Below are positions 1 to 64,000 of a stretch of DNA of 64,000 bases, one piece after another (within the stretch, counting starts at the first letter, position 1; every line of letters starts with the position of its first letter). The DNA is from a virus, in the IMG/VR virus record IMGVR_UViG_3300022842_000007, positions 1-64,000 of that record. The stretch is one strand, 5' to 3'. The translations under genes were made by a program, and so were the position numbers. Below the pieces are notes generated by a model. The model saw only the letters and a program-made list of their open reading frames with translations. It searched no databases and was not told where the DNA came from.

Positions 1-1
1 G

Positions 2-103
2 GCCAAGTTTGCCGAAGCAGTCAATCGCAAGCCAAGACATTGGACGTACAAAGATTATCCTAACTTAGCACGATACGAGATATTTAAAAAAGGAGTTCGT
101 TAA
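2..103 (+). CDS. C-terminal end of a small hypothetical protein (5' cut by window)
   Basis: An open frame enters at the window edge and ends at TAA 101-103, giving 33 residues that finish in EIFKKGVR. It looks coding: it has W and Y residues, and its end is echoed by the next gene, which also finishes in EIFKKGVR plus Q. The last codons overlap an AAAAAAGGAG ribosome-binding site that serves the next gene. Function is unknown. Confidence 0.5.
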   Translation, partial: AKFAEAVNRKPRHWTYKDYPNLARYEIFKKGVR

Positions 104-104
104 T

Positions 105-311
105 ATTAACGATGATGATATAGATTCGTTCTTCAGGGAGTATGAAGGAAGTGAGGCATTTAAAGAGGGAATGGTTAATGCTGGGAATTTTATAGCAGAT
201 GCTCTTTATGGGGATGAGGTTTCTCTCCAGTCCATTAGGTTGCGTCAAGGACTAACTCAAAAGGATTACGAAAAAAAACTTGAGATATTTAAAAAAGGAG
301 TTCGACAATGA
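105..311 (+). CDS. Small acidic hypothetical protein, probable ATT start
   Basis: A 68-residue frame beginning INDDDIDSFF and ending EIFKKGVRQ. No ATG lies near its 5' end. The only well-placed ribosome-binding site (AGGAG at 91-95) sits about 9 bases before ATT 105. An internal ATG at 171 has its purine-rich stretch too close to be a good site. The stop overlaps the next start (ATGA at 308-311), so the genes are translationally coupled. Function is unknown. Confidence 0.5.
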   Translation: MNDDDIDSFFREYEGSEAFKEGMVNAGNFIADALYGDEVSLQSIRLRQGLTQKDYEKKLEIFKKGVRQ

Positions 312-508
312 GGGAACTTGATAAGGATTTCATGCCAGCATATGACGTTAACAGGAGCGATGGACGTGTTAAACTTAACCTAATGAAAGCGGTTAACCTG
401 CCAGCGTTCCGTCAATCTTTCCGAGAACTACAGGATATTAATATACAACTGTTCGGAGAAGTTGAGGCTCGAATGAAAGAGATTCGAAAAGAACTAAACA
501 GAAAATGA
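308..508 (+). CDS. Small hypothetical protein, tandem paralogue 1
   Basis: A 66-residue protein preceded by AAAAAAGGAG. Residues 7-37 (DFMPAYDVN ... LPAFRQSF) are closely matched by the next gene (EFMPAYDLN ... LPAWRKTF), which marks a tandem duplication. It is rich in charged residues, with a predicted helical C-terminus and no signal or membrane segment. It overlaps its neighbours by ATGA junctions on both sides. No family is recognised. Confidence 0.75.
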   Translation: MRELDKDFMPAYDVNRSDGRVKLNLMKAVNLPAFRQSFRELQDINIQLFGEVEARMKEIRKELNRK

Positions 509-669
509 AGAAAAAAAAGGAAAGGGAATTTATGCCAGCCTACGATCTAAACGATGATGACGGGTCTGCTAAACTGAATTTAAGGAAGGCAGCCCAACTT
601 CCTGCATGGCGAAAAACCTTCAAAATAATGTTCGATAACAAAGATAGAATAATGGGTAAACAGAAGTAA
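505..669 (+). CDS. Small hypothetical protein, tandem paralogue 2
   Basis: A 54-residue basic protein starting MKKKKEREFMPAYDLN. The ATG overlaps the preceding stop (ATGA 505-508) and its own stop overlaps the next start (TAATG at 667-671). It is a diverged copy of the preceding gene and lacks that gene's C-terminal helix. Function is unknown. Confidence 0.65.
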   Translation: MKKKKEREFMPAYDLNDDDGSAKLNLRKAAQLPAWRKTFKIMFDNKDRIMGKQK

Positions 670-2456
670 TGGCTACAACGACTGAAAGAGGTCATATCGG
701 TAAAGCCTGGCAAAACGAACATAAGTTTTTACCATACCACAGACCTGAGATGACTACTCATCAGAAATCATTGTATGACCTCGCTGGTTACAGTGATATG
801 CAAGGCGCACTTAAATTTAATGCAGAAGTTTATGATGATCCAATCATGCCATCATGGGCGAAAGATATTGGCCGTATGTTTGGTTTATATCAACAAGAGT
901 TTGTGTTCTTAAAAATATGCGCATTAGACATCGCCCCTCCACACAAGCCTAGTATTGTCGAGTATTGCAAAAATCAAGGCGCAGATCCAGATGATGTTTA
1001 CTTTACTGCCGTGATGCTGGAAGATTGGAAATCAGGACAATATTTAGAAATAGATAATATAGGATATACAAACTGGAAACAAGGTGATTGGTACAAGTTC
1101 CAATCAGAAATAGATTTCGCATATGGGAATGTTGGTAGACAGAACATGTACATGTTGTTTGCAGTTGGCAAAGATTCTTTTGTAGGACAATTAGAACACT
1201 TGTTTCCATTCAATGTACCAAACGTTTGGGACAGTCCCGAATCCACTCACCCAATCGTTCAGTTGTCAATTCTTCCATTGATTAATCCAACCAATGACAA
1301 CCAAACAATGAACATGGTGTATATGCACAACGGTGAGATTGCATCTTTAAAAGATTACACACATGATGATAAAGGCAGAGACAAGATTAATCAATGGGGA
1401 TTGACTATTTGGTTATTTGAACCTATGTGTGGTTATCTTGAGAATGAAGAGTTTACTCAAGGGTTCTACAGTGAGTTTTCTACACCGTATGATTATAAAC
1501 GCATGCGGTCTAAAGAATTAGATTCTATTATTGAGTACCAACAACGCAATGAAATCTGGCCACAGATGATTACTGTGCGCACAGGAGAATACAATGTTAA
1601 AACACATTACTCTCACTACTCACAGCAACTAAAACTTGTATGTGATGATCTGTATATCTCTACACAAAATAATATAATAGGACTGTCTAAAGAATTAACA
1701 CCAGAGTATTTAAATCATAAATTTGAGAAATATTTTATCTCTATGAATTGGAGATTTACAAAGCATCGCCAATTGATATCTAACTTCTTAGCAGGTGAAG
1801 AAGGCTATCTAAGTTGGTATTTTAAAGATTCGTTCGAGCAATTGATTAACGGTTGTTATTTTAATTTGAGAGATTGGCAACATTCTAGTCCAGACCTGTA
1901 CCAGACATTAATAGCAAACAATACGACACTGCAACACAATGCACCGTATGTCATAGATAAGCCGTCACAAAGAGCAGAAGACCCAGACACCAACATTTGG
2001 CCAATCGTCGAAGAATACAAGTCAGGTCAAACACCTTCGCTGTATAATACAAAAGAGACTACATTAGTAACCTATTATAAAAACATCTTCGTTGACATAG
2101 TAACAGAAACTAGGTTCGCTCAACCGAGTGCTAATTTCAGTGAGAAATTGTTACAACCAATTCAGTACATGAAACCGTTTATATTATTAGCGCCACCCCA
2201 CACACTAGAATACTTAAAGACTTTTGGTTATCAAACATTCGGTGACTTCTGGGACGAATCATATGATGACATAGAAGATCATGGAGAAAGACTACAGGCT
2301 ATCATGCGTTTAATACAAGAAGGTATTTTATGCAAACCAATCATTGAATTGCATGCGCTGTATCAACAAATGATGCCTATAATAGAACATAACCAGAAAA
2401 CATTCCTGTCAATGATAAATTCACCTAACTATAATACTACGGAGTTTCACGACTAA
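669..2456 (+). CDS. Glycosyltransferase-like protein of the surface-modification module
   Basis: A 595-residue soluble protein rich in aromatic residues. Around residues 490-560 it carries a block seen in viral glycosyltransferase-like proteins: SEKLLQPIQYMKPFILLAPP followed by LEYLKTFGYQTF and FWDESYDDI. The first 450 residues match nothing I can name. It opens an array of coupled genes (1-base overlap with the PP-loop gene) that includes a carbamoyltransferase and an SGNH hydrolase, which supports a role in glycan or surface modification. The glycosyltransferase label rests only on the C-terminal block and the neighbours. Confidence 0.5.
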   Translation: MATTTERGHIGKAWQNEHKFLPYHRPEMTTHQKSLYDLAGYSDMQGALKFNAEVYDDPIMPSWAKDIGRMFGLYQQEFVFLKICALDIAPPHKPSIVEYCKNQGADPDDVYFTAVMLEDWKSGQYLEIDNIGYTNWKQGDWYKFQSEIDFAYGNVGRQNMYMLFAVGKDSFVGQLEHLFPFNVPNVWDSPESTHPIVQLSILPLINPTNDNQTMNMVYMHNGEIASLKDYTHDDKGRDKINQWGLTIWLFEPMCGYLENEEFTQGFYSEFSTPYDYKRMRSKELDSIIEYQQRNEIWPQMITVRTGEYNVKTHYSHYSQQLKLVCDDLYISTQNNIIGLSKELTPEYLNHKFEKYFISMNWRFTKHRQLISNFLAGEEGYLSWYFKDSFEQLINGCYFNLRDWQHSSPDLYQTLIANNTTLQHNAPYVIDKPSQRAEDPDTNIWPIVEEYKSGQTPSLYNTKETTLVTYYKNIFVDIVTETRFAQPSANFSEKLLQPIQYMKPFILLAPPHTLEYLKTFGYQTFGDFWDESYDDIEDHGERLQAIMRLIQEGILCKPIIELHALYQQMMPIIEHNQKTFLSMINSPNYNTTEFHD

Positions 2457-3337
2457 TGCAGTCTACATTTTTACATGATGAATTTCTAACAGTTCATGGA
2501 CACGGAGCTGATTGGACAATTGATATTAAATCTAAGCATAGAGAAGCAGGCTCATATTTTGAAGAATCAATCCGTACCGCACAAATAATTTATGAAGAAT
2601 CTAATAACGATATTCATTTAATGTTCGGTGGAGGCAAGGACGCTGAGTATATGGTCAACGTTTTTGATAAAGCAAATATAGACTTTACTGTTGCTATTAT
2701 CAGTTACGGCAAAGACTTTAAGTGGAACGGACATGATACAAAGTATGCGTTAGATTGGTGTAGTAAACATAATAAAACTCCGATCATAATTGACTTAGAC
2801 TTAGTAGACTTTGTTAGAAGCGGTAGAATGCTTGAAATAGCAGAAGAAGCTAAGTGTTGCGAATATAGATTAACTACTACAATGGAAGGTGCAAGTAAAG
2901 TAGATGGTACAGTTGTAATGAATGTTGAGCCACAAATTTGTAAGATGCCAGACGGTACATGGGTTTTGGAAGAATATGAAAGAATCCGCAGTTATTGCAA
3001 CTGGTGGGAGTCTCGTAACATAAAAGGTACATCAGACTTTGGATCATACACTGGCGAACAAGTACTTGCATTCTTACAAGAACCAATCATTAAACGTCTC
3101 GTAAATAACGAACTAGGGTATGAATCGTCTATACCTGTTAAACAGTTATTATATAATCAAAATTCTTGGAATCAAACAAACCGATTTAAGTATACAGGTT
3201 GGGAACGATTTGAAAGAACTGATCTTTTTGAAAGTTTAGAGGTAAGATCAATGATGTCTGGTTTAAAAGAAAAATACAATGGAAGTTTCTATTTAAACTA
3301 TGATGAAACGATTAGGCAATTGAGAGGAATAGAATGA
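2456..3337 (+). CDS. PP-loop ATPase (adenine nucleotide alpha-hydrolase-like)
   Basis: A 293-residue protein. LMFGGGKDAEYMVNVFDKA (about residues 56-74) is a variant PP-loop, the pyrophosphate-binding SGGxDS motif of N-type ATP pyrophosphatases. The usual Ser after Asp is Ala here. Downstream are an Asp-rich strand (PIIIDLDLVDF) and a CCEYR block. Family members adenylate a substrate before amidation or thiolation; the substrate cannot be read from sequence. It overlaps the SGNH gene by 4 bases. Probably amidates or activates a sugar or base together with the nearby carbamoyltransferase. Confidence 0.6.
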   Translation: MQSTFLHDEFLTVHGHGADWTIDIKSKHREAGSYFEESIRTAQIIYEESNNDIHLMFGGGKDAEYMVNVFDKANIDFTVAIISYGKDFKWNGHDTKYALDWCSKHNKTPIIIDLDLVDFVRSGRMLEIAEEAKCCEYRLTTTMEGASKVDGTVVMNVEPQICKMPDGTWVLEEYERIRSYCNWWESRNIKGTSDFGSYTGEQVLAFLQEPIIKRLVNNELGYESSIPVKQLLYNQNSWNQTNRFKYTGWERFERTDLFESLEVRSMMSGLKEKYNGSFYLNYDETIRQLRGIE

Positions 3338-4092
3338 ATAAAGAAAATATATTATTAATTGCAGGGTGCAGTCACGCGGCTGGTTCTGAGATTGACGGCA
3401 GAGAAGATTCAGCATATAATAGACAACATTCGTTCGGTGGGTTGGTAGCAAAGAAGCTACAGAGAAGGCCTATCAATATTGCACAAGCAGGGGCAACAAA
3501 CACTGGTATCAGTAGACAAATACTGCAATGGTTTCATGACGAGCATAATCCAGAGACGATGAATGTAAAGGTATTAGTATGTTGGAGCGAATCTACTAGA
3601 ATGGAAATTCCATGTGAACGTCCGCGTAATTATCACGACTCCGTAACTCACTCAAATTGGTTTGATGCAAGTGCAGAAGATTATTATAGAGTTATCATCG
3701 GTTGGGATGGTGGTGATGCAGAAGAACTAAAAAACACTCCATTGTTACATAGATTTATGGTAAATCACCAACCATACTTAGAATGCCTATCATATAATCT
3801 TATTCTGCAAATACAATATTTCTTACAAGCAAACAAAATCGATTATTTAATGTGTCAGTCTATGCCTTTCTTCTTGGACGATATACCAGCAATTAAGAAA
3901 CTTATTCCATTAATCGATACTAATAAATACTATAACCTGAACAAGAAAAATGAAGCCTTTTTCCATAAATACAAAGAACTTGGTTACGTCAATCCAAAGG
4001 CAAAGTATTGGCATCATGGTGAAGAACCACATCGTTTATATGCTGATGAATTATTAAAATTCAACGAGGAAACTAAATGTTTAACAAAATAA
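3334..4092 (+). CDS. SGNH/GDSL-like hydrolase
   Basis: A 252-residue protein. The N-terminal IAGCSHAAGSE after a hydrophobic strand fits SGNH block I, with Ser in GCSH as candidate nucleophile. INIAQAGATNTGI fits block II (Gly), and VLVCWSEST fits the region of block III. A late His (YWHHGEEPH) could complete the catalytic set. SGNH enzymes commonly remove or transfer O-acyl groups on sugars, fitting the neighbouring genes. A second SGNH protein lies at 52974-53879. Confidence 0.6.
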   Translation: MNKENILLIAGCSHAAGSEIDGREDSAYNRQHSFGGLVAKKLQRRPINIAQAGATNTGISRQILQWFHDEHNPETMNVKVLVCWSESTRMEIPCERPRNYHDSVTHSNWFDASAEDYYRVIIGWDGGDAEELKNTPLLHRFMVNHQPYLECLSYNLILQIQYFLQANKIDYLMCQSMPFFLDDIPAIKKLIPLIDTNKYYNLNKKNEAFFHKYKELGYVNPKAKYWHHGEEPHRLYADELLKFNEETKCLTK

Positions 4093-4226
4093 TCGACAAA
4101 ATCAAAAAGGTTTCCAAAGCAATCTGGGGCTTTATTAAATTACCATATATTAAATGGAAGCGTGAAAAAGAATATCAAAAGCGGTTGGCCGAACTTAAAA
4201 AAAGAGACCCGTTTATATACCGGTGA
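4077..4226 (+). CDS. Small basic amphipathic protein
   Basis: A 49-residue open frame (starts MFNKIIDKIKKVSKAIWGF, ends DPFIYR) overlapping the end of the SGNH gene by 16 bases and stopping just before the carbamoyltransferase. It is strongly Lys/Arg rich, with a short amphipathic stretch (AIWGFIKLPYIKW) that could touch a membrane. Composition and tight spacing support translation. Function is unknown. Confidence 0.55.
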   Translation: MFNKIIDKIKKVSKAIWGFIKLPYIKWKREKEYQKRLAELKKRDPFIYR

Positions 4227-4235
4227 GTGAACACT

Positions 4236-5747
4236 ATGATACATGTAGGAGTAAGTTGTGGATTCCATGATGCTGGTATGGCAGTCATTGATGGTGGTGG
4301 TGAGATATTATACGCAGGTCACTCTGAAAGGTATAGCAAGAAAAAACACGATAAGGATTTACATCCTGACATGGTGACAGATGCAATGAAATACGTATCT
4401 AACACTGATCCAATTCAATTATACTACTACGAAAGACCATTGGTGAAAATGATCAGAGAATTTATGTCTGGTCAATGGTCTAGAGGCTTGCGATCACCTT
4501 TATCATCACGCACGATTATAGGCAAAGAATTTATTAATGCTTTCTTACCTAGCACTCAATTAACAAAAAGAATAAAGAACAAGCCACATCACAAATGTCA
4601 TGCGGCCGCAGGCTTTCAAACATCACCTTTTAACGAAGCAACTGTCGTAGTGATCGATGCTATCGGCGAAGTTGACTGCGCGACTATCTGGCATGCCCAC
4701 TATAATAAAAAAGGTCATGCAAAGTACAAACGTTTATGGTCAATGAGATATCCTAATTCAATAGGTCTATTCTACAGTGCAATGACACATAGAATAGGAT
4801 TGCGCCCACTGGACGAAGAATACATTCTAATGGGAATGGCCGCATACGGACAACCCAAACATACAGCCGAAATTGAAGAATACTTTGGCGCAAACAATGA
4901 TAGATTGTTATTTACACGCAATGCACATGCCGGCGTAGACGAAACCTTCTTAGAAGGTGCTAATGAATTTGACATAGCCGCATCAACTCAAAGCTATGTA
5001 GAAAAATTAATTAAACTCGTAATGAACAAGGCACGAATTAAAGGTAAGAGTACGAATTTAGTCTATGGTGGAGGTTGTGCGTTAAACTGTTCCGCTAATC
5101 GGTTATTAGGCAGATACTTTAAAGACATTTGGATCATGCCTAATCCAGGAGATGCAGGTAATGCATTAGGTGCCGCGGCTTTGGGTTATGGCAAACGAGT
5201 AAATTGGAAGCATGCGTTCTTGGGTACTAACATTCCTGGCGCGTATCCTATTAAAGAGACTATCAACGCACTGAAGACAGATATGATTGTAGGCGTTGCC
5301 AGTGGTCGTGCGGAGTTCGGTCCTAGAGCATTAGGCACACGTAGTCTACTTGCAGATCCTCGAGGCTCAGAGATTAAAGATAAAGTGAACAAGATTAAAA
5401 AGAGACAAGAGTTCCGACCCTTTGCTCCAATGATACTAGAAGAACATGTACATAAATACTTTGTCATGCCTACCAATTGGGACTCTTCACCGTATATGCA
5501 AGTAACAGCGACTTGTAGATTTCCTGAAAAATTTCCTGCTATTGTACATGCAGACGGAACAAGCAGAGTTCAAACCATCTCCGATGATGGCACTGGAATA
5601 CGCAGGTTGTTGAAAGCCTGGCACAAAGAAACAGGTTGTCCTATTTTGCTTAATACCTCTCTAAACATTCGTGGAGAGCCAATGGTTAACGATAGGGAAG
5701 ACGCAGATCGTTTCGAGAAACTTTATAAGACCAAAGTCATCTCATAA
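4236..5747 (+). CDS. NodU/CmcH-family carbamoyltransferase
   Basis: About 503 residues, the usual size for the family. Characteristic segments in order: VGVSCGFHDAGMAV (N-terminal ASKHA-like phosphate loop), GHSERYSKKKHD, PHHKCHAAAG with the metal-binding histidines, VVIDAIGEVD, YGGGCALNCSANR, and the C-terminal YrdC-like GRAEFGPRALGTRSLLADPR. These enzymes move a carbamoyl group from carbamoyl phosphate via carbamoyl-AMP to a hydroxyl, usually on a sugar. A GTG at 4227 is an alternative start; ATG 4236 gives the standard N-terminus. Possible targets are virion glycans or modified bases. Confidence 0.9.
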   Translation: MIHVGVSCGFHDAGMAVIDGGGEILYAGHSERYSKKKHDKDLHPDMVTDAMKYVSNTDPIQLYYYERPLVKMIREFMSGQWSRGLRSPLSSRTIIGKEFINAFLPSTQLTKRIKNKPHHKCHAAAGFQTSPFNEATVVVIDAIGEVDCATIWHAHYNKKGHAKYKRLWSMRYPNSIGLFYSAMTHRIGLRPLDEEYILMGMAAYGQPKHTAEIEEYFGANNDRLLFTRNAHAGVDETFLEGANEFDIAASTQSYVEKLIKLVMNKARIKGKSTNLVYGGGCALNCSANRLLGRYFKDIWIMPNPGDAGNALGAAALGYGKRVNWKHAFLGTNIPGAYPIKETINALKTDMIVGVASGRAEFGPRALGTRSLLADPRGSEIKDKVNKIKKRQEFRPFAPMILEEHVHKYFVMPTNWDSSPYMQVTATCRFPEKFPAIVHADGTSRVQTISDDGTGIRRLLKAWHKETGCPILLNTSLNIRGEPMVNDREDADRFEKLYKTKVIS

Positions 5748-5755
5748 GTAGTAGT

Positions 5756-8700
5756 ATGCTTAGAGACGTATTTTATTTCGGTGAAAAACCAAATGTTCAT
5801 CCTAGAGAACAACATGTAAAAGATATTGATGTAGCCCGTCAATTATCGACTACCTTACATTTTTGGATAATAGATGAGTTCTGTGAATACGCAAATTTTG
5901 ATTGGGAATTCGATTTTGATTTCTTACCTGACGAAGATGTTTGGGCTGAAGAACATAATAACATCTGGCCAAGCAAACATCAAAAAGATTCTGGTACATG
6001 GCTGTGTCCAAAAGAAGAGAGTCAAATACGAGTCTATCGGGCTGACGTTAATCCAATCAATCGTAAACGAGAACCCAATGCATATTGGAAGTTTTTAGAT
6101 ACAGTAGATAAAAAGTCAATTGATTTTTCATGGCATCCAGATCCAACTGATCCACCTTACATCTATAAGTGGGGTAGTAAATTTGCTCCGGTTGAACTTG
6201 CCACGGTATTAGAATACCATACCCCTGGCAACAACGGTGTTGTCAAGAACTTAAACACAACTATATCATTATTACCTAACAATGATTGCATAACAGTGCA
6301 TCAACCTATTAACACCGATCGATGGGATATGTCTTGGCGCCCAGATCCAATGGATGAACCATACATATACGTTTGGGGCAATAAATGGATATCTGGTGAA
6401 CTAGAACCTACGCTTACATATACTGTAGAAGGCGCAACTGAACACAAATACATGGCGAATGCAATTCCTGTACTACCGCAAGATGATCGTTGGGAAATAC
6501 TCACCGCTATCGACGAAGAAACATTTGATTTTAGTTGGAGACCTGATCCAAGAGAGCCTGCATTTATATATGTGTTTGGAAATCATCTATACGAAGGCTC
6601 GATAATGCCTACCTTAAGATACACAATGCCTGATGCTACTGAAATTAAGTATGTATATGATATCAAACCCACATTAGCACAAAAGCCAGAATTGTTTGAA
6701 CATTTAGAAGACATTGATCAAACGTTATTTGACTATTCATGGAGACCTAATCCAACCGCACCTGCATATATGTATGCATGGGGCAATCAATGGAATGAAG
6801 CACAAGATAAAGTTAGTGTGCAGTTTGTAGTAGAAGATGCAACTGAATATCAATACATGGAAGAAAAGACAACTCGCAAAGCATGTAAAGATAACTGGAT
6901 TGTACCTACTAACTTAGACACCCGTGCATTTGATTTTAGTTGGGAGCCTAGCCCTAACGAACCAGCAATGATACATGAATTCGGTACTCAGTGGCAAAAG
7001 ACAGGTGGTCCTCAATATCATGTTGAAGGGGCAGTTGAAATAAAATATGAAAATGCATCTAAGGCTAACATATTACCTTCAGATAAGAGTAACTGGACAG
7101 TACCAAGTAACATAGACGCAGATACGTTTGACTTTAGTTGGCATCCAGATGCAACAAGCCCTCCCTATGTCTATCATTTCCCAACGCAATGGGCATTAAG
7201 TGGTGGTCCTCAATATCATGTTGATGGTGCGGATGAAACAAAGTATGTAGAAGATCAAGTGGCAAAGGCAAAAGCAAACAAAGAATATTGGGAATTTGAT
7301 TCTACTATCCTCGACGAGGGTGATTTTGATTACTCTTGGCATCCCTATGCGGAAGATGAACCATTCATCTATCAGTTTGGTACACAACACCAGAAAACAG
7401 GTGGCCACAAATACATGACGCCAGGTACACATGAAGGCAGTGCAGTCAAATACATTGATCCTCGTATTGCAAAATCAAAAAGATTACCTGATCCTAACAA
7501 CAGATACTGGGGTACTTTAGGTAATTATAAAATTAAAGACTTTGATTATTCATGGCACCATGATGAAACAGACGAAGCATTTGTTTATCACTTTGGTAAC
7601 AAATATTATTCAGCACAAGAAATGCCGACGGTCGAGTACAGAGTTCCTAATGCAGTTCAAATTAAGTATATCAATTCTATTGTGGCAGAACTACAACCTG
7701 TTAAAGAAGGCTGGACAATCCCTGCTGACATAGATGATTCAGAGTTTGACTATAGTTGGAGACCTTCTCCGTTAGAAGATCAAGCATACGTTTATCAGTT
7801 CGGTACTCAGTGGCAGAAAACAGATGGTCCTAGTTATAAAGTCGAAGGTGCAACTGACATTAAGTATGTCGAGGGCAATACTGCTAAGAAAAAACCTGAT
7901 CAATTGAAGTGGGATATCCCAATTGGCATTGACGTTGATGATTTTGATTTCTCGTGGCACCCAGACAGTACAGAGACATCTCCATTCATCTACCAGTTCG
8001 GCACTCAGTGGGCACTAACAGGCGGTCCTAGCTACATTGTCAAAGACGCCACTGAAGTTAAGTATGTTGAAGAACCTATTGCTAAAACATTAGTAAACAT
8101 GGAGAACTGGGAAGTCCCGACCGACGTAGATAGTTTCGACTTCTCTTGGCATCCTTATACACAAGACGATCCGTTCATCTATCAATTTGGTACACAACAT
8201 CAAAAGACTGATGGTCCTAGATACATCGTACCGGGCGCAACACAAGTCAAGTATGTTGACACTAGAATTATTAAAGCACGTAAACTAGCAAACAGTAAAA
8301 GAATGCATTGGGTTATACCCGATGATTGTGATGTCGATACGTTTGATTTCTCGTGGCATCCAGACAGTACAGCAAGCCCTGCAATCTATCAATTTGGTAG
8401 TGTAACAGGTAAAGATGATGGTCCGAAGTATATTACACCAGGCAACTCAGGTGAAGTTTTGTATTTGCAAAATATTAAATCTGATGGTGTTATGCCGGCA
8501 GAACTAGAAGTATACTTCATCAAGACTACACTCGAAGATTTGATAGCAGAACATAAAGGCGAAGTCTTCTGGGCAATCAACATAGACCTAGTGTACACTG
8601 ACTTTGATTTCTCATGGCGTCCTGATGTCTATCAGTCAAATTACATTCATGCATTCGGTTCTAAAGATAACATAGATACACAAACCTATTTTGTTAATGC

Positions 8701-10507
8701 TGTTATTTGGGAAAAAGGATTTAAGAACATAAACTACATTGAAACTGAGGCTGTTGCTATTAAAGCAAACTTAGATATGTTCTACGTAGATAGAGGTAAC
8801 AAAGAATCGAAAGAACGATTTGAGCAACTGCAACTTCGTTATCCTAATATACAGAAAACAAGATACTTAAACTCATGGGTAGAAACTACTCGTAGGTGTA
8901 TAAACAGATCAACAACCACATTGCTTTGGGTGTTAAATTCTGAGTTAGATTATGCAGAGTTTGATTTTGATTATTATCCCAACCCATGGCAGATGAAGAT
9001 GGTACACGTGTTCGGAACTCAATGGTCACATTGGGGGACAACTTACCTTGTCAGTAGAGAAACATTTAACGAAGATACGAAATTCATTCGTGTTATCGAA
9101 CATTTAAATAATCTAAACTTTGTCAAAGAGATTCGTGCCAAAGCAACAGAATGTGTATATGATGTTGTCGTGGTAGATCATGGCAATAAAGAAACAGACG
9201 CGGTTGTTAAACAACTTCAAGAGAAAGCACCAAGACAGCGGCTGACTACTATCGAACACGATACTGATTACCTTGTCACGTTAAAAAATATCATAGCCAA
9301 ATTACCTAAACGCAAGGAGCATTATATATGGATAGCATCATCTATTTGCGATTACAACGACTTTGATCTATCCTATATATGTGATCCGTTTGCACGTGAC
9401 CAGTTACATGTCTTTCCTAGCGACAAACAAAAGTTTGGAGATACATTCTTTATTGACGTAAACAAGACACGTGAAATTATCGATGGTATGACATCATTAG
9501 AAGATTATGAGAAGATAAACTACAATCAAACACTGCGTACACATCGCCTAAGGCCTCCTGTAATCATTTCTCCAGGTGATACGCACATGAAGACGATCAA
9601 AGACATTACTAACTTTCCTTATGCAGTATTAGTAGCAGAAACAGACAAAGATATACAAGTGGTAGACGAAGAACCAATGTCATTGTGGTCACAAGATAAA
9701 AAGAACATCATCGTCACTTCAACTGGTGCAACACGAATCATTGTTCCTCGCGAAGTTAAGGATGTGGTCAAGAAAGAACTGTATGAATATCCATATATCA
9801 AGAATGCGAATAGACTTGCGTTATCTAAACCAATGGACATAGTGTTTCTCTCTAATGGAGAAACAGGTGCAGAGGAAAACTGGGAGCATCTGCAAAAGAT
9901 AACCAAGAACTTACCGAATCGAGTAGTAAGAGTTGATGGCGTTGATGGCAGAGTAAAAGCATATCATGCCTCAGCAGAAGCAAGCGAGACACCATGGGCA
10001 TTTACAGTCTTTGCTAAACTTAAAGTCTCGCCCAAGTTTGACTTTAACTGGCAACCAGATCGTATGCAAAGACAGAAACATTATATCTTTGAAGCAAAGA
10101 ATCCAGTTACTGGTCTAGTCTATGGACATCAGGCTATGATTGCATACAACAAAGAACTAACTCTTAGCAACTATGGTTATGGCCTAGACTTCACACTAGA
10201 TGATGACCATGCAAGTATTTCGTTGTTGTCGGGCATTGCAAAGTACAACACTGATGCATTCTCAACGTGGCGCACAGCATTTAGAGAAGTGATTAAACTA
10301 TTGTGTGATGATACAGAGATAAGCAAGACTCGTTTAGATACATGGTTGAATATAGCAGATCCAGATCAGCCTTTCTTCCAAGAATCGATTAAGGGTGCAA
10401 TATGTGGAGAAGAATACTTTGAAGAAGTCGATGGAGATTTCGAGAAGTTGCGTTTAAGTTATGAATGGAAATGGCTTGCAGAAAGGTATGCAGAAGTTTC
10501 TTATTAA
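5756..10507 (+). CDS. Giant tandem-repeat protein with glycosyltransferase-like C-terminus
   Basis: A 1583-residue protein, the largest in the window. About 16 degenerate repeats of 70-90 residues are built on FDFSWHPDP-x-PPYIYxFGxQW, GGPxYxVxGATExKYVE, then a W-rich linker. The last three units (from about residue 990) add a strand-helix segment of the kind DVVVVDHGNKE ... YIWIASSICDYNDFD, reminiscent of a GT-A glycosyltransferase core. The C-terminus (NGETGAEENWEHLQ, LDFTLDDDHASI) also looks glycosyltransferase-like. No signal peptide or transmembrane segment is seen. It lies 8 bases after the carbamoyltransferase and is convergent with the next gene. Either a repetitive glycan-binding/transferase protein or a virion protein; the call is inference. 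Confidence 0.6.
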   Translation: MLRDVFYFGEKPNVHPREQHVKDIDVARQLSTTLHFWIIDEFCEYANFDWEFDFDFLPDEDVWAEEHNNIWPSKHQKDSGTWLCPKEESQIRVYRADVNPINRKREPNAYWKFLDTVDKKSIDFSWHPDPTDPPYIYKWGSKFAPVELATVLEYHTPGNNGVVKNLNTTISLLPNNDCITVHQPINTDRWDMSWRPDPMDEPYIYVWGNKWISGELEPTLTYTVEGATEHKYMANAIPVLPQDDRWEILTAIDEETFDFSWRPDPREPAFIYVFGNHLYEGSIMPTLRYTMPDATEIKYVYDIKPTLAQKPELFEHLEDIDQTLFDYSWRPNPTAPAYMYAWGNQWNEAQDKVSVQFVVEDATEYQYMEEKTTRKACKDNWIVPTNLDTRAFDFSWEPSPNEPAMIHEFGTQWQKTGGPQYHVEGAVEIKYENASKANILPSDKSNWTVPSNIDADTFDFSWHPDATSPPYVYHFPTQWALSGGPQYHVDGADETKYVEDQVAKAKANKEYWEFDSTILDEGDFDYSWHPYAEDEPFIYQFGTQHQKTGGHKYMTPGTHEGSAVKYIDPRIAKSKRLPDPNNRYWGTLGNYKIKDFDYSWHHDETDEAFVYHFGNKYYSAQEMPTVEYRVPNAVQIKYINSIVAELQPVKEGWTIPADIDDSEFDYSWRPSPLEDQAYVYQFGTQWQKTDGPSYKVEGATDIKYVEGNTAKKKPDQLKWDIPIGIDVDDFDFSWHPDSTETSPFIYQFGTQWALTGGPSYIVKDATEVKYVEEPIAKTLVNMENWEVPTDVDSFDFSWHPYTQDDPFIYQFGTQHQKTDGPRYIVPGATQVKYVDTRIIKARKLANSKRMHWVIPDDCDVDTFDFSWHPDSTASPAIYQFGSVTGKDDGPKYITPGNSGEVLYLQNIKSDGVMPAELEVYFIKTTLEDLIAEHKGEVFWAINIDLVYTDFDFSWRPDVYQSNYIHAFGSKDNIDTQTYFVNAVIWEKGFKNINYIETEAVAIKANLDMFYVDRGNKESKERFEQLQLRYPNIQKTRYLNSWVETTRRCINRSTTTLLWVLNSELDYAEFDFDYYPNPWQMKMVHVFGTQWSHWGTTYLVSRETFNEDTKFIRVIEHLNNLNFVKEIRAKATECVYDVVVVDHGNKETDAVVKQLQEKAPRQRLTTIEHDTDYLVTLKNIIAKLPKRKEHYIWIASSICDYNDFDLSYICDPFARDQLHVFPSDKQKFGDTFFIDVNKTREIIDGMTSLEDYEKINYNQTLRTHRLRPPVIISPGDTHMKTIKDITNFPYAVLVAETDKDIQVVDEEPMSLWSQDKKNIIVTSTGATRIIVPREVKDVVKKELYEYPYIKNANRLALSKPMDIVFLSNGETGAEENWEHLQKITKNLPNRVVRVDGVDGRVKAYHASAEASETPWAFTVFAKLKVSPKFDFNWQPDRMQRQKHYIFEAKNPVTGLVYGHQAMIAYNKELTLSNYGYGLDFTLDDDHASISLLSGIAKYNTDAFSTWRTAFREVIKLLCDDTEISKTRLDTWLNIADPDQPFFQESIKGAICGEEYFEEVDGDFEKLRLSYEWKWLAERYAEVSY

Positions 10508-10510
10508 AGT

Positions 10511-11758
10511 TTAATCGTACTCACCATATAGGTCTTCTTCTGCCCCGTTTTCAGGGTTATCATCTGCGTAGTGTGGTAAATATGTGTTATAAGCCGTAAC
10601 AAGTTCTTTATGCCTGTCTGCAATCTCTTGTGGCAAGTCCATCTCCTCATCTTGTGGGTCCATAATATTACTGTAGGCCCACTCTACGCCTTTATTTCCC
10701 TCTGGAGTGACAGCATACACTACCAGTTGTAATTTATTAACCTCGGTAGCCTGATTATCAGGTTCTCCGCAACTGTCGCATTCTTTAAATCCATATTTCT
10801 CAAGATCATCCCGCGTCGTCCCATCCCGGTATGTTAATTTCTTTACTATCTCACCACCACAATACTGGCATGATACATCAACTTTTATTGGTGGCGTAAA
10901 ATTGAATATAAGGATAGACTGGCCTTCAAATGGTTTGCTGTATTCATCGAAATAATTGGTTGATTCGGTTGACGCAGTACACCATTGAGTACCTTGTCCG
11001 TAATAACAGGCGGCTGCTTCGTCCTTCGGCCAATAAACAGTCATTACGTCATCTTTGTAAAGAATTTGTGCATCGCCCTTACCCAGTTTAGCTGGTTTGC
11101 CGTACTCTTTATGAAGTAGTTGAGCCCATCTTGAAAACGCCACAGCAGTGGGGTATTGTCGAATATCTCTCTTGTCAACAGGTAACCTTGCTTTCATGCG
11201 TTCAAATTTACCCAGTCCATCAGCTAATGTTGCTCGACCATCTTCTATGTTTGGAAAGTTTCCGGTACCAAACTCGTTTGAAGAGATATACCATTTAATG
11301 ATTTGTAATGTGTACTTTTTACTCTGAGTTGGATCGAATTGTTCAAGTATGCTTATTAAGGCAGTCGCTATCTGATCTTGTAATTCCGATATTGCTTGAT
11401 TAACATACCCTTCTATCGCTTTATTCATAGATCCATCTAATACGTTAAGTGCTTGGTTGTCTGAGGTTCCATGATCCATTAGTCTATTATAGACGTATGG
11501 ATGAAGTATGTGCAATGCCGTAACTTGATAATCATTCAACGTACTTTTCCAAATTATTGCGCGAGATTCATCTGAGTTAGGGGCACTTCTAAAAAAGTTC
11601 CTCAACTCTGAATCATCATCGCCAGCGGCCGGAAGATCGCCTAGGTGATTTGCAAAGCTTTTTAGGTCTAGTTTCTGTACGATTTTATTGCCAAGTTTCT
11701 GTACTGTCGCTTGAGTGTTGTACTCTAATAATATATGTTTGAATTCATAATAACGCAT
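10511..11758 (-). CDS. WCTA-motif phage protein with zinc ribbon and capsid-targeting-like leader
   Basis: A 415-residue protein on the reverse strand. CYYGQGTQWCTAS (about residues 257-269) is a motif shared by many uncharacterised phage proteins. Between residues 305 and 345 CQYCGG and CDSCGE form a likely zinc ribbon. The N-terminus MRYYEFKHILLE resembles the T4 internal-protein leader MKTYQEFIAE and ends in an LLE cleavage-like motif. The C-terminus is very acidic. It is convergent with the giant repeat gene, with 3 bases between them. Catalytic role unknown; head packaging is inferred. Confidence 0.6.
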   Translation of the reverse strand: MRYYEFKHILLEYNTQATVQKLGNKIVQKLDLKSFANHLGDLPAAGDDDSELRNFFRSAPNSDESRAIIWKSTLNDYQVTALHILHPYVYNRLMDHGTSDNQALNVLDGSMNKAIEGYVNQAISELQDQIATALISILEQFDPTQSKKYTLQIIKWYISSNEFGTGNFPNIEDGRATLADGLGKFERMKARLPVDKRDIRQYPTAVAFSRWAQLLHKEYGKPAKLGKGDAQILYKDDVMTVYWPKDEAAACYYGQGTQWCTASTESTNYFDEYSKPFEGQSILIFNFTPPIKVDVSCQYCGGEIVKKLTYRDGTTRDDLEKYGFKECDSCGEPDNQATEVNKLQLVVYAVTPEGNKGVEWAYSNIMDPQDEEMDLPQEIADRHKELVTAYNTYLPHYADDNPENGAEEDLYGEYD

Positions 11759-11792
11759 TATGTATTTAGCTAAAACAGTTTACCCAGAAAGA

Positions 11793-11820
11793 TTGTTATT
11801 GTATAGGATCAATGTATAAT
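11793..11820 (+). promoter_or_regulatory. Sigma70-like promoter for tmRNA
   Basis: TTGTTA (11793-11798), 16-bp spacer, perfect TATAAT (11815-11820). The 16-bp spacing equals that of the three strongest promoters in the window. It lies directly upstream of the permuted tmRNA. Confidence 0.65.
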
Positions 11821-11821
11821 G

Positions 11822-11828
11822 CTAAATA
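11822..11828 (+). promoter_or_regulatory. Possible late promoter core (CTAAATA) at the tmRNA
   Basis: CTAAATA directly after the sigma70-like -10 element. The same heptamer precedes several late-type genes here, so the tmRNA could be transcribed both early and late. A single heptamer can occur by chance. Confidence 0.4.
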
Positions 11829-11897
11829 GATTCGATTGTTGTATGAAGTGAAGTGAAAGGTGTTTTGGACGCCGGTTCGACTCCGGCCATCTCCACC

Positions 11898-11929
11898 AAA
11901 AGCATATTGGATAAGGGTAGTATGCTTTT
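11898..11929 (+). other. Intervening hairpin joining tmRNA acceptor and coding pieces
   Basis: AAAAGCATA (11898-11906) pairs perfectly with TATGCTTTT (11921-11929) around a 14-base loop. It extends the acceptor stem in the precursor and would be removed to leave the CCA end and the 5' GGGG end. Confidence 0.85.
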
Positions 11930-12100
11930 GATGGGGATGCAACGGGATTCGACAGAGCAATTATTAATGGAACGGACAACACAGTAGGCGATGACTGTAA
12001 ATCAAGCAGAAACTATAATTGACAAAAACAATTATGCAATGGAAGATTACGCACTAGCTGCCTAATCCCCCGAGGCTAATCACCTCGTCACCAAACGATA

Positions 12101-12124
12101 GAGGGGGAATCCAAGTTCCCCCTC
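12101..12124 (+). terminator. Terminator-like hairpin after tmRNA
   Basis: A perfect 9-bp stem (GAGGGGGAA with TTCCCCCTC) with loop TCCAAG, followed by a T-rich but interrupted tail. Its GGGGG also matches the CCCCC at 12067-12071, so the same bases could pair in a tmRNA pseudoknot instead. Confidence 0.6.
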
Positions 12125-12152
12125 GCCTATTTCTCACTCCCACTACCCAGCG

Positions 12153-12159
12153 ATAAATA
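12153..12159 (+). promoter_or_regulatory. T4-type late promoter core
   Basis: ATAAATA 6 bases before the ATG at 12165. The leader is too short for a ribosome-binding site on the new transcript, so its use for that gene is uncertain. Confidence 0.5.
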
Positions 12160-12164
12160 CTTGC

Positions 12165-13388
12165 ATGAATATACTTGAACTGGAAAAATTTAAGATCGAA
12201 GATGCAATCAACTTCCACGATGAATACAATCCTTGGTTATTTGACGGCGACAAACTAAAACCTGTCATTAAGAAGCAACTAGAAACTATTTCAAATGATT
12301 TTGTTGAATACATGGGAATACCTGATCTCGCATTAGAAGACATCATCATCACAGGATCTAATGTAGCATACACATACACACCTCACAGTGACATTGATTT
12401 ACATTTGCTTGTAGATTTTAGTAAATTGTCAGACTCAGATGTGTATCGAGAATTATTCAATGCGAAGAAATCTCTCTATAATAATACGTATGACATTACT
12501 ATCAGAGATATTACGGTTGAACTCTATGTTCAAGATACAGCACAAGCCCACACCAGTTTAGGTGAATACAGTTTATTCCAAGACAAATTCACCCGTATAC
12601 CTACAAAGAAACGCGCAAACTTAGATGAAATCTCAGCCGCCGCAAAGTTTGAAAAATTAGAAGCAATGGCGATTGAAGGATTAGCATCTCCTGACATGGA
12701 ACGAGTTAATCGAGTGCTTGGAATCATTAAACGATATCGTCAAGCAGGATTAGATACTCATGGCGAGTTTGGTCCAGAGAATTTGGCCTTTAAGGCAATC
12801 AGATCAAAGGGATATTTTCGAGCGTTACACGATCATAAGAACAAATTAAGAGCAGATCAACTATCACTCGAAGAAGAATTCTTCCGCAGAACGTTCGAAG
12901 AATCACTTGGTGTTGGTTTGATTGAAGAAAGGCCCAATATTCCTGCATCGACTGCCGATGATCTCGCAATGAAATATGAGGTAAGTAAAAGAGAAGTAGC
13001 AAAACAAATAGACCTGGGCACTAGAATTGAAATGGCATCTAATCCTAACGTTACTGCTATCTCCACTAATCTTAGAAGAGAGCAAGCAAGGGCAATTGCG
13101 ATTGCAAATATAAACATAAAACTTGAATACTATCCAAAAATGATCGTTTTTAGAAAAGAGGTTGCTAGATTAAAAAGAGAACAGCCTAACACTGATACAG
13201 ACGATAATGAAATGATGGAAGCATCTGGTTATATACCAAGTGAAAAGCAAAAGAATGATCCTAGATGGTCATATGCGTTGACCAAAGATGTCAGACCCGA
13301 CACCATGCAAAAAGGTGCCAAAGCAATGGGACTCGGCAATATTTCACGTGCAGGTGTTCCTCCTCTCTTGCGTCCCGGCAAGAAATAA
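12165..13388 (+). CDS. Nucleotidyltransferase-fold phage protein
   Basis: A 407-residue protein. IITGSNVAYTYTPHSDIDLHL (about residues 61-81) is the pol-beta-type nucleotidyltransferase signature: GS, then DxD at D76/D78. A third acidic strand (ITVELYVQD) lies near residue 118. The C-terminus (SGYIPSEKQKNDPRWSYAL, then SRAGVPPLLRPGKK) looks like a conserved tail of marine phage proteins. Its place right after the tmRNA invites an RNA substrate, but nothing in the sequence fixes the target. The N-terminal leader MNILELEKF is only weakly capsid-targeting-like. Confidence 0.7.
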   Translation: MNILELEKFKIEDAINFHDEYNPWLFDGDKLKPVIKKQLETISNDFVEYMGIPDLALEDIIITGSNVAYTYTPHSDIDLHLLVDFSKLSDSDVYRELFNAKKSLYNNTYDITIRDITVELYVQDTAQAHTSLGEYSLFQDKFTRIPTKKRANLDEISAAAKFEKLEAMAIEGLASPDMERVNRVLGIIKRYRQAGLDTHGEFGPENLAFKAIRSKGYFRALHDHKNKLRADQLSLEEEFFRRTFEESLGVGLIEERPNIPASTADDLAMKYEVSKREVAKQIDLGTRIEMASNPNVTAISTNLRREQARAIAIANINIKLEYYPKMIVFRKEVARLKREQPNTDTDDNEMMEASGYIPSEKQKNDPRWSYALTKDVRPDTMQKGAKAMGLGNISRAGVPPLLRPGKK

Positions 13389-13393
13389 CTCCA

Positions 13394-13594
13394 TTGGCCA
13401 GGCGTGGCAGGAAAGTACCTGCGATAGATCCTGCGACTATTCAATCACCGTGCATTAGTATATGCGTCTTTAACGAAGATGACTACTGTGTCGGTTGTAA
13501 GCGATCAATGAACGAAGTAGGTGATTGGCATCGATACTCTGAAGAGATGAAAGCGGCCGTGACTTTAGACCTCATTGAAAGAAAATTGCAATAA
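13394..13594 (+). CDS. DUF1289 domain protein
   Basis: About 66 residues. SPCISICVFNEDDYCVGCKR, then EVGDWHRYSEEMK, is the DUF1289 signature with four cysteines (CxxxC, CxxC spacing), probably a small metal or Fe-S site. No ATG occurs after the end of the preceding gene; TTG 13394 is a candidate start. The frame is open back to ATG 13265 inside the upstream gene. Function of the family is unknown. Confidence 0.65.
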   Translation: MARRGRKVPAIDPATIQSPCISICVFNEDDYCVGCKRSMNEVGDWHRYSEEMKAAVTLDLIERKLQ

Positions 13595-13598
13595 GGCA

Positions 13599-13626
13599 TT
13601 GACAAATTAGGTAAAGGATGTATAAT
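13599..13626 (+). promoter_or_regulatory. Strong sigma70-type promoter, copy 1
   Basis: Perfect TTGACA (13599-13604), 16-bp spacer, perfect TATAAT (13621-13626). The spacer and flanks are nearly the same as in the copy at 13742. Confidence 0.85.
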
Positions 13627-13741
13627 CAATGTTTGAAGCCAAAATATAAACGCGCATCACGCGCCAATATAAGGAGTTTACACAATTCAAGTCATGAATG
13701 CTATGTATAGGTATTATACATAATAAATATGACTAGAGTGT
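13627..13741 (+). other. Transcribed gap between duplicated promoters
   Basis: No convincing gene. It holds a GCGC-ATCAC-GCGC hairpin near 13650-13663, an unused AAGGAG at about 13672, and a 9-codon frame from ATG 13695. A short RNA made from promoter copy 1 is possible. Confidence 0.35.
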
Positions 13742-13769
13742 TTGACAAATTGGGTAAATGATGTATAAT
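13742..13769 (+). promoter_or_regulatory. Strong sigma70-type promoter, copy 2
   Basis: Perfect TTGACA (13742-13747), 16-bp spacer, perfect TATAAT (13764-13769), 35 bases before the ATG at 13804. It drives the small genes that follow. Confidence 0.88.
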
Positions 13770-13803
13770 CATCGCTCTATTAATCAATAAAGAGATTAAG
13801 ATT

Positions 13804-14001
13804 ATGTCAAGGAAAACAGTCTTTCACGTTACAACTGAAGAGTCAACTGGCAGAAAGATCGCCAGTTGCTGGAGCATGTCACAACAAGACGGCTCATTCC
13901 CATACTCAATTTATGTTTCAGACGCACACATCGCTGAAATGAAATTGGATCCTGAGGTAATTATTGTCGATGGCGAAGTAAAAGAAGAGGTTACATCATG
14001 A
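13804..14001 (+). CDS. Small early hypothetical protein
   Basis: A 65-residue protein (starts MSRKTVFHVTTEEST) directly under the second strong promoter, with AAAGAGATTAAGATT before the ATG. It overlaps the next gene by 4 bases. Mixed alpha/beta composition, no signal or membrane segment. Promoter strength suggests an early host-interaction protein, but no family is recognised. Confidence 0.7.
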   Translation: MSRKTVFHVTTEESTGRKIASCWSMSQQDGSFPYSIYVSDAHIAEMKLDPEVIIVDGEVKEEVTS

Positions 14002-14249
14002 GCGAATATATCGAAAGCGGTAAACCAGAAGTACTCGAAGAGTACAGCGACATAGCAAGCGAAATACTCGCAGACGCAGACATGTACCCACGCGAACAGT
14101 TAGAGGGTGAGTACGAAGGCGAATACGAAGGCGAGTTCGATGACTCTGGTGCTGAATTGGTCAGCCAAGCAGAGTTTGATCGGCTCATGAATGAAGGCCG
14201 CGTTGTAGGCAAGGAGCACCTTAAAGGTAGCCTGGACCTACTAATTTAA
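13998..14249 (+). CDS. Small very acidic hypothetical protein
   Basis: An 83-residue, strongly acidic protein with a short repeat GEYEGEYEGEF (residues 36-46). Such acidic early phage proteins sometimes mimic DNA or bind host regulators; that is only a guess here. Its ATGA junction couples it to the preceding gene. Confidence 0.65.
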   Translation: MSEYIESGKPEVLEEYSDIASEILADADMYPREQLEGEYEGEYEGEFDDSGAELVSQAEFDRLMNEGRVVGKEHLKGSLDLLI

Positions 14250-14267
14250 CTACAGGAAATAGGAGTC

Positions 14268-14612
14268 ATGAAAAACGTTAAGAGCAATATATTAATTGTA
14301 ATGATCACTGCACTACTATCAGTGTCTGCTTTTGCAGTAGATGATTCGATAAGACTTGCTTGTTACAAGTATGGAATGGCTAGTGCTTACTGGACCCACG
14401 GTATTAAAACTGCGCGGTATTACTCGCTCATCAAAATCCAACTAACACCTGATCAGATGCATGATCTTTGTTCAACCGACTTATACATTTATGATTTCAC
14501 ACAAGGCAATTTGATAACAAACAAGTACACGGCAGGCATGAATTTTGGACAGATCAAATTTATGTACAAAAGAGGAAAGGATGATATGGTGATCATGCTT
14601 AAAATCCTCTAA
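14268..14612 (+). CDS. Secreted (periplasmic) small protein
   Basis: A 114-residue protein with a clear signal peptide: basic MKNVK, hydrophobic ILIVMITALLSVSA, and an SAFA-VDD cleavage site after residue 23. The mature part has two cysteines (LACYKYGMASAYW; DLCSTDLY) that could form a disulfide. A strong AGGAGTC ribosome-binding site precedes ATG. Export of an early-type protein suggests an envelope role such as superinfection control; inference only. Confidence 0.75.
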   Translation: MKNVKSNILIVMITALLSVSAFAVDDSIRLACYKYGMASAYWTHGIKTARYYSLIKIQLTPDQMHDLCSTDLYIYDFTQGNLITNKYTAGMNFGQIKFMYKRGKDDMVIMLKIL

Positions 14613-14709
14613 TAAACCAAACCCATGGCTTTACGTTGAAGGGCCACTTTACGATACTTATGATGAAGCACTAGAAGCATATGATCGTGGCAACTTGAAA
14701 AAAGCTTGA
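14593..14709 (+). CDS. Possible small frame or remnant without an ATG
   Basis: An open frame without ATG, GTG or TTG at its head encodes KPNPWLYVEGPLYDTYDEAL and ends NLKKA at TGA 14707-14709. Its composition looks coding. It may be a remnant, use a rare start, or be reached by a frameshift from the preceding gene. The stop overlaps the promoter at 14706. Confidence 0.3.
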   Translation, partial: SCLKSSNKPNPWLYVEGPLYDTYDEALEAYDRGNLKKA

Positions 14710-14734
14710 CTTTGTAATTAAACATCTTTATACT
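14706..14734 (+). promoter_or_regulatory. Sigma70-like promoter for MoxR gene
   Basis: TTGACT (14706-14711), 17-bp spacer, TATACT (14729-14734), 34 bases before the ATG at 14768. Confidence 0.75.
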
Positions 14735-14767
14735 GCATACACAAATTCAAATATATAGGTAATACAA

Positions 14768-15865
14768 ATGTCTCAACTAACCGATACACTGACTGTAACT
14801 ACAGTCTCCGCAAAAAAATCAATTATAAAATGTTTCAAGAAGAAACGTCCATTATTCATATGGGGGCCGCCAGGTATTGGCAAGTCTGAAATAGTTGAAG
14901 AAGTTGCTGAAGAACTTGGTGGTATTGTAATTGATCTGCGTATGGCACAGATGGAGCCTACTGATATTCGAGGTATCCCCTTCTTCAACAAAGACTTATG
15001 CGTTATGGATTGGGCTCCCCCAATCGAACTTCCTTCTGAAGCGTTTGCCGCTCAATACTCTATCGTAGTCTTATTCTTAGACGAAATGAATTCAGCTATG
15101 CCCTCAGTACAGGCTGTAGGGTATCAGTTAATACTTAACCGCAGAGTTGGTAAGTATGTTCTCCCAGACAATGTTGTGCTTGTCGCGGCAGGTAATAGAG
15201 ATTCTGACAAAGGTGTCACTTATCGAATGCCACTGCCTTTAGCTAACAGATTCATTCACATAGAATTGCGTCCTGATTTCGCGGCTTGGCTGGATTGGGC
15301 TACAACGAACCGCATACACAAAGATGTTGTTGGTTACTTGTCATTTGCAAAGCAAGATTTGTATGACTTTAATGCAAAATCTTCTAGTAGAGCATTTGCT
15401 ACTCCTAGAACATGGACTTTTGTAAGCCAGTTATTAGAAGATGATGATTGTGATGCAGAGACTCTTTTCCATCTTGTGGCAGGAACGATTGGTGAAGGTC
15501 TTGCTACTAAGTTTATGGCACATCGTAAGATTGCTAGTAGAATGCCGAACCCAACAGATATTCTGTCAGGTAAGGTGAAAGAACTTCAGGTGAAAGAAAT
15601 TTCTGCAATGTACTCTTTGACTGTTTCAATGTGCTATGAACTTAAAGATAGCCTGGACAACAAAAGAGTTAACTCGAAAGAGTTTCATAAAATGTGTGAT
15701 AACTTCTTTGGTTACATGATGGCTAACTTTGAAACTGAACTAGTAGTGATGGGAGCAAAAGTTGCTCTTAAAAATTACAAGTTGCCAATTGAACCTTCTC
15801 GATTGAGAAACTTTGATGAGTTTCATAAGAGATATGGAAGCTACATAGTTGAGGCAGGCAACTAA
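14768..15865 (+). CDS. MoxR-type AAA+ ATPase
   Basis: A 365-residue protein. Walker A GPPGIGKS (33-40), Walker B LFLDEMN (D104, E105), sensor 1 AAGNRDSD (N142) and LPLANRF with the arginine-finger region place it in the MoxR/AAA_5 group. These ATPases act as chaperones working with VWA-domain partners that bind metal; such a partner lies two genes downstream. It has its own promoter at 14706. The target complex is unknown. Confidence 0.85.
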   Translation: MSQLTDTLTVTTVSAKKSIIKCFKKKRPLFIWGPPGIGKSEIVEEVAEELGGIVIDLRMAQMEPTDIRGIPFFNKDLCVMDWAPPIELPSEAFAAQYSIVVLFLDEMNSAMPSVQAVGYQLILNRRVGKYVLPDNVVLVAAGNRDSDKGVTYRMPLPLANRFIHIELRPDFAAWLDWATTNRIHKDVVGYLSFAKQDLYDFNAKSSSRAFATPRTWTFVSQLLEDDDCDAETLFHLVAGTIGEGLATKFMAHRKIASRMPNPTDILSGKVKELQVKEISAMYSLTVSMCYELKDSLDNKRVNSKEFHKMCDNFFGYMMANFETELVVMGAKVALKNYKLPIEPSRLRNFDEFHKRYGSYIVEAGN

Positions 15866-15867
15866 AG

Positions 15868-16461
15868 ATGCGCAGTGATTACAAGTATATCTACGAACCT
15901 GATTTTCTAAGTCAAGACTTGCATGAGTTAATGCTTGACCCTGAAAATCAGCGAGCAGATAAGCCTGGAGCAATAATCACAGAATCTGGCCAAATTTGGC
16001 CCGTCTCTGATAACCTAATCAAAAACTATTGCTCTGATCAATCTGTCTTGCATTCCTTTTTACCTTTACCTTTTGTCCAACTTTTGAAGGAGATGCGAGT
16101 TGTATTGATCGAGCAAGGCATGACAGATCCTAAGGTAAGACATTTAACGACTATGATTAATCCTGAAGAGGCGAAACCAGGCGAACTCAGTCATGGATGG
16201 CACAAGGATTATAATGTTGAAAAAGTAATCACTGATCCAATGAAGTTGTGGATCACCTTTTTTACCTTAACTCCAAATGCTGTTAATTCAAAAATATCAA
16301 TGTCTCCTACAGCAGATGGTCCCTCTCAATGGGGCATAGGAACAGAAGCAACATTGCACAGTAATACTTTTCTTGGACACAATTTTAATATCGGTCATCA
16401 CTACAAAGAGAGTACTGATGACGAATTAAACATGATTTACATCAGATGGTATGATGAATGA
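15868..16461 (+). CDS. Possible 2OG-Fe(II) oxygenase-like protein
   Basis: A 197-residue protein starting 2 bases after the MoxR stop. HGWHKDYN (near residue 110) followed by GHNFNIGHHY (near residue 173) gives an H-x-D ... H arrangement compatible with a double-stranded beta-helix iron oxygenase. The usual C-terminal Arg pattern is not clear. The position between MoxR and VWA genes suggests it could be their client. The enzyme call is tentative. Confidence 0.4.
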   Translation: MRSDYKYIYEPDFLSQDLHELMLDPENQRADKPGAIITESGQIWPVSDNLIKNYCSDQSVLHSFLPLPFVQLLKEMRVVLIEQGMTDPKVRHLTTMINPEEAKPGELSHGWHKDYNVEKVITDPMKLWITFFTLTPNAVNSKISMSPTADGPSQWGIGTEATLHSNTFLGHNFNIGHHYKESTDDELNMIYIRWYDE

Positions 16462-16492
16462 TTAACTGGGTTTGCAACTAAGATGCACACCT

Positions 16493-16529
16493 GGGAGAGA
16501 ATAAGGTTTGAGACTCCTTATTCTCTCCC
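16493..16529 (+). terminator. Strong hairpin terminator
   Basis: A perfect 14-bp inverted repeat (16493-16506 with 16516-16529, 9-base loop), followed by GAACTTTTTA. It sits just before the next promoter and isolates the MoxR unit from the VWA gene. Confidence 0.75.
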
Positions 16530-16540
16530 GAACTTTTTAC

Positions 16541-16569
16541 TTGACCTTTCCCGCGTAAGTTTGTACAAT
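16541..16569 (+). promoter_or_regulatory. Sigma70-like promoter for VWA-protein gene
   Basis: TTGACC (16541-16546), 17-bp spacer, TACAAT (16564-16569), 27 bases before ATG 16597. It shows that the longer open frame reaching back to 16483 is not the true gene start. Confidence 0.75.
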
Positions 16570-16596
16570 AGAGTTAATATATTACAGGAACTGATT

Positions 16597-17958
16597 ATGA
16601 CTAACAATGCTACTACCACTAATAATGACAGAGAGAATAATCTGGATCATTTGGTAGGTCCAACTGATCCAGATGTAGATAATCAAGCCCGTGAGCGTTT
16701 GATCACTGCTCGAATAGGCCTTCTACTACGTCATTCATTCTTTGGTAATCTTGCTACTAGACTCGAACTAGTCAATGCAGATGGATGGTGTCCTACAGCG
16801 GCAACTGATGGCAAGCACCTCTACTACAACTCACGTTTCATAATGATGCTCAGAACAAAAGAAGTTGAGTTTCTTGTTGGACATGAAGTTCTTCATGTAG
16901 TCTATGATCACATGGATCGTAGAGGCTCACGCCATCCTAAACTTTGGAACATTGCTGATGATTATTGTGTCAACGCAGATTTAAAAAAACACAATGTCGG
17001 AGAGTTTATCACAACTGTTCCTTGCTTGTTTGACTACAAGTATGCAGATATGCCAGCAGAACAAATCTATGATATCCTATACGAAAACGCTGAACATATA
17101 GACATAGATCAATTAATTGACATGCTTATTGATGTGCATATGGATGGTGATGCTAGCGGGGATGGCGACGGCGACTCTGATAGTGATTCAGATGATTCAG
17201 ATGATTCAGATGGTTCAGATGGTTCTGATCCGTCAGACAAAAAAGGCAAGAGCAAGAAGCCTGGTCCTGTCAAAATGACTAAAGAAGAAAAGGACACACT
17301 CAAGCAAGAAATAAAGGAAGCAATTATATCAGCCGCACAAAACGCAGATGCAGGATCATTGCCACAAGGTGTGAAACGAATGATTGATGACTTGACTAAT
17401 CCTGTTATGCCATGGGACGATCTGCTTCAAAATAATCTAACTAGCACAGTATCAAGTGATATGTCATTTATGAAGCCTAGTCGCAGAGGATGGCACATGG
17501 ATGCTATCATGCCTGGCATGACTCCAGGAGAGTTGATCGACGTTGATATCTTTATTGATCTGTCTGGTTCAATTAGCTATGCGCAAGGTACTGAATTCTT
17601 AGCTGAGATTAAAGGTATCATGGATATGTTCACTAACTATGTCATTCATGTACATTGTTTTGATACAGAAGTTTACAATCCGCAAACATTCACCAGCGAC
17701 AACTTAGAAGATATCACTGACTACGAAATGTTAGGTGGCGGTGGTACTGACTTTACTTGCATCTTTGAACATCTTAAAGAAGAAGGACGAGTTCCAAAAC
17801 GTTTAATAGTATTCACAGACGGTTATCCTTGTGGAAGTTGGGGCGATGATAGCTATTGCGATACTACTTGGATAATACATGGCGATACGGATCCTCATCC
17901 CCCTTTTGGAACATTTGCAGTTTACCAAGAACATGTACATAAGAAATCACATGCATGA
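16597..17958 (+). CDS. Metallopeptidase-like/VWA domain protein (MoxR partner)
   Basis: A 453-residue protein from ATG 16597 (AGGA upstream). The N-terminal VGHEVLHVVYDH holds an HExxH zinc motif (H96-H100) as in DUF2201-type putative metallopeptidases. Residues about 180-215 are a Ser/Asp-rich acidic linker. The C-terminal third is a VWA-like domain with DIFIDLSGSIS (MIDAS-type DxSxS), LGGGGTDF and VFTDGYP. This domain pair plus a MoxR ATPase matches known MoxR-VWA systems. Cargo unknown. Confidence 0.8.
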   Translation: MTNNATTTNNDRENNLDHLVGPTDPDVDNQARERLITARIGLLLRHSFFGNLATRLELVNADGWCPTAATDGKHLYYNSRFIMMLRTKEVEFLVGHEVLHVVYDHMDRRGSRHPKLWNIADDYCVNADLKKHNVGEFITTVPCLFDYKYADMPAEQIYDILYENAEHIDIDQLIDMLIDVHMDGDASGDGDGDSDSDSDDSDDSDGSDGSDPSDKKGKSKKPGPVKMTKEEKDTLKQEIKEAIISAAQNADAGSLPQGVKRMIDDLTNPVMPWDDLLQNNLTSTVSSDMSFMKPSRRGWHMDAIMPGMTPGELIDVDIFIDLSGSISYAQGTEFLAEIKGIMDMFTNYVIHVHCFDTEVYNPQTFTSDNLEDITDYEMLGGGGTDFTCIFEHLKEEGRVPKRLIVFTDGYPCGSWGDDSYCDTTWIIHGDTDPHPPFGTFAVYQEHVHKKSHA

Positions 17959-18211
17959 GGTTGACCCACCATCAGATGGATCGGATAAATTGATTTATGA
18001 ATCGCCTGATGGTGGGAAGACCGTCTATGCCAGACCATTTGGTGAAAATTTGGAGTACCGCAAAAAGGTTTATGAAAGTCCAGAGTCGATTGCAAAAAGG
18101 GCCATTCACGACCGCTGGCACATGTACAGAGATATACTCGACGCATCAAAAGATAATCCAGTACTACAAAAATTATTAGAACAAGTAGAAATACTTTATA
18201 AGTTATCATAA
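17951..18211 (+). CDS. Small hypothetical protein
   Basis: An 86-residue protein starting MHEVDPPSDGSDKLIYE, overlapping the VWA gene by 8 bases. A longer frame back to 17879 lies inside that gene and is not needed. The sequence reads YESPDGGKTVYARPFG, then a helical RWHMYRDILDASKDNP region. It resembles small conserved proteins of T4-like marine phages; function unknown. Confidence 0.7.
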   Translation: MHEVDPPSDGSDKLIYESPDGGKTVYARPFGENLEYRKKVYESPESIAKRAIHDRWHMYRDILDASKDNPVLQKLLEQVEILYKLS

Positions 18212-18226
18212 GATGGAGTTAAAAAT

Positions 18227-18481
18227 ATTAATAAATTAACGTGGTTTAATAAAGACGAGTGGTTTCAGAACAGATGCGTGAATTATGTTCCTGCTCATTT
18301 TGTAATTGCTACTCCTTCAGCGACAGAAGAAAATCTGTTGTGGGTGTACAAGAGCACCAAGGGTAGATTTGCATTTGTTGCACATGCACTGCCATTAATG
18401 GACGTGTATATATACGATACTGATTCTTATGCGTTCGAAGATCCACAAGAGGCAATACTGTATGAACTGCGATGGGGATAA
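18227..18481 (+). CDS. Small hypothetical protein, probable ATT start
   Basis: About 84 residues. GTG 18278 is the first common start codon, but the frame stays coding upstream (NKLTWFNKDEWFQNRC) to ATT 18227, which has GGAG 8 bases before it. No ribosome-binding site precedes GTG 18278. Ends EAILYELRWG. Function unknown. If confirmed it is the second ATT-initiated gene in this window. Confidence 0.55.
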   Translation: MNKLTWFNKDEWFQNRCVNYVPAHFVIATPSATEENLLWVYKSTKGRFAFVAHALPLMDVYIYDTDSYAFEDPQEAILYELRWG

Positions 18482-18570
18482 ACGGGTAAATGAATCTCAT
18501 ATTTATTTTTTCACTGCCGTTAAACGCATTAAATAATACTGTTAATGTTTAAACCCTATAGGAGAATAAC

Positions 18571-19281
18571 ATGAGTTTTTTAAGACATGTCGGAAAACAT
18601 GGTGACCGTAAGATCGCAGTAATATTCCGCGAAGTACCAAACGAAGAGCATATGTGTCTAGTAACATATACACAACTATTAAATCAAAACATCCACGATC
18701 CGTTGATGGCCACGATTGAAAGTGATATCGGACAGAATAGTGAACAACTAGCAGATGCATTGAACAGACAGTATACTAAATCAGGTGATCGCATCTTACA
18801 AGTGTTACATGCTGAAGGAATGCTCAAGAAAATTAGAACAGCAGATGTCATTATGACACCTGGTCCCAATCAAGCTATTCGACTAGATGAGTTGAATAGA
18901 ATCTTGTCAGAAATGGCTTTGGGTGCTGATGCTACTAAGAGATTAGCAGAGTCAGATGCATCAAGAGGCATGCAGGCGCCAGATGATGTTAGACGTAGAA
19001 AAGCTGAGGGTGCAATGATCGGTGAACAACATCGTCCGATGCCAACAGCAGGCACAAACGTCTTACATGATGATGCACTTGCTGATGACTTCTTATCTCA
19101 GGCTGAAAGAATGCAGAATGAGGCAAAGTCTCTACTTGCAGAAGCCAAACGCTTAACAGAGCAAGCAAACGCTATGTTGCCAAAACCAGTTAAAGTTAAA
19201 AAAGCGGTAGTTAAAAAAGCCACTGTTAAAAAGGCTACTGCTAAAAAGAAAGCGACTGGGAAAGCAAAGACTAAGGCTTAA
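18571..19281 (+). CDS. Protein with lysine/alanine-rich histone-H1-like tail
   Basis: A 236-residue protein. Residues 1-125 form a mixed domain; 165-190 are helical (SQAERMQNEAKSLLAEAKRL). The last 40 residues are Lys/Ala repeats (KKAVVKKATVKKATAKKKAT), typical of histone-H1-like or HctB-like DNA-compacting tails. A strong ribosome-binding site (AGGAG) precedes ATG. Likely binds nucleic acid, in the virion or the infected cell. Confidence 0.65.
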   Translation: MSFLRHVGKHGDRKIAVIFREVPNEEHMCLVTYTQLLNQNIHDPLMATIESDIGQNSEQLADALNRQYTKSGDRILQVLHAEGMLKKIRTADVIMTPGPNQAIRLDELNRILSEMALGADATKRLAESDASRGMQAPDDVRRRKAEGAMIGEQHRPMPTAGTNVLHDDALADDFLSQAERMQNEAKSLLAEAKRLTEQANAMLPKPVKVKKAVVKKATVKKATAKKKATGKAKTKA

Positions 19282-19300
19282 TTAAAAGAGGGGATTTGCG

Positions 19301-19600
19301 GTGACAGACAATCGATCAATACAGGACTGGGAGCGCCTCCTGGAAGATGTGGACAAGCATCGAATACCAGTTGAATTTTTAAAGAAACTTGTGCTTCGGT
19401 TAACTGAAAGAAAGCAAAAAACTATTAACATTGAAAAGCTCCTGAATTCAGGGTGCACGTGCGACACAGTAGAAATAATAGTCGGTAAACAGTTAGAAGA
19501 ATATGAACCATATATTATCAGTATAGACTTCATTCTCAATATAGAACGAATTGCGGAAGCAGTTCAACCTGAGACCGACAAACTGTTACACGGATTATAA
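19301..19600 (+). CDS. Hypothetical protein
   Basis: A 99-residue protein with a GTG start after AGAGGGGATTT. It is mostly helical, has a CTC cysteine pair near residue 52, and no membrane segment. It lies between the histone-like gene and the MazG-like gene and ends at a hairpin. No family is recognised. Confidence 0.65.
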   Translation: MTDNRSIQDWERLLEDVDKHRIPVEFLKKLVLRLTERKQKTINIEKLLNSGCTCDTVEIIVGKQLEEYEPYIISIDFILNIERIAEAVQPETDKLLHGL

Positions 19601-19619
19601 TTTCAATCTGTAAACTATA

Positions 19620-19640
19620 GAACGGTGCAAGGCACCGTTC
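19620..19640 (+). terminator. Terminator-like hairpin
   Basis: A 9-bp perfect stem (GAACGGTGC/GCACCGTTC) with a 3-base loop, followed by GTTCCTT. The U-tract is weak, so it could also be an RNA-processing or stability hairpin. Confidence 0.45.
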
Positions 19641-19668
19641 GTTCCTTAACTAAACTAAAAAGGTTTTT

Positions 19669-20019
19669 ATGAGCGTATACGGAATGGCTGGAAAAACAGA
19701 CAGATTACCTGAAACCATTGATATTGTTATGACAATCAACAACATTAAACAATGGCATCACGACCGTAATTTAATTAATGGTGCAACCGACAAAGATCAA
19801 TTTTGTAAATTAATTCAAGAAGCAGGAGAACTCTCTGATAACATTTGCCAAGGTAAAGACATCAGAGATGATATCGGAGACATGATGGTTGTGTTGATCA
19901 ACATTGCTGAACGTAACAAGATAAGCATAACAGAGTGCTTAGAAGTTGCATACAATGATATCAAGGGCCGCACAGGTATAATGATAGATGGGGTATTTGT
20001 TAAGGAGTCATGTATATGA
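19669..20019 (+). CDS. MazG-like nucleotide pyrophosphohydrolase
   Basis: A 116-residue all-alpha protein. KLIQEAGELSDNICQGKD and DDIGDMMVVLINIAERN match the two metal-binding helices (ExxE and ExxD type) of the MazG/dUTPase-like superfamily. Members hydrolyse NTPs to NMP and PPi. Phage MazG-like enzymes are thought to tune the nucleotide pool. It precedes ThyX with a 4-base overlap, which fits nucleotide metabolism. Confidence 0.8.
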   Translation: MSVYGMAGKTDRLPETIDIVMTINNIKQWHHDRNLINGATDKDQFCKLIQEAGELSDNICQGKDIRDDIGDMMVVLINIAERNKISITECLEVAYNDIKGRTGIMIDGVFVKESCI

Positions 20020-20690
20020 AAGTCAAACTAGTCAGTTATAGTCAAGCACCAGCATTAACAGGTGCAGACCCTAGCCCATTAGATTTAGTTGCCTATTGTG
20101 CAAGAGTAAGTAACCCAGAAAACCAAGATAATACGGAAACAAACGAAAAGCTAGTAAAGTATCTAATGAAGCATAAGCACTGGAGCCCACTTGAAATGGT
20201 AAGTGTTTGTATGTCAATTGAAACAACTAGAGATATCGCTAGACAAATTCTTCGTCATAGATCATTCTCGTTTCAAGAATTCTCTCAGCGTTATGCAGAC
20301 CCAACAAAAAGCTTGTCGTTTGAAATTAGAGAAGCACGATTCCAAGACCCCAAGAACAGACAGAACAGTATTCCATTAGATCCTGAAATGGATGGTCATG
20401 CAGTACTACAAGGCGAATGGAAGAACAAACAGCAACAAGTTATAGATGCCTCACTAGAAGCATATGTCTGGGCACTAAGTAAGGGTATCGCAAAAGAACA
20501 AGCAAGAGTAGTATTACCAGAAGGCAATACACAGAGTAGAATGTACATGAATGGTACTCTGCGTAGTTGGTTACATTATATGGAACTCCGCGGCGAAAAC
20601 GGCACTCAACAAGAACACAGAGATATCGCACATGCATGTGCAACCGTTATCGCAGACATATTTCCTTTATCTGATCTCCAAACTATTTGA
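20016..20690 (+). CDS. thyX: Flavin-dependent thymidylate synthase ThyX
   Basis: About 224 residues, normal for the family. RHRSFSFQEFSQRY is the ThyX signature RHRxxSxxxxSxR that binds FAD and dUMP; KYLMKHKHWSPLEMV and SRMYMNGTLRSWLHYMELR are further conserved segments. It makes dTMP from dUMP with methylene-tetrahydrofolate. ATG 20016 has AGGAG at good spacing and overlaps the upstream TGA; ATG 20010 is too close to the site. Confidence 0.95.
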   Translation: MKVKLVSYSQAPALTGADPSPLDLVAYCARVSNPENQDNTETNEKLVKYLMKHKHWSPLEMVSVCMSIETTRDIARQILRHRSFSFQEFSQRYADPTKSLSFEIREARFQDPKNRQNSIPLDPEMDGHAVLQGEWKNKQQQVIDASLEAYVWALSKGIAKEQARVVLPEGNTQSRMYMNGTLRSWLHYMELRGENGTQQEHRDIAHACATVIADIFPLSDLQTI

Positions 20691-20704
20691 CATCGAGGGT
20701 GTTA

Positions 20705-21052
20705 ATGTATAGAATTGATGCTATGAAAGATTTGGTGAGGGTAAAAGCAGAATCGGAAGCACAGAAAACATTAGTGTATGAAATTTTTATAGACGATGAC
20801 ATGTTAATAGACGATCCTGATTCAATCCTAGCTGACCCTATTGGCACCTGGCAACAAAGTGAATCAGGAAAATATATTATGGAACATAGTAACCCAAGTC
20901 CTAAATGGGTTAAAGGCAATTCGATGATCAACTGCGAAGAACGATCGTTCTTCGCCGAAGAACGAATATATTCGATTTTCGGCGCAACATATAAAATAAT
21001 AGCATATCTCACCCCTGAAGAAGTTACTTATTGGACTCTAAAATTCTCATGA
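20705..21052 (+). CDS. Hypothetical protein
   Basis: A 115-residue protein starting MYRIDAMKDLVRVKAESEA, with GAGGGTGT before ATG 20705. It is acidic in its first half (FIDDDMLIDDPDSIL). It overlaps the next gene by 4 bases. No known family; conserved operon position suggests a real gene. Confidence 0.7.
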   Translation: MYRIDAMKDLVRVKAESEAQKTLVYEIFIDDDMLIDDPDSILADPIGTWQQSESGKYIMEHSNPSPKWVKGNSMINCEERSFFAEERIYSIFGATYKIIAYLTPEEVTYWTLKFS

Positions 21053-22095
21053 AAACAATACAACAAAATATATTAGTCACTGGTGGATTAGGATTCATTG
21101 GTTACAATGTCGTCGTGAGATTAATAAACGAAGGACACAAAATTTCTATCATTGATAATAAAACAAATTATGGTATTATTCCAAAAGATGAATTAGATTA
21201 TATTCATAAAGAAAGATTCTTTGCAATTGCAAATCGCATGACAGAATCCGGTGATTTAAATATCTACACGATTGACGTAGCTAATCCCGAATTAGACCAA
21301 TTGTTTAATGCAGAAAAGTTTGACAGCGTAATTCATTTAGCGAGTTTTCCTAGACAGAAAGTGGTCAATTATAATCCTACAGTAGGCTCTAAAGTAATGA
21401 GCGAAGGGCTGTTGAACTTGTTAGAACTCAGCAGTAAACACAAGGTAAACAGATTCACATACATTAGTTCATCGATGGTATACGGAGATTTCACTGACAA
21501 CGTGACTGAAGAGGCTGTATGCAATCCACAAGGACAGTATGCTATTATGAAATATGCAGGCGAATTACTAGTCAAAGACTACACACGCCAATACAACCTA
21601 CCGCACACTATAATTAGGCCTAGTGCAGTTTATGGACCAGTTGATGTCGATGACAGAGTAGTCTCTAAGTTCATGCTATCAGCAATTCAAGGTACCCCTT
21701 TGAGAGTCAATGGCAAAATGGAAAAATTAGACTTTACATTTGTTAATGATGTTGCTGACGGTATAGTCGATGCCACCCTAAGTCCTAACGCAGAAAACAA
21801 CACGTACAATCTAACACGATCAAAATCAGTTACGTTGTATGATGCGGCCAGAGCAATTACACAAATTGTAGGCAAGGGACGCATTGAGGTAAAACGAAAA
21901 GATGCAAACTTCCCTACTAGGGGTTCATTAAGCATCAAAAAAGCACAGAAAGATTTTGATTATTCTCCCAGTGTAGATATCAACGAAGGTTTTATGATCT
22001 ATTACAATTGGTTCTTGAATTCTACGTTTTGGAACAGTGTGCCTGATCTTCTTCCTAAAGCAAAGTTAAAGAAAAAGAAAAAGAAAAGTGATTAA
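21049..22095 (+). CDS. NAD-dependent sugar-nucleotide epimerase/dehydratase
   Basis: A 348-residue extended short-chain dehydrogenase. Rossmann motif VTGGLGFIG (10-18), SSSMVYGD, and catalytic YAIMK (YxxxK) are present, with IIRPSAVYGP typical of UDP-glucose 4-epimerase-like enzymes. Lys-rich C-terminus. It probably makes an NDP-sugar for the aminotransferase directly downstream (8-base overlap). Precise sugar unknown. Confidence 0.88.
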   Translation: MKTIQQNILVTGGLGFIGYNVVVRLINEGHKISIIDNKTNYGIIPKDELDYIHKERFFAIANRMTESGDLNIYTIDVANPELDQLFNAEKFDSVIHLASFPRQKVVNYNPTVGSKVMSEGLLNLLELSSKHKVNRFTYISSSMVYGDFTDNVTEEAVCNPQGQYAIMKYAGELLVKDYTRQYNLPHTIIRPSAVYGPVDVDDRVVSKFMLSAIQGTPLRVNGKMEKLDFTFVNDVADGIVDATLSPNAENNTYNLTRSKSVTLYDAARAITQIVGKGRIEVKRKDANFPTRGSLSIKKAQKDFDYSPSVDINEGFMIYYNWFLNSTFWNSVPDLLPKAKLKKKKKKSD

Positions 22096-23215
22096 GTATT
22101 TTGGCTTAGACCGACAGTACCAAACTCTACGGGGAGAACTCTTACATGCAAGTGATAATGCATTAAAAGATGGTCAACTATCTGGTGGCATATTTGCAGA
22201 TAAGTTCTCAGATTGGCTCTCTATCAAAACAAACGCAACGGATGCTGTCTTATGTCACAGTGGCTCTCAAGCACTTGAGATCATCGCCAGATATGAAAGA
22301 GAGACCTCACCTGACCAAGATCCATATGCTGATTGGCAATATGATAAAAAAACCTATAACACAATCAGAATTCCTAACCTAACATACCCAGCAACAATGA
22401 ATGCTTTCTTAAGTGCTGGCCTCAATGTTGAGTTGTGTGATACAGACAAAAATGGACTCATGCTTCCTCAAGAAGACGGTGACCTTAAAGGGTTTATGAT
22501 AGAATGTCACGTAGGCCTATTTGGAGCCCCTACAATGCGCGTAGAGAGCGACAACGGTATCACTGTAATGAATGATAATGTTGCTATTGTAGATGGTGCA
22601 CAGCATTGGTTAGTTGCTGACGGTAATATAGGTACTGCCATGGCAATTAGTTTTGACCCTACAAAAAACTTAAACGCATCTGGTAATGGCGGAGCCATTG
22701 TGACAAATAATGAAGCATTAGCAACCTTTGCTAGACAATGGAGAGACAACGGAAAGCCCCATCACTTTTACTCTGGTACAAATAGTAAGATGAGTGAACA
22801 AGACTGTGCTCAGATATTAGTAAGATCACAATACATTGATGAATGGCAAGCACGTAGAAAACAAATCAGAGAATATTACTTAGATGCCTTTAAAGACTTG
22901 CCATTGGTTAGGTGTTTGAGCAGAGGCTTTAAGGTACACGCTGATCAGAAATTTGTAATAGATGTCGGTCCACACCGTGATAACTTACGGGCATGGCTTG
23001 CTGATAAAAAAATAGAAACCAAGATACATTATGGTACAGCCTTGTCTGAACTTCCTATTAGTGCTAAGATGACTAAACCTGATTTTATGTCTGCGAGTGT
23101 AATGCTTACAAGATCGGTGCTTAGTTTACCTATGTATCCTGAACTAACTGATGAAGAGATTGAAACAGTCGCAGATGCAGTTTGCCTCTATTTTGCAATA
23201 ATACGAGCTTTATGA
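22088..23215 (+). CDS. DegT/DnrJ/EryC1/StrS-family aminotransferase
   Basis: A 375-residue fold-type I PLP enzyme from GTG 22088. CHSGSQALEI (55-64) is the cofactor phosphate site, VDGAQHW (D169) contacts the pyridine nitrogen, and SFDPTKNL places the catalytic lysine at K193 before GNGGAIV. The family transaminates keto sugars on nucleotides. With the epimerase it forms a small amino-sugar pathway, probably for glycan synthesis. Confidence 0.87.
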   Translation: MIKYFGLDRQYQTLRGELLHASDNALKDGQLSGGIFADKFSDWLSIKTNATDAVLCHSGSQALEIIARYERETSPDQDPYADWQYDKKTYNTIRIPNLTYPATMNAFLSAGLNVELCDTDKNGLMLPQEDGDLKGFMIECHVGLFGAPTMRVESDNGITVMNDNVAIVDGAQHWLVADGNIGTAMAISFDPTKNLNASGNGGAIVTNNEALATFARQWRDNGKPHHFYSGTNSKMSEQDCAQILVRSQYIDEWQARRKQIREYYLDAFKDLPLVRCLSRGFKVHADQKFVIDVGPHRDNLRAWLADKKIETKIHYGTALSELPISAKMTKPDFMSASVMLTRSVLSLPMYPELTDEEIETVADAVCLYFAIIRAL

Positions 23216-23219
23216 GAGT

Positions 23220-23342
23220 ATGAACCATCTGATGGAGCATATTTCAATCGACACTAATAATGATCTATCGATTTGGGATAAATTACATTGGTTTTATTTT
23301 CCTGATCTATCTGAAAAACCCGCGTCAGTAAACGAACATTAA
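23220..23342 (+). CDS. Possible 40-residue protein
   Basis: A short frame starting MNHLMEHISIDTNNDLSIWD just after the aminotransferase. Composition is plausible, but there is no clear ribosome-binding site. Low confidence. Confidence 0.3.
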   Translation: MNHLMEHISIDTNNDLSIWDKLHWFYFPDLSEKPASVNEH

Positions 23343-23371
23343 CGCATGGCAGTAATAATGCTCCTATAATA

Positions 23372-23378
23372 CTAAATA
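23372..23378 (+). promoter_or_regulatory. Late promoter core (CTAAATA) before holin
   Basis: CTAAATA 21 bases before the holin ATG, with AGGAG between. Confidence 0.6.
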
Positions 23379-23399
23379 ATAGTACATTAGGAGAACAAT

Positions 23400-23837
23400 A
23401 TGATAGGAATTATCAAATCAGTATTAGGTGTTGCAGGCCCGTTAATAGGCAAGTTTATCCCTGATAAGGACAAGCAAATAGAGTTTGAACACGAACTCAA
23501 GATGGTCTTACACAACGCCAACTTACAACAAAACGAAATCAACTTAGAACAAGCAAAGCACCCAAGCATCTTTGTAGCTGGAGCAAGACCTGCTATCATG
23601 TGGATATGCGCATTCGGATTAGCCTGGGCTTATCTCGTCGCACCAATGTTAAATTGGGCGGTTGTAATTAGCGGATCTACGATAGTACTTCCAGTGATTG
23701 CAACTGAAGGCTTAATGACATTAACTCTTTCAATGCTAGGCTTAGGTGGCATGAGAAGTTTTGAGAAGATGAACGGATTAGCCAGAGAGAATATGAAGGC
23801 TACTATTAAAATATCAAATAAAGCAACAAAGGACTAA
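23400..23837 (+). CDS. Holin, GTA-type 3-TM family
   Basis: A 145-residue protein. The N-terminus is helical and charged. Around residues 60-120 lie GARPAIMWICAFGLAWAYLV, a second hydrophobic segment, and LMTLTLSMLGLGGMRSFEK, the pattern of the 3-transmembrane holin family found in gene-transfer agents and marine phages. It would form inner-membrane lesions that release or activate the lysis enzyme. Late promoter and AGGAG precede it. Confidence 0.8.
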   Translation: MIGIIKSVLGVAGPLIGKFIPDKDKQIEFEHELKMVLHNANLQQNEINLEQAKHPSIFVAGARPAIMWICAFGLAWAYLVAPMLNWAVVISGSTIVLPVIATEGLMTLTLSMLGLGGMRSFEKMNGLARENMKATIKISNKATKD

Positions 23838-23869
23838 TACCTACATCTATATACAAGTGATAAATACAG

Positions 23870-23876
23870 TATAAGA
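23870..23876 (+). promoter_or_regulatory. Late promoter core (ATAAATA)
   Basis: ATAAATA 17 bases upstream of the virion-protein ATG at 23894. Confidence 0.65.
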
Positions 23877-23893
23877 CTGACTGGGATAAACAT

Positions 23894-24457
23894 ATGGCTA
23901 CACAAGAAATTATTAATATTGGTTCACTTCCGAATGATGGCCTAGGCGATCCGTTAAGAGTTGCCTTTGGGAAGATTAACAACAACTTTGCTAATCTATA
24001 CTCAACCGCTGTAAATACGAGTAATAGTTATACCATTGGTAATGCAGTCAATCAAGTTATATGGGAATATCCAGCCAACGCATTCACATTGGGCAGTTTT
24101 TTCATTAAATCAAATGATCCAGGGACGATTGATCAACAAGATATAGTAATAAAGGCACAGTTAAGTGCTAATGCAACTGATGTTAAATTTAGTGCATACG
24201 CAACCACTCAGTGGGGCAACGTATTAATTGGAGGAAGTGGGTATGACATGGATGTCTCTTCTGGTAATGTTAGAATTACCGTCGATCCAGATACAGCAAA
24301 TGTTACTGGGTCACAATCATTATTTCACTTCATTAATTCTCAAGTTTTATTTCAGGGTGATGCCCCAGCTGGCTTACCATTAGCATTAGATGGGTATGTA
24401 GATTCAGAACTTGGAACAGAATCAAATTTAACTGTTACAACTGAAGAAACTCCCTAA
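23894..24457 (+). CDS. Virion (fibre-like) structural protein
   Basis: A 187-residue protein. The N-terminus IGSLPNDGLGDPLRVAFGKINNNFANLY is a common phage fibre/baseplate start (NDGxGDPLRxAFxKINxNF). The rest is Ser/Thr/Asn/Gly-rich beta sequence. Transcribed from a late promoter; overlaps the next gene by 1 base. Confidence 0.7.
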   Translation: MATQEIINIGSLPNDGLGDPLRVAFGKINNNFANLYSTAVNTSNSYTIGNAVNQVIWEYPANAFTLGSFFIKSNDPGTIDQQDIVIKAQLSANATDVKFSAYATTQWGNVLIGGSGYDMDVSSGNVRITVDPDTANVTGSQSLFHFINSQVLFQGDAPAGLPLALDGYVDSELGTESNLTVTTEETP

Positions 24458-24837
24458 TGAGAGCAAAAGAATTTATCACAGAACAAAATTCCTCAGGTGA
24501 AATCTCTAAGAGACAACGCTATAGCAGTAGAGGCATACACAAATTTCAAGATATAGAAGGCAGAGATAGAGTATATGAACTTAATCGCGTGATGATGGCC
24601 CTCGCCCAAGCTAATGGGGAGAAGGGAGAAAAGATAGATTTAGACTCTGAGAGTTGGGTTGGTACGAGCAACGTGGCTTTCCCGTATACCGAATTAGAAG
24701 CAAACATGTTAAAGGCGGCCTACAAAGCAGTAGGGTCTGAGTGGGAAGACTTAAACGACGGCGACATGCGTTCAACCGAACTTCCAACCACTTACAAAGA
24801 TAGTCCTGTCAAAGGATTCAAAGGATACCCGAGATAA
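24457..24837 (+). CDS. Virion-associated protein with capsid-targeting-like leader
   Basis: A 126-residue protein. MRAKEFITE resembles the T4 internal-protein leader MKTYQEFIAE and ends in an ITE cleavage-like motif followed by Q. The body (RGIHKFQD, ELNRVMMALAQANG, ESWVGTSNVAFPYTELE, GFKGYPR) looks strongly conserved in marine T4-like phages. Function unknown; head packaging inferred. Confidence 0.7.
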   Translation: MRAKEFITEQNSSGEISKRQRYSSRGIHKFQDIEGRDRVYELNRVMMALAQANGEKGEKIDLDSESWVGTSNVAFPYTELEANMLKAAYKAVGSEWEDLNDGDMRSTELPTTYKDSPVKGFKGYPR

Positions 24838-25553
24838 TGGCAGCCATTAATGTTCCAGTCAAAGGCTTAACAGGATTGATTACAATCTTCGCATATGCAA
24901 ATGATGCAGTAACTACAATAGCAGATGTACTTGCTTCAATCGTTGCCGCGGATGGTATTGGTGTGGGGTATTACTACAATCTAGCACTAATAAGAGATAC
25001 GAGTAAAGACAATCTTACCGCAGGTGCTACTACTCTTGCCACACTTAACTTTGTGGGCGCAACAGGCACAGATCCTTTCGCCGCAGGCTCTATCGTTAGT
25101 CAAACATTTGATAACGGAACACAAACAACTATTCCAGCAACAGATATCTTTCTTACTACCCCAGCATCTATCACAAATGCTCCTGCTAGTACCCGACAAT
25201 TCAGACAAGAGTTGAGAGTATCAGAAGTAGCACAACTTAATAGAAGAGGTGGAATTGGTGGTAACGTCAATCTACCTGCATACAATGTATTAAACACCGC
25301 TGACTTAGACTTGCTACCTGCTAAGTATGTGGGTAACGTAGCAACACAATCAGCACAGCCAGGAACAGCACCGCGAGTTGCGGGTACTTTTACAATTGGT
25401 TTCGTCTATGAAATACAAACCCTAGGTACAACTGACTTTACATTAATTGGAGCTTCAGAAAATGCAGTCGCTATCCAATTCCAAGCAACTGGTGTTGGAG
25501 TAGGAACTGGCACAGCCGCCCAACCCCTTGAGTACGCTCGTCCCTGGACTTAG
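24837..25553 (+). CDS. Virion protein with GTTDFTLIGA module
   Basis: A 238-residue Ala/Thr/Gly-rich protein, probably all beta. The C-terminus carries a module (YEIQTLGTTDFTLIGA ... GVGVGTGTA) that recurs in the proteins at 57030 and 59674. Overlaps the previous gene by 1 base. Likely a fibre or decoration protein. Confidence 0.65.
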   Translation: MAAINVPVKGLTGLITIFAYANDAVTTIADVLASIVAADGIGVGYYYNLALIRDTSKDNLTAGATTLATLNFVGATGTDPFAAGSIVSQTFDNGTQTTIPATDIFLTTPASITNAPASTRQFRQELRVSEVAQLNRRGGIGGNVNLPAYNVLNTADLDLLPAKYVGNVATQSAQPGTAPRVAGTFTIGFVYEIQTLGTTDFTLIGASENAVAIQFQATGVGVGTGTAAQPLEYARPWT

Positions 25554-25587
25554 CAGTCCTAAAAAAATCCTGCACCTTCCATTCCTC

Positions 25588-25594
25588 ATAAATA
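25588..25594 (+). promoter_or_regulatory. Late promoter core (ATAAATA)
   Basis: ATAAATA 26 bases upstream of the methyltransferase ATG, with AGGAG in between. Confidence 0.65.
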
Positions 25595-25620
25595 TTACTA
25601 ACCACTAACAGGAGCAGTGC

Positions 25621-26322
25621 ATGGACGTCCCATATGATATCAACAACACACTAGACTTAATTAAATTAAAGTTTTATAATGAATGGTTATATACTGCTCA
25701 TATTTACGATGAAGGCGATAGCCAATTTCATCAAGATTTAACAACGCAAGTAGTTTCACAATATTTTGATCCATTGGCATTGCCCAAAGACGCTCATATT
25801 CTTGATCTCGGTTGTGGTCCTGGCTACTTTTTAGATGAGATGCAAAAACGTGCATACACGAATGTCGTTGGTATTACATTAAGTCCAGGAGATCAACAAC
25901 TCTGTCGGAATAAAGGCCATAATATTAAAGGATATGACCTTTCGTTCTTGCCCCAGAAAGACGGCTACCACGATGAAAGCGTAGACTTTATTTTCTTAAG
26001 ACATGCACTAGAACATTCACCTTATCCTATCTTTAGTTTAATGGAATACAATCGTGTTCTAAAGCAAGGCGCGAAGATTTATATCGAGGTACCTGCCCCA
26101 GACTGTGATCGTAAGCATGAATATAACTTGAATCATTATAGTATCTTTGGACACAATCAACTTGCGGCCCTTTTACAACGCACTGGTTTCAGTATAGATT
26201 CATTTAATAATTTAGAATTTGATCTGAACGTAGGCAAAGACGAAAATGGCAATGATATGTCTGCAACTGAAAAATATTATTGCATCGTGGCCACCAAAGC
26301 ACAGCCATTAGATATTAAATAG
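25621..26322 (+). CDS. SAM-dependent methyltransferase
   Basis: A 233-residue class I methyltransferase. ILDLGCGPGYF (motif I, about residues 60-70) binds S-adenosylmethionine; DFIFLRHALEH and VLKQGAKIYIEVPAP match motifs of the type 11 family. Substrate unknown. Late-type promoter and its place among virion genes suggest modification of a glycan or protein rather than DNA. Confidence 0.85.
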   Translation: MDVPYDINNTLDLIKLKFYNEWLYTAHIYDEGDSQFHQDLTTQVVSQYFDPLALPKDAHILDLGCGPGYFLDEMQKRAYTNVVGITLSPGDQQLCRNKGHNIKGYDLSFLPQKDGYHDESVDFIFLRHALEHSPYPIFSLMEYNRVLKQGAKIYIEVPAPDCDRKHEYNLNHYSIFGHNQLAALLQRTGFSIDSFNNLEFDLNVGKDENGNDMSATEKYYCIVATKAQPLDIK

Positions 26323-26329
26323 TGCGGCC

Positions 26330-26551
26330 ATGTTAACATTCATAAAATACACGCTCTCATGGATAAGTCAAAACCTGGCAGTTCCATTCTGGGCGGTAGG
26401 ACATCTACACCTAAGTTCAAATTTAGACATCTATCAAGACTTACATGTTATCATAGCATCGTGTGGTATGAATCTTATCGTCGCCATTGGATTCTTCTTT
26501 GATTACCAAGTGTACAAAAAAGAGCATGGAAAAGAGAGTAAAACCTCATAA
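26330..26551 (+). CDS. Small membrane protein
   Basis: A 73-residue protein with a hydrophobic first half (ISQNLAVPFWAVGHL) and a clear transmembrane segment, VIIASCGMNLIVAIGFFFDY, then a charged tail KKEHGKESKTS. Situated just before the terminase. Could be a lysis accessory protein; no family recognised. Confidence 0.55.
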   Translation: MLTFIKYTLSWISQNLAVPFWAVGHLHLSSNLDIYQDLHVIIASCGMNLIVAIGFFFDYQVYKKEHGKESKTS

Positions 26552-26556
26552 TTTTA

Positions 26557-26563
26557 CTAAATA
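26557..26563 (+). promoter_or_regulatory. Late promoter core (CTAAATA) before terminase
   Basis: CTAAATA 7 bases before the terminase ATG. No ribosome-binding site lies between them, so the gene may also be read from upstream. Confidence 0.45.
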
Positions 26564-26570
26564 ATAAGAT

Positions 26571-28133
26571 ATGAGTAAATTACATCAAAATACTGCTGAA
26601 GAGTTAGTAAAAACACCCTATAAAGACACGCATTTCAAAGACCAAAAACAACTTGAAGATTTTGTAAAATGCTGTGATCCTGATGATGGCTATGTATACT
26701 TTATGGATAACTTCTTCCATATACAGCATCCGACTCAGGGTGGTATTCAGTATCAGGCATATGAATACCAAAGACGTTTAATCGATGTATATCATAATTA
26801 TCGTTATTCTATTGCATTGATGCCTAGACAGTCAGGTAAGTCTACCTCAGCCGCAGGTTACTTGCTCTGGTATGGAATGTTTATATCAGATGCTACGATT
26901 CTTATTGCGGCTCACAAGTACACAGGTTCACAAGAGATTATGCAACGCATAAGGTATGCATATGAAGCATGTCCTATGCATATTAAGGCAGGAGTTACCA
27001 CTTACAACAAAGGGTCAATAGACTTCGAGAACGGCTCTCGCATCGTATCAGCAACGACTACTGAGAACACAGGTCGTGGTATGTCTATCACACTTCTATA
27101 CTTAGATGAGTTTGCGTTCGTTAGAAACACAATTGCGGAGCAGTTCTGGACTTCTATTACCCCAACACTAGCAACAGGTGGTAAAGCAATCATTACATCT
27201 ACTCCGAATTCGGACGAAGATCAGTTTGCGTTGATTTGGAAACAAGCTAATAAAAATATCAATGCTCAAGGCGACGAAACTGAACTAGGTGTTAATGGTT
27301 TCAAACCGTTTAGATCATACTGGAATGAGCAACCTGGACGTGACGAAAAATGGGCAGACGAACTTCGCGCAATGATTGGGGAGGACAGATTTAACCGTGA
27401 GATAGGATGTGAATTCTTAATCTCAGACGAAACACTTATTAATCCTAATTCCTTGTTTGTGATGGAAGGGGTTGACCCTATCCATCGTATGGGACAGATA
27501 CGTTGGTTCCAACAACCTAAGAAAGACATGATATATGTAATTGGCTTAGATCCTTCACTGGGTACTGGTGGTGATCCAGCAGCCATTGAAATCTTTGAAG
27601 CAAACACCACGACACAGATAGGAGAATGGAAGGATAACAAGACCGATATCCCCAGTCAAATTAAATTGCTGGCACAGATTACTTCTCACATTGCAGAGAA
27701 AACGGAACAACCCAATAACATCTATTATTCAATAGAGAACAACTCTATTGGTGAGGCATCACTTGTTTCACTCAATGAATTCGGGGAATCTAACATTCCA
27801 GGTGTTATGATGAGTGAGAGAGGAAAAAAACGCAAAGGATATACTACAACAAACAAATCTAAACTTCCGGCGTGTGCTAAATTCAAGACATTGATAGAAA
27901 GTAAGAAGATGACAATAAAAAGCAGTGCCTTAATTAGTGAATTAAAAACATTTGTTGCATCTGGTGGCAGTTATGCCGCTAAAATAGGAGACAACGATGA
28001 TTTAATAATGGCTACGTTGCTGGTCGTTCGAATATTGCAAGACATAACAGACTATCACGGCGATTTGAGCGAGCATATGCGCGACCATGATGAAATAATT
28101 ATGCCTTTGCCTTTCTTTGCAGTGATTCACTAA
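26571..28133 (+). CDS. gp17: Terminase large subunit
   Basis: A 520-residue packaging motor, near the usual size. ATPase domain: Walker A MPRQSGKST (84-92), Walker B LLYLDEFAF (D179, E180), coupling motif STP near 210. C-terminal RNase H-like nuclease: VIGLDPSLGTGGDP (D327), a middle acidic site around SIENNS, and DNDDLIMA near the end. It cleaves concatemers and translocates DNA into the prohead with a small subunit not seen here. Confidence 0.95.
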   Translation: MSKLHQNTAEELVKTPYKDTHFKDQKQLEDFVKCCDPDDGYVYFMDNFFHIQHPTQGGIQYQAYEYQRRLIDVYHNYRYSIALMPRQSGKSTSAAGYLLWYGMFISDATILIAAHKYTGSQEIMQRIRYAYEACPMHIKAGVTTYNKGSIDFENGSRIVSATTTENTGRGMSITLLYLDEFAFVRNTIAEQFWTSITPTLATGGKAIITSTPNSDEDQFALIWKQANKNINAQGDETELGVNGFKPFRSYWNEQPGRDEKWADELRAMIGEDRFNREIGCEFLISDETLINPNSLFVMEGVDPIHRMGQIRWFQQPKKDMIYVIGLDPSLGTGGDPAAIEIFEANTTTQIGEWKDNKTDIPSQIKLLAQITSHIAEKTEQPNNIYYSIENNSIGEASLVSLNEFGESNIPGVMMSERGKKRKGYTTTNKSKLPACAKFKTLIESKKMTIKSSALISELKTFVASGGSYAAKIGDNDDLIMATLLVVRILQDITDYHGDLSEHMRDHDEIIMPLPFFAVIH

Positions 28134-28138
28134 AAGAG

Positions 28139-28145
28139 ATAAATA
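28139..28145 (+). promoter_or_regulatory. Late promoter core (ATAAATA)
   Basis: ATAAATA 5 bases before ATG 28151, another short-leader case. Confidence 0.5.
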
Positions 28146-28150
28146 GTATT

Positions 28151-31072
28151 ATGGCCATAGATCAAGAAACATACAATACACGACTTTTCAAAAACTTAGA
28201 TGTGCGAGGTTATAAGCCAGTACCTAAGGATGCAAATAATGAGAGAACCAATCCACAACTTGCAGAAATAATAGAGTTTCAATTCATTAAAGACGGTGAA
28301 AACTACGGCAAATGCTGGGCAACCATCGACAAAGCATCACAATTAAAAATATACTACGATACTAAGGTCTCGGAAAGTCCTCCAGGCCAAACAAAAGGAG
28401 TAGAATACGATGACTCCTGGTATGGCTTAATAAAACACCTAAAAAAATGGGCAATGGATAAACAATTATCATTCGATTTGATAGACAATCCAAAACAGAT
28501 AAACGGTGACATGAAGCAAAGGGAACATTATAAAATGAAAGAAAAAACAAATGAAGCGTATCATGCAGTCAACAAAACAACTTCGTACAACGACAACATA
28601 CCAAATGTAAAAGTTGTTATACAGCATGATAGAGCAGTACAAGAAGGCGAACAACGTTGGAGAAATGTACAGAAAATCTTCGTAGAAAATACAGAAGGTG
28701 AAAGATTTGCGGTCCCTACTAGAATGCCTGGCATTGCACGAGTCTATGGTAGACACGTAGCAGAAGGCGGAACACCTTATGATGAACGTGGTAAGCACAT
28801 CACTGCATTAGTAGAAGAATACACTAAAATGGCGGGATTTGTCCGCGCCACTCGGAAAGGACAATTTAATGAATCAGTTGCGAAACTGATAGCAGAAGGC
28901 ATCAACCATCACAAATCATTAAAAGAATCATTGCAAAGAATGCAAAGTCATAGAGGTTACAATCATTACTTCGAGTCTTGGACTCCACCATTAATGGAAG
29001 ATGAGAGTGATTCATCCAGCATCGCAGAGATGTTTGCACAAGACACAATTGATCCACGAATTGAAAGTGTTTTACCTATTCTAAACAGATTAAACAGTGG
29101 CATCATTAATGAAATTGAAGAAGTCAATGAGTTAGATCAGTGGGCTAAAGGAATCACGGAGATTACCGAAGCGCAAGAAGAGCGTCCATACATTTGCGTA
29201 CATGCGCGAAAAGGCAGACACGAATGTCATGCGTCATCTTCATACGAAGCCGTTAAGAAAGCCGCGGATCATTGGAAATTAAAGTCAACGGCAGGCATTG
29301 ATGCTTATCTAGCAGATGTTACTCATAGTACAGCGTCACTTGAAGAAGATTCTGGTTGTGCATGTGGATGTGGACCAAAAGACAAATGCACATGTGATGC
29401 GAGTTGCACTAAATGCGACTGTGCGAAAGACGACCTGAAAGAAGGGGCAATGTCTGAAATTCACATAGATGCTCAAGAAATGAGCAAAGAAGAATTTACA
29501 AAGAAACACCCCAAATTTGCCAAAGATTATGATTCAATTAATGCGTCTGCTCGTGATGAGAAAAAACCGACACAGGGTGAACTTGCTTTGCAAGGAGAAC
29601 TTAATTTAAAAGAAGAATCGGTTTCCAAATTTGACGTTAAAGCTTTTGTCGCTAACCTGGAAAAGCAATATTCAGATGATGAAGGCAGTATTAAGCTTCT
29701 TGTTAAACAAAGAGTGTTAGAACTGAAGGCAGAATACCGAAAAAGTAAGCACGGGGACGCCAACACAGCAAAGAAAATACGGTTTCTTGAGCAATACCTA
29801 CAACGTGAAGGGTATGCTCAAGTAGGTACTGCCGCAACGGCAGCCGAGAGAGAAATGAAGAAGCAGATTGGTACATTTGGTAGAGGGAAGATAGACCCCT
29901 CAGGAGCTGATAATATGGATAGCAAAATTTCAATAGGTAAAGCATTAAGTGGGATTATAGGCATGGCCGCAGAGAGTCTTAACGAGTTCCAAGAAGAAGA
30001 CTTCGATGATGATCGTGAAGATGCACCCAAAAAATACAAACCTATATTAGTTGATATGGAAGGTAATGAAGTAGATTTGCCGTATCATACCAAAGACTTT
30101 AGAGGAGATCCTCTTACAGTAATAGGCTTCGAAGCACCTAGACACACAGCATCATCAGGAAGAATCTATACAGACACTGATAGAAGTTTTTTCCCAAGTG
30201 TAGCAAAATTAAAAATTATAAATCACGAATTTGATGACAATTTAGATGAGGCCGGCATGCCTTCGTCTGTTATTAAAAACAAACAGAGATTGGCTAGTAT
30301 GTCAGATATTGAATTAGCAAAACTTCTCGGTAGCAAATCAAGTGAAGAACTAAAACAAATGGCATGGAGACACGGCTACAAAATGAAGTCTAATTACTAT
30401 ATAGACAGAGTTGCCAGGGGTTCTAAAGTAGATGAATCTGGTACGAAAACAGGTGCGCATGGTTATACTGTCCACACTGACGGTGCCCCATTAAGTTTTG
30501 CAGACTGGTGTAGCGAAAACAAGAGCGAAGATGCAGTATCGACAGATAATCGCAGTAAGGACGAACTAGAAGCATCATATAAAGAATACCGGAATGCAGT
30601 ATCCTCTGCTCGCATGCAAGAGGACAATGAATTGTCTGAGATTAGAAAGTTGTCGGGCCATACCAAAGAAGCTAGTGTTGATGAAACGAGCGCAGGTGGC
30701 ATGGACTTTGCTGGACATTTTAAAACAGGACCAGCTGGTCAGTGGAAGAATACAGGCAAGACTAAAGGTAAGCCTGCTAAAGTAGGTGACTTGGTTGGTG
30801 CAGAAGAAAGTGCAGATCCCTTGAAAGAAGACGAGATAGAATATGGAGAAGGTGATCTTGTAATCCTCAGAGGACAATCATACTACTTGCATATTGATGG
30901 AAACGGTACTATATGGGCTGAGGATGATGACGGCGGAAGCTATGAGTTTATCCCAGGCACTGAACAACACCATGATCCTGCAGGTGAGAAAGAAGAAGAG
31001 ATCGATGATATTGATTTCGATCTAAACGAAGCAAATGACTTGCTCAATATTATCAAAAACATCAGAATATGA
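28151..31072 (+). CDS. Large probable virion protein
   Basis: A 973-residue, strongly charged protein. Residues 1-280 form a conserved-looking domain (QREHYKMKEKTNEAYHAVN, RMPGIARVYGRHVAEGGTPYD). Near 397-425 is a Cys cluster (CACGCGPKDKCTCDASCTKC) that probably binds metal. The rest is low complexity and helical, with several SLNEF and EESADPLKEDE repeats, then an acidic C-terminus. Late promoter and its place after the terminase suggest a structural or packaged protein. No catalytic motif is recognised. Confidence 0.6.
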   Translation: MAIDQETYNTRLFKNLDVRGYKPVPKDANNERTNPQLAEIIEFQFIKDGENYGKCWATIDKASQLKIYYDTKVSESPPGQTKGVEYDDSWYGLIKHLKKWAMDKQLSFDLIDNPKQINGDMKQREHYKMKEKTNEAYHAVNKTTSYNDNIPNVKVVIQHDRAVQEGEQRWRNVQKIFVENTEGERFAVPTRMPGIARVYGRHVAEGGTPYDERGKHITALVEEYTKMAGFVRATRKGQFNESVAKLIAEGINHHKSLKESLQRMQSHRGYNHYFESWTPPLMEDESDSSSIAEMFAQDTIDPRIESVLPILNRLNSGIINEIEEVNELDQWAKGITEITEAQEERPYICVHARKGRHECHASSSYEAVKKAADHWKLKSTAGIDAYLADVTHSTASLEEDSGCACGCGPKDKCTCDASCTKCDCAKDDLKEGAMSEIHIDAQEMSKEEFTKKHPKFAKDYDSINASARDEKKPTQGELALQGELNLKEESVSKFDVKAFVANLEKQYSDDEGSIKLLVKQRVLELKAEYRKSKHGDANTAKKIRFLEQYLQREGYAQVGTAATAAEREMKKQIGTFGRGKIDPSGADNMDSKISIGKALSGIIGMAAESLNEFQEEDFDDDREDAPKKYKPILVDMEGNEVDLPYHTKDFRGDPLTVIGFEAPRHTASSGRIYTDTDRSFFPSVAKLKIINHEFDDNLDEAGMPSSVIKNKQRLASMSDIELAKLLGSKSSEELKQMAWRHGYKMKSNYYIDRVARGSKVDESGTKTGAHGYTVHTDGAPLSFADWCSENKSEDAVSTDNRSKDELEASYKEYRNAVSSARMQEDNELSEIRKLSGHTKEASVDETSAGGMDFAGHFKTGPAGQWKNTGKTKGKPAKVGDLVGAEESADPLKEDEIEYGEGDLVILRGQSYYLHIDGNGTIWAEDDDGGSYEFIPGTEQHHDPAGEKEEEIDDIDFDLNEANDLLNIIKNIRI

Positions 31073-31281
31073 AATTTATATTTTCCATTCTGATAGCATT
31101 TAGTTTAACTAATTGTGCTACTATCCCCAAAGGCGATACGGCCTTTACAGAAATGGCTGGGAGACCAGTCAATATTCGTCTAATAGGACAGAAAGAAATG
31201 TGTGAACGTGAGCCAGAATCACTATTATGCGATGTCGAAGACGATGAGATAGACAACACAACCGAGAGCGACAACTTATGA
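31069..31281 (+). CDS. Small lipoprotein, possible outer spanin
   Basis: A 70-residue protein. MKFIFSILIAFSLTNC is a short hydrophobic leader ending in a lipobox-like Cys16 (LTNC, with Asn at -1 less usual). The mature part is acidic. Size and topology resemble Rz1-type outer-membrane spanins, but no inner spanin partner is evident. Overlaps both neighbours. Confidence 0.5.
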   Translation: MKFIFSILIAFSLTNCATIPKGDTAFTEMAGRPVNIRLIGQKEMCEREPESLLCDVEDDEIDNTTESDNL

Positions 31282-31622
31282 GCGTAAACTATAGAGAATT
31301 AGCAGTGTTATTAGATTCACCTAAAGGAACAGGCAAGACCACTAGTATGGTTAACCAAGCCAAAGAGATAGGGGCGACAGTAATCGTCACTAATCCGCAC
31401 ATGCATTTAGGTCTCGGAAAGGCACACCAAATCGATACAGTAGGACTAAAACAATTACATACACTACATGGACTTAGAAAACCTTTATTAATCGATCACC
31501 ATGCAATCAGTACGGTACTACTTGAAATGCAAAACGAGATCGACCGATTAACCTTTATAACCAATTCCAGCTGGTTGAGACGATTCTTTTCTTGGTTTGT
31601 CGTAAAACCAGCCAACGTTTAA
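31278..31622 (+). CDS. Small P-loop protein
   Basis: A 114-residue protein. LLDSPKGTGKTTSMVNQAKEIG (about 11-32) is a Walker A motif; LRKPLLIDHHA may serve as Walker B. This is much shorter than usual P-loop NTPases. A hydrophobic basic segment near the C-terminus (WLRRFFSWFVVK) could contact a membrane. Function unknown. Confidence 0.55.
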   Translation: MSVNYRELAVLLDSPKGTGKTTSMVNQAKEIGATVIVTNPHMHLGLGKAHQIDTVGLKQLHTLHGLRKPLLIDHHAISTVLLEMQNEIDRLTFITNSSWLRRFFSWFVVKPANV

Positions 31623-31625
31623 CCA

Positions 31626-32036
31626 ATGAGTAAAGAAATAGCAATCAAAGTCCACAAACTAGTCGAAAGTAAATTCACCTATATTCACGATGATAAGCAA
31701 TACATGCAGGCCGAACATTGGACGAGTCATGCTAAAGAAGTATTGGCTGGCAACGACTTTAAAGATGATTGTGACGGATTTGCTAACACTTGCGCAGAAC
31801 TATTAATCAGAGAAGGCATCGATAGAAAAAAGGTGTCTATTGCATATTGCGTAACTGAAACAGGCGAAGATCATCTAGTATGTGGTGTCGTGATTGACGG
31901 CAAGACTTATATATTAGAAAACAGATTCAGTGAGATATACGATTGGAAAGACAAGACAAAGTATGATTTTAAATACTATATGAAGATGGACGATCCAGGC
32001 CAATGGTTTGAATTACCAACCAACCAACCTTATTAA
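31626..32036 (+). CDS. Transglutaminase-like cysteine peptidase (BTLCP type)
   Basis: A 136-residue protein. DDCDGFANTCAELL gives the nucleophile C49; EDHLVCGV gives H83; YILENRF supplies the third polar residue. The order Cys-His-Asp/Asn matches bacterial transglutaminase-like cysteine proteinases. It is close to the minimal domain size with no export signal. It could process virion or cell-envelope proteins. Confidence 0.65.
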   Translation: MSKEIAIKVHKLVESKFTYIHDDKQYMQAEHWTSHAKEVLAGNDFKDDCDGFANTCAELLIREGIDRKKVSIAYCVTETGEDHLVCGVVIDGKTYILENRFSEIYDWKDKTKYDFKYYMKMDDPGQWFELPTNQPY

Positions 32037-32062
32037 AAAATAATTAAACGGGTAAATTCGGG

Positions 32063-32069
32063 ATAAATA
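32063..32069 (+). promoter_or_regulatory. Late promoter core upstream of gp32
   Basis: ATAAATA 5 bases before the -35 of the sigma70-type promoter. The ssDNA-binding protein gene can thus be driven both early and late. Confidence 0.6.
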
Positions 32070-32073
32070 CATA

Positions 32074-32101
32074 TTGACACAGGTAGCTATTAGTGTATAA
32101 T
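32074..32101 (+). promoter_or_regulatory. Strong sigma70-type promoter for gp32
   Basis: Perfect TTGACA (32074-32079), 16-bp spacer, perfect TATAAT (32096-32101). This is the same architecture as the pair at 13599 and 13742. Confidence 0.88.
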
Positions 32102-32142
32102 AGTTAAATGTGTTAGATACTGTTTTGAATAAAACTACACAA

Positions 32143-32160
32143 GTGAGACTTCGGTCTTAC
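32143..32160 (+). promoter_or_regulatory. gp32 leader hairpin with UUCG tetraloop
   Basis: A 7-bp stem (GTGAGAC/GTCTTAC, one G-U) capped by C(TTCG)G in the roughly 100-base 5' leader, about 50 bases before the ATG. In T4, gp32 represses its own translation by binding its mRNA leader near a pseudoknot, so this element is a candidate operator. Confidence 0.6.
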
Positions 32161-32211
32161 GACTACTAAACGAAAGCTAAAATTAAAGCATATTACAAAG
32201 GAGAAACAAGT

Positions 32212-33243
32212 ATGGCAAGTCTAGCTGACATCCGTGCCCGTCTGGCGGAACAAGAAACAAACACTAATACCCCTAAATCTGACGGGGCGATATATCCACA
32301 TTGGAATATAGACGTAGGTGCATTAGCAACTGTGCGCTTCCTACCCGATGGCGATCCAGAGAACGCATTCTTTTGGATCGAACGTCAAATCATCAAACTA
32401 CCATTTAATGGTATAAAAGGTGATACAAACTCAAAACACACCACTGTGCAAGTTCCTTGCGTAGAAATGTTTGGAGACAACTGTCCTATACTCGCAGAAG
32501 TTCGTCCTTGGTACAAAGACGAAACATTAAAAGCTATGGCAGGGAAATATTGGAAGAAACGTACTTACATCTTCCAAGGGTTTGTACGTCAAAATCCGAT
32601 CGGAGAGGACGAGACTCCTGCGAACCCAATTCGTAGATTCATTGTTGCACCACAAATCTTTGCTGGTATCAAAGCATCATTAATGGATACTGAGATTGAA
32701 GAAATGCCAACTGATTCACTGCGTGGTCTTGATTTTAATATCAGAAAGACGCAGAAAGGTGAGTATGCTGATTATGCAACTTCGTCTTGGTCTCGTAAAG
32801 AGACTGCATTGACTGAAGCAGAACAAGCGGCTGTCGATGCGCATGGTCTATGGGATCTAAAAGAATTCTTACCCAAGAAGCCAAGTGAGTCAGAGTTACG
32901 TGTTATCAAAGAAATGTTTGAAGCATCAGTTGATGGTCTTCCATATGATCTTGAGAAGTGGGGAGCATACTATCGTCCATATGGTATGCAACTACCAGAT
33001 CAGGCCTCAAAATCTGATTCTGCGGCACCAGCAGATCCTGCAACACCTGCAACACCTGCAACACCAGCAGATCCTGCACCACTACCAGAGGCGGCTATAC
33101 CACAAGCCGCATCACAGGCACCAGCTGAACCTGAGGCAAATATTCAAACCCCAAGTGCTGAACCTGTTAAAGATCCAGGTACTTCAAGTGATAAAGCACA
33201 AGACATTCTAGCAATGATTCGTGCAAGACAACGTACTGATTAA
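32212..33243 (+). CDS. gp32: Single-stranded DNA-binding protein (gp32-like)
   Basis: A 343-residue protein. The N-terminal MASLADIRARLA is the cooperativity region; the core (RFLPDGDPENAFFWIER, INKL-type surface strand IIKLPFNGIKG, VPCVEMFG, CPI, YIFQGFV) fits the gp32 OB fold, with zinc-ligand-like Cys and His scattered. Residues 258-320 are a Pro/Ala-rich linker, and the C-terminus ends AQDILAMIRARQRTD. Protects ssDNA and organises replication and recombination. AAAGGAG precedes ATG. Confidence 0.9.
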   Translation: MASLADIRARLAEQETNTNTPKSDGAIYPHWNIDVGALATVRFLPDGDPENAFFWIERQIIKLPFNGIKGDTNSKHTTVQVPCVEMFGDNCPILAEVRPWYKDETLKAMAGKYWKKRTYIFQGFVRQNPIGEDETPANPIRRFIVAPQIFAGIKASLMDTEIEEMPTDSLRGLDFNIRKTQKGEYADYATSSWSRKETALTEAEQAAVDAHGLWDLKEFLPKKPSESELRVIKEMFEASVDGLPYDLEKWGAYYRPYGMQLPDQASKSDSAAPADPATPATPATPADPAPLPEAAIPQAASQAPAEPEANIQTPSAEPVKDPGTSSDKAQDILAMIRARQRTD

Positions 33244-33253
33244 TATGGTTATC

Positions 33254-33278
33254 GGGGGAAGGCAACTTCCCCCATTTT
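33254..33278 (+). terminator. Terminator hairpin after gp32
   Basis: A 7-bp stem (GGGGGAA/TTCCCCC) with a 6-base loop, followed by ATTTTG. Similar in sequence to the hairpin after the tmRNA. Confidence 0.65.
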
Positions 33279-33292
33279 GCAGGAGAAAAACA

Positions 33293-33517
33293 ATGACCTT
33301 ACCAGAAGAAAGATTCAGGGCTCTCAAACAAGGCAAAAAATTATTAGAAGAATTATGCGACCCAGGCAAGACTCCAAGAGTTCCAAGTCTCGTTAGAGAT
33401 AGGGCCAAAGCCGCACTTAGACATTTTCCTACTGATTTTGATTTAGATGATATTTTACAAAGTTGCCCAGAGTTACTAGATAAACCAACAATTCCAAAAA
33501 AACAATCTAACCGATAG
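33293..33517 (+). CDS. Small protein resembling bacterial BPSL0761-type proteins
   Basis: A 74-residue protein from ATG 33293 (AGGAGAAAAACA upstream). MTLPEERFRALKQGKKLLEE, CDPGKTPRVPSLVRDRAKAALRHFPT resembles short bacterial proteins with ERxRAL and PxSVRDxAxxLLRHYP motifs. Function unknown. Sits between gp32 and uvsX, which suggests a replication-time role. Confidence 0.6.
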   Translation: MTLPEERFRALKQGKKLLEELCDPGKTPRVPSLVRDRAKAALRHFPTDFDLDDILQSCPELLDKPTIPKKQSNR

Positions 33518-33526
33518 GAGAATATT

Positions 33527-34609
33527 TTGGCTAAACCATTTGATGTGTCGAAATTTAGGAAAGACATAACAAAGTCCATTGAAGGACTTTCAGTAGGATT
33601 TCATGATCCAACAGACTGGATCAGTACTGGCTCATATGCACTTAATTATTTAATCAGTGGAGACTTTCATAAAGGAGTCCCCTTAGGAAAAGTAACAGTC
33701 TTTGCAGGCGAATCAGGCGCAGGTAAATCATACTTTGCCGCCGGCAACATAGTGAAGTCAGCACAAGATCAAGGTATCTTTGTAGTCTTAATTGACACAG
33801 AGAATGCACTTGATGAGGCTTGGTTACAGGCTTTGCAAGTTGACACTAGCCCAGAAAAGTTAATTAAACTTAGTATGAGTATGATCGACGATGTAGCAAA
33901 AACTATATCAACCTTTATGATAGATTACAAAGCGATGGCAGAAGAGGAACGTCCCAAAGTTCTGTTTGTAATTGATTCACTGGGTATGATGCTAACACCG
34001 ACTGATGTTGCACAGTTTGAAAAAGGTGACATGAAAGGAGATATGGGTCGAAAACCCAAAGCACTTACATCTTTAGTAAGAAACACAGTTAATATGTTCG
34101 GCAGTTACAATGTTGGACTCGTCGCAACCAATCACACATACGCATCACAAGATATGTTTGACCCAGATGACAAGATATCAGGTGGTCAAGGATTTATCTA
34201 CGCATCAAGTATCGTTGTTGCTATGAAAAAGATGAAACTGAAAGAAGATGATGATGGTAACAAGATTTCTGATGTCAGAGGTATTCGTGCAGGATGTAAA
34301 GTAATGAAGACTCGTTATGCAAAACCTTTTGAAGGTGTGCAAGTGAAGATTCCTTACGAGACGGGCATGAACCCACATTCTGGACTTGTAGACTTGTTTG
34401 AAAAAGGAGGCGTGTTAACTAAGCAAGGGAATCGTTTAAAGTACATCACTCAAGATGGCACTGAAATTCTTCAATTTAGAAAGCCTTGGGAAGCTAATGT
34501 AGACGGTTGTTTAGATAAAGTGATGGAAGAATATGCTGAAGTCAAAGAAGCACTAGACAAACAAACTAACGAACAAGCTCAGGAAACTGAAGAAGGGGTA
34601 TTACAGTGA
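33527..34609 (+). CDS. uvsX: UvsX/RecA-like recombinase
   Basis: A 360-residue RecA-family protein starting at TTG 33527 behind TAGGAGAATA. Walker A GESGAGKS (61-68), VVLIDTENALDE, Walker B KVLFVIDSLG (D150), ATNHTY and the DNA-binding loop region DDKISGGQGF are all present. Forms filaments on ssDNA and drives strand exchange for recombination-dependent replication. The C-terminus is acidic. Confidence 0.95.
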   Translation: MAKPFDVSKFRKDITKSIEGLSVGFHDPTDWISTGSYALNYLISGDFHKGVPLGKVTVFAGESGAGKSYFAAGNIVKSAQDQGIFVVLIDTENALDEAWLQALQVDTSPEKLIKLSMSMIDDVAKTISTFMIDYKAMAEEERPKVLFVIDSLGMMLTPTDVAQFEKGDMKGDMGRKPKALTSLVRNTVNMFGSYNVGLVATNHTYASQDMFDPDDKISGGQGFIYASSIVVAMKKMKLKEDDDGNKISDVRGIRAGCKVMKTRYAKPFEGVQVKIPYETGMNPHSGLVDLFEKGGVLTKQGNRLKYITQDGTEILQFRKPWEANVDGCLDKVMEEYAEVKEALDKQTNEQAQETEEGVLQ

Positions 34610-34851
34610 ACGTATCAGACTTAGCTGAAGTTTGGACACTAATCAAACCAAGTATTGTAGATGGTGATGTAAATGAAGCATCTGATCTATTGATTAATCA
34701 CTTGATTGATGGTGGACATTCTGCAATTGAACTTAAAAAAGCATTCGGAGATGACGAATCTATCACAGCGGCACTATCATATTTCACAGACGTTGATGTT
34801 GATGATAATGACGATGAGGATGAGGATGACACCGACGATAATTGGGATTAG
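34606..34851 (+). CDS. Small acidic protein downstream of uvsX
   Basis: An 81-residue protein from GTG 34606 in a GTGA overlap with the uvsX stop. The C-terminal 20 residues are almost all Asp/Glu. Composition hints at a DNA-mimic or interaction tail. Coupled translation suggests a recombination-related role; no family recognised. Confidence 0.65.
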   Translation: MNVSDLAEVWTLIKPSIVDGDVNEASDLLINHLIDGGHSAIELKKAFGDDESITAALSYFTDVDVDDNDDEDEDDTDDNWD

Positions 34852-34861
34852 TGAGCATAAA

Positions 34862-35053
34862 ATGAGTAAACCAGATCCTCATAGCTACCTTAACTTAAAC
34901 GTTTATATTAAAGACATGAAAAGTTATGCACAACGGGTAGGTAAGAACCCTAATAAATTTGAACTGTATCGGTACAAAGAGTTAGGGATTTATTCAATAA
35001 CCGATCTGGTAGCACATCGCAAAAACAATCCATGGAGCAAAGTGGACCTATGA
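34862..35053 (+). CDS. Small hypothetical protein
   Basis: A 63-residue protein starting MSKPDPHSYLNLNVYIKDMK. The frame extends back to 34706, but that part lies inside the acidic gene and reads as non-coding. Overlaps uvsY by 4 bases. Function unknown. Confidence 0.6.
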   Translation: MSKPDPHSYLNLNVYIKDMKSYAQRVGKNPNKFELYRYKELGIYSITDLVAHRKNNPWSKVDL

Positions 35054-35508
35054 ATTGGTATACCAGAGTAAGCCATGATCTGTCTGTAATACCAGACTTT
35101 ATTACTCATTATGAAAATGAGTTGATATCGTCTAAGATCGATGTACGAATTACCGGTTCGGTAGAAAAGCAAATCACTGCCTTGCCAGGTGTCACTGAGC
35201 ATCGCTTCAATCAATTACAAGAGGTTGAAGCGATACTCAATTTACTTAACATTAAATTACGCAAGATTCGCAGAACTCACTTTCAAAAGTACTTAGAGAA
35301 GTATCAACGAGCATTGACCTCGCGTGATGCTGAGAAGTATGTAGATGGTGAAGATGAAGTCATTGACTTTGAATACTTGATTAATGAGGTTGCTTTACTA
35401 AGAAACAAATATTTAGGCATAATGAAAGGATTGGACGCTAAACAGTGGCAGATGGGACACATTGTACGTCTCAGGACTGCTGGAATGGAAGATATTAGAG
35501 TAGATTAA
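35050..35508 (+). CDS. uvsY: UvsY-like recombination mediator
   Basis: A 152-residue, mainly helical protein (137 in T4). Near the C-terminus, EKYVDGEDEV, INEVALLRNKYLGIMKGLD and QMGHIVRLRTAGMEDI match the marine T4-like UvsY pattern. UvsY loads UvsX onto gp32-covered ssDNA. ATG 35050 overlaps the previous stop. Position between uvsX and uvsW supports the call. Confidence 0.8.
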   Translation: MNWYTRVSHDLSVIPDFITHYENELISSKIDVRITGSVEKQITALPGVTEHRFNQLQEVEAILNLLNIKLRKIRRTHFQKYLEKYQRALTSRDAEKYVDGEDEVIDFEYLINEVALLRNKYLGIMKGLDAKQWQMGHIVRLRTAGMEDIRVD

Positions 35509-35539
35509 GTATTATTTTACAAATTAAAGTGAAAAAGTG

Positions 35540-35569
35540 TTGACAACCTTACCCAAAAGGTGTTAAGAT
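35540..35569 (+). promoter_or_regulatory. Sigma70-like promoter
   Basis: TTGACA (35540-35545), 18-bp spacer, TAAGAT (35564-35569), 42 bases before the AAA ATPase ATG. Confidence 0.65.
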
Positions 35570-35610
35570 AACATCTTTAAACGCACTGACACTCTAAGGT
35601 AGAAAATAAT

Positions 35611-36663
35611 ATGTCTAAAAATATAGTTGTTAAATTTGGCGAATACAGAAATCAGCCAATTGTTAATCAAGAATTCGTTCTCGTTAAAGGCTTCTCAGAA
35701 GGCAAACGCGGTCCTTATATCACTGTTAGAAACGATGGTCAATTTCCAAATATCAGCACTGCTAATGTTAAAGTAAAACTTAATAACGTTAATGATGTTC
35801 TTTGGAGTGGTGACCCAGTACTAGCAAGTGAATTTATCTCGCAACCTGGTGTTGTAGAAGAAGATTTAATCATAGAATCTGATGATGAGGCTATGGACAG
35901 AATCAGAAGTAGATTCGATATCTTAGATGATATGGCGGCTGCCGCTATCAGTGGAGACATTAGAGCAATGATCGTCTCAGGTCCTCCAGGAGTAGGCAAG
36001 TCATATGGTGTTGAACAGCAAATGATAGGTGCTTCGTTGTTTAGTCAACTGGAAAAAAATGTATTACCTCGATATGAAGTCGTTAAGGGAGCGATGACAG
36101 CATTGGGACTTTACAGAGTTCTTTATAAGTTTTCTGATCCCAAGAACGTCTTGGTGTTTGATGACTGTGATTCGGTATTTACTGATGATCTTGCTCTTAA
36201 CATTCTTAAAGCGGCATTAGATTCAGGTAAGTCTAGGAAGATTTGCTGGAACTCAGATTCAAGTCTATTACGTAAAGAAGACATTCCAAACTCATTCGAG
36301 TTCAAAGGTAGTGCAATCTTTATTACTAACTTGAAGTTCGAGAACATTAAGTCTAAGAAGTTACAAGATCACTTGGATGCTTTGCAATCTAGGTGTCACT
36401 TTCTCGATCTAACTATCGATACTGATCGCGACAAGATGTTGCGTATCAAACAAGTTGACAGAGATTGTGCTGGTGGCCTGTTTAGAGATTACGATTTCGA
36501 AGACGGTGAAGATGAACAGGTACTTCAGTTTATGGAAGATAACGCAGACAGGTTAAGAGAAGTCTCAATGAGAATGGCTCTTAAACTCGCTGACTTGTTT
36601 AAGATCCAGAAGGACAATAACTGGGTCTTGTTAGCTGAATCAACTTGTATGCGTAGAGGTTAA
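35611..36663 (+). CDS. AAA+ ATPase of T4-like marine phages
   Basis: A 350-residue protein. After an N-terminal beta-rich domain (1-90) come Walker A VSGPPGVGKS (122-131), Walker B VLVFDDCDS and sensor 1 SAIFITNLKF. It has its own promoter and terminator, so it is a single-gene unit inside the replication block. No gp44-specific signature is seen, so it is not called as a clamp loader. Specific role unknown. Confidence 0.7.
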   Translation: MSKNIVVKFGEYRNQPIVNQEFVLVKGFSEGKRGPYITVRNDGQFPNISTANVKVKLNNVNDVLWSGDPVLASEFISQPGVVEEDLIIESDDEAMDRIRSRFDILDDMAAAAISGDIRAMIVSGPPGVGKSYGVEQQMIGASLFSQLEKNVLPRYEVVKGAMTALGLYRVLYKFSDPKNVLVFDDCDSVFTDDLALNILKAALDSGKSRKICWNSDSSLLRKEDIPNSFEFKGSAIFITNLKFENIKSKKLQDHLDALQSRCHFLDLTIDTDRDKMLRIKQVDRDCAGGLFRDYDFEDGEDEQVLQFMEDNADRLREVSMRMALKLADLFKIQKDNNWVLLAESTCMRRG

Positions 36664-36683
36664 AACTCTGTGTCAGGAGTGTT

Positions 36684-36707
36684 GGCGCCTTTCGGGGCGC
36701 CTTTTTT
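36684..36707 (+). terminator. Rho-independent terminator
   Basis: A palindromic GGCGCC stem on both sides of a TTTCGG loop (36684-36701), followed directly by six T. The clearest intrinsic terminator in the window. Confidence 0.9.
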
Positions 36708-36720
36708 ATTACCAAACAGT

Positions 36721-36749
36721 TTGGTTTAATAGTTTAAAGGATATATAAT
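36721..36749 (+). promoter_or_regulatory. Sigma70-like promoter
   Basis: TTGGTT (36721-36726), 17-bp spacer, TATAAT (36744-36749), 7 bases before ATG 36756. The transcript would be nearly leaderless. Confidence 0.6.
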
Positions 36750-36755
36750 ATACAC

Positions 36756-37787
36756 ATGAGAGACGAATTTACATGCAAAGAACATATCCTTTGGTTTATG
36801 ATGACCAATGCCATTAGCTTGTCTCATTACGATCATAAATTTATTTCCAATATGCAAGTGTTCACGCACGAAAAGAAACAAATTACAAGCAACCAATCAG
36901 CGTTATTTAATAAGTTACTGGGTAAATACACAAAGCAATTAATTAAATGTAAAAAGGATCCAGTAGAACTTGTAAAACTTCCATGGAAATGCGAAGTAAT
37001 TTCAAGTCTGCCTCAATATACTAATGCTAATGTTGCCTACGATTCTGAGAATAACCTATTAACAGTTAGGGCGCCATTCAAAAGGCAGTTCCTTCAATAT
37101 CAGCAGGGAAAGAAGGGAAATCCATGGCTATGGAATCCAACGAAAAAACGATATGAGGCTGTACCCGATACAAGAGCATTACGGGTTGCATATGATCATT
37201 TGCCCAAGTTTTTCAATACTGTGTATCACGATGGCCTCAATGATCTAATAGCCGAGATGGAAAAAGAAAAACAGCAATTCAATCGGCCAACACTGACCAT
37301 TATTAATGGAGAATATGTTGTTGCAGTTTCCAATAAAATATTAGATGAGAAACTCGAAGGAATAGAACTTAATGCTACACCACAATGCCTGTATCAAATG
37401 TCATTACTGGGCATCAGCGTAGACAGCATCATCTTACAAAACGATCCTAAGTTGCTGTTTGCTTCTAAATACGCTAATGAATGTGATGTAGATGATTTAG
37501 ATAAGATTCTGTCATGGATAGCTGAGTTGGGTTGTCGTTACCTGAGCCACCAATACAGCATGGGTGGAGAAATCGGCGGAGAAGTAAGACGGGCACTTGA
37601 AAAGGCAGGCATAGCGTTAATACCACCTGGGCCTAAGTTCGACAAGATAGCGAAGAAAAAATGTAACAACACCTTGCCAATGTTGTGTCAATTTACTTCT
37701 ACTATTAACTCGGACCAACATCATGGAGCCGGTGCTGTTGGTAAAATAATTGTAATAAAAAATGGAAGAGCGATAAAAATATTATGA
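36756..37787 (+). CDS. Hypothetical replication-block protein
   Basis: A 343-residue protein with no recognised family. Residues 95-150 (NLLTVRAPFKRQFLQYQQGKKGNPWLWNPTKKRYE, in two parts) are basic with aromatic residues and could bind nucleic acid, as in the N-terminal arms of some helicases. It overlaps uvsW by 4 bases and shares its transcript, so a partner role with UvsW is plausible. Confidence 0.65.
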   Translation: MRDEFTCKEHILWFMMTNAISLSHYDHKFISNMQVFTHEKKQITSNQSALFNKLLGKYTKQLIKCKKDPVELVKLPWKCEVISSLPQYTNANVAYDSENNLLTVRAPFKRQFLQYQQGKKGNPWLWNPTKKRYEAVPDTRALRVAYDHLPKFFNTVYHDGLNDLIAEMEKEKQQFNRPTLTIINGEYVVAVSNKILDEKLEGIELNATPQCLYQMSLLGISVDSIILQNDPKLLFASKYANECDVDDLDKILSWIAELGCRYLSHQYSMGGEIGGEVRRALEKAGIALIPPGPKFDKIAKKKCNNTLPMLCQFTSTINSDQHHGAGAVGKIIVIKNGRAIKIL

Positions 37788-39247
37788 GCAAAGGAACTGC
37801 TATACTTAAAATTAAAGACGAGGTCAATCTCAAGATTGAAGGGCTTGACCTCGATGCTCGCAGAACATTGATGCAGAAATTCGAGTACGAAGTCCCTGGC
37901 GCACGTTATATGCCTGCTGTAAAACTAGGCAGATGGAATGGTAAAGTAAGTTACTGTTCATTAGCAGGATCAACGTTTATTAATTTACTCCCTGAGATTA
38001 TACCAATCTTAGAAGACCTTAATTATAATATTGAGTTAGCAGACCTAAGAGAATATAAGACTTCGTTCAACTTCTCTGAGATCACATCTGAATCATATGC
38101 AGAGTGTAAGTGGCCTAAGGGTCACGTACATGAAGGAGAGTCTATTAAGCTAAGAGACTATCAAGTAGAAATTATTAATCAGTTCTTGGCACACCCTCAA
38201 TCGATTCAAGAAATAGCAACTGGCGCAGGTAAGACTATCATGTCAGCCGCCTTGAGTCATAGTGTAGAATCATATGGTCGTAGCATTGTCATTGTTCCCA
38301 ATAAGAGCTTGGTAACACAGACAGAAGAGGATTACATTAACCTGGGATTGGAGGTTGGTGTTTATTTTGGTGACAGAAAAGAATACTTTAAACAACATAC
38401 AATCTGCACATGGCAGTCGCTGAACAATCTATTAAAGAATACTAAAAAAGGCGAAGCACTATGCACGATAGACGAATTTATAGAAGGGGTAGTCTGTGTG
38501 ATAGTAGATGAAGTGCATATGGCAAAAGCAGATGCATTAAAGACATTATTAACTGGTGTTATGGCTCATGTTCCCATACGTTGGGGACTGACAGGAACCG
38601 TCCCTAAAGCACATTACGAACGATTAGCACTACAAGTTAGTCTTGGCGAAGTTATTAACAAATTGTCTGCCAGTGAGTTGCAGGACCAGGGAGTGTTAGC
38701 AAAATGTCATGTGAACATAATGCAACTGCAAGACAACGCGGACTTTGGTGATTATCAAGGTGAGTTAAAATATTTACTCGGCGATAAAAAACGATTAGAC
38801 AAATTGGCTAGTCTTATAGATGCAATATCTCTGTCAGGAAACACTCTGATACTAGTAGATCGTATCAATGCAGGCCATGAATTAGTCGAGCGTTTAGACG
38901 ATGCAGTATTTGTATCAGGAGGAATGAAAGTTGTTGACAGAAAAGAAGAATATGACGATGTGGCCACGGCTACTAATAAAATTATTGTTGCTACTTACGG
39001 CGTGGCTAGTACTGGTATTAATATTCCTAGGATTTTTAATCTTGTACTCCTTGAACCAGGTAAGAGTTTTGTTCGTGTCATACAGTCTATCGGTCGTGGC
39101 ATTCGTAAAGCAGAAGACAAAGATTTTGTTCAAATCTGGGACTTGACAAGTTCATGTAAATTTGCAAAAAGGCATTTGACACAGCGCAAGGCTTTCTACA
39201 AAGAAGCAAACTATCCATTTGTTGTTGAGAAAATACAATACAAATGA
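37784..39247 (+). CDS. uvsW: UvsW-like DNA/RNA helicase
   Basis: A 487-residue superfamily 2 helicase. LRDYQVEIINQFL, Walker A ATGAGKT (145-151), DEVH box VIVDEVHMAKA (about 242-252), LTGTVP (motif III), ASTGINIPRI (motif V) and QSIGRGIRK (motif VI). In T4, UvsW unwinds R-loops and branched DNA, switching from origin to recombination-dependent replication. Confidence 0.93.
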   Translation: MSKGTAILKIKDEVNLKIEGLDLDARRTLMQKFEYEVPGARYMPAVKLGRWNGKVSYCSLAGSTFINLLPEIIPILEDLNYNIELADLREYKTSFNFSEITSESYAECKWPKGHVHEGESIKLRDYQVEIINQFLAHPQSIQEIATGAGKTIMSAALSHSVESYGRSIVIVPNKSLVTQTEEDYINLGLEVGVYFGDRKEYFKQHTICTWQSLNNLLKNTKKGEALCTIDEFIEGVVCVIVDEVHMAKADALKTLLTGVMAHVPIRWGLTGTVPKAHYERLALQVSLGEVINKLSASELQDQGVLAKCHVNIMQLQDNADFGDYQGELKYLLGDKKRLDKLASLIDAISLSGNTLILVDRINAGHELVERLDDAVFVSGGMKVVDRKEEYDDVATATNKIIVATYGVASTGINIPRIFNLVLLEPGKSFVRVIQSIGRGIRKAEDKDFVQIWDLTSSCKFAKRHLTQRKAFYKEANYPFVVEKIQYK

Positions 39248-39293
39248 TACCATTAAACTTGACTATCCTACTAGGAGCAGTTACAATAACATC

Positions 39294-39797
39294 ATGAGAA
39301 TATTAACACTAGAAGAAAACCTGTACTATAATTTAGAAACACTTCCGGAAGAGATTGATGATATGCGATTTGCAATATTAGACAACTCTAATCCGTCGTA
39401 TGTGGATTACTATTACATACCATTAATCTTTATTGAATCTTTCAATGCACCAGCAGTCGTATTGCAGATAGGTAACAGACAGATTAAGATGCCAGTTGAT
39501 TGGCAAGTGTTAATAGGTGATGAAGAAGGAGGAGATTTAGAAACGCTCCCACTCTCAAGTCTAAACGATAGAGGTTTCTCTGTATTTGCGTTCAATCCTT
39601 TAAGTTCATTCTCACCTAGTTTCTTACCAATCGAAATAGTTGACATCTATTCTGATGTGACATGGTATGCTCCTAGACTACGCAATGGTCAGTTCCTGTG
39701 CGTGCCTATTGATGATAGTCCTAAGCCAAGATGTGTTTATTTCATTAAGGAGATAAGTCGTAATTGTGAGATCGTAGACTATGCACAGGTATTCTGA
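39294..39797 (+). CDS. Conserved hypothetical protein
   Basis: A 167-residue protein from ATG 39294 (MRILTLEENLYYN). Beta-rich middle: MPVDWQVLIGDEEGGDLE and WYAPRLRNGQFLCVPI. It sits between uvsW and the gp62-like gene. Size and sequence do not fit a sliding clamp. Function unknown. Confidence 0.65.
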   Translation: MRILTLEENLYYNLETLPEEIDDMRFAILDNSNPSYVDYYYIPLIFIESFNAPAVVLQIGNRQIKMPVDWQVLIGDEEGGDLETLPLSSLNDRGFSVFAFNPLSSFSPSFLPIEIVDIYSDVTWYAPRLRNGQFLCVPIDDSPKPRCVYFIKEISRNCEIVDYAQVF

Positions 39798-39799
39798 AA

Positions 39800-40387
39800 A
39801 TGGCTAAGGCGAAGGTTCCGATTGAAGAGAAGTTTGAGAAACAAGAGTTTGACTTATTTGAGGCAATTACTGCTATCGATAACAAAGATTATGGTTATTA
39901 CGATAGACTAACTCCAGAACAGCAAAGGAAGTTTGTTCCTTATATGATGTTACATTGGATCAGTGCGGTAAACGGTTCGCGAAAAATGGCACAGTATTAT
40001 TTACAGAGTGTAGACTATCATGCTAACAAGTACGTGTTTAATGAAAATGTGATCAAGCATCCTAAACTACAGTGGTTGATGTTGTGTTCAGCCAGTCCCG
40101 GTATTGGTAAACAATATCATGCATGGATACCGCAAATTAAAGCAGGTGTATCTAAGTTGAGAGACAAAGCAATACCAAAAGATATTAAAACGTATTTTAA
40201 AAAGATATATCCTGCACTAACAGTGGGAGATTTGGCAGAAATGTCAGAAGCATATTGCGATCAACATAAACGCAAAATGTATTTGGCAAGCAAATTCCCT
40301 GAATTAAAATTTGATGAGGTAGAATTACTGAGTGACATCGTTACCGAAAATGACATCGAAGAATACGAAAAAGAACTCGGCAACTAA
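39800..40387 (+). CDS. gp62: Probable clamp-loader small subunit (gp62-like)
   Basis: A 195-residue protein (187 in T4 gp62). Segment KLQWLMLCSASPGIGKQYHAWI aligns by eye with the LMAAVPRGKRYGKW block of T4 gp62. In T4, gp62 with four gp44 subunits loads the gp45 clamp; gp44 and gp45 are not in this window. Location in the replication block supports the call, which rests on one short motif. Confidence 0.6.
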   Translation: MAKAKVPIEEKFEKQEFDLFEAITAIDNKDYGYYDRLTPEQQRKFVPYMMLHWISAVNGSRKMAQYYLQSVDYHANKYVFNENVIKHPKLQWLMLCSASPGIGKQYHAWIPQIKAGVSKLRDKAIPKDIKTYFKKIYPALTVGDLAEMSEAYCDQHKRKMYLASKFPELKFDEVELLSDIVTENDIEEYEKELGN

Positions 40388-41057
40388 ATTCGGTTGTGAC
40401 TTCTGCGGTCGTAAATTTCTTAGAGAGAGTACGATTGAAGTACACCTATGTGAAAGTAAACGTAGATGGAGTGACAAAGGCCTTAAAGGCAATCGTATTG
40501 GGTTCGCCGCTTGGTTAAACTTTTATGCAAAGAATACGCCAACCAAAAAGCAAAAAACATATTTGGATTTTGTTAAAAGTTCCTATTATATTGCATTCGT
40601 TAAGTTTGGTCATTATTGTGTTAACATAAGATGCATCAATATCAATCAATATGCAGATTGGTTACTGAAGAGTCAAATCAAGATAGACAAGTGGACGAGT
40701 GATACAAATTACACTAGATTTATTGTGGAGTATCTTAGAGCAGAAGATCCATTAGATGCAATTGCTCGTAGTATAGAATCTGCGATTAACATTGCACAGG
40801 ACGCAAAGATAGAGAACCACGATACTTTTAGATATGGTCCTCCGAATAAAATCTGTTACGAAATAACATCAGGTAGAATCTCTCCTTGGATTTTGTATCA
40901 AAGTAAATCTGGAGTAGAGTTTTTAGGGAAATTAGATTCAGGTCAACAAAACATGATATTAGAATACATCGATCCAGAACTATGGGCCATTAAGTTCTTA
41001 AGAAACACTGACATCATTAGTGAAGTAAAAGATTTACTCAATCAAGCAGGTTATTAA
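40350..41057 (+). CDS. Zinc-finger protein of T4-like marine phages
   Basis: About 235 residues. FGCDFCGRKFLRESTIEVHLC (near residues 14-34) is a C2H2/C2HC-type finger. The remainder (GFAAWLNFYAKN, FVKSSYYIAFVKFGHYC, WTSDTNYTRFIVEYL) is aromatic-rich. It overlaps the gp62-like gene; a GTG at 40332 is an alternative start. Possibly a nucleic-acid-binding regulator; role unknown. Confidence 0.65.
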   Translation: MTSKNTKKNSATKFGCDFCGRKFLRESTIEVHLCESKRRWSDKGLKGNRIGFAAWLNFYAKNTPTKKQKTYLDFVKSSYYIAFVKFGHYCVNIRCININQYADWLLKSQIKIDKWTSDTNYTRFIVEYLRAEDPLDAIARSIESAINIAQDAKIENHDTFRYGPPNKICYEITSGRISPWILYQSKSGVEFLGKLDSGQQNMILEYIDPELWAIKFLRNTDIISEVKDLLNQAGY

Positions 41058-41459
41058 ATGGCCAGTATAGTATCTAAAAAACTTGATAATAGATTCACTG
41101 GCTATAAACATTTTAAATATCGTGCTAATTTGACCTCGTCCCAGCCAGTGCCAGAGATGTTTAGTTCAACACAAGGCGGCTATGCTGATTTAATCAATAT
41201 CATAGACCACGTTAAATTGCGAGATTGGTGCTGGGATACTTGGGGACCAAGCTGTGACTTAAAAGACTATATTAGAATTGCTGAACTAAGAGTATTTCTT
41301 GCTGTCAATGAGCGCACCAGACAGTCTGAAGATTATGAACTTAATGAACATTGGTGCTTTTCTAATGAATCAATAGTAAACACCAGAATAGGAAGAGAAC
41401 GTCGAATTTATTTAGCAGGTGATGCAGAACTTGCATGGCTAGGCCTAAAATGGCAATAA
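41058..41459 (+). CDS. Hypothetical protein
   Basis: A 133-residue protein, Trp-rich near the middle (LRDWCWDTWGPSCDLKDY). It starts immediately after the zinc-finger gene and overlaps the oxygenase start. Family unknown. Confidence 0.6.
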   Translation: MASIVSKKLDNRFTGYKHFKYRANLTSSQPVPEMFSSTQGGYADLINIIDHVKLRDWCWDTWGPSCDLKDYIRIAELRVFLAVNERTRQSEDYELNEHWCFSNESIVNTRIGRERRIYLAGDAELAWLGLKWQ

Positions 41460-42157
41460 ACGAATTACACTATGACGGTAAAGGTTATGTCATTGAATAT
41501 AAGGTTGTGGCAGATGAATTACTGGATGCAATCAGTGACAAACTAGATACCTGTTATCCAGTCAGAGCATCTACACATAGAAAAAAATATGCAGAGGCAG
41601 AAGACACACAGAAACTGCAAGGCGTTGCTGTTTGGTGGTCACAACTGACTGATGAATGGGATGAAGTTCAGACAATTAACAATTTGGTTTATCCAATAAT
41701 TCAACAACATATGCCTAAGGCAAAGTTCTATGCGAGTGACATTGTAACTATTAATGGACCTTCTCGTTGGATTGGTCCGCATGTTGACACGCCTCATAGA
41801 TTCACAGAATACAATGACGTAGCGCCAGACGAACTCTTGGGCATACAAGTCATTATACCATTAGAGACACTAGACGAGACTACAGGGGCTACCGGCCTGA
41901 TCCCTTTCAGCCATAGAGAAGATTGGGATATACAAGATTGTTACGATGGTGTACATGATGATATGTTCAAAGACGAAGCAGTACAGCACGAGTTACCAAA
42001 AGGGTCGGTGTTGTTCTATAACACTCGATTGATGCATTCTACAATGCCATTAAATTTACCCAAAAAGCGATCTATTCTCTTGCTTAACTATTTACGGGAT
42101 GATATAATACAATCTGTAACAAAAATTGACAATATATGGAGTAGTAATGGCAAATGA
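41450..42157 (+). CDS. 2OG-Fe(II) oxygenase (PhyH-like)
   Basis: A 235-residue protein from ATG 41450 (ATG 41435 gives 5 more residues). WIGPHVDTP gives the HxD metal ligands (H111, D113); LMHSTMP gives the distal His (H196); KKRSILLLNYL supplies the 2-oxoglutarate-binding Arg (R207). VIIPLETLDETTGATGLIPFSH is typical of the phytanoyl-CoA hydroxylase group. Such enzymes are frequent in marine phages; substrate unknown, possibly sugar, amino acid or nucleobase. Confidence 0.85.
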   Translation: MAINELHYDGKGYVIEYKVVADELLDAISDKLDTCYPVRASTHRKKYAEAEDTQKLQGVAVWWSQLTDEWDEVQTINNLVYPIIQQHMPKAKFYASDIVTINGPSRWIGPHVDTPHRFTEYNDVAPDELLGIQVIIPLETLDETTGATGLIPFSHREDWDIQDCYDGVHDDMFKDEAVQHELPKGSVLFYNTRLMHSTMPLNLPKKRSILLLNYLRDDIIQSVTKIDNIWSSNGK

Positions 42158-42686
42158 TATAATGATAGATATGGAAACATTAAGCACGAGAGCCGACTGT
42201 GTGATATTAACTATTGGTGCTGTGCGATTTGATCCCAGGGGCATTGGTGTAGTAGAGCGCATTGAAATCAGACCCACAATAGAAGAACAAACTGCCGATT
42301 TTGACAGACATATTGATGAAGAGACTCTGGATTGGTGGGGAAGACAATCAGATGATGCAATCAATGAATCAATGGGTGATACAGGTCGAGTACCATTTAA
42401 AGTCGCAATGGAACAGTTGCACAAATTTTGTTGGAATCAAGGAAAGATATGGTCCAATGGTTCTGTTTTTGATGTAATCATAGCTGAACATGCATTCAAT
42501 CAATTAGATATAACTCATCCATGGCGATTCTGGAACATCAGAGACTGTCGAACAATATATAATCTTTGTAAAGTATCTTTAAAAGATGGTTCTCATGTAA
42601 CCTCTCACAAAGCAGTAGAGGATGCTGAACACCAAGCAATAGTAGTGCAACGAGCATATTTAAAATTAACGGAAGCAGGATTGTAA
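42147..42686 (+). CDS. DEDDh-type 3'-5' exonuclease
   Basis: A 179-residue protein from ATG 42147 (TATGGAG upstream). IMIDMET carries D8 and E10, GSVFDVIIAEHAF carries D109, and SHKAVEDAEHQA carries H154 and D159, completing the DEDDh set of DnaQ/RNase T/DexA-like exonucleases. In T4, DexA degrades ssDNA. It partly overlaps the oxygenase gene; a TATAAT with TTGCTT lies about 37 bases upstream inside that gene. Confidence 0.88.
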   Translation: MANDIMIDMETLSTRADCVILTIGAVRFDPRGIGVVERIEIRPTIEEQTADFDRHIDEETLDWWGRQSDDAINESMGDTGRVPFKVAMEQLHKFCWNQGKIWSNGSVFDVIIAEHAFNQLDITHPWRFWNIRDCRTIYNLCKVSLKDGSHVTSHKAVEDAEHQAIVVQRAYLKLTEAGL

Positions 42687-43270
42687 TGCATCAATCGGAT
42701 ATTGACATAGATTTTGGTGATAGGACGAAGTTGTTAAAAGTAATACAACATATTCCTGCATCCATGCGTAATGTCAGTCCGATTAAAAAGCATCCTACTG
42801 GTGTATACATTACAGAAGTTCCGTATGATCCTGTTAATGATATGTGTGCATTGGATTACAAAGAAGCCGATGCTCGTAAATATTTTAAATTAGATTTGTT
42901 GAATGTAAATGTGTATCAACAAGTTAAAGATGAACATCATTTGATTAGTCTTATGGCAGAGCCAAATTGGGAACGCCTTAAGGAAAAAGACTTCGTAGAG
43001 CAATTAATACACTTAAATAAACAATATGATATTTTACAAAAAATGCCACAAGAAATAAATAGTATTCCAAGATTAGCAATGTTCCTGGCTATCATTAGGC
43101 CTGCTAAAAGAACGCTCATAGGAAGAACGTGGGAACACATTAGTAAAACAGTATGGATAGATAACAATCGTGGGTACACATTTAAGAAATCGCATGCTGT
43201 AGCATACGCACAATTAGTTGTGGTACATATGAATTTAATCGAAGAAGGAAAAACCCGTGACGGAATATAG
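42686..43270 (+). CDS. Miniature DnaE-like (C-family polymerase) protein
   Basis: A 194-residue protein. DIDIDFGD near the N-terminus (5-12) matches the PDxDIDF catalytic motif of bacterial Pol III alpha. FKKSHAVAYAQLVV near the C-terminus matches the FNKSHAxAYA motif, and MFLAIIRPAKR resembles the ALYRPG block. The roughly 600 residues normally lying among these are gone, including most of palm and fingers. Probably a non-polymerising scaffold or regulator; start overlaps the exonuclease by 1 base. Confidence 0.6.
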   Translation: MHQSDIDIDFGDRTKLLKVIQHIPASMRNVSPIKKHPTGVYITEVPYDPVNDMCALDYKEADARKYFKLDLLNVNVYQQVKDEHHLISLMAEPNWERLKEKDFVEQLIHLNKQYDILQKMPQEINSIPRLAMFLAIIRPAKRTLIGRTWEHISKTVWIDNNRGYTFKKSHAVAYAQLVVVHMNLIEEGKTRDGI

Positions 43271-43520
43271 CGATACAGTAGAAAGACAGCGGTTGCGCAT
43301 AAACTCAGAGAAGTGGGGGAAGGGTATTACAACACTTCATGCGCATTCATTAACATCTATGTGGTATGATACACGCAAGACAGATGGCTCGGTAATAGAC
43401 ACTGAATACAATAATGGTTCTATTAAACGAGTAATACAAAACACTGGTGAAATTATTTACTTTGGAAAAGCACTCACAGGAGATGCATTAATGGATGCAT
43501 ACGGAAGTCATGGGCAATAA
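43257..43520 (+). CDS. Small hypothetical protein
   Basis: An 87-residue protein from GTG 43257, overlapping the DnaE-like gene by 14 bases and the deformylase by 26. GITTLHAHSLTSMWYDTRK is followed by a beta-rich end. Family unknown. Confidence 0.55.
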   Translation: MTEYSDTVERQRLRINSEKWGKGITTLHAHSLTSMWYDTRKTDGSVIDTEYNNGSIKRVIQNTGEIIYFGKALTGDALMDAYGSHGQ

Positions 43521-44067
43521 ACTAGAACTTACGCTAATTGATGAAAGTAATCCTTTATTAAAAGAACCCTGCACTGCCTGGGATTTTACATCAGACGGTT
43601 CACCAACTGAACTGGTGTCTGCTTTGACAAGAGTTATGTTTAGCCCTAATCATGGTGGTATTGGGTTGGCCGCACCACAGTGTGGAGTGATGAAAAATAT
43701 ATTTGTCATGGGAAGCAATGAAAATTTGATTGCTGTTATTAATCCTGTCATTGATGAATTAATTGGCGACAAAGAGATGTACTTAGAAGGTTGTTTAAGT
43801 TATCCTGATCTTTGGTTACATGTACTAAGACATCCAGAATGCATCGTATCGTATCAAACACTCGACGGCACTGCGGTTGAAAGAAAACATCTTACGGATC
43901 TACAAGCAAGAGTATTTTTACACGAATTTGATCATTTATTAGGTATAACATTTGAAGAACGAGTACAGAGTAAACTTAGTTTAGAATTAGCTAAGAAGCG
44001 TAGAGTAAAGAAGAGGCGTCAAACAGAAAAAGCTATCAAAAGAATGAAAGCGAAAGCAACTCAGTAG
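43495..44067 (+). CDS. def: Peptide deformylase
   Basis: A 190-residue protein. Motif 1 GIGLAAPQ (55-62), motif 2 EGCLSYP (98-104) with zinc ligand C100, and motif 3 HEFDHL with H143, catalytic E144 and H147 are all intact. Removes formyl from new proteins. Phage deformylases are well known in marine viruses. The Lys/Arg-rich C-terminal tail is an addition. ATG 43510 is an alternative start. Confidence 0.95.
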   Translation: MHTEVMGNKLELTLIDESNPLLKEPCTAWDFTSDGSPTELVSALTRVMFSPNHGGIGLAAPQCGVMKNIFVMGSNENLIAVINPVIDELIGDKEMYLEGCLSYPDLWLHVLRHPECIVSYQTLDGTAVERKHLTDLQARVFLHEFDHLLGITFEERVQSKLSLELAKKRRVKKRRQTEKAIKRMKAKATQ

Positions 44068-44453
44068 GTTCGTTTTACTAACGTAATAGATTTTCTCTTA
44101 ACACGTTTCTTTTGAAAATCAGTCATACTAACAACAGGGCCGTGTAGTAAATTTAGTGCTTTGTTGTTGAATGTTCTGATAAAAGGTTTGAAGGCTGTCC
44201 ATTCATCTTTCAAGAACAGGTTGATTGGTATTTGTCTATTCGATTCCCACCACCATACATCGCCTAATTCTAAAAACAGAACTTTAAGATCAGCATCATG
44301 TATCGCTCCGTAATCATACATAGTAGTGACCAGATCATCTCGGTTCTGTATGATGCCCACGTGGTCTTGTCCAGCATACTGAAGCACCGATATGAAAGGG
44401 TGAGTTTCGGTCAGTTTCTGAAAATAATCTAGTGGGTTCTTTGCATCTGTCAT
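44061..44453 (-). CDS. Conserved hypothetical protein (reverse strand)
   Basis: A 130-residue protein on the reverse strand, convergent with the deformylase (7-base overlap). FLELGDVWWWESNRQIPINLFLKDEW is aromatic and conserved-looking; the C-terminus is basic (KKRVKRKSITLVKR). Function unknown. Confidence 0.65.
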   Translation of the reverse strand: MTDAKNPLDYFQKLTETHPFISVLQYAGQDHVGIIQNRDDLVTTMYDYGAIHDADLKVLFLELGDVWWWESNRQIPINLFLKDEWTAFKPFIRTFNNKALNLLHGPVVSMTDFQKKRVKRKSITLVKRTY

Positions 44454-44513
44454 AGTCTAATAGTATTTAACTCTGGAAAATAATTGGTGTAATTTCTTTA
44501 GATTGGGTTAAAG

Positions 44514-44520
44514 ATAAATA
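44514..44520 (+). promoter_or_regulatory. Late promoter core (ATAAATA)
   Basis: ATAAATA 27 bases before ATG 44547, with AAAGGAG between. Confidence 0.7.
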
Positions 44521-44546
44521 TAGTTAATAAAGGAGATTAGAATGCC

Positions 44547-45347
44547 ATGTCTTACACGACATCAGTTTACACATACACAGTCCGACAGATTGTTGTCGTC
44601 CTGTCAGGTACAAGTCCGAGGAAATATATGCCAGTTTATGCAAAACCATTAACACTAAACAAGGGTGTTGACAATCAACTACAGTTTCAGTTTCTGAATC
44701 AAGAGCAGAAGCCAGTAAACCTGTCGGCATTAGCGGCCGCTAACTTGCAAATTTCTTTCAGAGCATTAAACTCAGACGGTACCTCGGTCCTTTTTAGAAA
44801 GGCATTAGAACCCGTATATGATGTTACTGGCATCTTTGTGCTAAACACCTCTGCCGCACTGATAGAAGACATTGTTGCTCAAAAAGGATCGTATTCTTTA
44901 GAATGGCCTAGTGGAAATCTAAAGTTACCGGTATTCACTGATTCAAAAGCAGGCGCACGTGGGGATTTAAATATTGTAGATTCGGTTCTACCGTCATTCG
45001 TCCCTTCACAACTTGTCACGATTCCAAGCTCCCAGACGCTCCCTGCCGCAAATGCCAATGCGAATACGGTAGCTGTCACGTTTTTCTCAAGTACGATTGA
45101 TACGCAATCTAATCCAATCCTATCGACCTCACTTGATTACGCAAATTTTGTTGGTAATATGACAATTCAAGGTTCAACTACGTCTGATGCAGACTATTAT
45201 GACATCAGTTCATATGAATATGGCAACGCCGCAAATGGTGCATCTGAGTCTGGTACAATTGGTTACACGATCAATGGGTATCATCCATTCATCCAACTTA
45301 AATTTACTGCAAATGTGGGTAACATAACAACGATTCTAGCAAGATAA
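44547..45347 (+). CDS. Virion structural protein
   Basis: A 266-residue beta-rich protein (KPLTLNKGVDNQLQFQFLN, QKGSYSLEWPSGNLKLPVF, TIDTQSNPILSTSLDYANF). Composition and late promoter indicate a tail or baseplate part. The module MTIQGSTTSDADYYDI near the end looks like a tail-associated beta domain. Exact role unknown. Confidence 0.6.
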   Translation: MSYTTSVYTYTVRQIVVVLSGTSPRKYMPVYAKPLTLNKGVDNQLQFQFLNQEQKPVNLSALAAANLQISFRALNSDGTSVLFRKALEPVYDVTGIFVLNTSAALIEDIVAQKGSYSLEWPSGNLKLPVFTDSKAGARGDLNIVDSVLPSFVPSQLVTIPSSQTLPAANANANTVAVTFFSSTIDTQSNPILSTSLDYANFVGNMTIQGSTTSDADYYDISSYEYGNAANGASESGTIGYTINGYHPFIQLKFTANVGNITTILAR

Positions 45348-45361
45348 GTTACCCTCTTTAC

Positions 45362-45390
45362 TTGTTTTCTCATTCTTTTTAGTATATAAT
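45362..45390 (+). promoter_or_regulatory. Sigma70-like promoter for primase
   Basis: TTGTTT (45362-45367), 17-bp spacer, TATAAT (45385-45390), 7 bases before ATG 45398. Confidence 0.6.
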
Positions 45391-45397
45391 TACAGAT

Positions 45398-46375
45398 ATG
45401 TTTGATATACTCACGATTATTCCTGGCAAAAAGAAAAAGACACAAAGCGGTTGGAATTCATTCAATGCTCCGTGCTGTGCTCATAATGGCCACACTCCCG
45501 ATAAACGCATGCGTGGCGGTATCAAACAAGATGGAGACAATTGGCAGTTTCATTGTTTCAATTGCAACTTCAAGTGTGGCTTCCAGTTAGGTAGATCGAT
45601 CAGCAAAACGTGTCGTAGATTTCTACTCTGGCAAGGCATGCCTGAAACAGACATTAACAAATGGTCTTTGCATTCTGTTCAGCACAAAGACTTGATTAAT
45701 TCGATATTGTCGAAAAAGAAACAGCTGGTGGTGCCGGCGTTTAAAGAAATGCCTATGCCTGCAGGCGAGTTGATTTACGCAGGGAACAAAAAGCATAAAG
45801 TTTATATAGACTACCTACATACCAGAGGGATGACTCAAAATGATTATCCTTTTTTAGTAACCCCTGATGAAGAAGGTAGAGAAGCAAATAAATTGATTAT
45901 ACCCTTTACATATCAAAACAAAGTTGTAGGTAGCACTAGTAGATACATAGATGGTAGAAAGCCCAAGTTTATAAGCGATCAACAACCAGGTTATGTATTC
46001 GGCACAGACTTGCAAAGGGACACGTGGGGAATAGTCTTGGTGTTTGAAGGCATCTTTGATGCAATCTCAATGAATGGGTTAGCAGTGACAGGTAGCGAAA
46101 TCAATGATAATCAAGCCGTGATTATTAAAAGATTGGGTAAACGTGTTATTGTTGTTCCTGATCAAGATAAAACAGGATTAGAGATATGTGATCGTGCATT
46201 AGACCTGGGTTTTGAGGTAGCACTACCAAATTGGTATGGTGCTGACAAAATGGATGCAAATGAGGCAATAATAAAATATGGTAAATTAAATACCCTACTA
46301 AGTATACTTGATGCCGCAACCAGTAGTAAAATAGTTGTGGAAATGATGAGGAATAAAATTGCTAAAAGAATTTAA
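45398..46375 (+). CDS. gp61: DNA primase (gp61-like)
   Basis: A 325-residue protein (342 in T4). The N-terminal zinc ribbon uses Cys near 26/27 and C53, C56, C60 (FHCFNCNFKC). The TOPRIM domain follows with VLVFEGIFDAIS (catalytic Glu) and VPDQDKTG (DxD-type). Makes RNA primers for lagging-strand synthesis with gp41. Overlaps gp41 by 17 bases. Confidence 0.92.
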   Translation: MFDILTIIPGKKKKTQSGWNSFNAPCCAHNGHTPDKRMRGGIKQDGDNWQFHCFNCNFKCGFQLGRSISKTCRRFLLWQGMPETDINKWSLHSVQHKDLINSILSKKKQLVVPAFKEMPMPAGELIYAGNKKHKVYIDYLHTRGMTQNDYPFLVTPDEEGREANKLIIPFTYQNKVVGSTSRYIDGRKPKFISDQQPGYVFGTDLQRDTWGIVLVFEGIFDAISMNGLAVTGSEINDNQAVIIKRLGKRVIVVPDQDKTGLEICDRALDLGFEVALPNWYGADKMDANEAIIKYGKLNTLLSILDAATSSKIVVEMMRNKIAKRI

Positions 46376-47801
46376 CATAGAAGTGCAAGAGTTATTCTTG
46401 CGAATGATGGTAACGAACGCAGAACTATTTATAAGAACCAGTAATATATTTAACGCGGAAAATTTTGATCGTAAATTACAGCCAGTTGCAGAATTTATGA
46501 TTGAACATTCAACTGAATATAAATGTCTGCCTGATCCTACACAGATCAAAGCAACAACTGGTGAAACAATAGAAGCAGTTTCAGATTTAGATGAAGGCCA
46601 CTATGAATGGTTTATGGATGAGTTTGAAGCATTCACACGTAGACAAGAATTAGAAAGAGCCATCATGAAGTCGGTTGACCTTTTAGAACAAGGTGATTAC
46701 AACCCTGTTGAGAAACTTATCAAAGATGCGGTGCAAATCTCATTACTAAGAAACATGGGCATCGACTATTTTGATGATCCACGTGGTCGATTGATGCATC
46801 TTAAACAGAGTAATGGAGAGTCCTCTACGGGCTGGCCTTGTCTTGATCAGAAACTCTATGGTGGCTTTAACAAAGGCGAACTACAGATTTTCGCTGGTGG
46901 CTCCGGTTCAGGTAAATCGTTGATGATGCAAAATCTATCAGTTAACTGGTTATTACAGGGCAAGTCAGGGGCATTCATCACACTTGAGTTAAGTGAGGAA
47001 TTAACAGCAATGCGTGTTGACTCAATGATAACTGGTACAAAAACAAAAGAGGTGTTTAAAGATTTAGATAATGTCGAGATGAAAGTGAAGATGAAACAAA
47101 AAGTATCCGGCAACTTTCGAATTAAGTATCTTGCGGCACAATCAACAGCAAACGATATTCGAGCATACGTCAAAGAATTGCAAATACAAACTGGCATGAA
47201 AATAGATTTCTTGTGTGTCGATTACTTAGATTTGCTAATGCCTGTTAGTGCAAAGGTATCTCCGAGTGACTTGTTTGTTAAAGACAAATATGTCTCTGAA
47301 GAACTTCGTAACCTTGCAAAAGAGTTTGATATAATCTTTGTAACAGCATCACAGTTAAACAGAGGGGCAGTAGAAGAACTCGAATTTGATCACAGTCACA
47401 TCTCTGGAGGCATCTCTAAAATACATACTGCTGATAATGTGTTTGGTATCTTTACTAGTCGTAGTATGCGAGAACGCGGTCGATATCAAATACAGTTGAT
47501 GAAAACTAGATCGAGTTCTGGAGTAGGACAAACAGTAGAACTAGCATTTGACACAGAAACATTGCGTATTACCGACCCAGGGGCAACTAGCACAACCGCA
47601 TATGGAGCATCCTCACCTGCATTGCCAGCACCGGTACGGAACTCCGCACAAATTCTCATGGAAAAATTCAAGACAACTTCAGCAGTTGGAGCAACGGATG
47701 AGTTAGTACATGCTCAATTAGAGCCATCGAACAAAAAACCTGTCGGTGATATTCAAAGTACTAAATTAAAATCATTGTTGAACTCTCTAAAAGACAAATA
47801 A
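46359..47801 (+). CDS. gp41: Replicative DNA helicase (gp41-like, DnaB family)
   Basis: A 480-residue protein from TTG 46359 (GAGGAAT upstream). Walker A GGSGSGKS (180-187), FITLELSEELTAMR (motif 1a), FLCVDYLDLL (Walker B), TASQLNRGAVEE and ISGGISKIHTADNVFGI are DnaB-type motifs. Hexameric 5'-3' helicase at the fork, working with gp61. The C-terminus is Ala/Pro-rich and probably flexible. Confidence 0.95.
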   Translation: MLKEFNIEVQELFLRMMVTNAELFIRTSNIFNAENFDRKLQPVAEFMIEHSTEYKCLPDPTQIKATTGETIEAVSDLDEGHYEWFMDEFEAFTRRQELERAIMKSVDLLEQGDYNPVEKLIKDAVQISLLRNMGIDYFDDPRGRLMHLKQSNGESSTGWPCLDQKLYGGFNKGELQIFAGGSGSGKSLMMQNLSVNWLLQGKSGAFITLELSEELTAMRVDSMITGTKTKEVFKDLDNVEMKVKMKQKVSGNFRIKYLAAQSTANDIRAYVKELQIQTGMKIDFLCVDYLDLLMPVSAKVSPSDLFVKDKYVSEELRNLAKEFDIIFVTASQLNRGAVEELEFDHSHISGGISKIHTADNVFGIFTSRSMRERGRYQIQLMKTRSSSGVGQTVELAFDTETLRITDPGATSTTAYGASSPALPAPVRNSAQILMEKFKTTSAVGATDELVHAQLEPSNKKPVGDIQSTKLKSLLNSLKDK

Positions 47802-47824
47802 TATGCCCATATGGGCACTAAAGA

Positions 47825-47831
47825 CTAAATA
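47825..47831 (+). promoter_or_regulatory. Late promoter core (CTAAATA)
   Basis: CTAAATA 20 bases before ATG 47852, with AAGGAAAA between. Confidence 0.6.
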
Positions 47832-47851
47832 GTACTAAGGAAAATACACTT

Positions 47852-48094
47852 ATGCAAAAGAAAACCCGAAGTCTATTAGAAGAACTTGAATCCATTGGTG
47901 TTAACCGCGACATTCCTCATCTGGTTGAGTCTCGTGGTAGCAATATCATTACTAGTGCAGTTAATCTATTAGAATTCATTGAGAAAAACTTTAGCGAGGA
48001 TGACGCTGATATGTTAGAGAAAAAATTATTAAGTGCTATTAAAGGAAGGGATAAAACTCGTTTTTCTAAGACGATGAAAAAAATACAAGGGTAA
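47852..48094 (+). CDS. Small late protein, possible prohead-core protein
   Basis: An 80-residue helical, charged protein (KTRSLLEELESIG, ESRGSNIITSAVNLLEFIEKNF). Size and charge are compatible with prohead-core proteins of the T4 gp67/gp68 kind, and it resembles small conserved marine phage proteins. Late promoter upstream. Confidence 0.55.
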   Translation: MQKKTRSLLEELESIGVNRDIPHLVESRGSNIITSAVNLLEFIEKNFSEDDADMLEKKLLSAIKGRDKTRFSKTMKKIQG

Positions 48095-48098
48095 TACA

Positions 48099-48800
48099 AT
48101 GAAGTTCGATGATGTAATCACAGAAGCCGGTATATTTAAGTTTGGTAACGACAAGAGCGCAGAAAAAGCACCTAGTATTAAAGGCGGAACGAATCGTGCT
48201 ACAAAATTATCAAAGAAAATCTTTCTTGACGATTTTTCAAGTGATTTAATAGGTTCCATACAAAGTGGATTGCAATCCGGCTTGATTCAGCCACCAATTA
48301 TTGCAACAGCAAACGAAAATTATAACAGATTAAATCAAATACTCGAAACTGTCATCATGACATCTGAAAATACAGCATCCGCATCCGCAGGAATGGATAT
48401 AAAGACATATATCGCGCAATGGCTTGGACAATATATGCAAGGGGTTGATTACACTGCGCATAAACCTGCTTTGTCTCGAATAATAGATCAAATAGCAGTA
48501 GCATATAACAACAGTACTAATCCAAACAGTCCTAATATTGACAGAAATCTTGTAACTCAGTTAGGCAACGGTGGCTGGGCCGCATCAAAAAGTGTAGTGC
48601 CAAAAGGCGCAAAGAATTCAGTACCTGGCAGTACTATCTTGCCACCCAATGCTCCAGATGGACCGATTGATCACGATGCCGCAGACAATACAGGCGACCG
48701 AATTGATTACGATGAGCCAGCATACAAAAGAGTAATTCCAAGAGAGAAATTCAGTGAGTCAGCCAAACGAGCAGAAAAACTGAAGAATCTGAAGAAGTAA
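48099..48800 (+). CDS. Late protein with capsid-targeting-like leader
   Basis: A 233-residue protein starting MKFDDVITE followed by AG: short basic-acidic leader ending in an ITE|A cleavage-like site. Middle is helical (NYNRLNQILETVIMTSEN); the C-terminus is basic. Lies between a possible prohead-core gene and the ligase-like gene. Probably packaged; function unknown. Confidence 0.6.
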   Translation: MKFDDVITEAGIFKFGNDKSAEKAPSIKGGTNRATKLSKKIFLDDFSSDLIGSIQSGLQSGLIQPPIIATANENYNRLNQILETVIMTSENTASASAGMDIKTYIAQWLGQYMQGVDYTAHKPALSRIIDQIAVAYNNSTNPNSPNIDRNLVTQLGNGGWAASKSVVPKGAKNSVPGSTILPPNAPDGPIDHDAADNTGDRIDYDEPAYKRVIPREKFSESAKRAEKLKNLKK

Positions 48801-48802
48801 TT

Positions 48803-49951
48803 ATGAACCTTGCCGAGTCACTCGCCAGTTTAACAAAAAAATTAAACGCGATCAGTATAGTTGAGGGCAAAGGACACTTGGACCACCCAGAAGACTTGGT
48901 ATTTTTAGATGATATCGCCGGCGCAAAACAAGCTATCTCAGCAATAGAACAGACTGTAAACAATCCAAACAATATAACAATCAAATGGGATGGTTATCCT
49001 GCCCTGATCTTCGGTCGTGGTACAGACGGTAGATTCTCTGTTATGGACAAGCATATGTTCAATAAGAGAGATGGTACTGGTCGTCAAGTATTCTCTCCTA
49101 AAGAATTTAAAGCATACGATGTAGCACGTGGAGTAAACAGAGGTGACTTGTACAATATTATTAATGGAATATGGTCAGGACTAGAAGCAAGTGATCGAGG
49201 CACGTTAGGTTTTTACTGGGGAGACTTGTTATTTTCTAAACCTCTCACCGCAGTTAACGGCGAGTATTCTTTCAAGGGAAATCCAAATGGCATCGCATAC
49301 AAAGTCACCGCAGACAGTGATGTTGGTAAATTGTTAGCAAATAAAAAAGCTGGTATTGCAGTACATCAGTTTATTCCGGCAACTGCATCATCAATTGATG
49401 AAGCAGAATCACTTGACGGTACAATAGGTACTCTCAAGGACAATTCAGACGTAGCAATTGTTCCTAGCAAAATGCCGATCACGCCTAACATCAAAATGCC
49501 AACTGATCTTAAAGGAAAAGCAGAACAAGAGATTGCCACAAATGCTAATGCTGTGCATTCTCTCATGCAGGCAGCACCTCAGTCCCGCAACTCATTTAAC
49601 ATGCTGTTTACAGTATACGTTAACAAGAAAATTGTCTCTCAAGATTTGTCAAACATGTACAGTGGTTTTACAGATTTTATACAAAACCGCAAAATGACAG
49701 ACTCGATGAGAACTAAAATTACTACTCATTTCAATAACCATAAAGCCGGTGTTGCTGGCGCATTTAAGATTTGGATAGCAATATATAATCTAAAACAAAA
49801 TATCATTGCCCAACTAGATCAGGCCGCTAAGGCCAGCCCGGTTAAAGGGTTTTTAGATGATGGCACAGAGACCCATGAAGGGTTTGTTGCAAATGGTGTT
49901 AAGTTTGTCAATCGTCAGGGCTTTTCTGCTCAAAATCTCGCTAAAAGATAG
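48803..49951 (+). CDS. Ligase-like nucleotidyltransferase (DUF6267-like)
   Basis: A 382-residue protein. ITIKWDGYPALIFGR (58-72) fits motif I KxDG of covalent nucleotidyltransferases (DNA/RNA ligases, capping enzymes) with K61 as candidate nucleophile; DGRFSVMDKHMF follows. EGFV (359-362) and VKFVNR (K367) resemble motifs IV and V. No OB or zinc domain is evident. Leader MNLAESLASL...SIVE|GKGHLDHPED suggests a cleaved prohead-targeting segment. Ligase activity is inferred from motifs only. Confidence 0.6.
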   Translation: MNLAESLASLTKKLNAISIVEGKGHLDHPEDLVFLDDIAGAKQAISAIEQTVNNPNNITIKWDGYPALIFGRGTDGRFSVMDKHMFNKRDGTGRQVFSPKEFKAYDVARGVNRGDLYNIINGIWSGLEASDRGTLGFYWGDLLFSKPLTAVNGEYSFKGNPNGIAYKVTADSDVGKLLANKKAGIAVHQFIPATASSIDEAESLDGTIGTLKDNSDVAIVPSKMPITPNIKMPTDLKGKAEQEIATNANAVHSLMQAAPQSRNSFNMLFTVYVNKKIVSQDLSNMYSGFTDFIQNRKMTDSMRTKITTHFNNHKAGVAGAFKIWIAIYNLKQNIIAQLDQAAKASPVKGFLDDGTETHEGFVANGVKFVNRQGFSAQNLAKR

Positions 49952-49980
49952 TCTTATAACCTTGTTTTTTTACATTTAGC

Positions 49981-49987
49981 ATAAATA
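49981..49987 (+). promoter_or_regulatory. Late promoter core (ATAAATA)
   Basis: ATAAATA 74 bases before ATG 50061. The long leader contains a GACTC/GAGTC hairpin near 50027-50041 and an AAAAAAGGAAT ribosome-binding site. Confidence 0.7.
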
Positions 49988-50060
49988 AATGTATGGACCT
50001 CATGCTGAGGGACAACAAACTACAGGACTCGGAACGAGTCTTTAAAAAAGGAATATTATA

Positions 50061-50447
50061 ATGGCACAATTTACAAGAGCAAATGGTGATTTTCAACCAG
50101 TATTAAGATTAGACAGCACTTCTTATACTAACGGCGGCGTTAACGTTGCAACTACAGGCGTAACAGTACAACCACAAGGACCCAAGTTAGACTATTGGAC
50201 AATCACTGCGGCCGGTGCTTTAACTCCTGCTGACCTTAAAGTCGGTTTTGATATAATTCAAAATAAAGCAACAATCTACATTTATGAGTATACAGACGCG
50301 GCTTCTGATCTATTAGCTATCGCAGTATACCCAACAGCGGCATATGATGCGGCTACGTTGCAGGTTGATGTTCGATTAGGACTTAACGGTTGGGTTGGAT
50401 GTACAGCCGCGAGTGGTGCAGAATTTAGTGGTCTAGCACAAGCGTAA
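50061..50447 (+). CDS. Small abundant-type virion protein
   Basis: A 128-residue Ala/Thr/Gly-rich beta protein (MAQFTRANGDFQPVLRLD). Its own late promoter, structured leader and strong terminator make it a single-gene unit, typical of a highly made structural or decoration protein. No family recognised. Confidence 0.65.
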   Translation: MAQFTRANGDFQPVLRLDSTSYTNGGVNVATTGVTVQPQGPKLDYWTITAAGALTPADLKVGFDIIQNKATIYIYEYTDAASDLLAIAVYPTAAYDAATLQVDVRLGLNGWVGCTAASGAEFSGLAQA

Positions 50448-50469
50448 GCTAACAACGTAACAAATTAAG

Positions 50470-50497
50470 AAGCCTCTTTTATTAGGGGCTTTTTTTT
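50470..50497 (+). terminator. Rho-independent terminator
   Basis: An 8-bp stem with one G-U (AAGCCTCT with AGGGGCTT), 6-base loop, followed by a run of T to 50497. Confidence 0.88.
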
Positions 50498-50502
50498 GGT
50501 TA

Positions 50503-50509
50503 CTAAATA
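50503..50509 (+). promoter_or_regulatory. Late promoter core (CTAAATA)
   Basis: CTAAATA 5 bases before ATG 50515, again with a very short leader. Confidence 0.5.
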
Positions 50510-50514
50510 GTCAT

Positions 50515-50961
50515 ATGAAAAGAATTTCATGTCATACTCTATTTGATATTACCAACACCAATGTGTTGAATCGTTCAAAGCCTGTGGGAGATAATATCGA
50601 GTTGTGGACGATGCAACGAAATTCACAAGCAAATTTTGACACAATATTACAGTGTATAAGTCTTCGTGGCACACCAGACTTACTACAATATCCTCATAAA
50701 ATAGAATTTGATCCATACTTCGCAACCAAACATTTTGGTTTTTTAATAGACACGTTTAAAGATTTCTGGCATTGGCGATTTGATTTCTCGGTTCAACAGG
50801 ACTCTGTATTTGATAACGGCATTGATTCTCTTGGTTATTTGATAAACGATTGTCACGAGATACCTATGCTAACCGTCGGCACAGAATGCCTAAGCAGTTT
50901 ACCTAACTTCTTAGACTCTACACCAGAACTAGCCAACATTTACTTCGAGGAGCATGTATGA
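50515..50961 (+). CDS. Conserved hypothetical protein
   Basis: A 148-residue protein. NRSKPVGDNIELWTMQRNSQANFDTILQCISLR (in the first 50 residues) is a block I associate with uncharacterised marine T4-like phage proteins. Overlaps the next gene by 4 bases. Function unknown. Confidence 0.7.
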   Translation: MKRISCHTLFDITNTNVLNRSKPVGDNIELWTMQRNSQANFDTILQCISLRGTPDLLQYPHKIEFDPYFATKHFGFLIDTFKDFWHWRFDFSVQQDSVFDNGIDSLGYLINDCHEIPMLTVGTECLSSLPNFLDSTPELANIYFEEHV

Positions 50962-51512
50962 TGACGAAAGGTGAACTAATAGACAGGGATAAGATAACGC
51001 AATTATTTAAAGCAGAATTGCTCGATGGGTTAAAACACTCGTATATCAGCAATGATGATAGCGGTATCAAATTATTCGGTGAATACAGTATTCGGAGTAC
51101 ACCTGATAATTGTTATGTAGTTAGCAAACCTCATTGGGGAGAAGACCTAGAATTTACAAATGCTAAAAATGCCACGACATATTGTGTATTGCATCATAAT
51201 AATTTCTCAGAGATCGCAGGAAAAGTTTATACATTAGATGGTAAATTAGCAAGTATTAACTTAGATATTGCTATCCATACAAAAGGATACCAGAATTCTG
51301 GTAATACACTTGATCATAGATTAATTCAATTGACTAAATTGCAACATGATTTAGAAAAAAAGAAACAAATTGTCATACAGTTAACAAAACATATAAATAC
51401 ATCTAAAGAAACACAACGCGCCATTTTTGCAAAACAAAAAAATAAGCGGCACCTAAAGACCAGGAATTCTACTGGCGATGATAAATACAAGTACAGATTA
51501 ACTAGGAACTGA
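50958..51512 (+). CDS. Hypothetical late protein
   Basis: A 184-residue protein (MMTKGELIDRDKITQLF) with a basic C-terminus. ATG 50961 is an equally good start. The C-terminal third is a helical, Lys-rich region. Family unknown. Confidence 0.6.
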   Translation: MMTKGELIDRDKITQLFKAELLDGLKHSYISNDDSGIKLFGEYSIRSTPDNCYVVSKPHWGEDLEFTNAKNATTYCVLHHNNFSEIAGKVYTLDGKLASINLDIAIHTKGYQNSGNTLDHRLIQLTKLQHDLEKKKQIVIQLTKHINTSKETQRAIFAKQKNKRHLKTRNSTGDDKYKYRLTRN

Positions 51513-51514
51513 TT

Positions 51515-52228
51515 ATGAAATTAAATGATTTAAACACGAAGAAAGGCCACGCCGTCACAGCGTTAAAAGAAAACTTTGAAGTTGATCTTAAAGTAAAGGG
51601 TCTTACTAAAATACAAACCGAAACAATGCTTAATAAGCTAAAAGGTTTGCTCAAGGAAGCAAAAGAATCACGCACTTTTGGTGCAGACTATCCATCATAC
51701 ATGAAAATGGTGTTCATGGAACAGGCTCTCCGGGAGCATTACAAAACAGTTCCTGCTACACCAAGAACTAGAGTAATCACTGAAAACGAAGAAGTTAATC
51801 GTTCTCAAGTCATCTTGGCCGCACAGGACATGGTTGATTCTGTTCAAAAAATGTTAGAAGAAGTTTCTGATATGCTGGTCAAAGAAATGCCTGCACTTAC
51901 GGACAGTATTCAAAGTGAAATTGGTGTCAATGAAGCACAAGCATTTGATCAAACAGCAGGCCAAGGTCTAGCTGAACTTAATCAATGTTTAGTTTCTGTT
52001 AAAGGTCAACTTGATCAAGCATTATCTGGTGTCACCGGTGGCGAAGTTATTGATGCATTTGACGGAGACATTGATATGGGCATGGGCGACGGTGAAGTAG
52101 CTGTTGATGACATGGATGTATCTGCACCAGTTGATGTTGTCGGTAATATAGACGGACCAACAATTGATGATGTAGAAGATATTGACGTAGACGTTTCTAC
52201 AGGGCCAGTCGGCAGAGCAAGAAGGTAA
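51515..52228 (+). CDS. Prohead scaffold/core-like protein
   Basis: A 237-residue protein: helical N-terminal half (RSQVILAAQDMVDSVQKMLEEV, MPALTDSIQSEIGVNE) and a very acidic C-terminal third (DGDIDMGMGDGEVAVDDMD). Helical plus acidic composition and the late position are typical of internal scaffold or core proteins. T4 gp22 identity cannot be shown by eye. Confidence 0.5.
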   Translation: MKLNDLNTKKGHAVTALKENFEVDLKVKGLTKIQTETMLNKLKGLLKEAKESRTFGADYPSYMKMVFMEQALREHYKTVPATPRTRVITENEEVNRSQVILAAQDMVDSVQKMLEEVSDMLVKEMPALTDSIQSEIGVNEAQAFDQTAGQGLAELNQCLVSVKGQLDQALSGVTGGEVIDAFDGDIDMGMGDGEVAVDDMDVSAPVDVVGNIDGPTIDDVEDIDVDVSTGPVGRARR

Positions 52229-52234
52229 GACCCA

Positions 52235-52597
52235 ATGAGGTTTTTCGAATTTGTTGAGCCTGCAGAAGAAGATGCACAGGTTGCCTCTATTATTGCAGTA
52301 TCTAATCAATTGCAACAGCACGTAGAAGACGAGACAGTCAATACGGACGATTTTATGGTTGATGATTTATTAGATTTGTTTCAAGCTAACGGTGTCATCT
52401 TAGATGTACAAGACCTCTACACAATGATTGATAAACCTTTACTTAAAGGAATCATATCAAATATAGAAGGTGACAAAATAGTCTTCAAAGGACACGAGCC
52501 AGTTAATATTGATCCAGATGATAGCAAATCTGATGGTGAAAGTACAGTTGCTAATATGGCAAAATCTGCTCAAACATCACCTGAATTCAAAATTTAA
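52235..52597 (+). CDS. Acidic late protein with capsid-targeting-like leader
   Basis: A 120-residue acidic protein starting MRFFEFVEPAEEDAQ, similar in form to MRAKEFITE and MRYYEF leaders in this phage, although the (L/I)xE motif is replaced by FVEP. Follows the scaffold-like gene by 6 bases. Likely head-associated; function unknown. Confidence 0.6.
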   Translation: MRFFEFVEPAEEDAQVASIIAVSNQLQQHVEDETVNTDDFMVDDLLDLFQANGVILDVQDLYTMIDKPLLKGIISNIEGDKIVFKGHEPVNIDPDDSKSDGESTVANMAKSAQTSPEFKI

Positions 52598-52607
52598 CCC
52601 AATTTAA

Positions 52608-52636
52608 TAGACACAGGTAAAGAAATGCTTTATACT
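52608..52636 (+). promoter_or_regulatory. Sigma70-like promoter for Fe-S carrier operon
   Basis: TAGACA (52608-52613), 17-bp spacer, TATACT (52631-52636), 23 bases before ATG 52660. Confidence 0.7.
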
Positions 52637-52659
52637 TGTGTATAAGGACAATTACTTTA

Positions 52660-52977
52660 ATGGACGTTACACAAATAGCAAAAGAAAAAATTAAAATGCA
52701 CCTTGACAACAGGGGCAAAGGCTTTGGTATACGTATAGGTATTGAAACGACTGGTTGCAGTGGTTATGCCTACAAACTTGAGTTTGCTGACATAATAGAG
52801 CCTGAAGATATCAGATCAGATTATGATGGTTTCTCGGTGTTCATTGATCCCAAGGCTAAAACAATGCTTGACGGCATAACAGTTGATTATCAGAAAAAAG
52901 GACTCAATGAAGGTTTCGAGTTCATCAATCCAATAGAAAAAGCACGATGTGGTTGCGGAGAGAGCTTTACAATTTGA
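52660..52977 (+). CDS. A-type iron-sulfur carrier (IscA/ErpA/HesB family)
   Basis: A 105-residue protein from ATG 52660. ETTGCSGYAYKLEF gives C33 and the C-terminal RCGCGESF gives C97 and C99, the three conserved cluster ligands. A-type carriers deliver Fe-S clusters to apo-proteins. As a phage gene it is an auxiliary metabolic gene, perhaps supporting host metabolism or a phage Fe-S protein. Confidence 0.92.
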   Translation: MDVTQIAKEKIKMHLDNRGKGFGIRIGIETTGCSGYAYKLEFADIIEPEDIRSDYDGFSVFIDPKAKTMLDGITVDYQKKGLNEGFEFINPIEKARCGCGESFTI

Positions 52978-53879
52978 AGTTGAAGATATCTCATTTAGTA
53001 GCCAATGGTTGTAGTTATACCTACGGTCATGGAATTCCTAATCCACTAGAAGATGCTTGGCCTTCTCTAGTAGCAAAAGAATTAGGTGTTCCTTTAGTCA
53101 ATCTAGCTATTCCTGGACAAGGGAATGACGCGATATATAGACACACAAATCGATATTTTTATAAAAATTTATACTATGATAACAATCCGTTATATATTCA
53201 TGCATATTCTCAGTCTGCACGACAAGAAATATATGCTCACACAGATGTCCAGGGAAATATTAGCCAAGCGCATCAGTTACTTGATTCGAGCCCAGGCAAC
53301 AAGTTGGCACTTGATAAAGAAGTATTGTTGCAAACTGATGAGTGGGCATACCATTTACTAGAAGAACACAAATGTCATCTCTGGGCCAGCATTAATGCAT
53401 TGTTAGATTCTTATAAGATTAACCACTTAGCAAGTGACTATATGCCACAGACAGATGGTGCAGTCCGGTCCTGGATGTGGCAACATAATTACAATTTACA
53501 GGCTGAAATATACACTCATAGTAATAAATTAACAGACTTTAATATAGTCACTCACCATATACCTAAAACTTCATGCTTGCATGAGACTGAAGAAGGACAC
53601 CGATACCTTGCAGATTATATCCTGCGGCAAATAAATGCTAGATGGGACGGTGTAGAAGTAATAACAGAAGACTATGCAACATTAGGAGACTCGATGGTAG
53701 TAGCACCAAATGCAAGTGATCGTATTCGACGTATAGGTATAGACAGAACAAAAGTAGATGAAGTAAAAGAATTGCCTAGTCAGTGGCTACACAATCTTTA
53801 TTATCTAAATGAATTAGGTTTGCCTTGGCTCGATATGCATTGGATGGGTAAACCACACCTCGAGGCTGAACTACCATGA
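52974..53879 (+). CDS. SGNH-hydrolase-like protein 2
   Basis: About 301 residues starting at TTG 52974 in a TTGA overlap with the Fe-S carrier stop. VANGCSYTYGHG is an SGNH block I; VNLAIPGQGNDAI fits block II; ETEEGHRYLADYI supplies the late His. It parallels the SGNH gene at 3334. Substrate unknown. It overlaps the nuclease gene by 4 bases. Confidence 0.6.
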   Translation: MKLKISHLVANGCSYTYGHGIPNPLEDAWPSLVAKELGVPLVNLAIPGQGNDAIYRHTNRYFYKNLYYDNNPLYIHAYSQSARQEIYAHTDVQGNISQAHQLLDSSPGNKLALDKEVLLQTDEWAYHLLEEHKCHLWASINALLDSYKINHLASDYMPQTDGAVRSWMWQHNYNLQAEIYTHSNKLTDFNIVTHHIPKTSCLHETEEGHRYLADYILRQINARWDGVEVITEDYATLGDSMVVAPNASDRIRRIGIDRTKVDEVKELPSQWLHNLYYLNELGLPWLDMHWMGKPHLEAELP

Positions 53880-54559
53880 TAACACCTAAATATCCCTACA
53901 AAATCCTTGAGAAAGGTGACTACAATGGATCGCGCAAATACCATGCTCCAGGCGGCCAGAAACTTCCGAGTGTTACAACTATATTAAGTGCCACTTCATC
54001 AGAAGAAAAGAAACAAGGATTAGAGGCCTGGCGCAAGCGAGTTGGATATGCCCAAGCGGAAGCGATCACTCTTGAAGCGGGAAGTCGTGGAACACGCATG
54101 CACAAGTGGCTCGAAGACTACATCAAAACAGATGTGAGAGGGACTCCTGGTTCAAACCCATACAGTAAACAAAGTTATAAAATGGCTCGGGAGATTATTG
54201 GTAAAGGACTTAAAAACTGTGATGAGTATTGGGGTACTGAAATTTCATTATGGTTCCCTGACATCTATGCTGGCACCACTGATTTAGTCGGTGTACACGC
54301 AGGTGATGACGCTATCATGGATCACAAACAATCGAACAAGCCCAAAAAGCGTGAATGGATTGATGAGTACTTCATTCAGCTAACCGCTTACGCTGATGCT
54401 CACAACGAACTCTACGGCACAAAAATACGCAAAGGTGTTATCTTTATGTGTAGTAAAGATTACCAATACCAAGAATTTATTGTCCAAGGCAATGAGTTTG
54501 ATAGGTATCACCAACTGTGGTTAAAGAAATTAGATCAATACTATACCCAGTTTCTGTAG
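53876..54559 (+). CDS. PD-(D/E)XK exonuclease
   Basis: A 227-residue protein. RGTRMHKWLE (71-80), GTEISL (E122), YAGTTDLVGV (D136), IMDHKQ (D149-x-K151) and EYFIQLTAYADAHN (Q168 region) match the Cas4/RecB/lambda-exonuclease-like fold. Probably a DNA end-processing enzyme in recombination or DNA degradation. Confidence 0.82.
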   Translation: MITPKYPYKILEKGDYNGSRKYHAPGGQKLPSVTTILSATSSEEKKQGLEAWRKRVGYAQAEAITLEAGSRGTRMHKWLEDYIKTDVRGTPGSNPYSKQSYKMAREIIGKGLKNCDEYWGTEISLWFPDIYAGTTDLVGVHAGDDAIMDHKQSNKPKKREWIDEYFIQLTAYADAHNELYGTKIRKGVIFMCSKDYQYQEFIVQGNEFDRYHQLWLKKLDQYYTQFL

Positions 54560-54585
54560 TCTTCTAGCTTTCTAAAATTTCTAAG

Positions 54586-54592
54586 ATAAATA
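54586..54592 (+). promoter_or_regulatory. Late promoter core (ATAAATA)
   Basis: ATAAATA 26 bases before ATG 54619, with CAGGAAAG between. Confidence 0.7.
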
Positions 54593-54618
54593 AGTATAAT
54601 CACAGGAAAGTTATACTT

Positions 54619-56883
54619 ATGGCTATTATTCAAATCTCTAAACTTCAACAACGAGCAGGTAACCTGGTTGACTTACCTCAACTAGTGGAAGCAGAAATGG
54701 CCTGGGCATCTGATGCCAGAAGACTTTTCATTGGTAAAACAGTTAGCGGCTTAGAGAATGTTGAAGTATTAACCTCGTATTCTGCTATTACTTTTAGTCA
54801 AATTGACGGCGCAGTCGGAAATCTAAACATCTCAAATACAGTGGCTGATGGCCAAGTACTTGCATACGATGGTACTAATTGGGTCAACAAGGGTGGAACT
54901 GTTGGTGGCACAGTCGATCTAGGTGCAGTAGGTAATGTATCAATCGCAGGTGGATCAACTGGTTATGTCTTAGAAACTGATGGTCTTGGTAATCTTACGT
55001 GGTCTTCAAAAGGCACAGAAACTGCATTCATTCAATCAATTTCACAAGCAAATCCAGGTTTAGTCACGACTGCTGATAACAGTTCACTAGTCTCGGGTGC
55101 GGCAGTCACGATTACTAACTGTCCAGGAATGACTGAGGTCAACGGTGGCACATATTATGCAAACGTGCAGACATCAAATACATTTACACTTTACTCTGAT
55201 CTAGCGTTATCTACTGCGGTGGATACATCTGGATTTACTGCCTACTCGAACACATCAATGACTGCGACTTCTACTGCTACTAATATTATCACAGTCGGTG
55301 ATGCGACATTGTTTGCCCTGAATATACCAGCAAGATTTGTCGGTGATGTCAGCGGAACAAACCTAGATAACGCGAATACTTTTTATATTAAAACAGCATC
55401 AGGTACTTCTGTCACAGTTTCAGACGAATTGTTAGCTAACGGAGTTGCTGGTAGTGTATTTGCATTACAGACGGTCTCTGGTCTTTCTGTTAGCATGTAT
55501 GGAACGGGCGGTAGATTAGTATCTCCATTAGGTGGCGCAACTAGCGCGGCAAGTGCAGGGTCATCAACAAATACACAAGTTTTGTACAATGACACAAATT
55601 TAATACAAGGCGATGCAGACTTTACATACGACTCTACTGGAGCCGGATTGTTAACATTAACTGGCAACGCTAATGTTGGTAACTTGAACAGCACTGGTTC
55701 AGTTACATCATCAAGACTTTTTTCAAACGTAGCAACAGGTACAACTCCAATTGTTGTCACATCTACCACACGAGTAGCAAATTTAAACGTATCAAATTCA
55801 CTTGTCTCAGGTACGGTATATACAGCGGCACAGCCGGCAATTACTTCTGTTGGTACACTAGTATCGTTAGCAGTAACAGGAAATATTACTTCGGGTAATG
55901 TAGCAGGTACAGGTGGAGTATTCACGTATGTCTCGGGAGATGGAGCAAACTTAACTGCTTTGTCTGGCGCAAATGTAACTGGTGAAGTGCCGTTCGCGGA
56001 TACAGCAAACGCAGTAGCAGGAGCTAATGTATCAGGCGCAGTAAGTTTCGCAACTACAGCAAACAATGTAGCAGGAGCAAACGTCTCTGGTGAAGTTGAT
56101 TTTGCACAAGTAGCAAACGCAGTAGCAGGAGCAAATGTATCAGGTGCTGTCGCATTAGCAACAAGTGCTACATCTGCAAATGCAGTAGCTGGAGCTAACG
56201 TCTCTGGTACTGTTCCTTCAGCAACTCTAGCAACTTTTGCAACAACAGCAAACGCAGTAGCAGGTGGTAACGTATCAGGTACAGTTGCTTTGGCAACAAC
56301 AGCAGGCTCTGTAACAACTGCGGCACAAGGAAATATCACATCAGTCGGTGCACTTACTTCACTCACTGTCAGTGGAGCATTGAATGTATTAGCTGGTACA
56401 TTACAAGCAGACACATTAACAACAGGTGCATCAGGCACTGCGGGTTCGATCACGGGTAACTGGACATTGACATCAGGCTCACGCCTTACTGCAACATATG
56501 CGGATTTGGCTGAGTACTATGAAGGTGATAGTGAATACGAATCTGGGCAAGTTTTAGATTTCGGTGGCGAAAAAGAAGTTCATCTTTCTGCTACTGAATG
56601 CAGTCAACGAGTAGCTGGTATTGTTACCACTTCACCAGCATATGTCATGAACGACGATTGTCCAGGACTTAAAGTTGCGGTTGCTCTACAAGGGCGAGTA
56701 CCGACTAAAGTAACAGGCAAATGTGAGAAAGGAGACATGATGGTCTCTGATGGTGCAGGACATGCAACTGCTTGGTACAATGTAGTAACCAGTATGCAAC
56801 CAGGTGTTGTTATAGGTAAAGCAATTCAAGCACGTACGGACACTGATCTTGGTATTATAGAAATAGCAGTCGGCCGACTCTAG
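54619..56883 (+). CDS. Tail fibre-like virion protein with chaperone-type C-terminus
   Basis: A 754-residue protein. The N-terminus (IQISKLQQRAGNLVDLPQLVEAEMAWASD, LFIGKT) is like the attachment domain of fibre proteins. About residues 455-560 hold short repeats of ANAVAGANVSG. The C-terminal 130 residues (ADLAEYYEGDSEYESGQVL, QRVAGIVTTSPAYVMN, ALQGRVPTKVTGKCEKGDM, PGVVIGKAIQ) look like the G2-peptidase/intramolecular chaperone-like end of marine phage fibres. Host recognition is likely. Confidence 0.8.
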   Translation: MAIIQISKLQQRAGNLVDLPQLVEAEMAWASDARRLFIGKTVSGLENVEVLTSYSAITFSQIDGAVGNLNISNTVADGQVLAYDGTNWVNKGGTVGGTVDLGAVGNVSIAGGSTGYVLETDGLGNLTWSSKGTETAFIQSISQANPGLVTTADNSSLVSGAAVTITNCPGMTEVNGGTYYANVQTSNTFTLYSDLALSTAVDTSGFTAYSNTSMTATSTATNIITVGDATLFALNIPARFVGDVSGTNLDNANTFYIKTASGTSVTVSDELLANGVAGSVFALQTVSGLSVSMYGTGGRLVSPLGGATSAASAGSSTNTQVLYNDTNLIQGDADFTYDSTGAGLLTLTGNANVGNLNSTGSVTSSRLFSNVATGTTPIVVTSTTRVANLNVSNSLVSGTVYTAAQPAITSVGTLVSLAVTGNITSGNVAGTGGVFTYVSGDGANLTALSGANVTGEVPFADTANAVAGANVSGAVSFATTANNVAGANVSGEVDFAQVANAVAGANVSGAVALATSATSANAVAGANVSGTVPSATLATFATTANAVAGGNVSGTVALATTAGSVTTAAQGNITSVGALTSLTVSGALNVLAGTLQADTLTTGASGTAGSITGNWTLTSGSRLTATYADLAEYYEGDSEYESGQVLDFGGEKEVHLSATECSQRVAGIVTTSPAYVMNDDCPGLKVAVALQGRVPTKVTGKCEKGDMMVSDGAGHATAWYNVVTSMQPGVVIGKAIQARTDTDLGIIEIAVGRL
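55979..56302 (+). repeat. Tandem coding repeat in the fibre gene
   Basis: About seven units encoding A-N-A/N-V-A-G-A/G-N-V-S-G followed by 5-16 variable residues. The DNA is also repetitive (GCAAACGCAGTAGCAGGAGC-like), so copy number could change by slippage or recombination. Confidence 0.8.
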
Positions 56884-56911
56884 TACAAATAGCTAAAATC
56901 TCAAACTAATC

Positions 56912-56918
56912 ATAAATA
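56912..56918 (+). promoter_or_regulatory. Late promoter core (ATAAATA)
   Basis: ATAAATA at the head of a 110-base leader before ATG 57030; TTAGGAG lies near the start. Confidence 0.65.
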
Positions 56919-57029
56919 CATTTGATTGTTCTCGTTTATTCGAAAACTCAAATAAACAATCTCATGCGGGTTTGCCCCCGAACGTGCGACCTAGAACGTC
57001 TCAAACTCAAATCTTAGGAGAAAAACAAA

Positions 57030-58823
57030 ATGGCAAATCGATTAAAAATCACAAAAGCTACCAAAACGTTTAGTATTACTGGTATCGGCGCATCAACAGC
57101 CGCTGGCACTAATAGACAAGCGATTATCACAGTAGCCGCAGGCGGATTAAAACCTGCAACTAAAACTATGACAAATTCAGACCTTCAAGTTGGCGACAAA
57201 TTCTTAGTTGCAACTACTCAAAATGGACTAACAGCAGGTACTACTTACTATGTAGGTGAAGTACTTTCTGACACAACATTCGTACCCTTTCGATTATCAC
57301 CAGATGATATGCAACCAGCAGCCGGCACAACAAGTCCACAATGGCCAGGTGGCGGATCACCTGTTACTACTGCAAGTGGCGCAATAGCAGTAGCTACTAC
57401 AGTAGCAATATCAGGTAGTGGATACCCGACGCCTAGCAACGCAACAGGCCCTCAAATGGGTGTAGTTGGTGGAGACACATCATTATTTGGTTCACAACTT
57501 ACAGTGACTTCGGCCATTGCTGTAGCGGCTCCAGGCAGGTATTGGTTCGATGCCGCGTCAGCAGACGTATTCGGTGACAAAGACGCAGACTTTGCAACTA
57601 ATGCAACAGTAGGCGAGCAATTGTCAAAAAGCTTTACACAAGATAATGTTCCATTTGTAGTAGGTGATCTTATTGTTGGATATTCATACATTATTAGTAA
57701 CGCAGGCACTACAGACTTTACAGGAATTGGTGCAGAAAACAACAATCATGGTACAGTCTTTGTAGCAACTGGTGTTGGCGCAGGTACAGGTACAGTACTT
57801 TATTCAGGTTCTGGTTCTCTTAACTTAGAATTAGGAACAGTGGGTTCTGTAGATGTAGTAGCAACAAACACTGCAAGTTCTTCAGCAGGCACAGGTTTAA
57901 TTACATGCGCTTCGACTGCGGATTTTGATCTATTTGCTCCTATCTGGTTTACAGCAACTATCGGTGGACTAACAGCAAACACAACATACTTTGTTTTAAC
58001 AATCCCAAGTGCGACTACATTCAGTGTCTCAGCAACTAGAAATGGAGCAGGATTAGCACTATCTACTACAACTGTAACAACTCCCGCTAACATAGAAAAA
58101 TTAACTCTAGGCGCTGTTTCTAATCTTACAGCATACGACGAGGCTTCAATCTATGGCGCAAACGATGATGCGGATTCTTTCATTCTACGTCAAAAAGGCA
58201 AAAGAAAATACTTAGTACAGAATTCAGCAGGTAACTCAGGAATTTGTACATTAGTTGACGGTGCTGGAGCAACATTGAATGCAAATGAAATGAGTATTTC
58301 AGGTACATACAGAGCATCAACAGGTAATGCTGGTGGACTTGCGGGTGTTACATCCTTTGCACAATCAATCTCTGATGTTAATGGATTGCCATTCACTAAT
58401 GCTGAAGGCACTACAGTTACTGCCGCATATAACCCAGGCATGCAAGCAACATTCGTAGCGGCACCAGCGGCTATTGCTTACCCGGCAATTGTTTCGGGTA
58501 CTAGATACGCAGTTATTTCAGATGGCACTACTACAGCGGCATTACTAACAGCAGTTGGTTCAACAAGTGTTGCGGCCGCGACAGGATATACAATAGGAAA
58601 GTCTTACATCATTACAACGGCAGGCACTACAGACTTTACACTTATCGGTGCTGATGATAGTGTAGTAGGTACTATCTTTACTGCAACTGGTGTAGGCTCA
58701 GGTACAGGTTTTGCAAGTGACGCGATCTTTACAGCGACTAATGCCGGAACTGGTGCAACGACAGGTACATTCCAACAGTACTCTCAGACTGGTTCTAACA
58801 AGCCAATTATTGCATTTGCATAA
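57030..58823 (+). CDS. Virion protein with two GTTDFT modules
   Basis: A 597-residue Ala/Thr/Gly-rich beta protein. Two copies of the module YxI-xx-GTTDFTxIGA ... GTxFxATGVGxGTG lie near residues 220-252 and 525-560. No enzymatic motif. Own late promoter with a long leader suggests high expression; probably tail or decoration protein. Confidence 0.7.
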   Translation: MANRLKITKATKTFSITGIGASTAAGTNRQAIITVAAGGLKPATKTMTNSDLQVGDKFLVATTQNGLTAGTTYYVGEVLSDTTFVPFRLSPDDMQPAAGTTSPQWPGGGSPVTTASGAIAVATTVAISGSGYPTPSNATGPQMGVVGGDTSLFGSQLTVTSAIAVAAPGRYWFDAASADVFGDKDADFATNATVGEQLSKSFTQDNVPFVVGDLIVGYSYIISNAGTTDFTGIGAENNNHGTVFVATGVGAGTGTVLYSGSGSLNLELGTVGSVDVVATNTASSSAGTGLITCASTADFDLFAPIWFTATIGGLTANTTYFVLTIPSATTFSVSATRNGAGLALSTTTVTTPANIEKLTLGAVSNLTAYDEASIYGANDDADSFILRQKGKRKYLVQNSAGNSGICTLVDGAGATLNANEMSISGTYRASTGNAGGLAGVTSFAQSISDVNGLPFTNAEGTTVTAAYNPGMQATFVAAPAAIAYPAIVSGTRYAVISDGTTTAALLTAVGSTSVAAATGYTIGKSYIITTAGTTDFTLIGADDSVVGTIFTATGVGSGTGFASDAIFTATNAGTGATTGTFQQYSQTGSNKPIIAFA

Positions 58824-58849
58824 TCTAACAACTTAAAGGGAATTAGGTA

Positions 58850-59176
58850 ATGGCACAAAATAATGCACAGAGAGTAGGAGCGAATGAATCTAGCATCGCA
58901 GTCCTCCAAGTTGAATTCAGAAATTTGGATTCTAAATTTGATACATCTTTAGCTGATGTGAGAGCAGACGTTAAAGAAGTATCAGAAAAAATAGACAAGT
59001 ACAGTGAAAGTACGCTTCAGATACTGAAAGAGGTTCAATTAATAAACCTTAATTCTTATACTGAGATATCGAACAAAGTAGCAGGACTTGAAAAATGGAG
59101 ATGGATGATGATGGGTGCAGGTGTTGTACTTGGTGGGCTAGGATATTCAGGTATTGAATCTTTTATGTCACCCTAA
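58850..59176 (+). CDS. Coiled-coil membrane protein (XhlA-like)
   Basis: A 108-residue protein: a helical coiled coil (residues 15-80, LDSKFDTSLADVRADVKEVSEKI) followed by W-R-W and one hydrophobic helix MMMGAGVVLGGLGYSGI. This layout resembles hemolysin XhlA-type lysis accessory proteins. It may assist the holin at 23400. AAAGGGAATT precedes ATG. Confidence 0.6.
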   Translation: MAQNNAQRVGANESSIAVLQVEFRNLDSKFDTSLADVRADVKEVSEKIDKYSESTLQILKEVQLINLNSYTEISNKVAGLEKWRWMMMGAGVVLGGLGYSGIESFMSP

Positions 59177-59193
59177 CAAATGATATGACGTTT

Positions 59194-59223
59194 AAGAATG
59201 GGGACTTCGGTCCCCATTCTTTT
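59194..59223. terminator. Bidirectional terminator between convergent genes
   Basis: A perfect 12-bp stem (59194-59205 with 59210-59221) capped by TTCG. T-rich ends on the forward side and A-rich before it on the reverse side fit use in both directions, between the convergent genes at 58850 and 59230. Confidence 0.85.
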
Positions 59224-59229
59224 GGATGT

Positions 59230-59643
59230 CTATAAGGAAGTTAATACTTTCATTTTTTCTACTACATTATCAATATTAATAGTGGAAAACAAGCCAGGAT
59301 GTAATGGTTTGGGATACATGTTGTTTCCTACCCAAGCGTAACCACAATGCTCATCGTTTAAGATAGGTGTAAATTCATTCTCTATTGCACAAAAGAATGT
59401 ATGATATGCAAATGTATTATTGACAAACTTTTGAATTGGTACTAATTTAAAATCATCAGACCAAATTTGAATTTCTTCGTTGCATTCTCTTTTTAACCCG
59501 ATAAGCAAAGTTTCGTTCTTTTCGATCTTGCCGCCTGGAATAGACCATGTAGGATTCTTGTTCTCATTTCTAAGTAGATATAAAAATCGATGAGTAGATT
59601 TACTGTAAAAAAAGATGCCAGCGGATTGATTAACAATGATCAT
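59230..59643 (-). CDS. Nudix hydrolase
   Basis: A 137-residue protein on the reverse strand. The Nudix box G38-x5-E44-x7-R52-E53-C-x-E56-E57 is intact (GGKIEKNETLLIGLKRECNEEI region). Family members cleave nucleoside diphosphate derivatives. Substrate unknown. A late promoter core lies just upstream at 59649-59655. Confidence 0.9.
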   Translation of the reverse strand: MIIVNQSAGIFFYSKSTHRFLYLLRNENKNPTWSIPGGKIEKNETLLIGLKRECNEEIQIWSDDFKLVPIQKFVNNTFAYHTFFCAIENEFTPILNDEHCGYAWVGNNMYPKPLHPGLFSTINIDNVVEKMKVLTSL

Positions 59644-59648
59644 ACAGT

Positions 59649-59655
59649 TATTTAT
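59649..59655 (-). promoter_or_regulatory. Late promoter core, reverse strand
   Basis: ATAAATA on the reverse strand, 5 bases before the Nudix start, and within the end of the gp15 operon. Confidence 0.5.
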
Positions 59656-59673
59656 TAGGTGAACAAAGGTGCC

Positions 59674-61272
59674 TTAAATAACTACGCTGTAATCACCTTC
59701 ACCATAGTAACCTTCGTAAGACTTCATCCATGCCGCCACCTTTGCTGGATGGTCAGGATCTTCTGGTGTTGCCGCCCATCTATATTGAATCTGTGTAGTT
59801 AGATTAGTTACGTAATCGACTTGATCTTCATTTACATTTGCATCATATGAAACAAACCATTTCGAAATATCTGCGTTGAATTGTAGAATATCATTTGCTT
59901 GTGCTGTAACAACATTATACACTGTACCGGTACCAGCTGGCTGTACATTATTCATCGTGAAGATAGTGCCGATTGTGTTTGTTGCCGCACTATACTGAGC
60001 AAAATTAGATGTACCTACACTAGCAATCATGTATTTTGATCCAGAGACCATAGCAGTTGCAATTATTGCTTGGGGTATTTCAGATTCTCCAGTGACACTT
60101 CCTATGATTGTCCCCCAAGAGGATGAATCACTTCCTATACTGTCTACTAACAAATATCTAACTCCGATTACTGGTCCTGGCAGACCGGCATTCGGTCCAG
60201 TGATCTGTGGATTAATAACACTGTTAACTGGTGTCAATGTGTTTGCCGGCAATGTATCTGGATCAACACTAAATATCAAGTATCTATCATCCAGCGGGTC
60301 AACTACTATTGTACCTACAATTTCATGGTCCATGTATGGATTTACTAGCCATATCTGAGAAATACCTGGACGATATGCTCCGTATACTTGTAATAGTGCA
60401 GTCCAAAAGATACTAGTATCTGGATTGACTGGTGCATCTAATGAATCATTGGGTACTAAGGCAGTTGTTTCGTTCTGTGGCAGTAACTGCAATGAGTTGC
60501 CTATAAACAATAACTGATAACCGTACGGTGATACTTTCTGTCTAGTTCCCATAAGCAAGTCATCGTTATCCATATCTTCAATTGTCTTGCCGTCAAAAAT
60601 AGAAGCAATAACTTTGTTAATGACACCATACTTTCTAAGTTTTGCCGATGTTGTCAACCATATGGGTATGTAAAATTTCCAGGACATCACATCGATTGGA
60701 TTTCCTGTGCCTTGCGGAATACTACGAGATGAGAATGTTAACCCATCTTGATAAACGACTGACAATGAAGTCCAATCTACAAAATTATCGGTGCTTTGAA
60801 TTTCTAAACTTGGATTGAATAATGTTCCTAACTGTTCAATTATTTCTAGTTTTTGCTGATAGTTAGTTGTCCAAATATCAACTTGTACTCTCAATGTATA
60901 CGGTACCGGCATTAGTTTCTCAACAGTGAATGCCTGACCCTGTGTTGTCTCGTAAGAGCCAGTAGCACTGTCAAACGATCTTTGTCTTATGTTTTGTTTC
61001 TCTACGAAATAAGGCTCTTGTGTGCGTTTCTGATCATATTCGAGTCCATTAATAAAATATGTCATTAGTGGAGCCGAAGGCAGATTGCTTGCAGAATTAT
61101 TCGCCATAATAGTAGCAGCCTGCCTACTCGCATCACCATATTGAACTGGTACACGCCGTAAGATGAGATTACCGTTTGGATCCTTTCCGTTAGAAACATA
61201 CCATTCACTAAAGATTTTTTGAAACTGTAATAAAAATCTTCTTATCTGATTATCGTAAAAATATTGTGCCAT
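59674..61272 (-). CDS. gp15: Proximal tail sheath stabiliser (gp15-like) with C-terminal insert
   Basis: A 532-residue protein (272 in T4). The first 220 residues follow the T4 gp15 order: YFYDNQIRRFLLQFQKIFSEW, RRVPVQYGD, APLMTYFINGLEYD, PVPYTLRVQVDIWTTNYQQKLEIIEQL, FNPSLEIQSTDNFVDWTSL, MSWKFYIPIWLTTSAKLRK. gp15 caps the tail tube and sheath at the head end. The extra C-terminal half includes a GTSNFAQYSAATNTIGTIFT module like those in other virion proteins here. Starts in a TAATG overlap with gp14. Confidence 0.75.
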   Translation of the reverse strand: MAQYFYDNQIRRFLLQFQKIFSEWYVSNGKDPNGNLILRRVPVQYGDASRQAATIMANNSASNLPSAPLMTYFINGLEYDQKRTQEPYFVEKQNIRQRSFDSATGSYETTQGQAFTVEKLMPVPYTLRVQVDIWTTNYQQKLEIIEQLGTLFNPSLEIQSTDNFVDWTSLSVVYQDGLTFSSRSIPQGTGNPIDVMSWKFYIPIWLTTSAKLRKYGVINKVIASIFDGKTIEDMDNDDLLMGTRQKVSPYGYQLLFIGNSLQLLPQNETTALVPNDSLDAPVNPDTSIFWTALLQVYGAYRPGISQIWLVNPYMDHEIVGTIVVDPLDDRYLIFSVDPDTLPANTLTPVNSVINPQITGPNAGLPGPVIGVRYLLVDSIGSDSSSWGTIIGSVTGESEIPQAIIATAMVSGSKYMIASVGTSNFAQYSAATNTIGTIFTMNNVQPAGTGTVYNVVTAQANDILQFNADISKWFVSYDANVNEDQVDYVTNLTTQIQYRWAATPEDPDHPAKVAAWMKSYEGYYGEGDYSVVI

Positions 61273-63020
61273 TATGTTCCGTCACTTGGTGGATTGTCAT
61301 CTGGTGCTAAGTCTAAGAGTGAAGATAGCGGTTGTGCAGATGCTATGTTCCCTTCATCATTATTTATGTAAATATTATCATCGTTATTAATAAATCCAGA
61401 TTGCAATGATTTATCGACCGAGGTATAGCCTGTTTCAGTTCTAACATTCTCGTCCACTCTTAACCAGAGTGTTCCTGACCAACGATACAATACATTCGGT
61501 GAGTAATCGATTCGTAAGAAGTAATATCCTACTGTAGGTGATGATGGGAATGAGATTCCTGCACCAGTCGGCAAGCCATTAGGGGCAGTACCATCACCAG
61601 TTAAGTATCCTGATGTGTAACCAAATGACTTTGGCGTAGAACGAGCAATGAATTGGAATCTAGGATCACAATCTGCTCTATAGTCCATTGTGTTAGGACC
61701 ATATGGCTCAGTACCTGTGAAGCCTGACTGTTCAGGATCTTGGTCTGCCGTTGCATAAGTGTTATCAGCCGTACCATATGGACCAGTAACTGGTCCAGAA
61801 ATATTAACTGCTAATAATTTAGTACCTTCTAGTGCTCCTGAGCCTGTAGCAGACATCTCTGGTGCTTCAATCATTATCGATAAGCTTGCTTCTACGAATT
61901 TAGCAATCACCTGATCTAGGTCAATATCTTGACCCTTCATTTTAGACTGCATAACTTCAAGCACTTCTTTTGGTATCTTTATGCCAGTTGATGCGTTTCT
62001 ATAGTTAGCACTTTTCATCGTCACTACTTGGCCGGTTGCTGATAATGGTGAATTGCCTGGCATCCATGCTCGAACATCAGTCGGCGGTGCCGGTTGATTC
62101 TCTTTCTGAGACAAAACACCATTTGCTTCGTACAATCCATAAGTAGGGATAATGTAAAACTTCGAGGAGTCATATCCTGCTTTCGGTAGAATCCGATCTG
62201 CTTCTTTTAGTACAGCATCATTGATTCTAATATTTTCGTTGTAACGGCCTAATACATCTTTTAATGTATTAGATGCGTCTAGTTCCCAATATAGATCAGG
62301 GTCAGTTGCACCAGGTTTAGTACCAGCTGGTACTTCTTGCAATGATGTGTAATTTTTATCACCGAACGTAATTACATATCCAGGTGGATAATCTGATGTT
62401 ATATCCCAATCTCCTAGGTAGTTGTCGATGTCGGTTGGTTGTTCAAGGATATTAGAGAACTCTTGGCTATCAACCATTTTCTCACATTTAATACGCCAAA
62501 GATGCGGGTACCAATCAGACGCAAATCCTTCACTTGCGTAGTTCGAATCCGTAACTTGATAAAATCTTCTCAGTGCAGTTGGGAATGTCTCGTTAAGACC
62601 ATCGTAGTCAAGCAAGTGAGGTAACTCAATGACATCACCGACCATTAATTTTCTACCAACGATGTCAATCATATTATTGTAATGAATAGTTACAAAAATA
62701 GTATCATTACTTAAGAATAAACCGAATTGGCTCAGGTCAAAATCTAAGTTCTGTACATTATAATGACCACGTAATCTGTAAATATCTTTTGCATACTTTC
62801 TATCTCTGTTCTCTAGGAACAGTAAATCTTGTATGTTATTTGGGTTTAATGCATCATATTGTGGTTGACTGAAATCTGCTGAGGCACCTTGGTCCTCAGG
62901 ACCAAGATATTTGTGTACGAACAAGTCCGTACCGCCCACAGTCATTTGTTCAGAAATATTTCTGTCGAAAAAACGGTAGTCGTTTTGTTTTTCTTCTCTG
63001 TATAAACTGAGTCTAGGCAT
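61272..63020 (-). CDS. gp14: Neck protein (gp14-like)
   Basis: A 582-residue protein. The start is MPRLSLYREEKQNDYRF at 63020, just after a late promoter; the longer open frame to 63152 is not needed. SNDTIFVTIHYNNMIDIVGRKLMVGDVIELPHL and WYPHLWRIKCEKMVDSQEFSNIL suit a T4-like neck protein, and gp14-gp15 order matches T4. Long C-terminal Gly/Thr-rich extension. T4 gp14 is about half this size. Confidence 0.55.
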   Translation of the reverse strand: MPRLSLYREEKQNDYRFFDRNISEQMTVGGTDLFVHKYLGPEDQGASADFSQPQYDALNPNNIQDLLFLENRDRKYAKDIYRLRGHYNVQNLDFDLSQFGLFLSNDTIFVTIHYNNMIDIVGRKLMVGDVIELPHLLDYDGLNETFPTALRRFYQVTDSNYASEGFASDWYPHLWRIKCEKMVDSQEFSNILEQPTDIDNYLGDWDITSDYPPGYVITFGDKNYTSLQEVPAGTKPGATDPDLYWELDASNTLKDVLGRYNENIRINDAVLKEADRILPKAGYDSSKFYIIPTYGLYEANGVLSQKENQPAPPTDVRAWMPGNSPLSATGQVVTMKSANYRNASTGIKIPKEVLEVMQSKMKGQDIDLDQVIAKFVEASLSIMIEAPEMSATGSGALEGTKLLAVNISGPVTGPYGTADNTYATADQDPEQSGFTGTEPYGPNTMDYRADCDPRFQFIARSTPKSFGYTSGYLTGDGTAPNGLPTGAGISFPSSPTVGYYFLRIDYSPNVLYRWSGTLWLRVDENVRTETGYTSVDKSLQSGFINNDDNIYINNDEGNIASAQPLSSLLDLAPDDNPPSDGT

Positions 63021-63025
63021 ATATA

Positions 63026-63032
63026 TATTTAT
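63026..63032 (-). promoter_or_regulatory. Late promoter core, reverse strand
   Basis: ATAAATA (reverse) 5 bases before the gp14 ATG at 63020. It starts the gp14-gp15-Nudix operon. Confidence 0.6.
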
Positions 63033-63068
63033 CGTAAAGAATGCCAAGTACATATTCTGGGGAAAAAA

Positions 63069-63098
63069 GATATTGCTTTGTAAAAAAATATAACGTAT
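63069..63098 (+). promoter_or_regulatory. Possible sigma70-like promoter
   Basis: TATAAT near 63093, 17 bases after a weak TTGCTT, in the divergent region before ATG 63146. Weak -35 match. Confidence 0.4.
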
Positions 63099-63145
63099 AA
63101 TTCGCGAGATATATAAGTACGTATTAAAATTAGCAGAGGATACTA

Positions 63146-64000
63146 ATGGCAAAGAGAAAAGGAAAGCCGGTTTATTTTACCCCAGAACCGAAGTGGACAG
63201 ACTATCAATCTATCACCGACCCAGATGCACAAGCAAAAGCATATCAGGATTGTCAGTACTTTATTCGTACTGAGATCGCAGATAAGAAAAAAATTACAAT
63301 CATAAGAGCATGGATAAAAGAGGAATCTGGTTGGCCTGACAAAGATATTGAGGTCATTCTTCGAAATCCAGACTGGGCATTCAGTACTCAATCTGAAGCT
63401 GTCTTCTTCAAAACAAAAGTAGGCTATCTGCCACAAGCAAATAGAGATTATGTTGAAAAGCAAAGGCCCGATTGGGTAGAGCGCGGTTTGCAAATTAAAC
63501 AAGAAAAAGAAGAGAAGACCAGTGACAACCCGAATCGGCCCTCGATTCAAGACATTATGAATGACAAGTTACTTGAGGCTGGTGGGGAAATTGATGGTTT
63601 GATCGATGAATGGTTTAAAAATAAACGTAAACTAGATGTGCCCATGATACAATCGAGTATAATGAAATTTCTTAATCTTTACAGTCCTTTAGCACAACAT
63701 ATACCCAAATTAGTTTTGTTATATGAAAAAGAAAAGCTTGAGTTTATCGAAGTAATAAAAGGCAAAGACGACCAGTTAGTTGAGGGATATGAACATCTCA
63801 CTAAAACAAAATTAAAACAAAGTGTAATTCTTTATGATCACATCATAAGCACGTTAAATTCATATGCTACTCTCAAGATTCAATCTAGGACAAAACGCAA
63901 GACTAAGCCTATCTCTCCCGAGAAGGCTGTATCTAAGTTAAAATATTTAAAAGAATTCACCACTGATCAACTGAAGCTGAAAAGCGTCAAACCAACTGCA
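63146..64000 (+). CDS. Conserved phage protein, 3' cut by window
   Basis: 285 codons open to the window end, starting MAKRKGKPVYFTPEPKWTDY behind AGAGGA. Helical and basic near the end (RTKRKTKPISPEKAVSKLKY). The N-terminus (CQYFIRTEIADKKKITIIRAWIKEESGW) and the KAVSKLKYLKEF motif look conserved in marine T4-like phages. Divergent from gp14. Function unknown. Confidence 0.7.
   Translation, partial: MAKRKGKPVYFTPEPKWTDYQSITDPDAQAKAYQDCQYFIRTEIADKKKITIIRAWIKEESGWPDKDIEVILRNPDWAFSTQSEAVFFKTKVGYLPQANRDYVEKQRPDWVERGLQIKQEKEEKTSDNPNRPSIQDIMNDKLLEAGGEIDGLIDEWFKNKRKLDVPMIQSSIMKFLNLYSPLAQHIPKLVLLYEKEKLEFIEVIKGKDDQLVEGYEHLTKTKLKQSVILYDHIISTLNSYATLKIQSRTKRKTKPISPEKAVSKLKYLKEFTTDQLKLKSVKPTA

Follow-up and report, generated by a model that had tools for sequence, protein, structure and literature searches.

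Two-piece tmRNAs in phages and bacteria

In bacteria, two-piece tmRNA frees stalled ribosomes and marks broken proteins for destruction. Among phages, tmRNAs have long been listed (PMC4131195), and a two-piece form was reported in 2022 in the phage Melnitz; of the 133 unique structures of phage tmRNAs, 53 were judged to be two-piece, mostly aquatic (PMC9004378). Permuted genes are likewise present in Stenotrophomonas phages (Menderavirus, DLP6), where they give a beta-type Rfam match, and in two isolated phages, Sinorhizobium phage Phosso (alpha subtype) and Synechococcus phage S-CRM01 (cyano subtype). A further tmRNA has been reported from another Sinorhizobium jumbo phage (PMC11242549).

Here we describe such a gene, of beta subtype, in a window of 64,000 bases (bases 1-64000 of an incomplete virus record of 92,110 bases). 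The ssrA of Melnitz (Methylophilales phage EXVC043M) is likewise two-piece and carried by a T4-like phage (PMC9004378); its tag also has 14 aa and ends in DYALAA, and TATAAATA lies just upstream of the gene, in the same place as the late promoter core of the window. It differs in its Rfam alpha subtype, its resume codon (GCA) and a glutamine riboswitch downstream, and its authors assigned it an early promoter (PMC9004378). The Stenotrophomonas phage genes differ in lying inside tRNA arrays, with other tags and no late core found. With the betaproteobacterial two-piece tmRNA (RF01850) the window gene has in common the gene order, the tRNA-like domain, pseudoknot 1 (PK1), the downstream knot and the terminal hairpin. 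Phosso is a jumbo phage with a related terminase (47.8%).

Because two-piece phage tmRNAs are already published, the idea in the initial annotation is not new and the gene is not of a new kind. It clearly adds an example, with a few new details, namely a clade that resumes at Asp or Gly rather than at the usual Ala, together with late-expression signals.

A complete permuted tmRNA gene

Two independent programs confirmed the tmRNA. ARAGORN called a permuted tmRNA (tmRNA*) at 11806-12156 (+) with the tag DKNNYAMEDYALAA, the sole RNA gene that it found in the window, and two Rfam models matched above cut-off: RF04321 tmRNA_permuted (11837-12065, 129.4 bits against a cut-off of 47, E 5e-25) and RF01850 beta_tmRNA (11782-12125, 112.7 bits against 84, E 2e-33). 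At the same locus the alpha model (RF01849, 41.7 bits, cut-off 50) and the cyano model (RF01851, 58.6 bits, cut-off 70) stayed below threshold, which places the gene with beta_tmRNA. The standard tmRNA model gave only two broken, sub-cut-off pieces, as expected of a permuted gene. The complete gene spans 11837-12125 (+), and 11840-12125 folds with an energy 3.8 standard deviations under that of shuffled sequences. As first annotated, the acceptor piece, with its T arm and CCA, is encoded 5' of the mRNA-like piece: the CCA ends at 11898 and G1 of the acceptor stem lies at 11933 (Table 1). The Rfam subtype was rejected as a host marker, since the near relative L242 is of alpha type and the window clade of beta type.

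We read this locus, with a probability of about 0.88, as a functional tmRNA gene of the permuted, two-piece kind belonging to a large phage of the T4 superfamily, including the expression and the rescue role proposed below.

Table 1. Features of the tmRNA locus (window coordinates)
Feature	Positions	Strand	Basis
Sigma70-type promoter TTGTTA-16-TATAAT	11793-11820	+	10/12 consensus matches
T4-type late core CTAAATA, predicted +1 near 11834	11822-11828	+	enriched motif
Acceptor piece, ending in encoded CCA (11896-11898)	11837-11898	+	RF04321 match starts at 11837
P2 helix, 5' strand UGUUG, pairing with CAACA (11977-11981)	11837-11841	+	Rfam structure
T arm, stem GCCGG/CCGGC, loop TTCGACT	11871-11887	+	Rfam structure and anchored pairing
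Acceptor stem, 3' strand CATCTCC, and discriminator A11895	11888-11895	+	pairs with 11933-11939
Joining segment, presumably cut out during processing	11899-11932	+	sequence
mRNA-like piece, acceptor-stem G1 to terminal hairpin	11933-12124	+	ARAGORN, Rfam
PK1, stem 1 ACAGU/ACUGU	11981-11998	+	strands 11981-11985/11994-11998
A at -4 that sets the frame (A12017), resume codon GAC (12021-12023)	12017-12023	+	tmRNA comparison
Tag frame DKNNYAMEDYALAA (12021-12062) and stop TAA (12063-12065)	12021-12065	+	ARAGORN
Downstream pseudoknot, CGAGG (12071-12075)/CCUCG (12083-12087) and CUAAUC (12076-12081)/GAUAG (12097-12101)	12071-12101	+	hand pairing
3' terminal hairpin GAGGGGGAA/TTCCCCCTC, possible terminator	12101-12124	+	aligned to last stem of RF01850
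Late core ATAAATA for the following gene, 5 nt ahead of ATG	12153-12159	+	motif enrichment, spacing count
Pol-beta-type nucleotidyltransferase-like protein (GS-x10-DID)	12165-13388	+	directly 3' of tmRNA in 7/7 clade relatives

Helices and joining segment

The split ends pair as a 7-bp acceptor stem (GGGGATG, 11933-11939, with CATCTCC, 11888-11894), as the initial annotation had proposed, with one G-U at position 3. A G-U at the third acceptor pair is the identity mark of alanine; here it is found together with CCA and is invariant in six clade members (the window and five close relatives). Helix pairs were counted through explicit anchors, and two MAFFT alignments were left out of the counts, A1 for having two loci in the wrong orientation and A2 for a misaligned joining segment. 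On this basis the acceptor stem carries a compensatory A-U to G-C change in five relatives, and P2, which joins the two pieces in the Rfam-based structure, a U-A to C-G change in L239; in the same relative, C-G and A-U pairs of PK1 are swapped for G-C pairs. A11981 can be used by P2 or by PK1, not by both. The downstream pseudoknot lies where the beta_tmRNA consensus has its equivalent knot, and its second stem reads GGUA/UACC in four relatives.

The joining hairpin was first described as a perfect 9-bp helix, and this holds for the window (AAAAGCATA, 11898-11906, with TATGCTTTT, 11921-11929). It includes the last A of the CCA, and the five close relatives L237-L241 have instead a joining segment of 12 nt without the hairpin. 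The hairpin is thus not a defining part of the gene, and we rejected it as a conserved one.

The tag and its resume codon

An A placed four bases ahead of the resume codon sets the tmRNA frame (PMC2481249). This A was present in 49 of the 49 unique tmRNAs compared, a count to be read with the possible preference of ARAGORN itself for such a signal. In the window, A12017 holds this position, and the frame closes, as previously noted, on the hydrophobic end YALAA and a stop. The resume codon is GCN in 43 of the same 49 tmRNAs and GAC or GGC in the window clade, whose tags are DKNNYAMEDYALAA, DNNYEMEDYALAA and GNDYTMEDYALAA. The tags of seven related contigs end in MEDYALAA, and all four substitutions within this block are synonymous (chance about 0.002-0.006, in a small sample that sets the window against a single clade); the stop alternates between TAA and TAG among clade relatives.

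An exact search, in which near-identical records may have been missing, found no second copy of the window tag. The betaproteobacterial host tags seen have 10 aa and are of the ANDERFALAA type, whereas the phage tag has 14 aa and starts from GAC. The suggestion that the phage has a tag of its own held. Less expected were the resume codon, the greater tag length relative to the bacterial genes sampled, and the late core. Among other phage tags, L022 (3348-3728) has an odd 28-aa tag with an internal VALAA, the tag of L010 (5904-6249) ends in AANA and not LAA, and those of L012 and L030 end in RLVA.

A bolder proposal, which we regard as rather unlikely, is that the tag has been rebuilt: its front half, which the host adaptor reads, would be altered (Asp/Gly resume, MED) and the protease-read end kept. 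The tmRNA would then act late, and proteins tagged during infection would escape host control over trans-translation and pass straight to ClpXP.

The RNA might also act as a decoy that binds host SmpB or ribosomes and so blocks host trans-translation, as has been proposed for the tRNA-domain-only RNA of mycobacteriophage DS6A. Such RNA does inhibit tmRNA (PMC4131195), and the absence of a phage SmpB would suit this role. For a decoy a tag frame is unnecessary, yet the tag codons of the window gene are under selection and its resume signal is intact, and we consider a decoy very improbable.

Promoters and late signal

The initial annotation had given the gene its own promoters, one sigma70-like and one late-type. 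The sigma70-type site is weak by itself, because a scan of 700 bp found four such sites where 1.8 were expected. The late core at 11822-11828 overlaps the region of this site. Among 7-mers lying 8-50 nt ahead of genes in the 92-kb record, ATAAATA shows the strongest enrichment (17 of 37 copies, p 2.5e-16), and CTAAATA is likewise enriched there (6 of 18, p 7e-6). Both sites recur at the same place in L257 (TTGTAA-16-TATAAT, with an equal 16-nt spacer).

The motif was also counted across phage tmRNA loci, of which an 80% identity filter left 34 with distinct upstream regions. NTAAATA occurs within 72 nt upstream in 14 of them, and in 13 it sits near the gene start. Random stretches of these loci would give 1.0 (never more than 8 in 2000 draws), and letter-shuffled copies of the upstream regions 2.9 (maximum 9); none of eight bacterial tmRNA loci has it. 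Given this enrichment, late expression of the tmRNA is well supported as a signal. L237, L238, L240 and L241 have no clear late core upstream of the tmRNA, which in these contigs looks cotranscribed with the preceding gene. No late sigma factor was detected among the ORFs tested in the incomplete record.

A second arrangement is a spacing of exactly 5 nt between [AC]TAAATA and the start codon ATG in ORFs of at least 60 aa, seen for 8 of 55 cores in the 92-kb record (1 of 718 in a permuted-motif control). These cores lie at 12153, 28139 and 50503 of the window and at 73779 and 91217 of the record, with three sites on the - strand. T4 spacing would make the late mRNAs leaderless. The 5-nt spacing is kept ahead of the homologue of the 12165 gene in nearly all relatives seen.

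Phage context and host partners

The T4-like affiliation first proposed for the virus holds: its T4-superfamily terminase is 48.1% identical to that of PA5oct over 97%, and the ATAAATA late-promoter motif is enriched. The record also encodes SSB, a DnaB-like helicase and a primase. A phage-encoded peptide deformylase (43495-44067) is a second translation-related gene. A Nol-like carbamoyltransferase (4227-5747) is followed by a 1583-aa protein (5756-10507) with repeated FDFSWHPD-like units and no family match.

The virus was initially thought to supply its own rescue and tagging RNA. The RNA gene is indeed present; its partner SmpB was not found in the partial 92-kb record, nor was SspB, and SmpB was likewise not found in 21 further tmRNA-bearing phage records, among them three isolate genomes. 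Host SmpB is therefore presumed to serve, and the tmRNA would have to work with host AlaRS, nucleases and proteases as well. A pattern scan of genome contigs gave only two near matches, one of them to a tmRNA of the standard form, and these do not allow a host to be named. Among 200 genomes belonging to the order that gave the beta-type match, 7 had beta_tmRNA above cut-off.

Conservation of the gene and its locus

Seven permuted tmRNAs were found among 50 viral records with related terminases. The gene is present in all six relatives that have a terminase identity of at least 76% and at least 16 kb of contig ahead of the terminase. A search with the tag pattern added two further clade contigs (L255 and L257, one of them cut at its end). 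Eight phage contigs, the window included, have the same tmRNA locus; relatedness among the sequences inflates such counts somewhat despite filtering, and many relatives are fragments. A pattern search found permuted tmRNAs in 33 more viral contigs.

We weighed whether the gene could be a decaying, host-derived copy out of use. Phage ssrA fragments are known to arise from imprecise prophage excision (PMC9004378), and no SmpB stands alongside the tmRNA. Against decay, the tmRNA is full length with every part present, and among relatives of about 82-86% identity the helices change in a compensatory way and the MEDYALAA block only synonymously, which indicates that the gene is maintained and not a relic. 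Locus and double promoter are conserved too. Conservation thus argues strongly against decay, which we hold to be slightly less probable even than a decoy.

The clade shares a gene order: a homologue of 10511-11758 (31-36% identity where contigs reach it), the tmRNA, a homologue of the 12165 gene (58-73%) and the homologue of the ATPase at 14768 (76-78% where covered). In the more distant L040 and L041, too, a permuted tmRNA precedes the 12165 homologue, and the fetched stretch holds a tmRNA at 12 of 80 ATPase loci. L040 has 24 tRNAs directly ahead of its tmRNA; the whole 92-kb record contains no tRNA gene besides the tmRNA. The least probable account is that host DNA was misassembled into the contig or that the gene is an integration-site copy. 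Integration at tmRNA genes is common (PMC11915505), yet phage genes flank this one, its gene order is common to independent viral contigs from different metagenomes, no bacterial genome was met with this tmRNA gene at the same locus, and the gene is complete and not an attachment fragment.

The downstream neighbour (12165-13388) keeps the residues of its GS-x10-DxD motif invariant in 11 sequences. The Pfam matches of the window copy are under cut-off and its predicted structure is of low confidence (pLDDT 63). The product might conceivably act on tRNA or tmRNA ends.

Proposed function and significance

Expression, cleavage, charging, tagging and benefit, as we infer them from the gene, would proceed as follows for a functional phage tmRNA. 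Transcription would start from the sigma70-type and the overlapping T4-type late promoter, and host tRNA-processing enzymes would cut the precursor at the joining segment into the acceptor and mRNA-like pieces, which the acceptor and P2 helices would hold together. Host AlaRS would charge the molecule through G3-U, and host SmpB would bring it to stalled ribosomes. Translation would resume at GAC 12021, appending (A)DKNNYAMEDYALAA, and the LAA end would direct the tagged product to host ClpXP-type proteases. Ribosomes would thereby be kept free in infection while phage and host mRNAs are broken down.

The gene adds a clade of large phages, with at least eight contigs, in which the two-piece tmRNA is a fixed and selected part of the genome. 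It raises two testable points: that phage tmRNAs may be made late in infection, where the published view for Melnitz is early, and that viruses may edit the degradation tag, first codon included, while keeping its protease end. If the tag has indeed been rebuilt, the late promoters of many phage tmRNAs would indicate that ribosome rescue is needed in the assembly phase.
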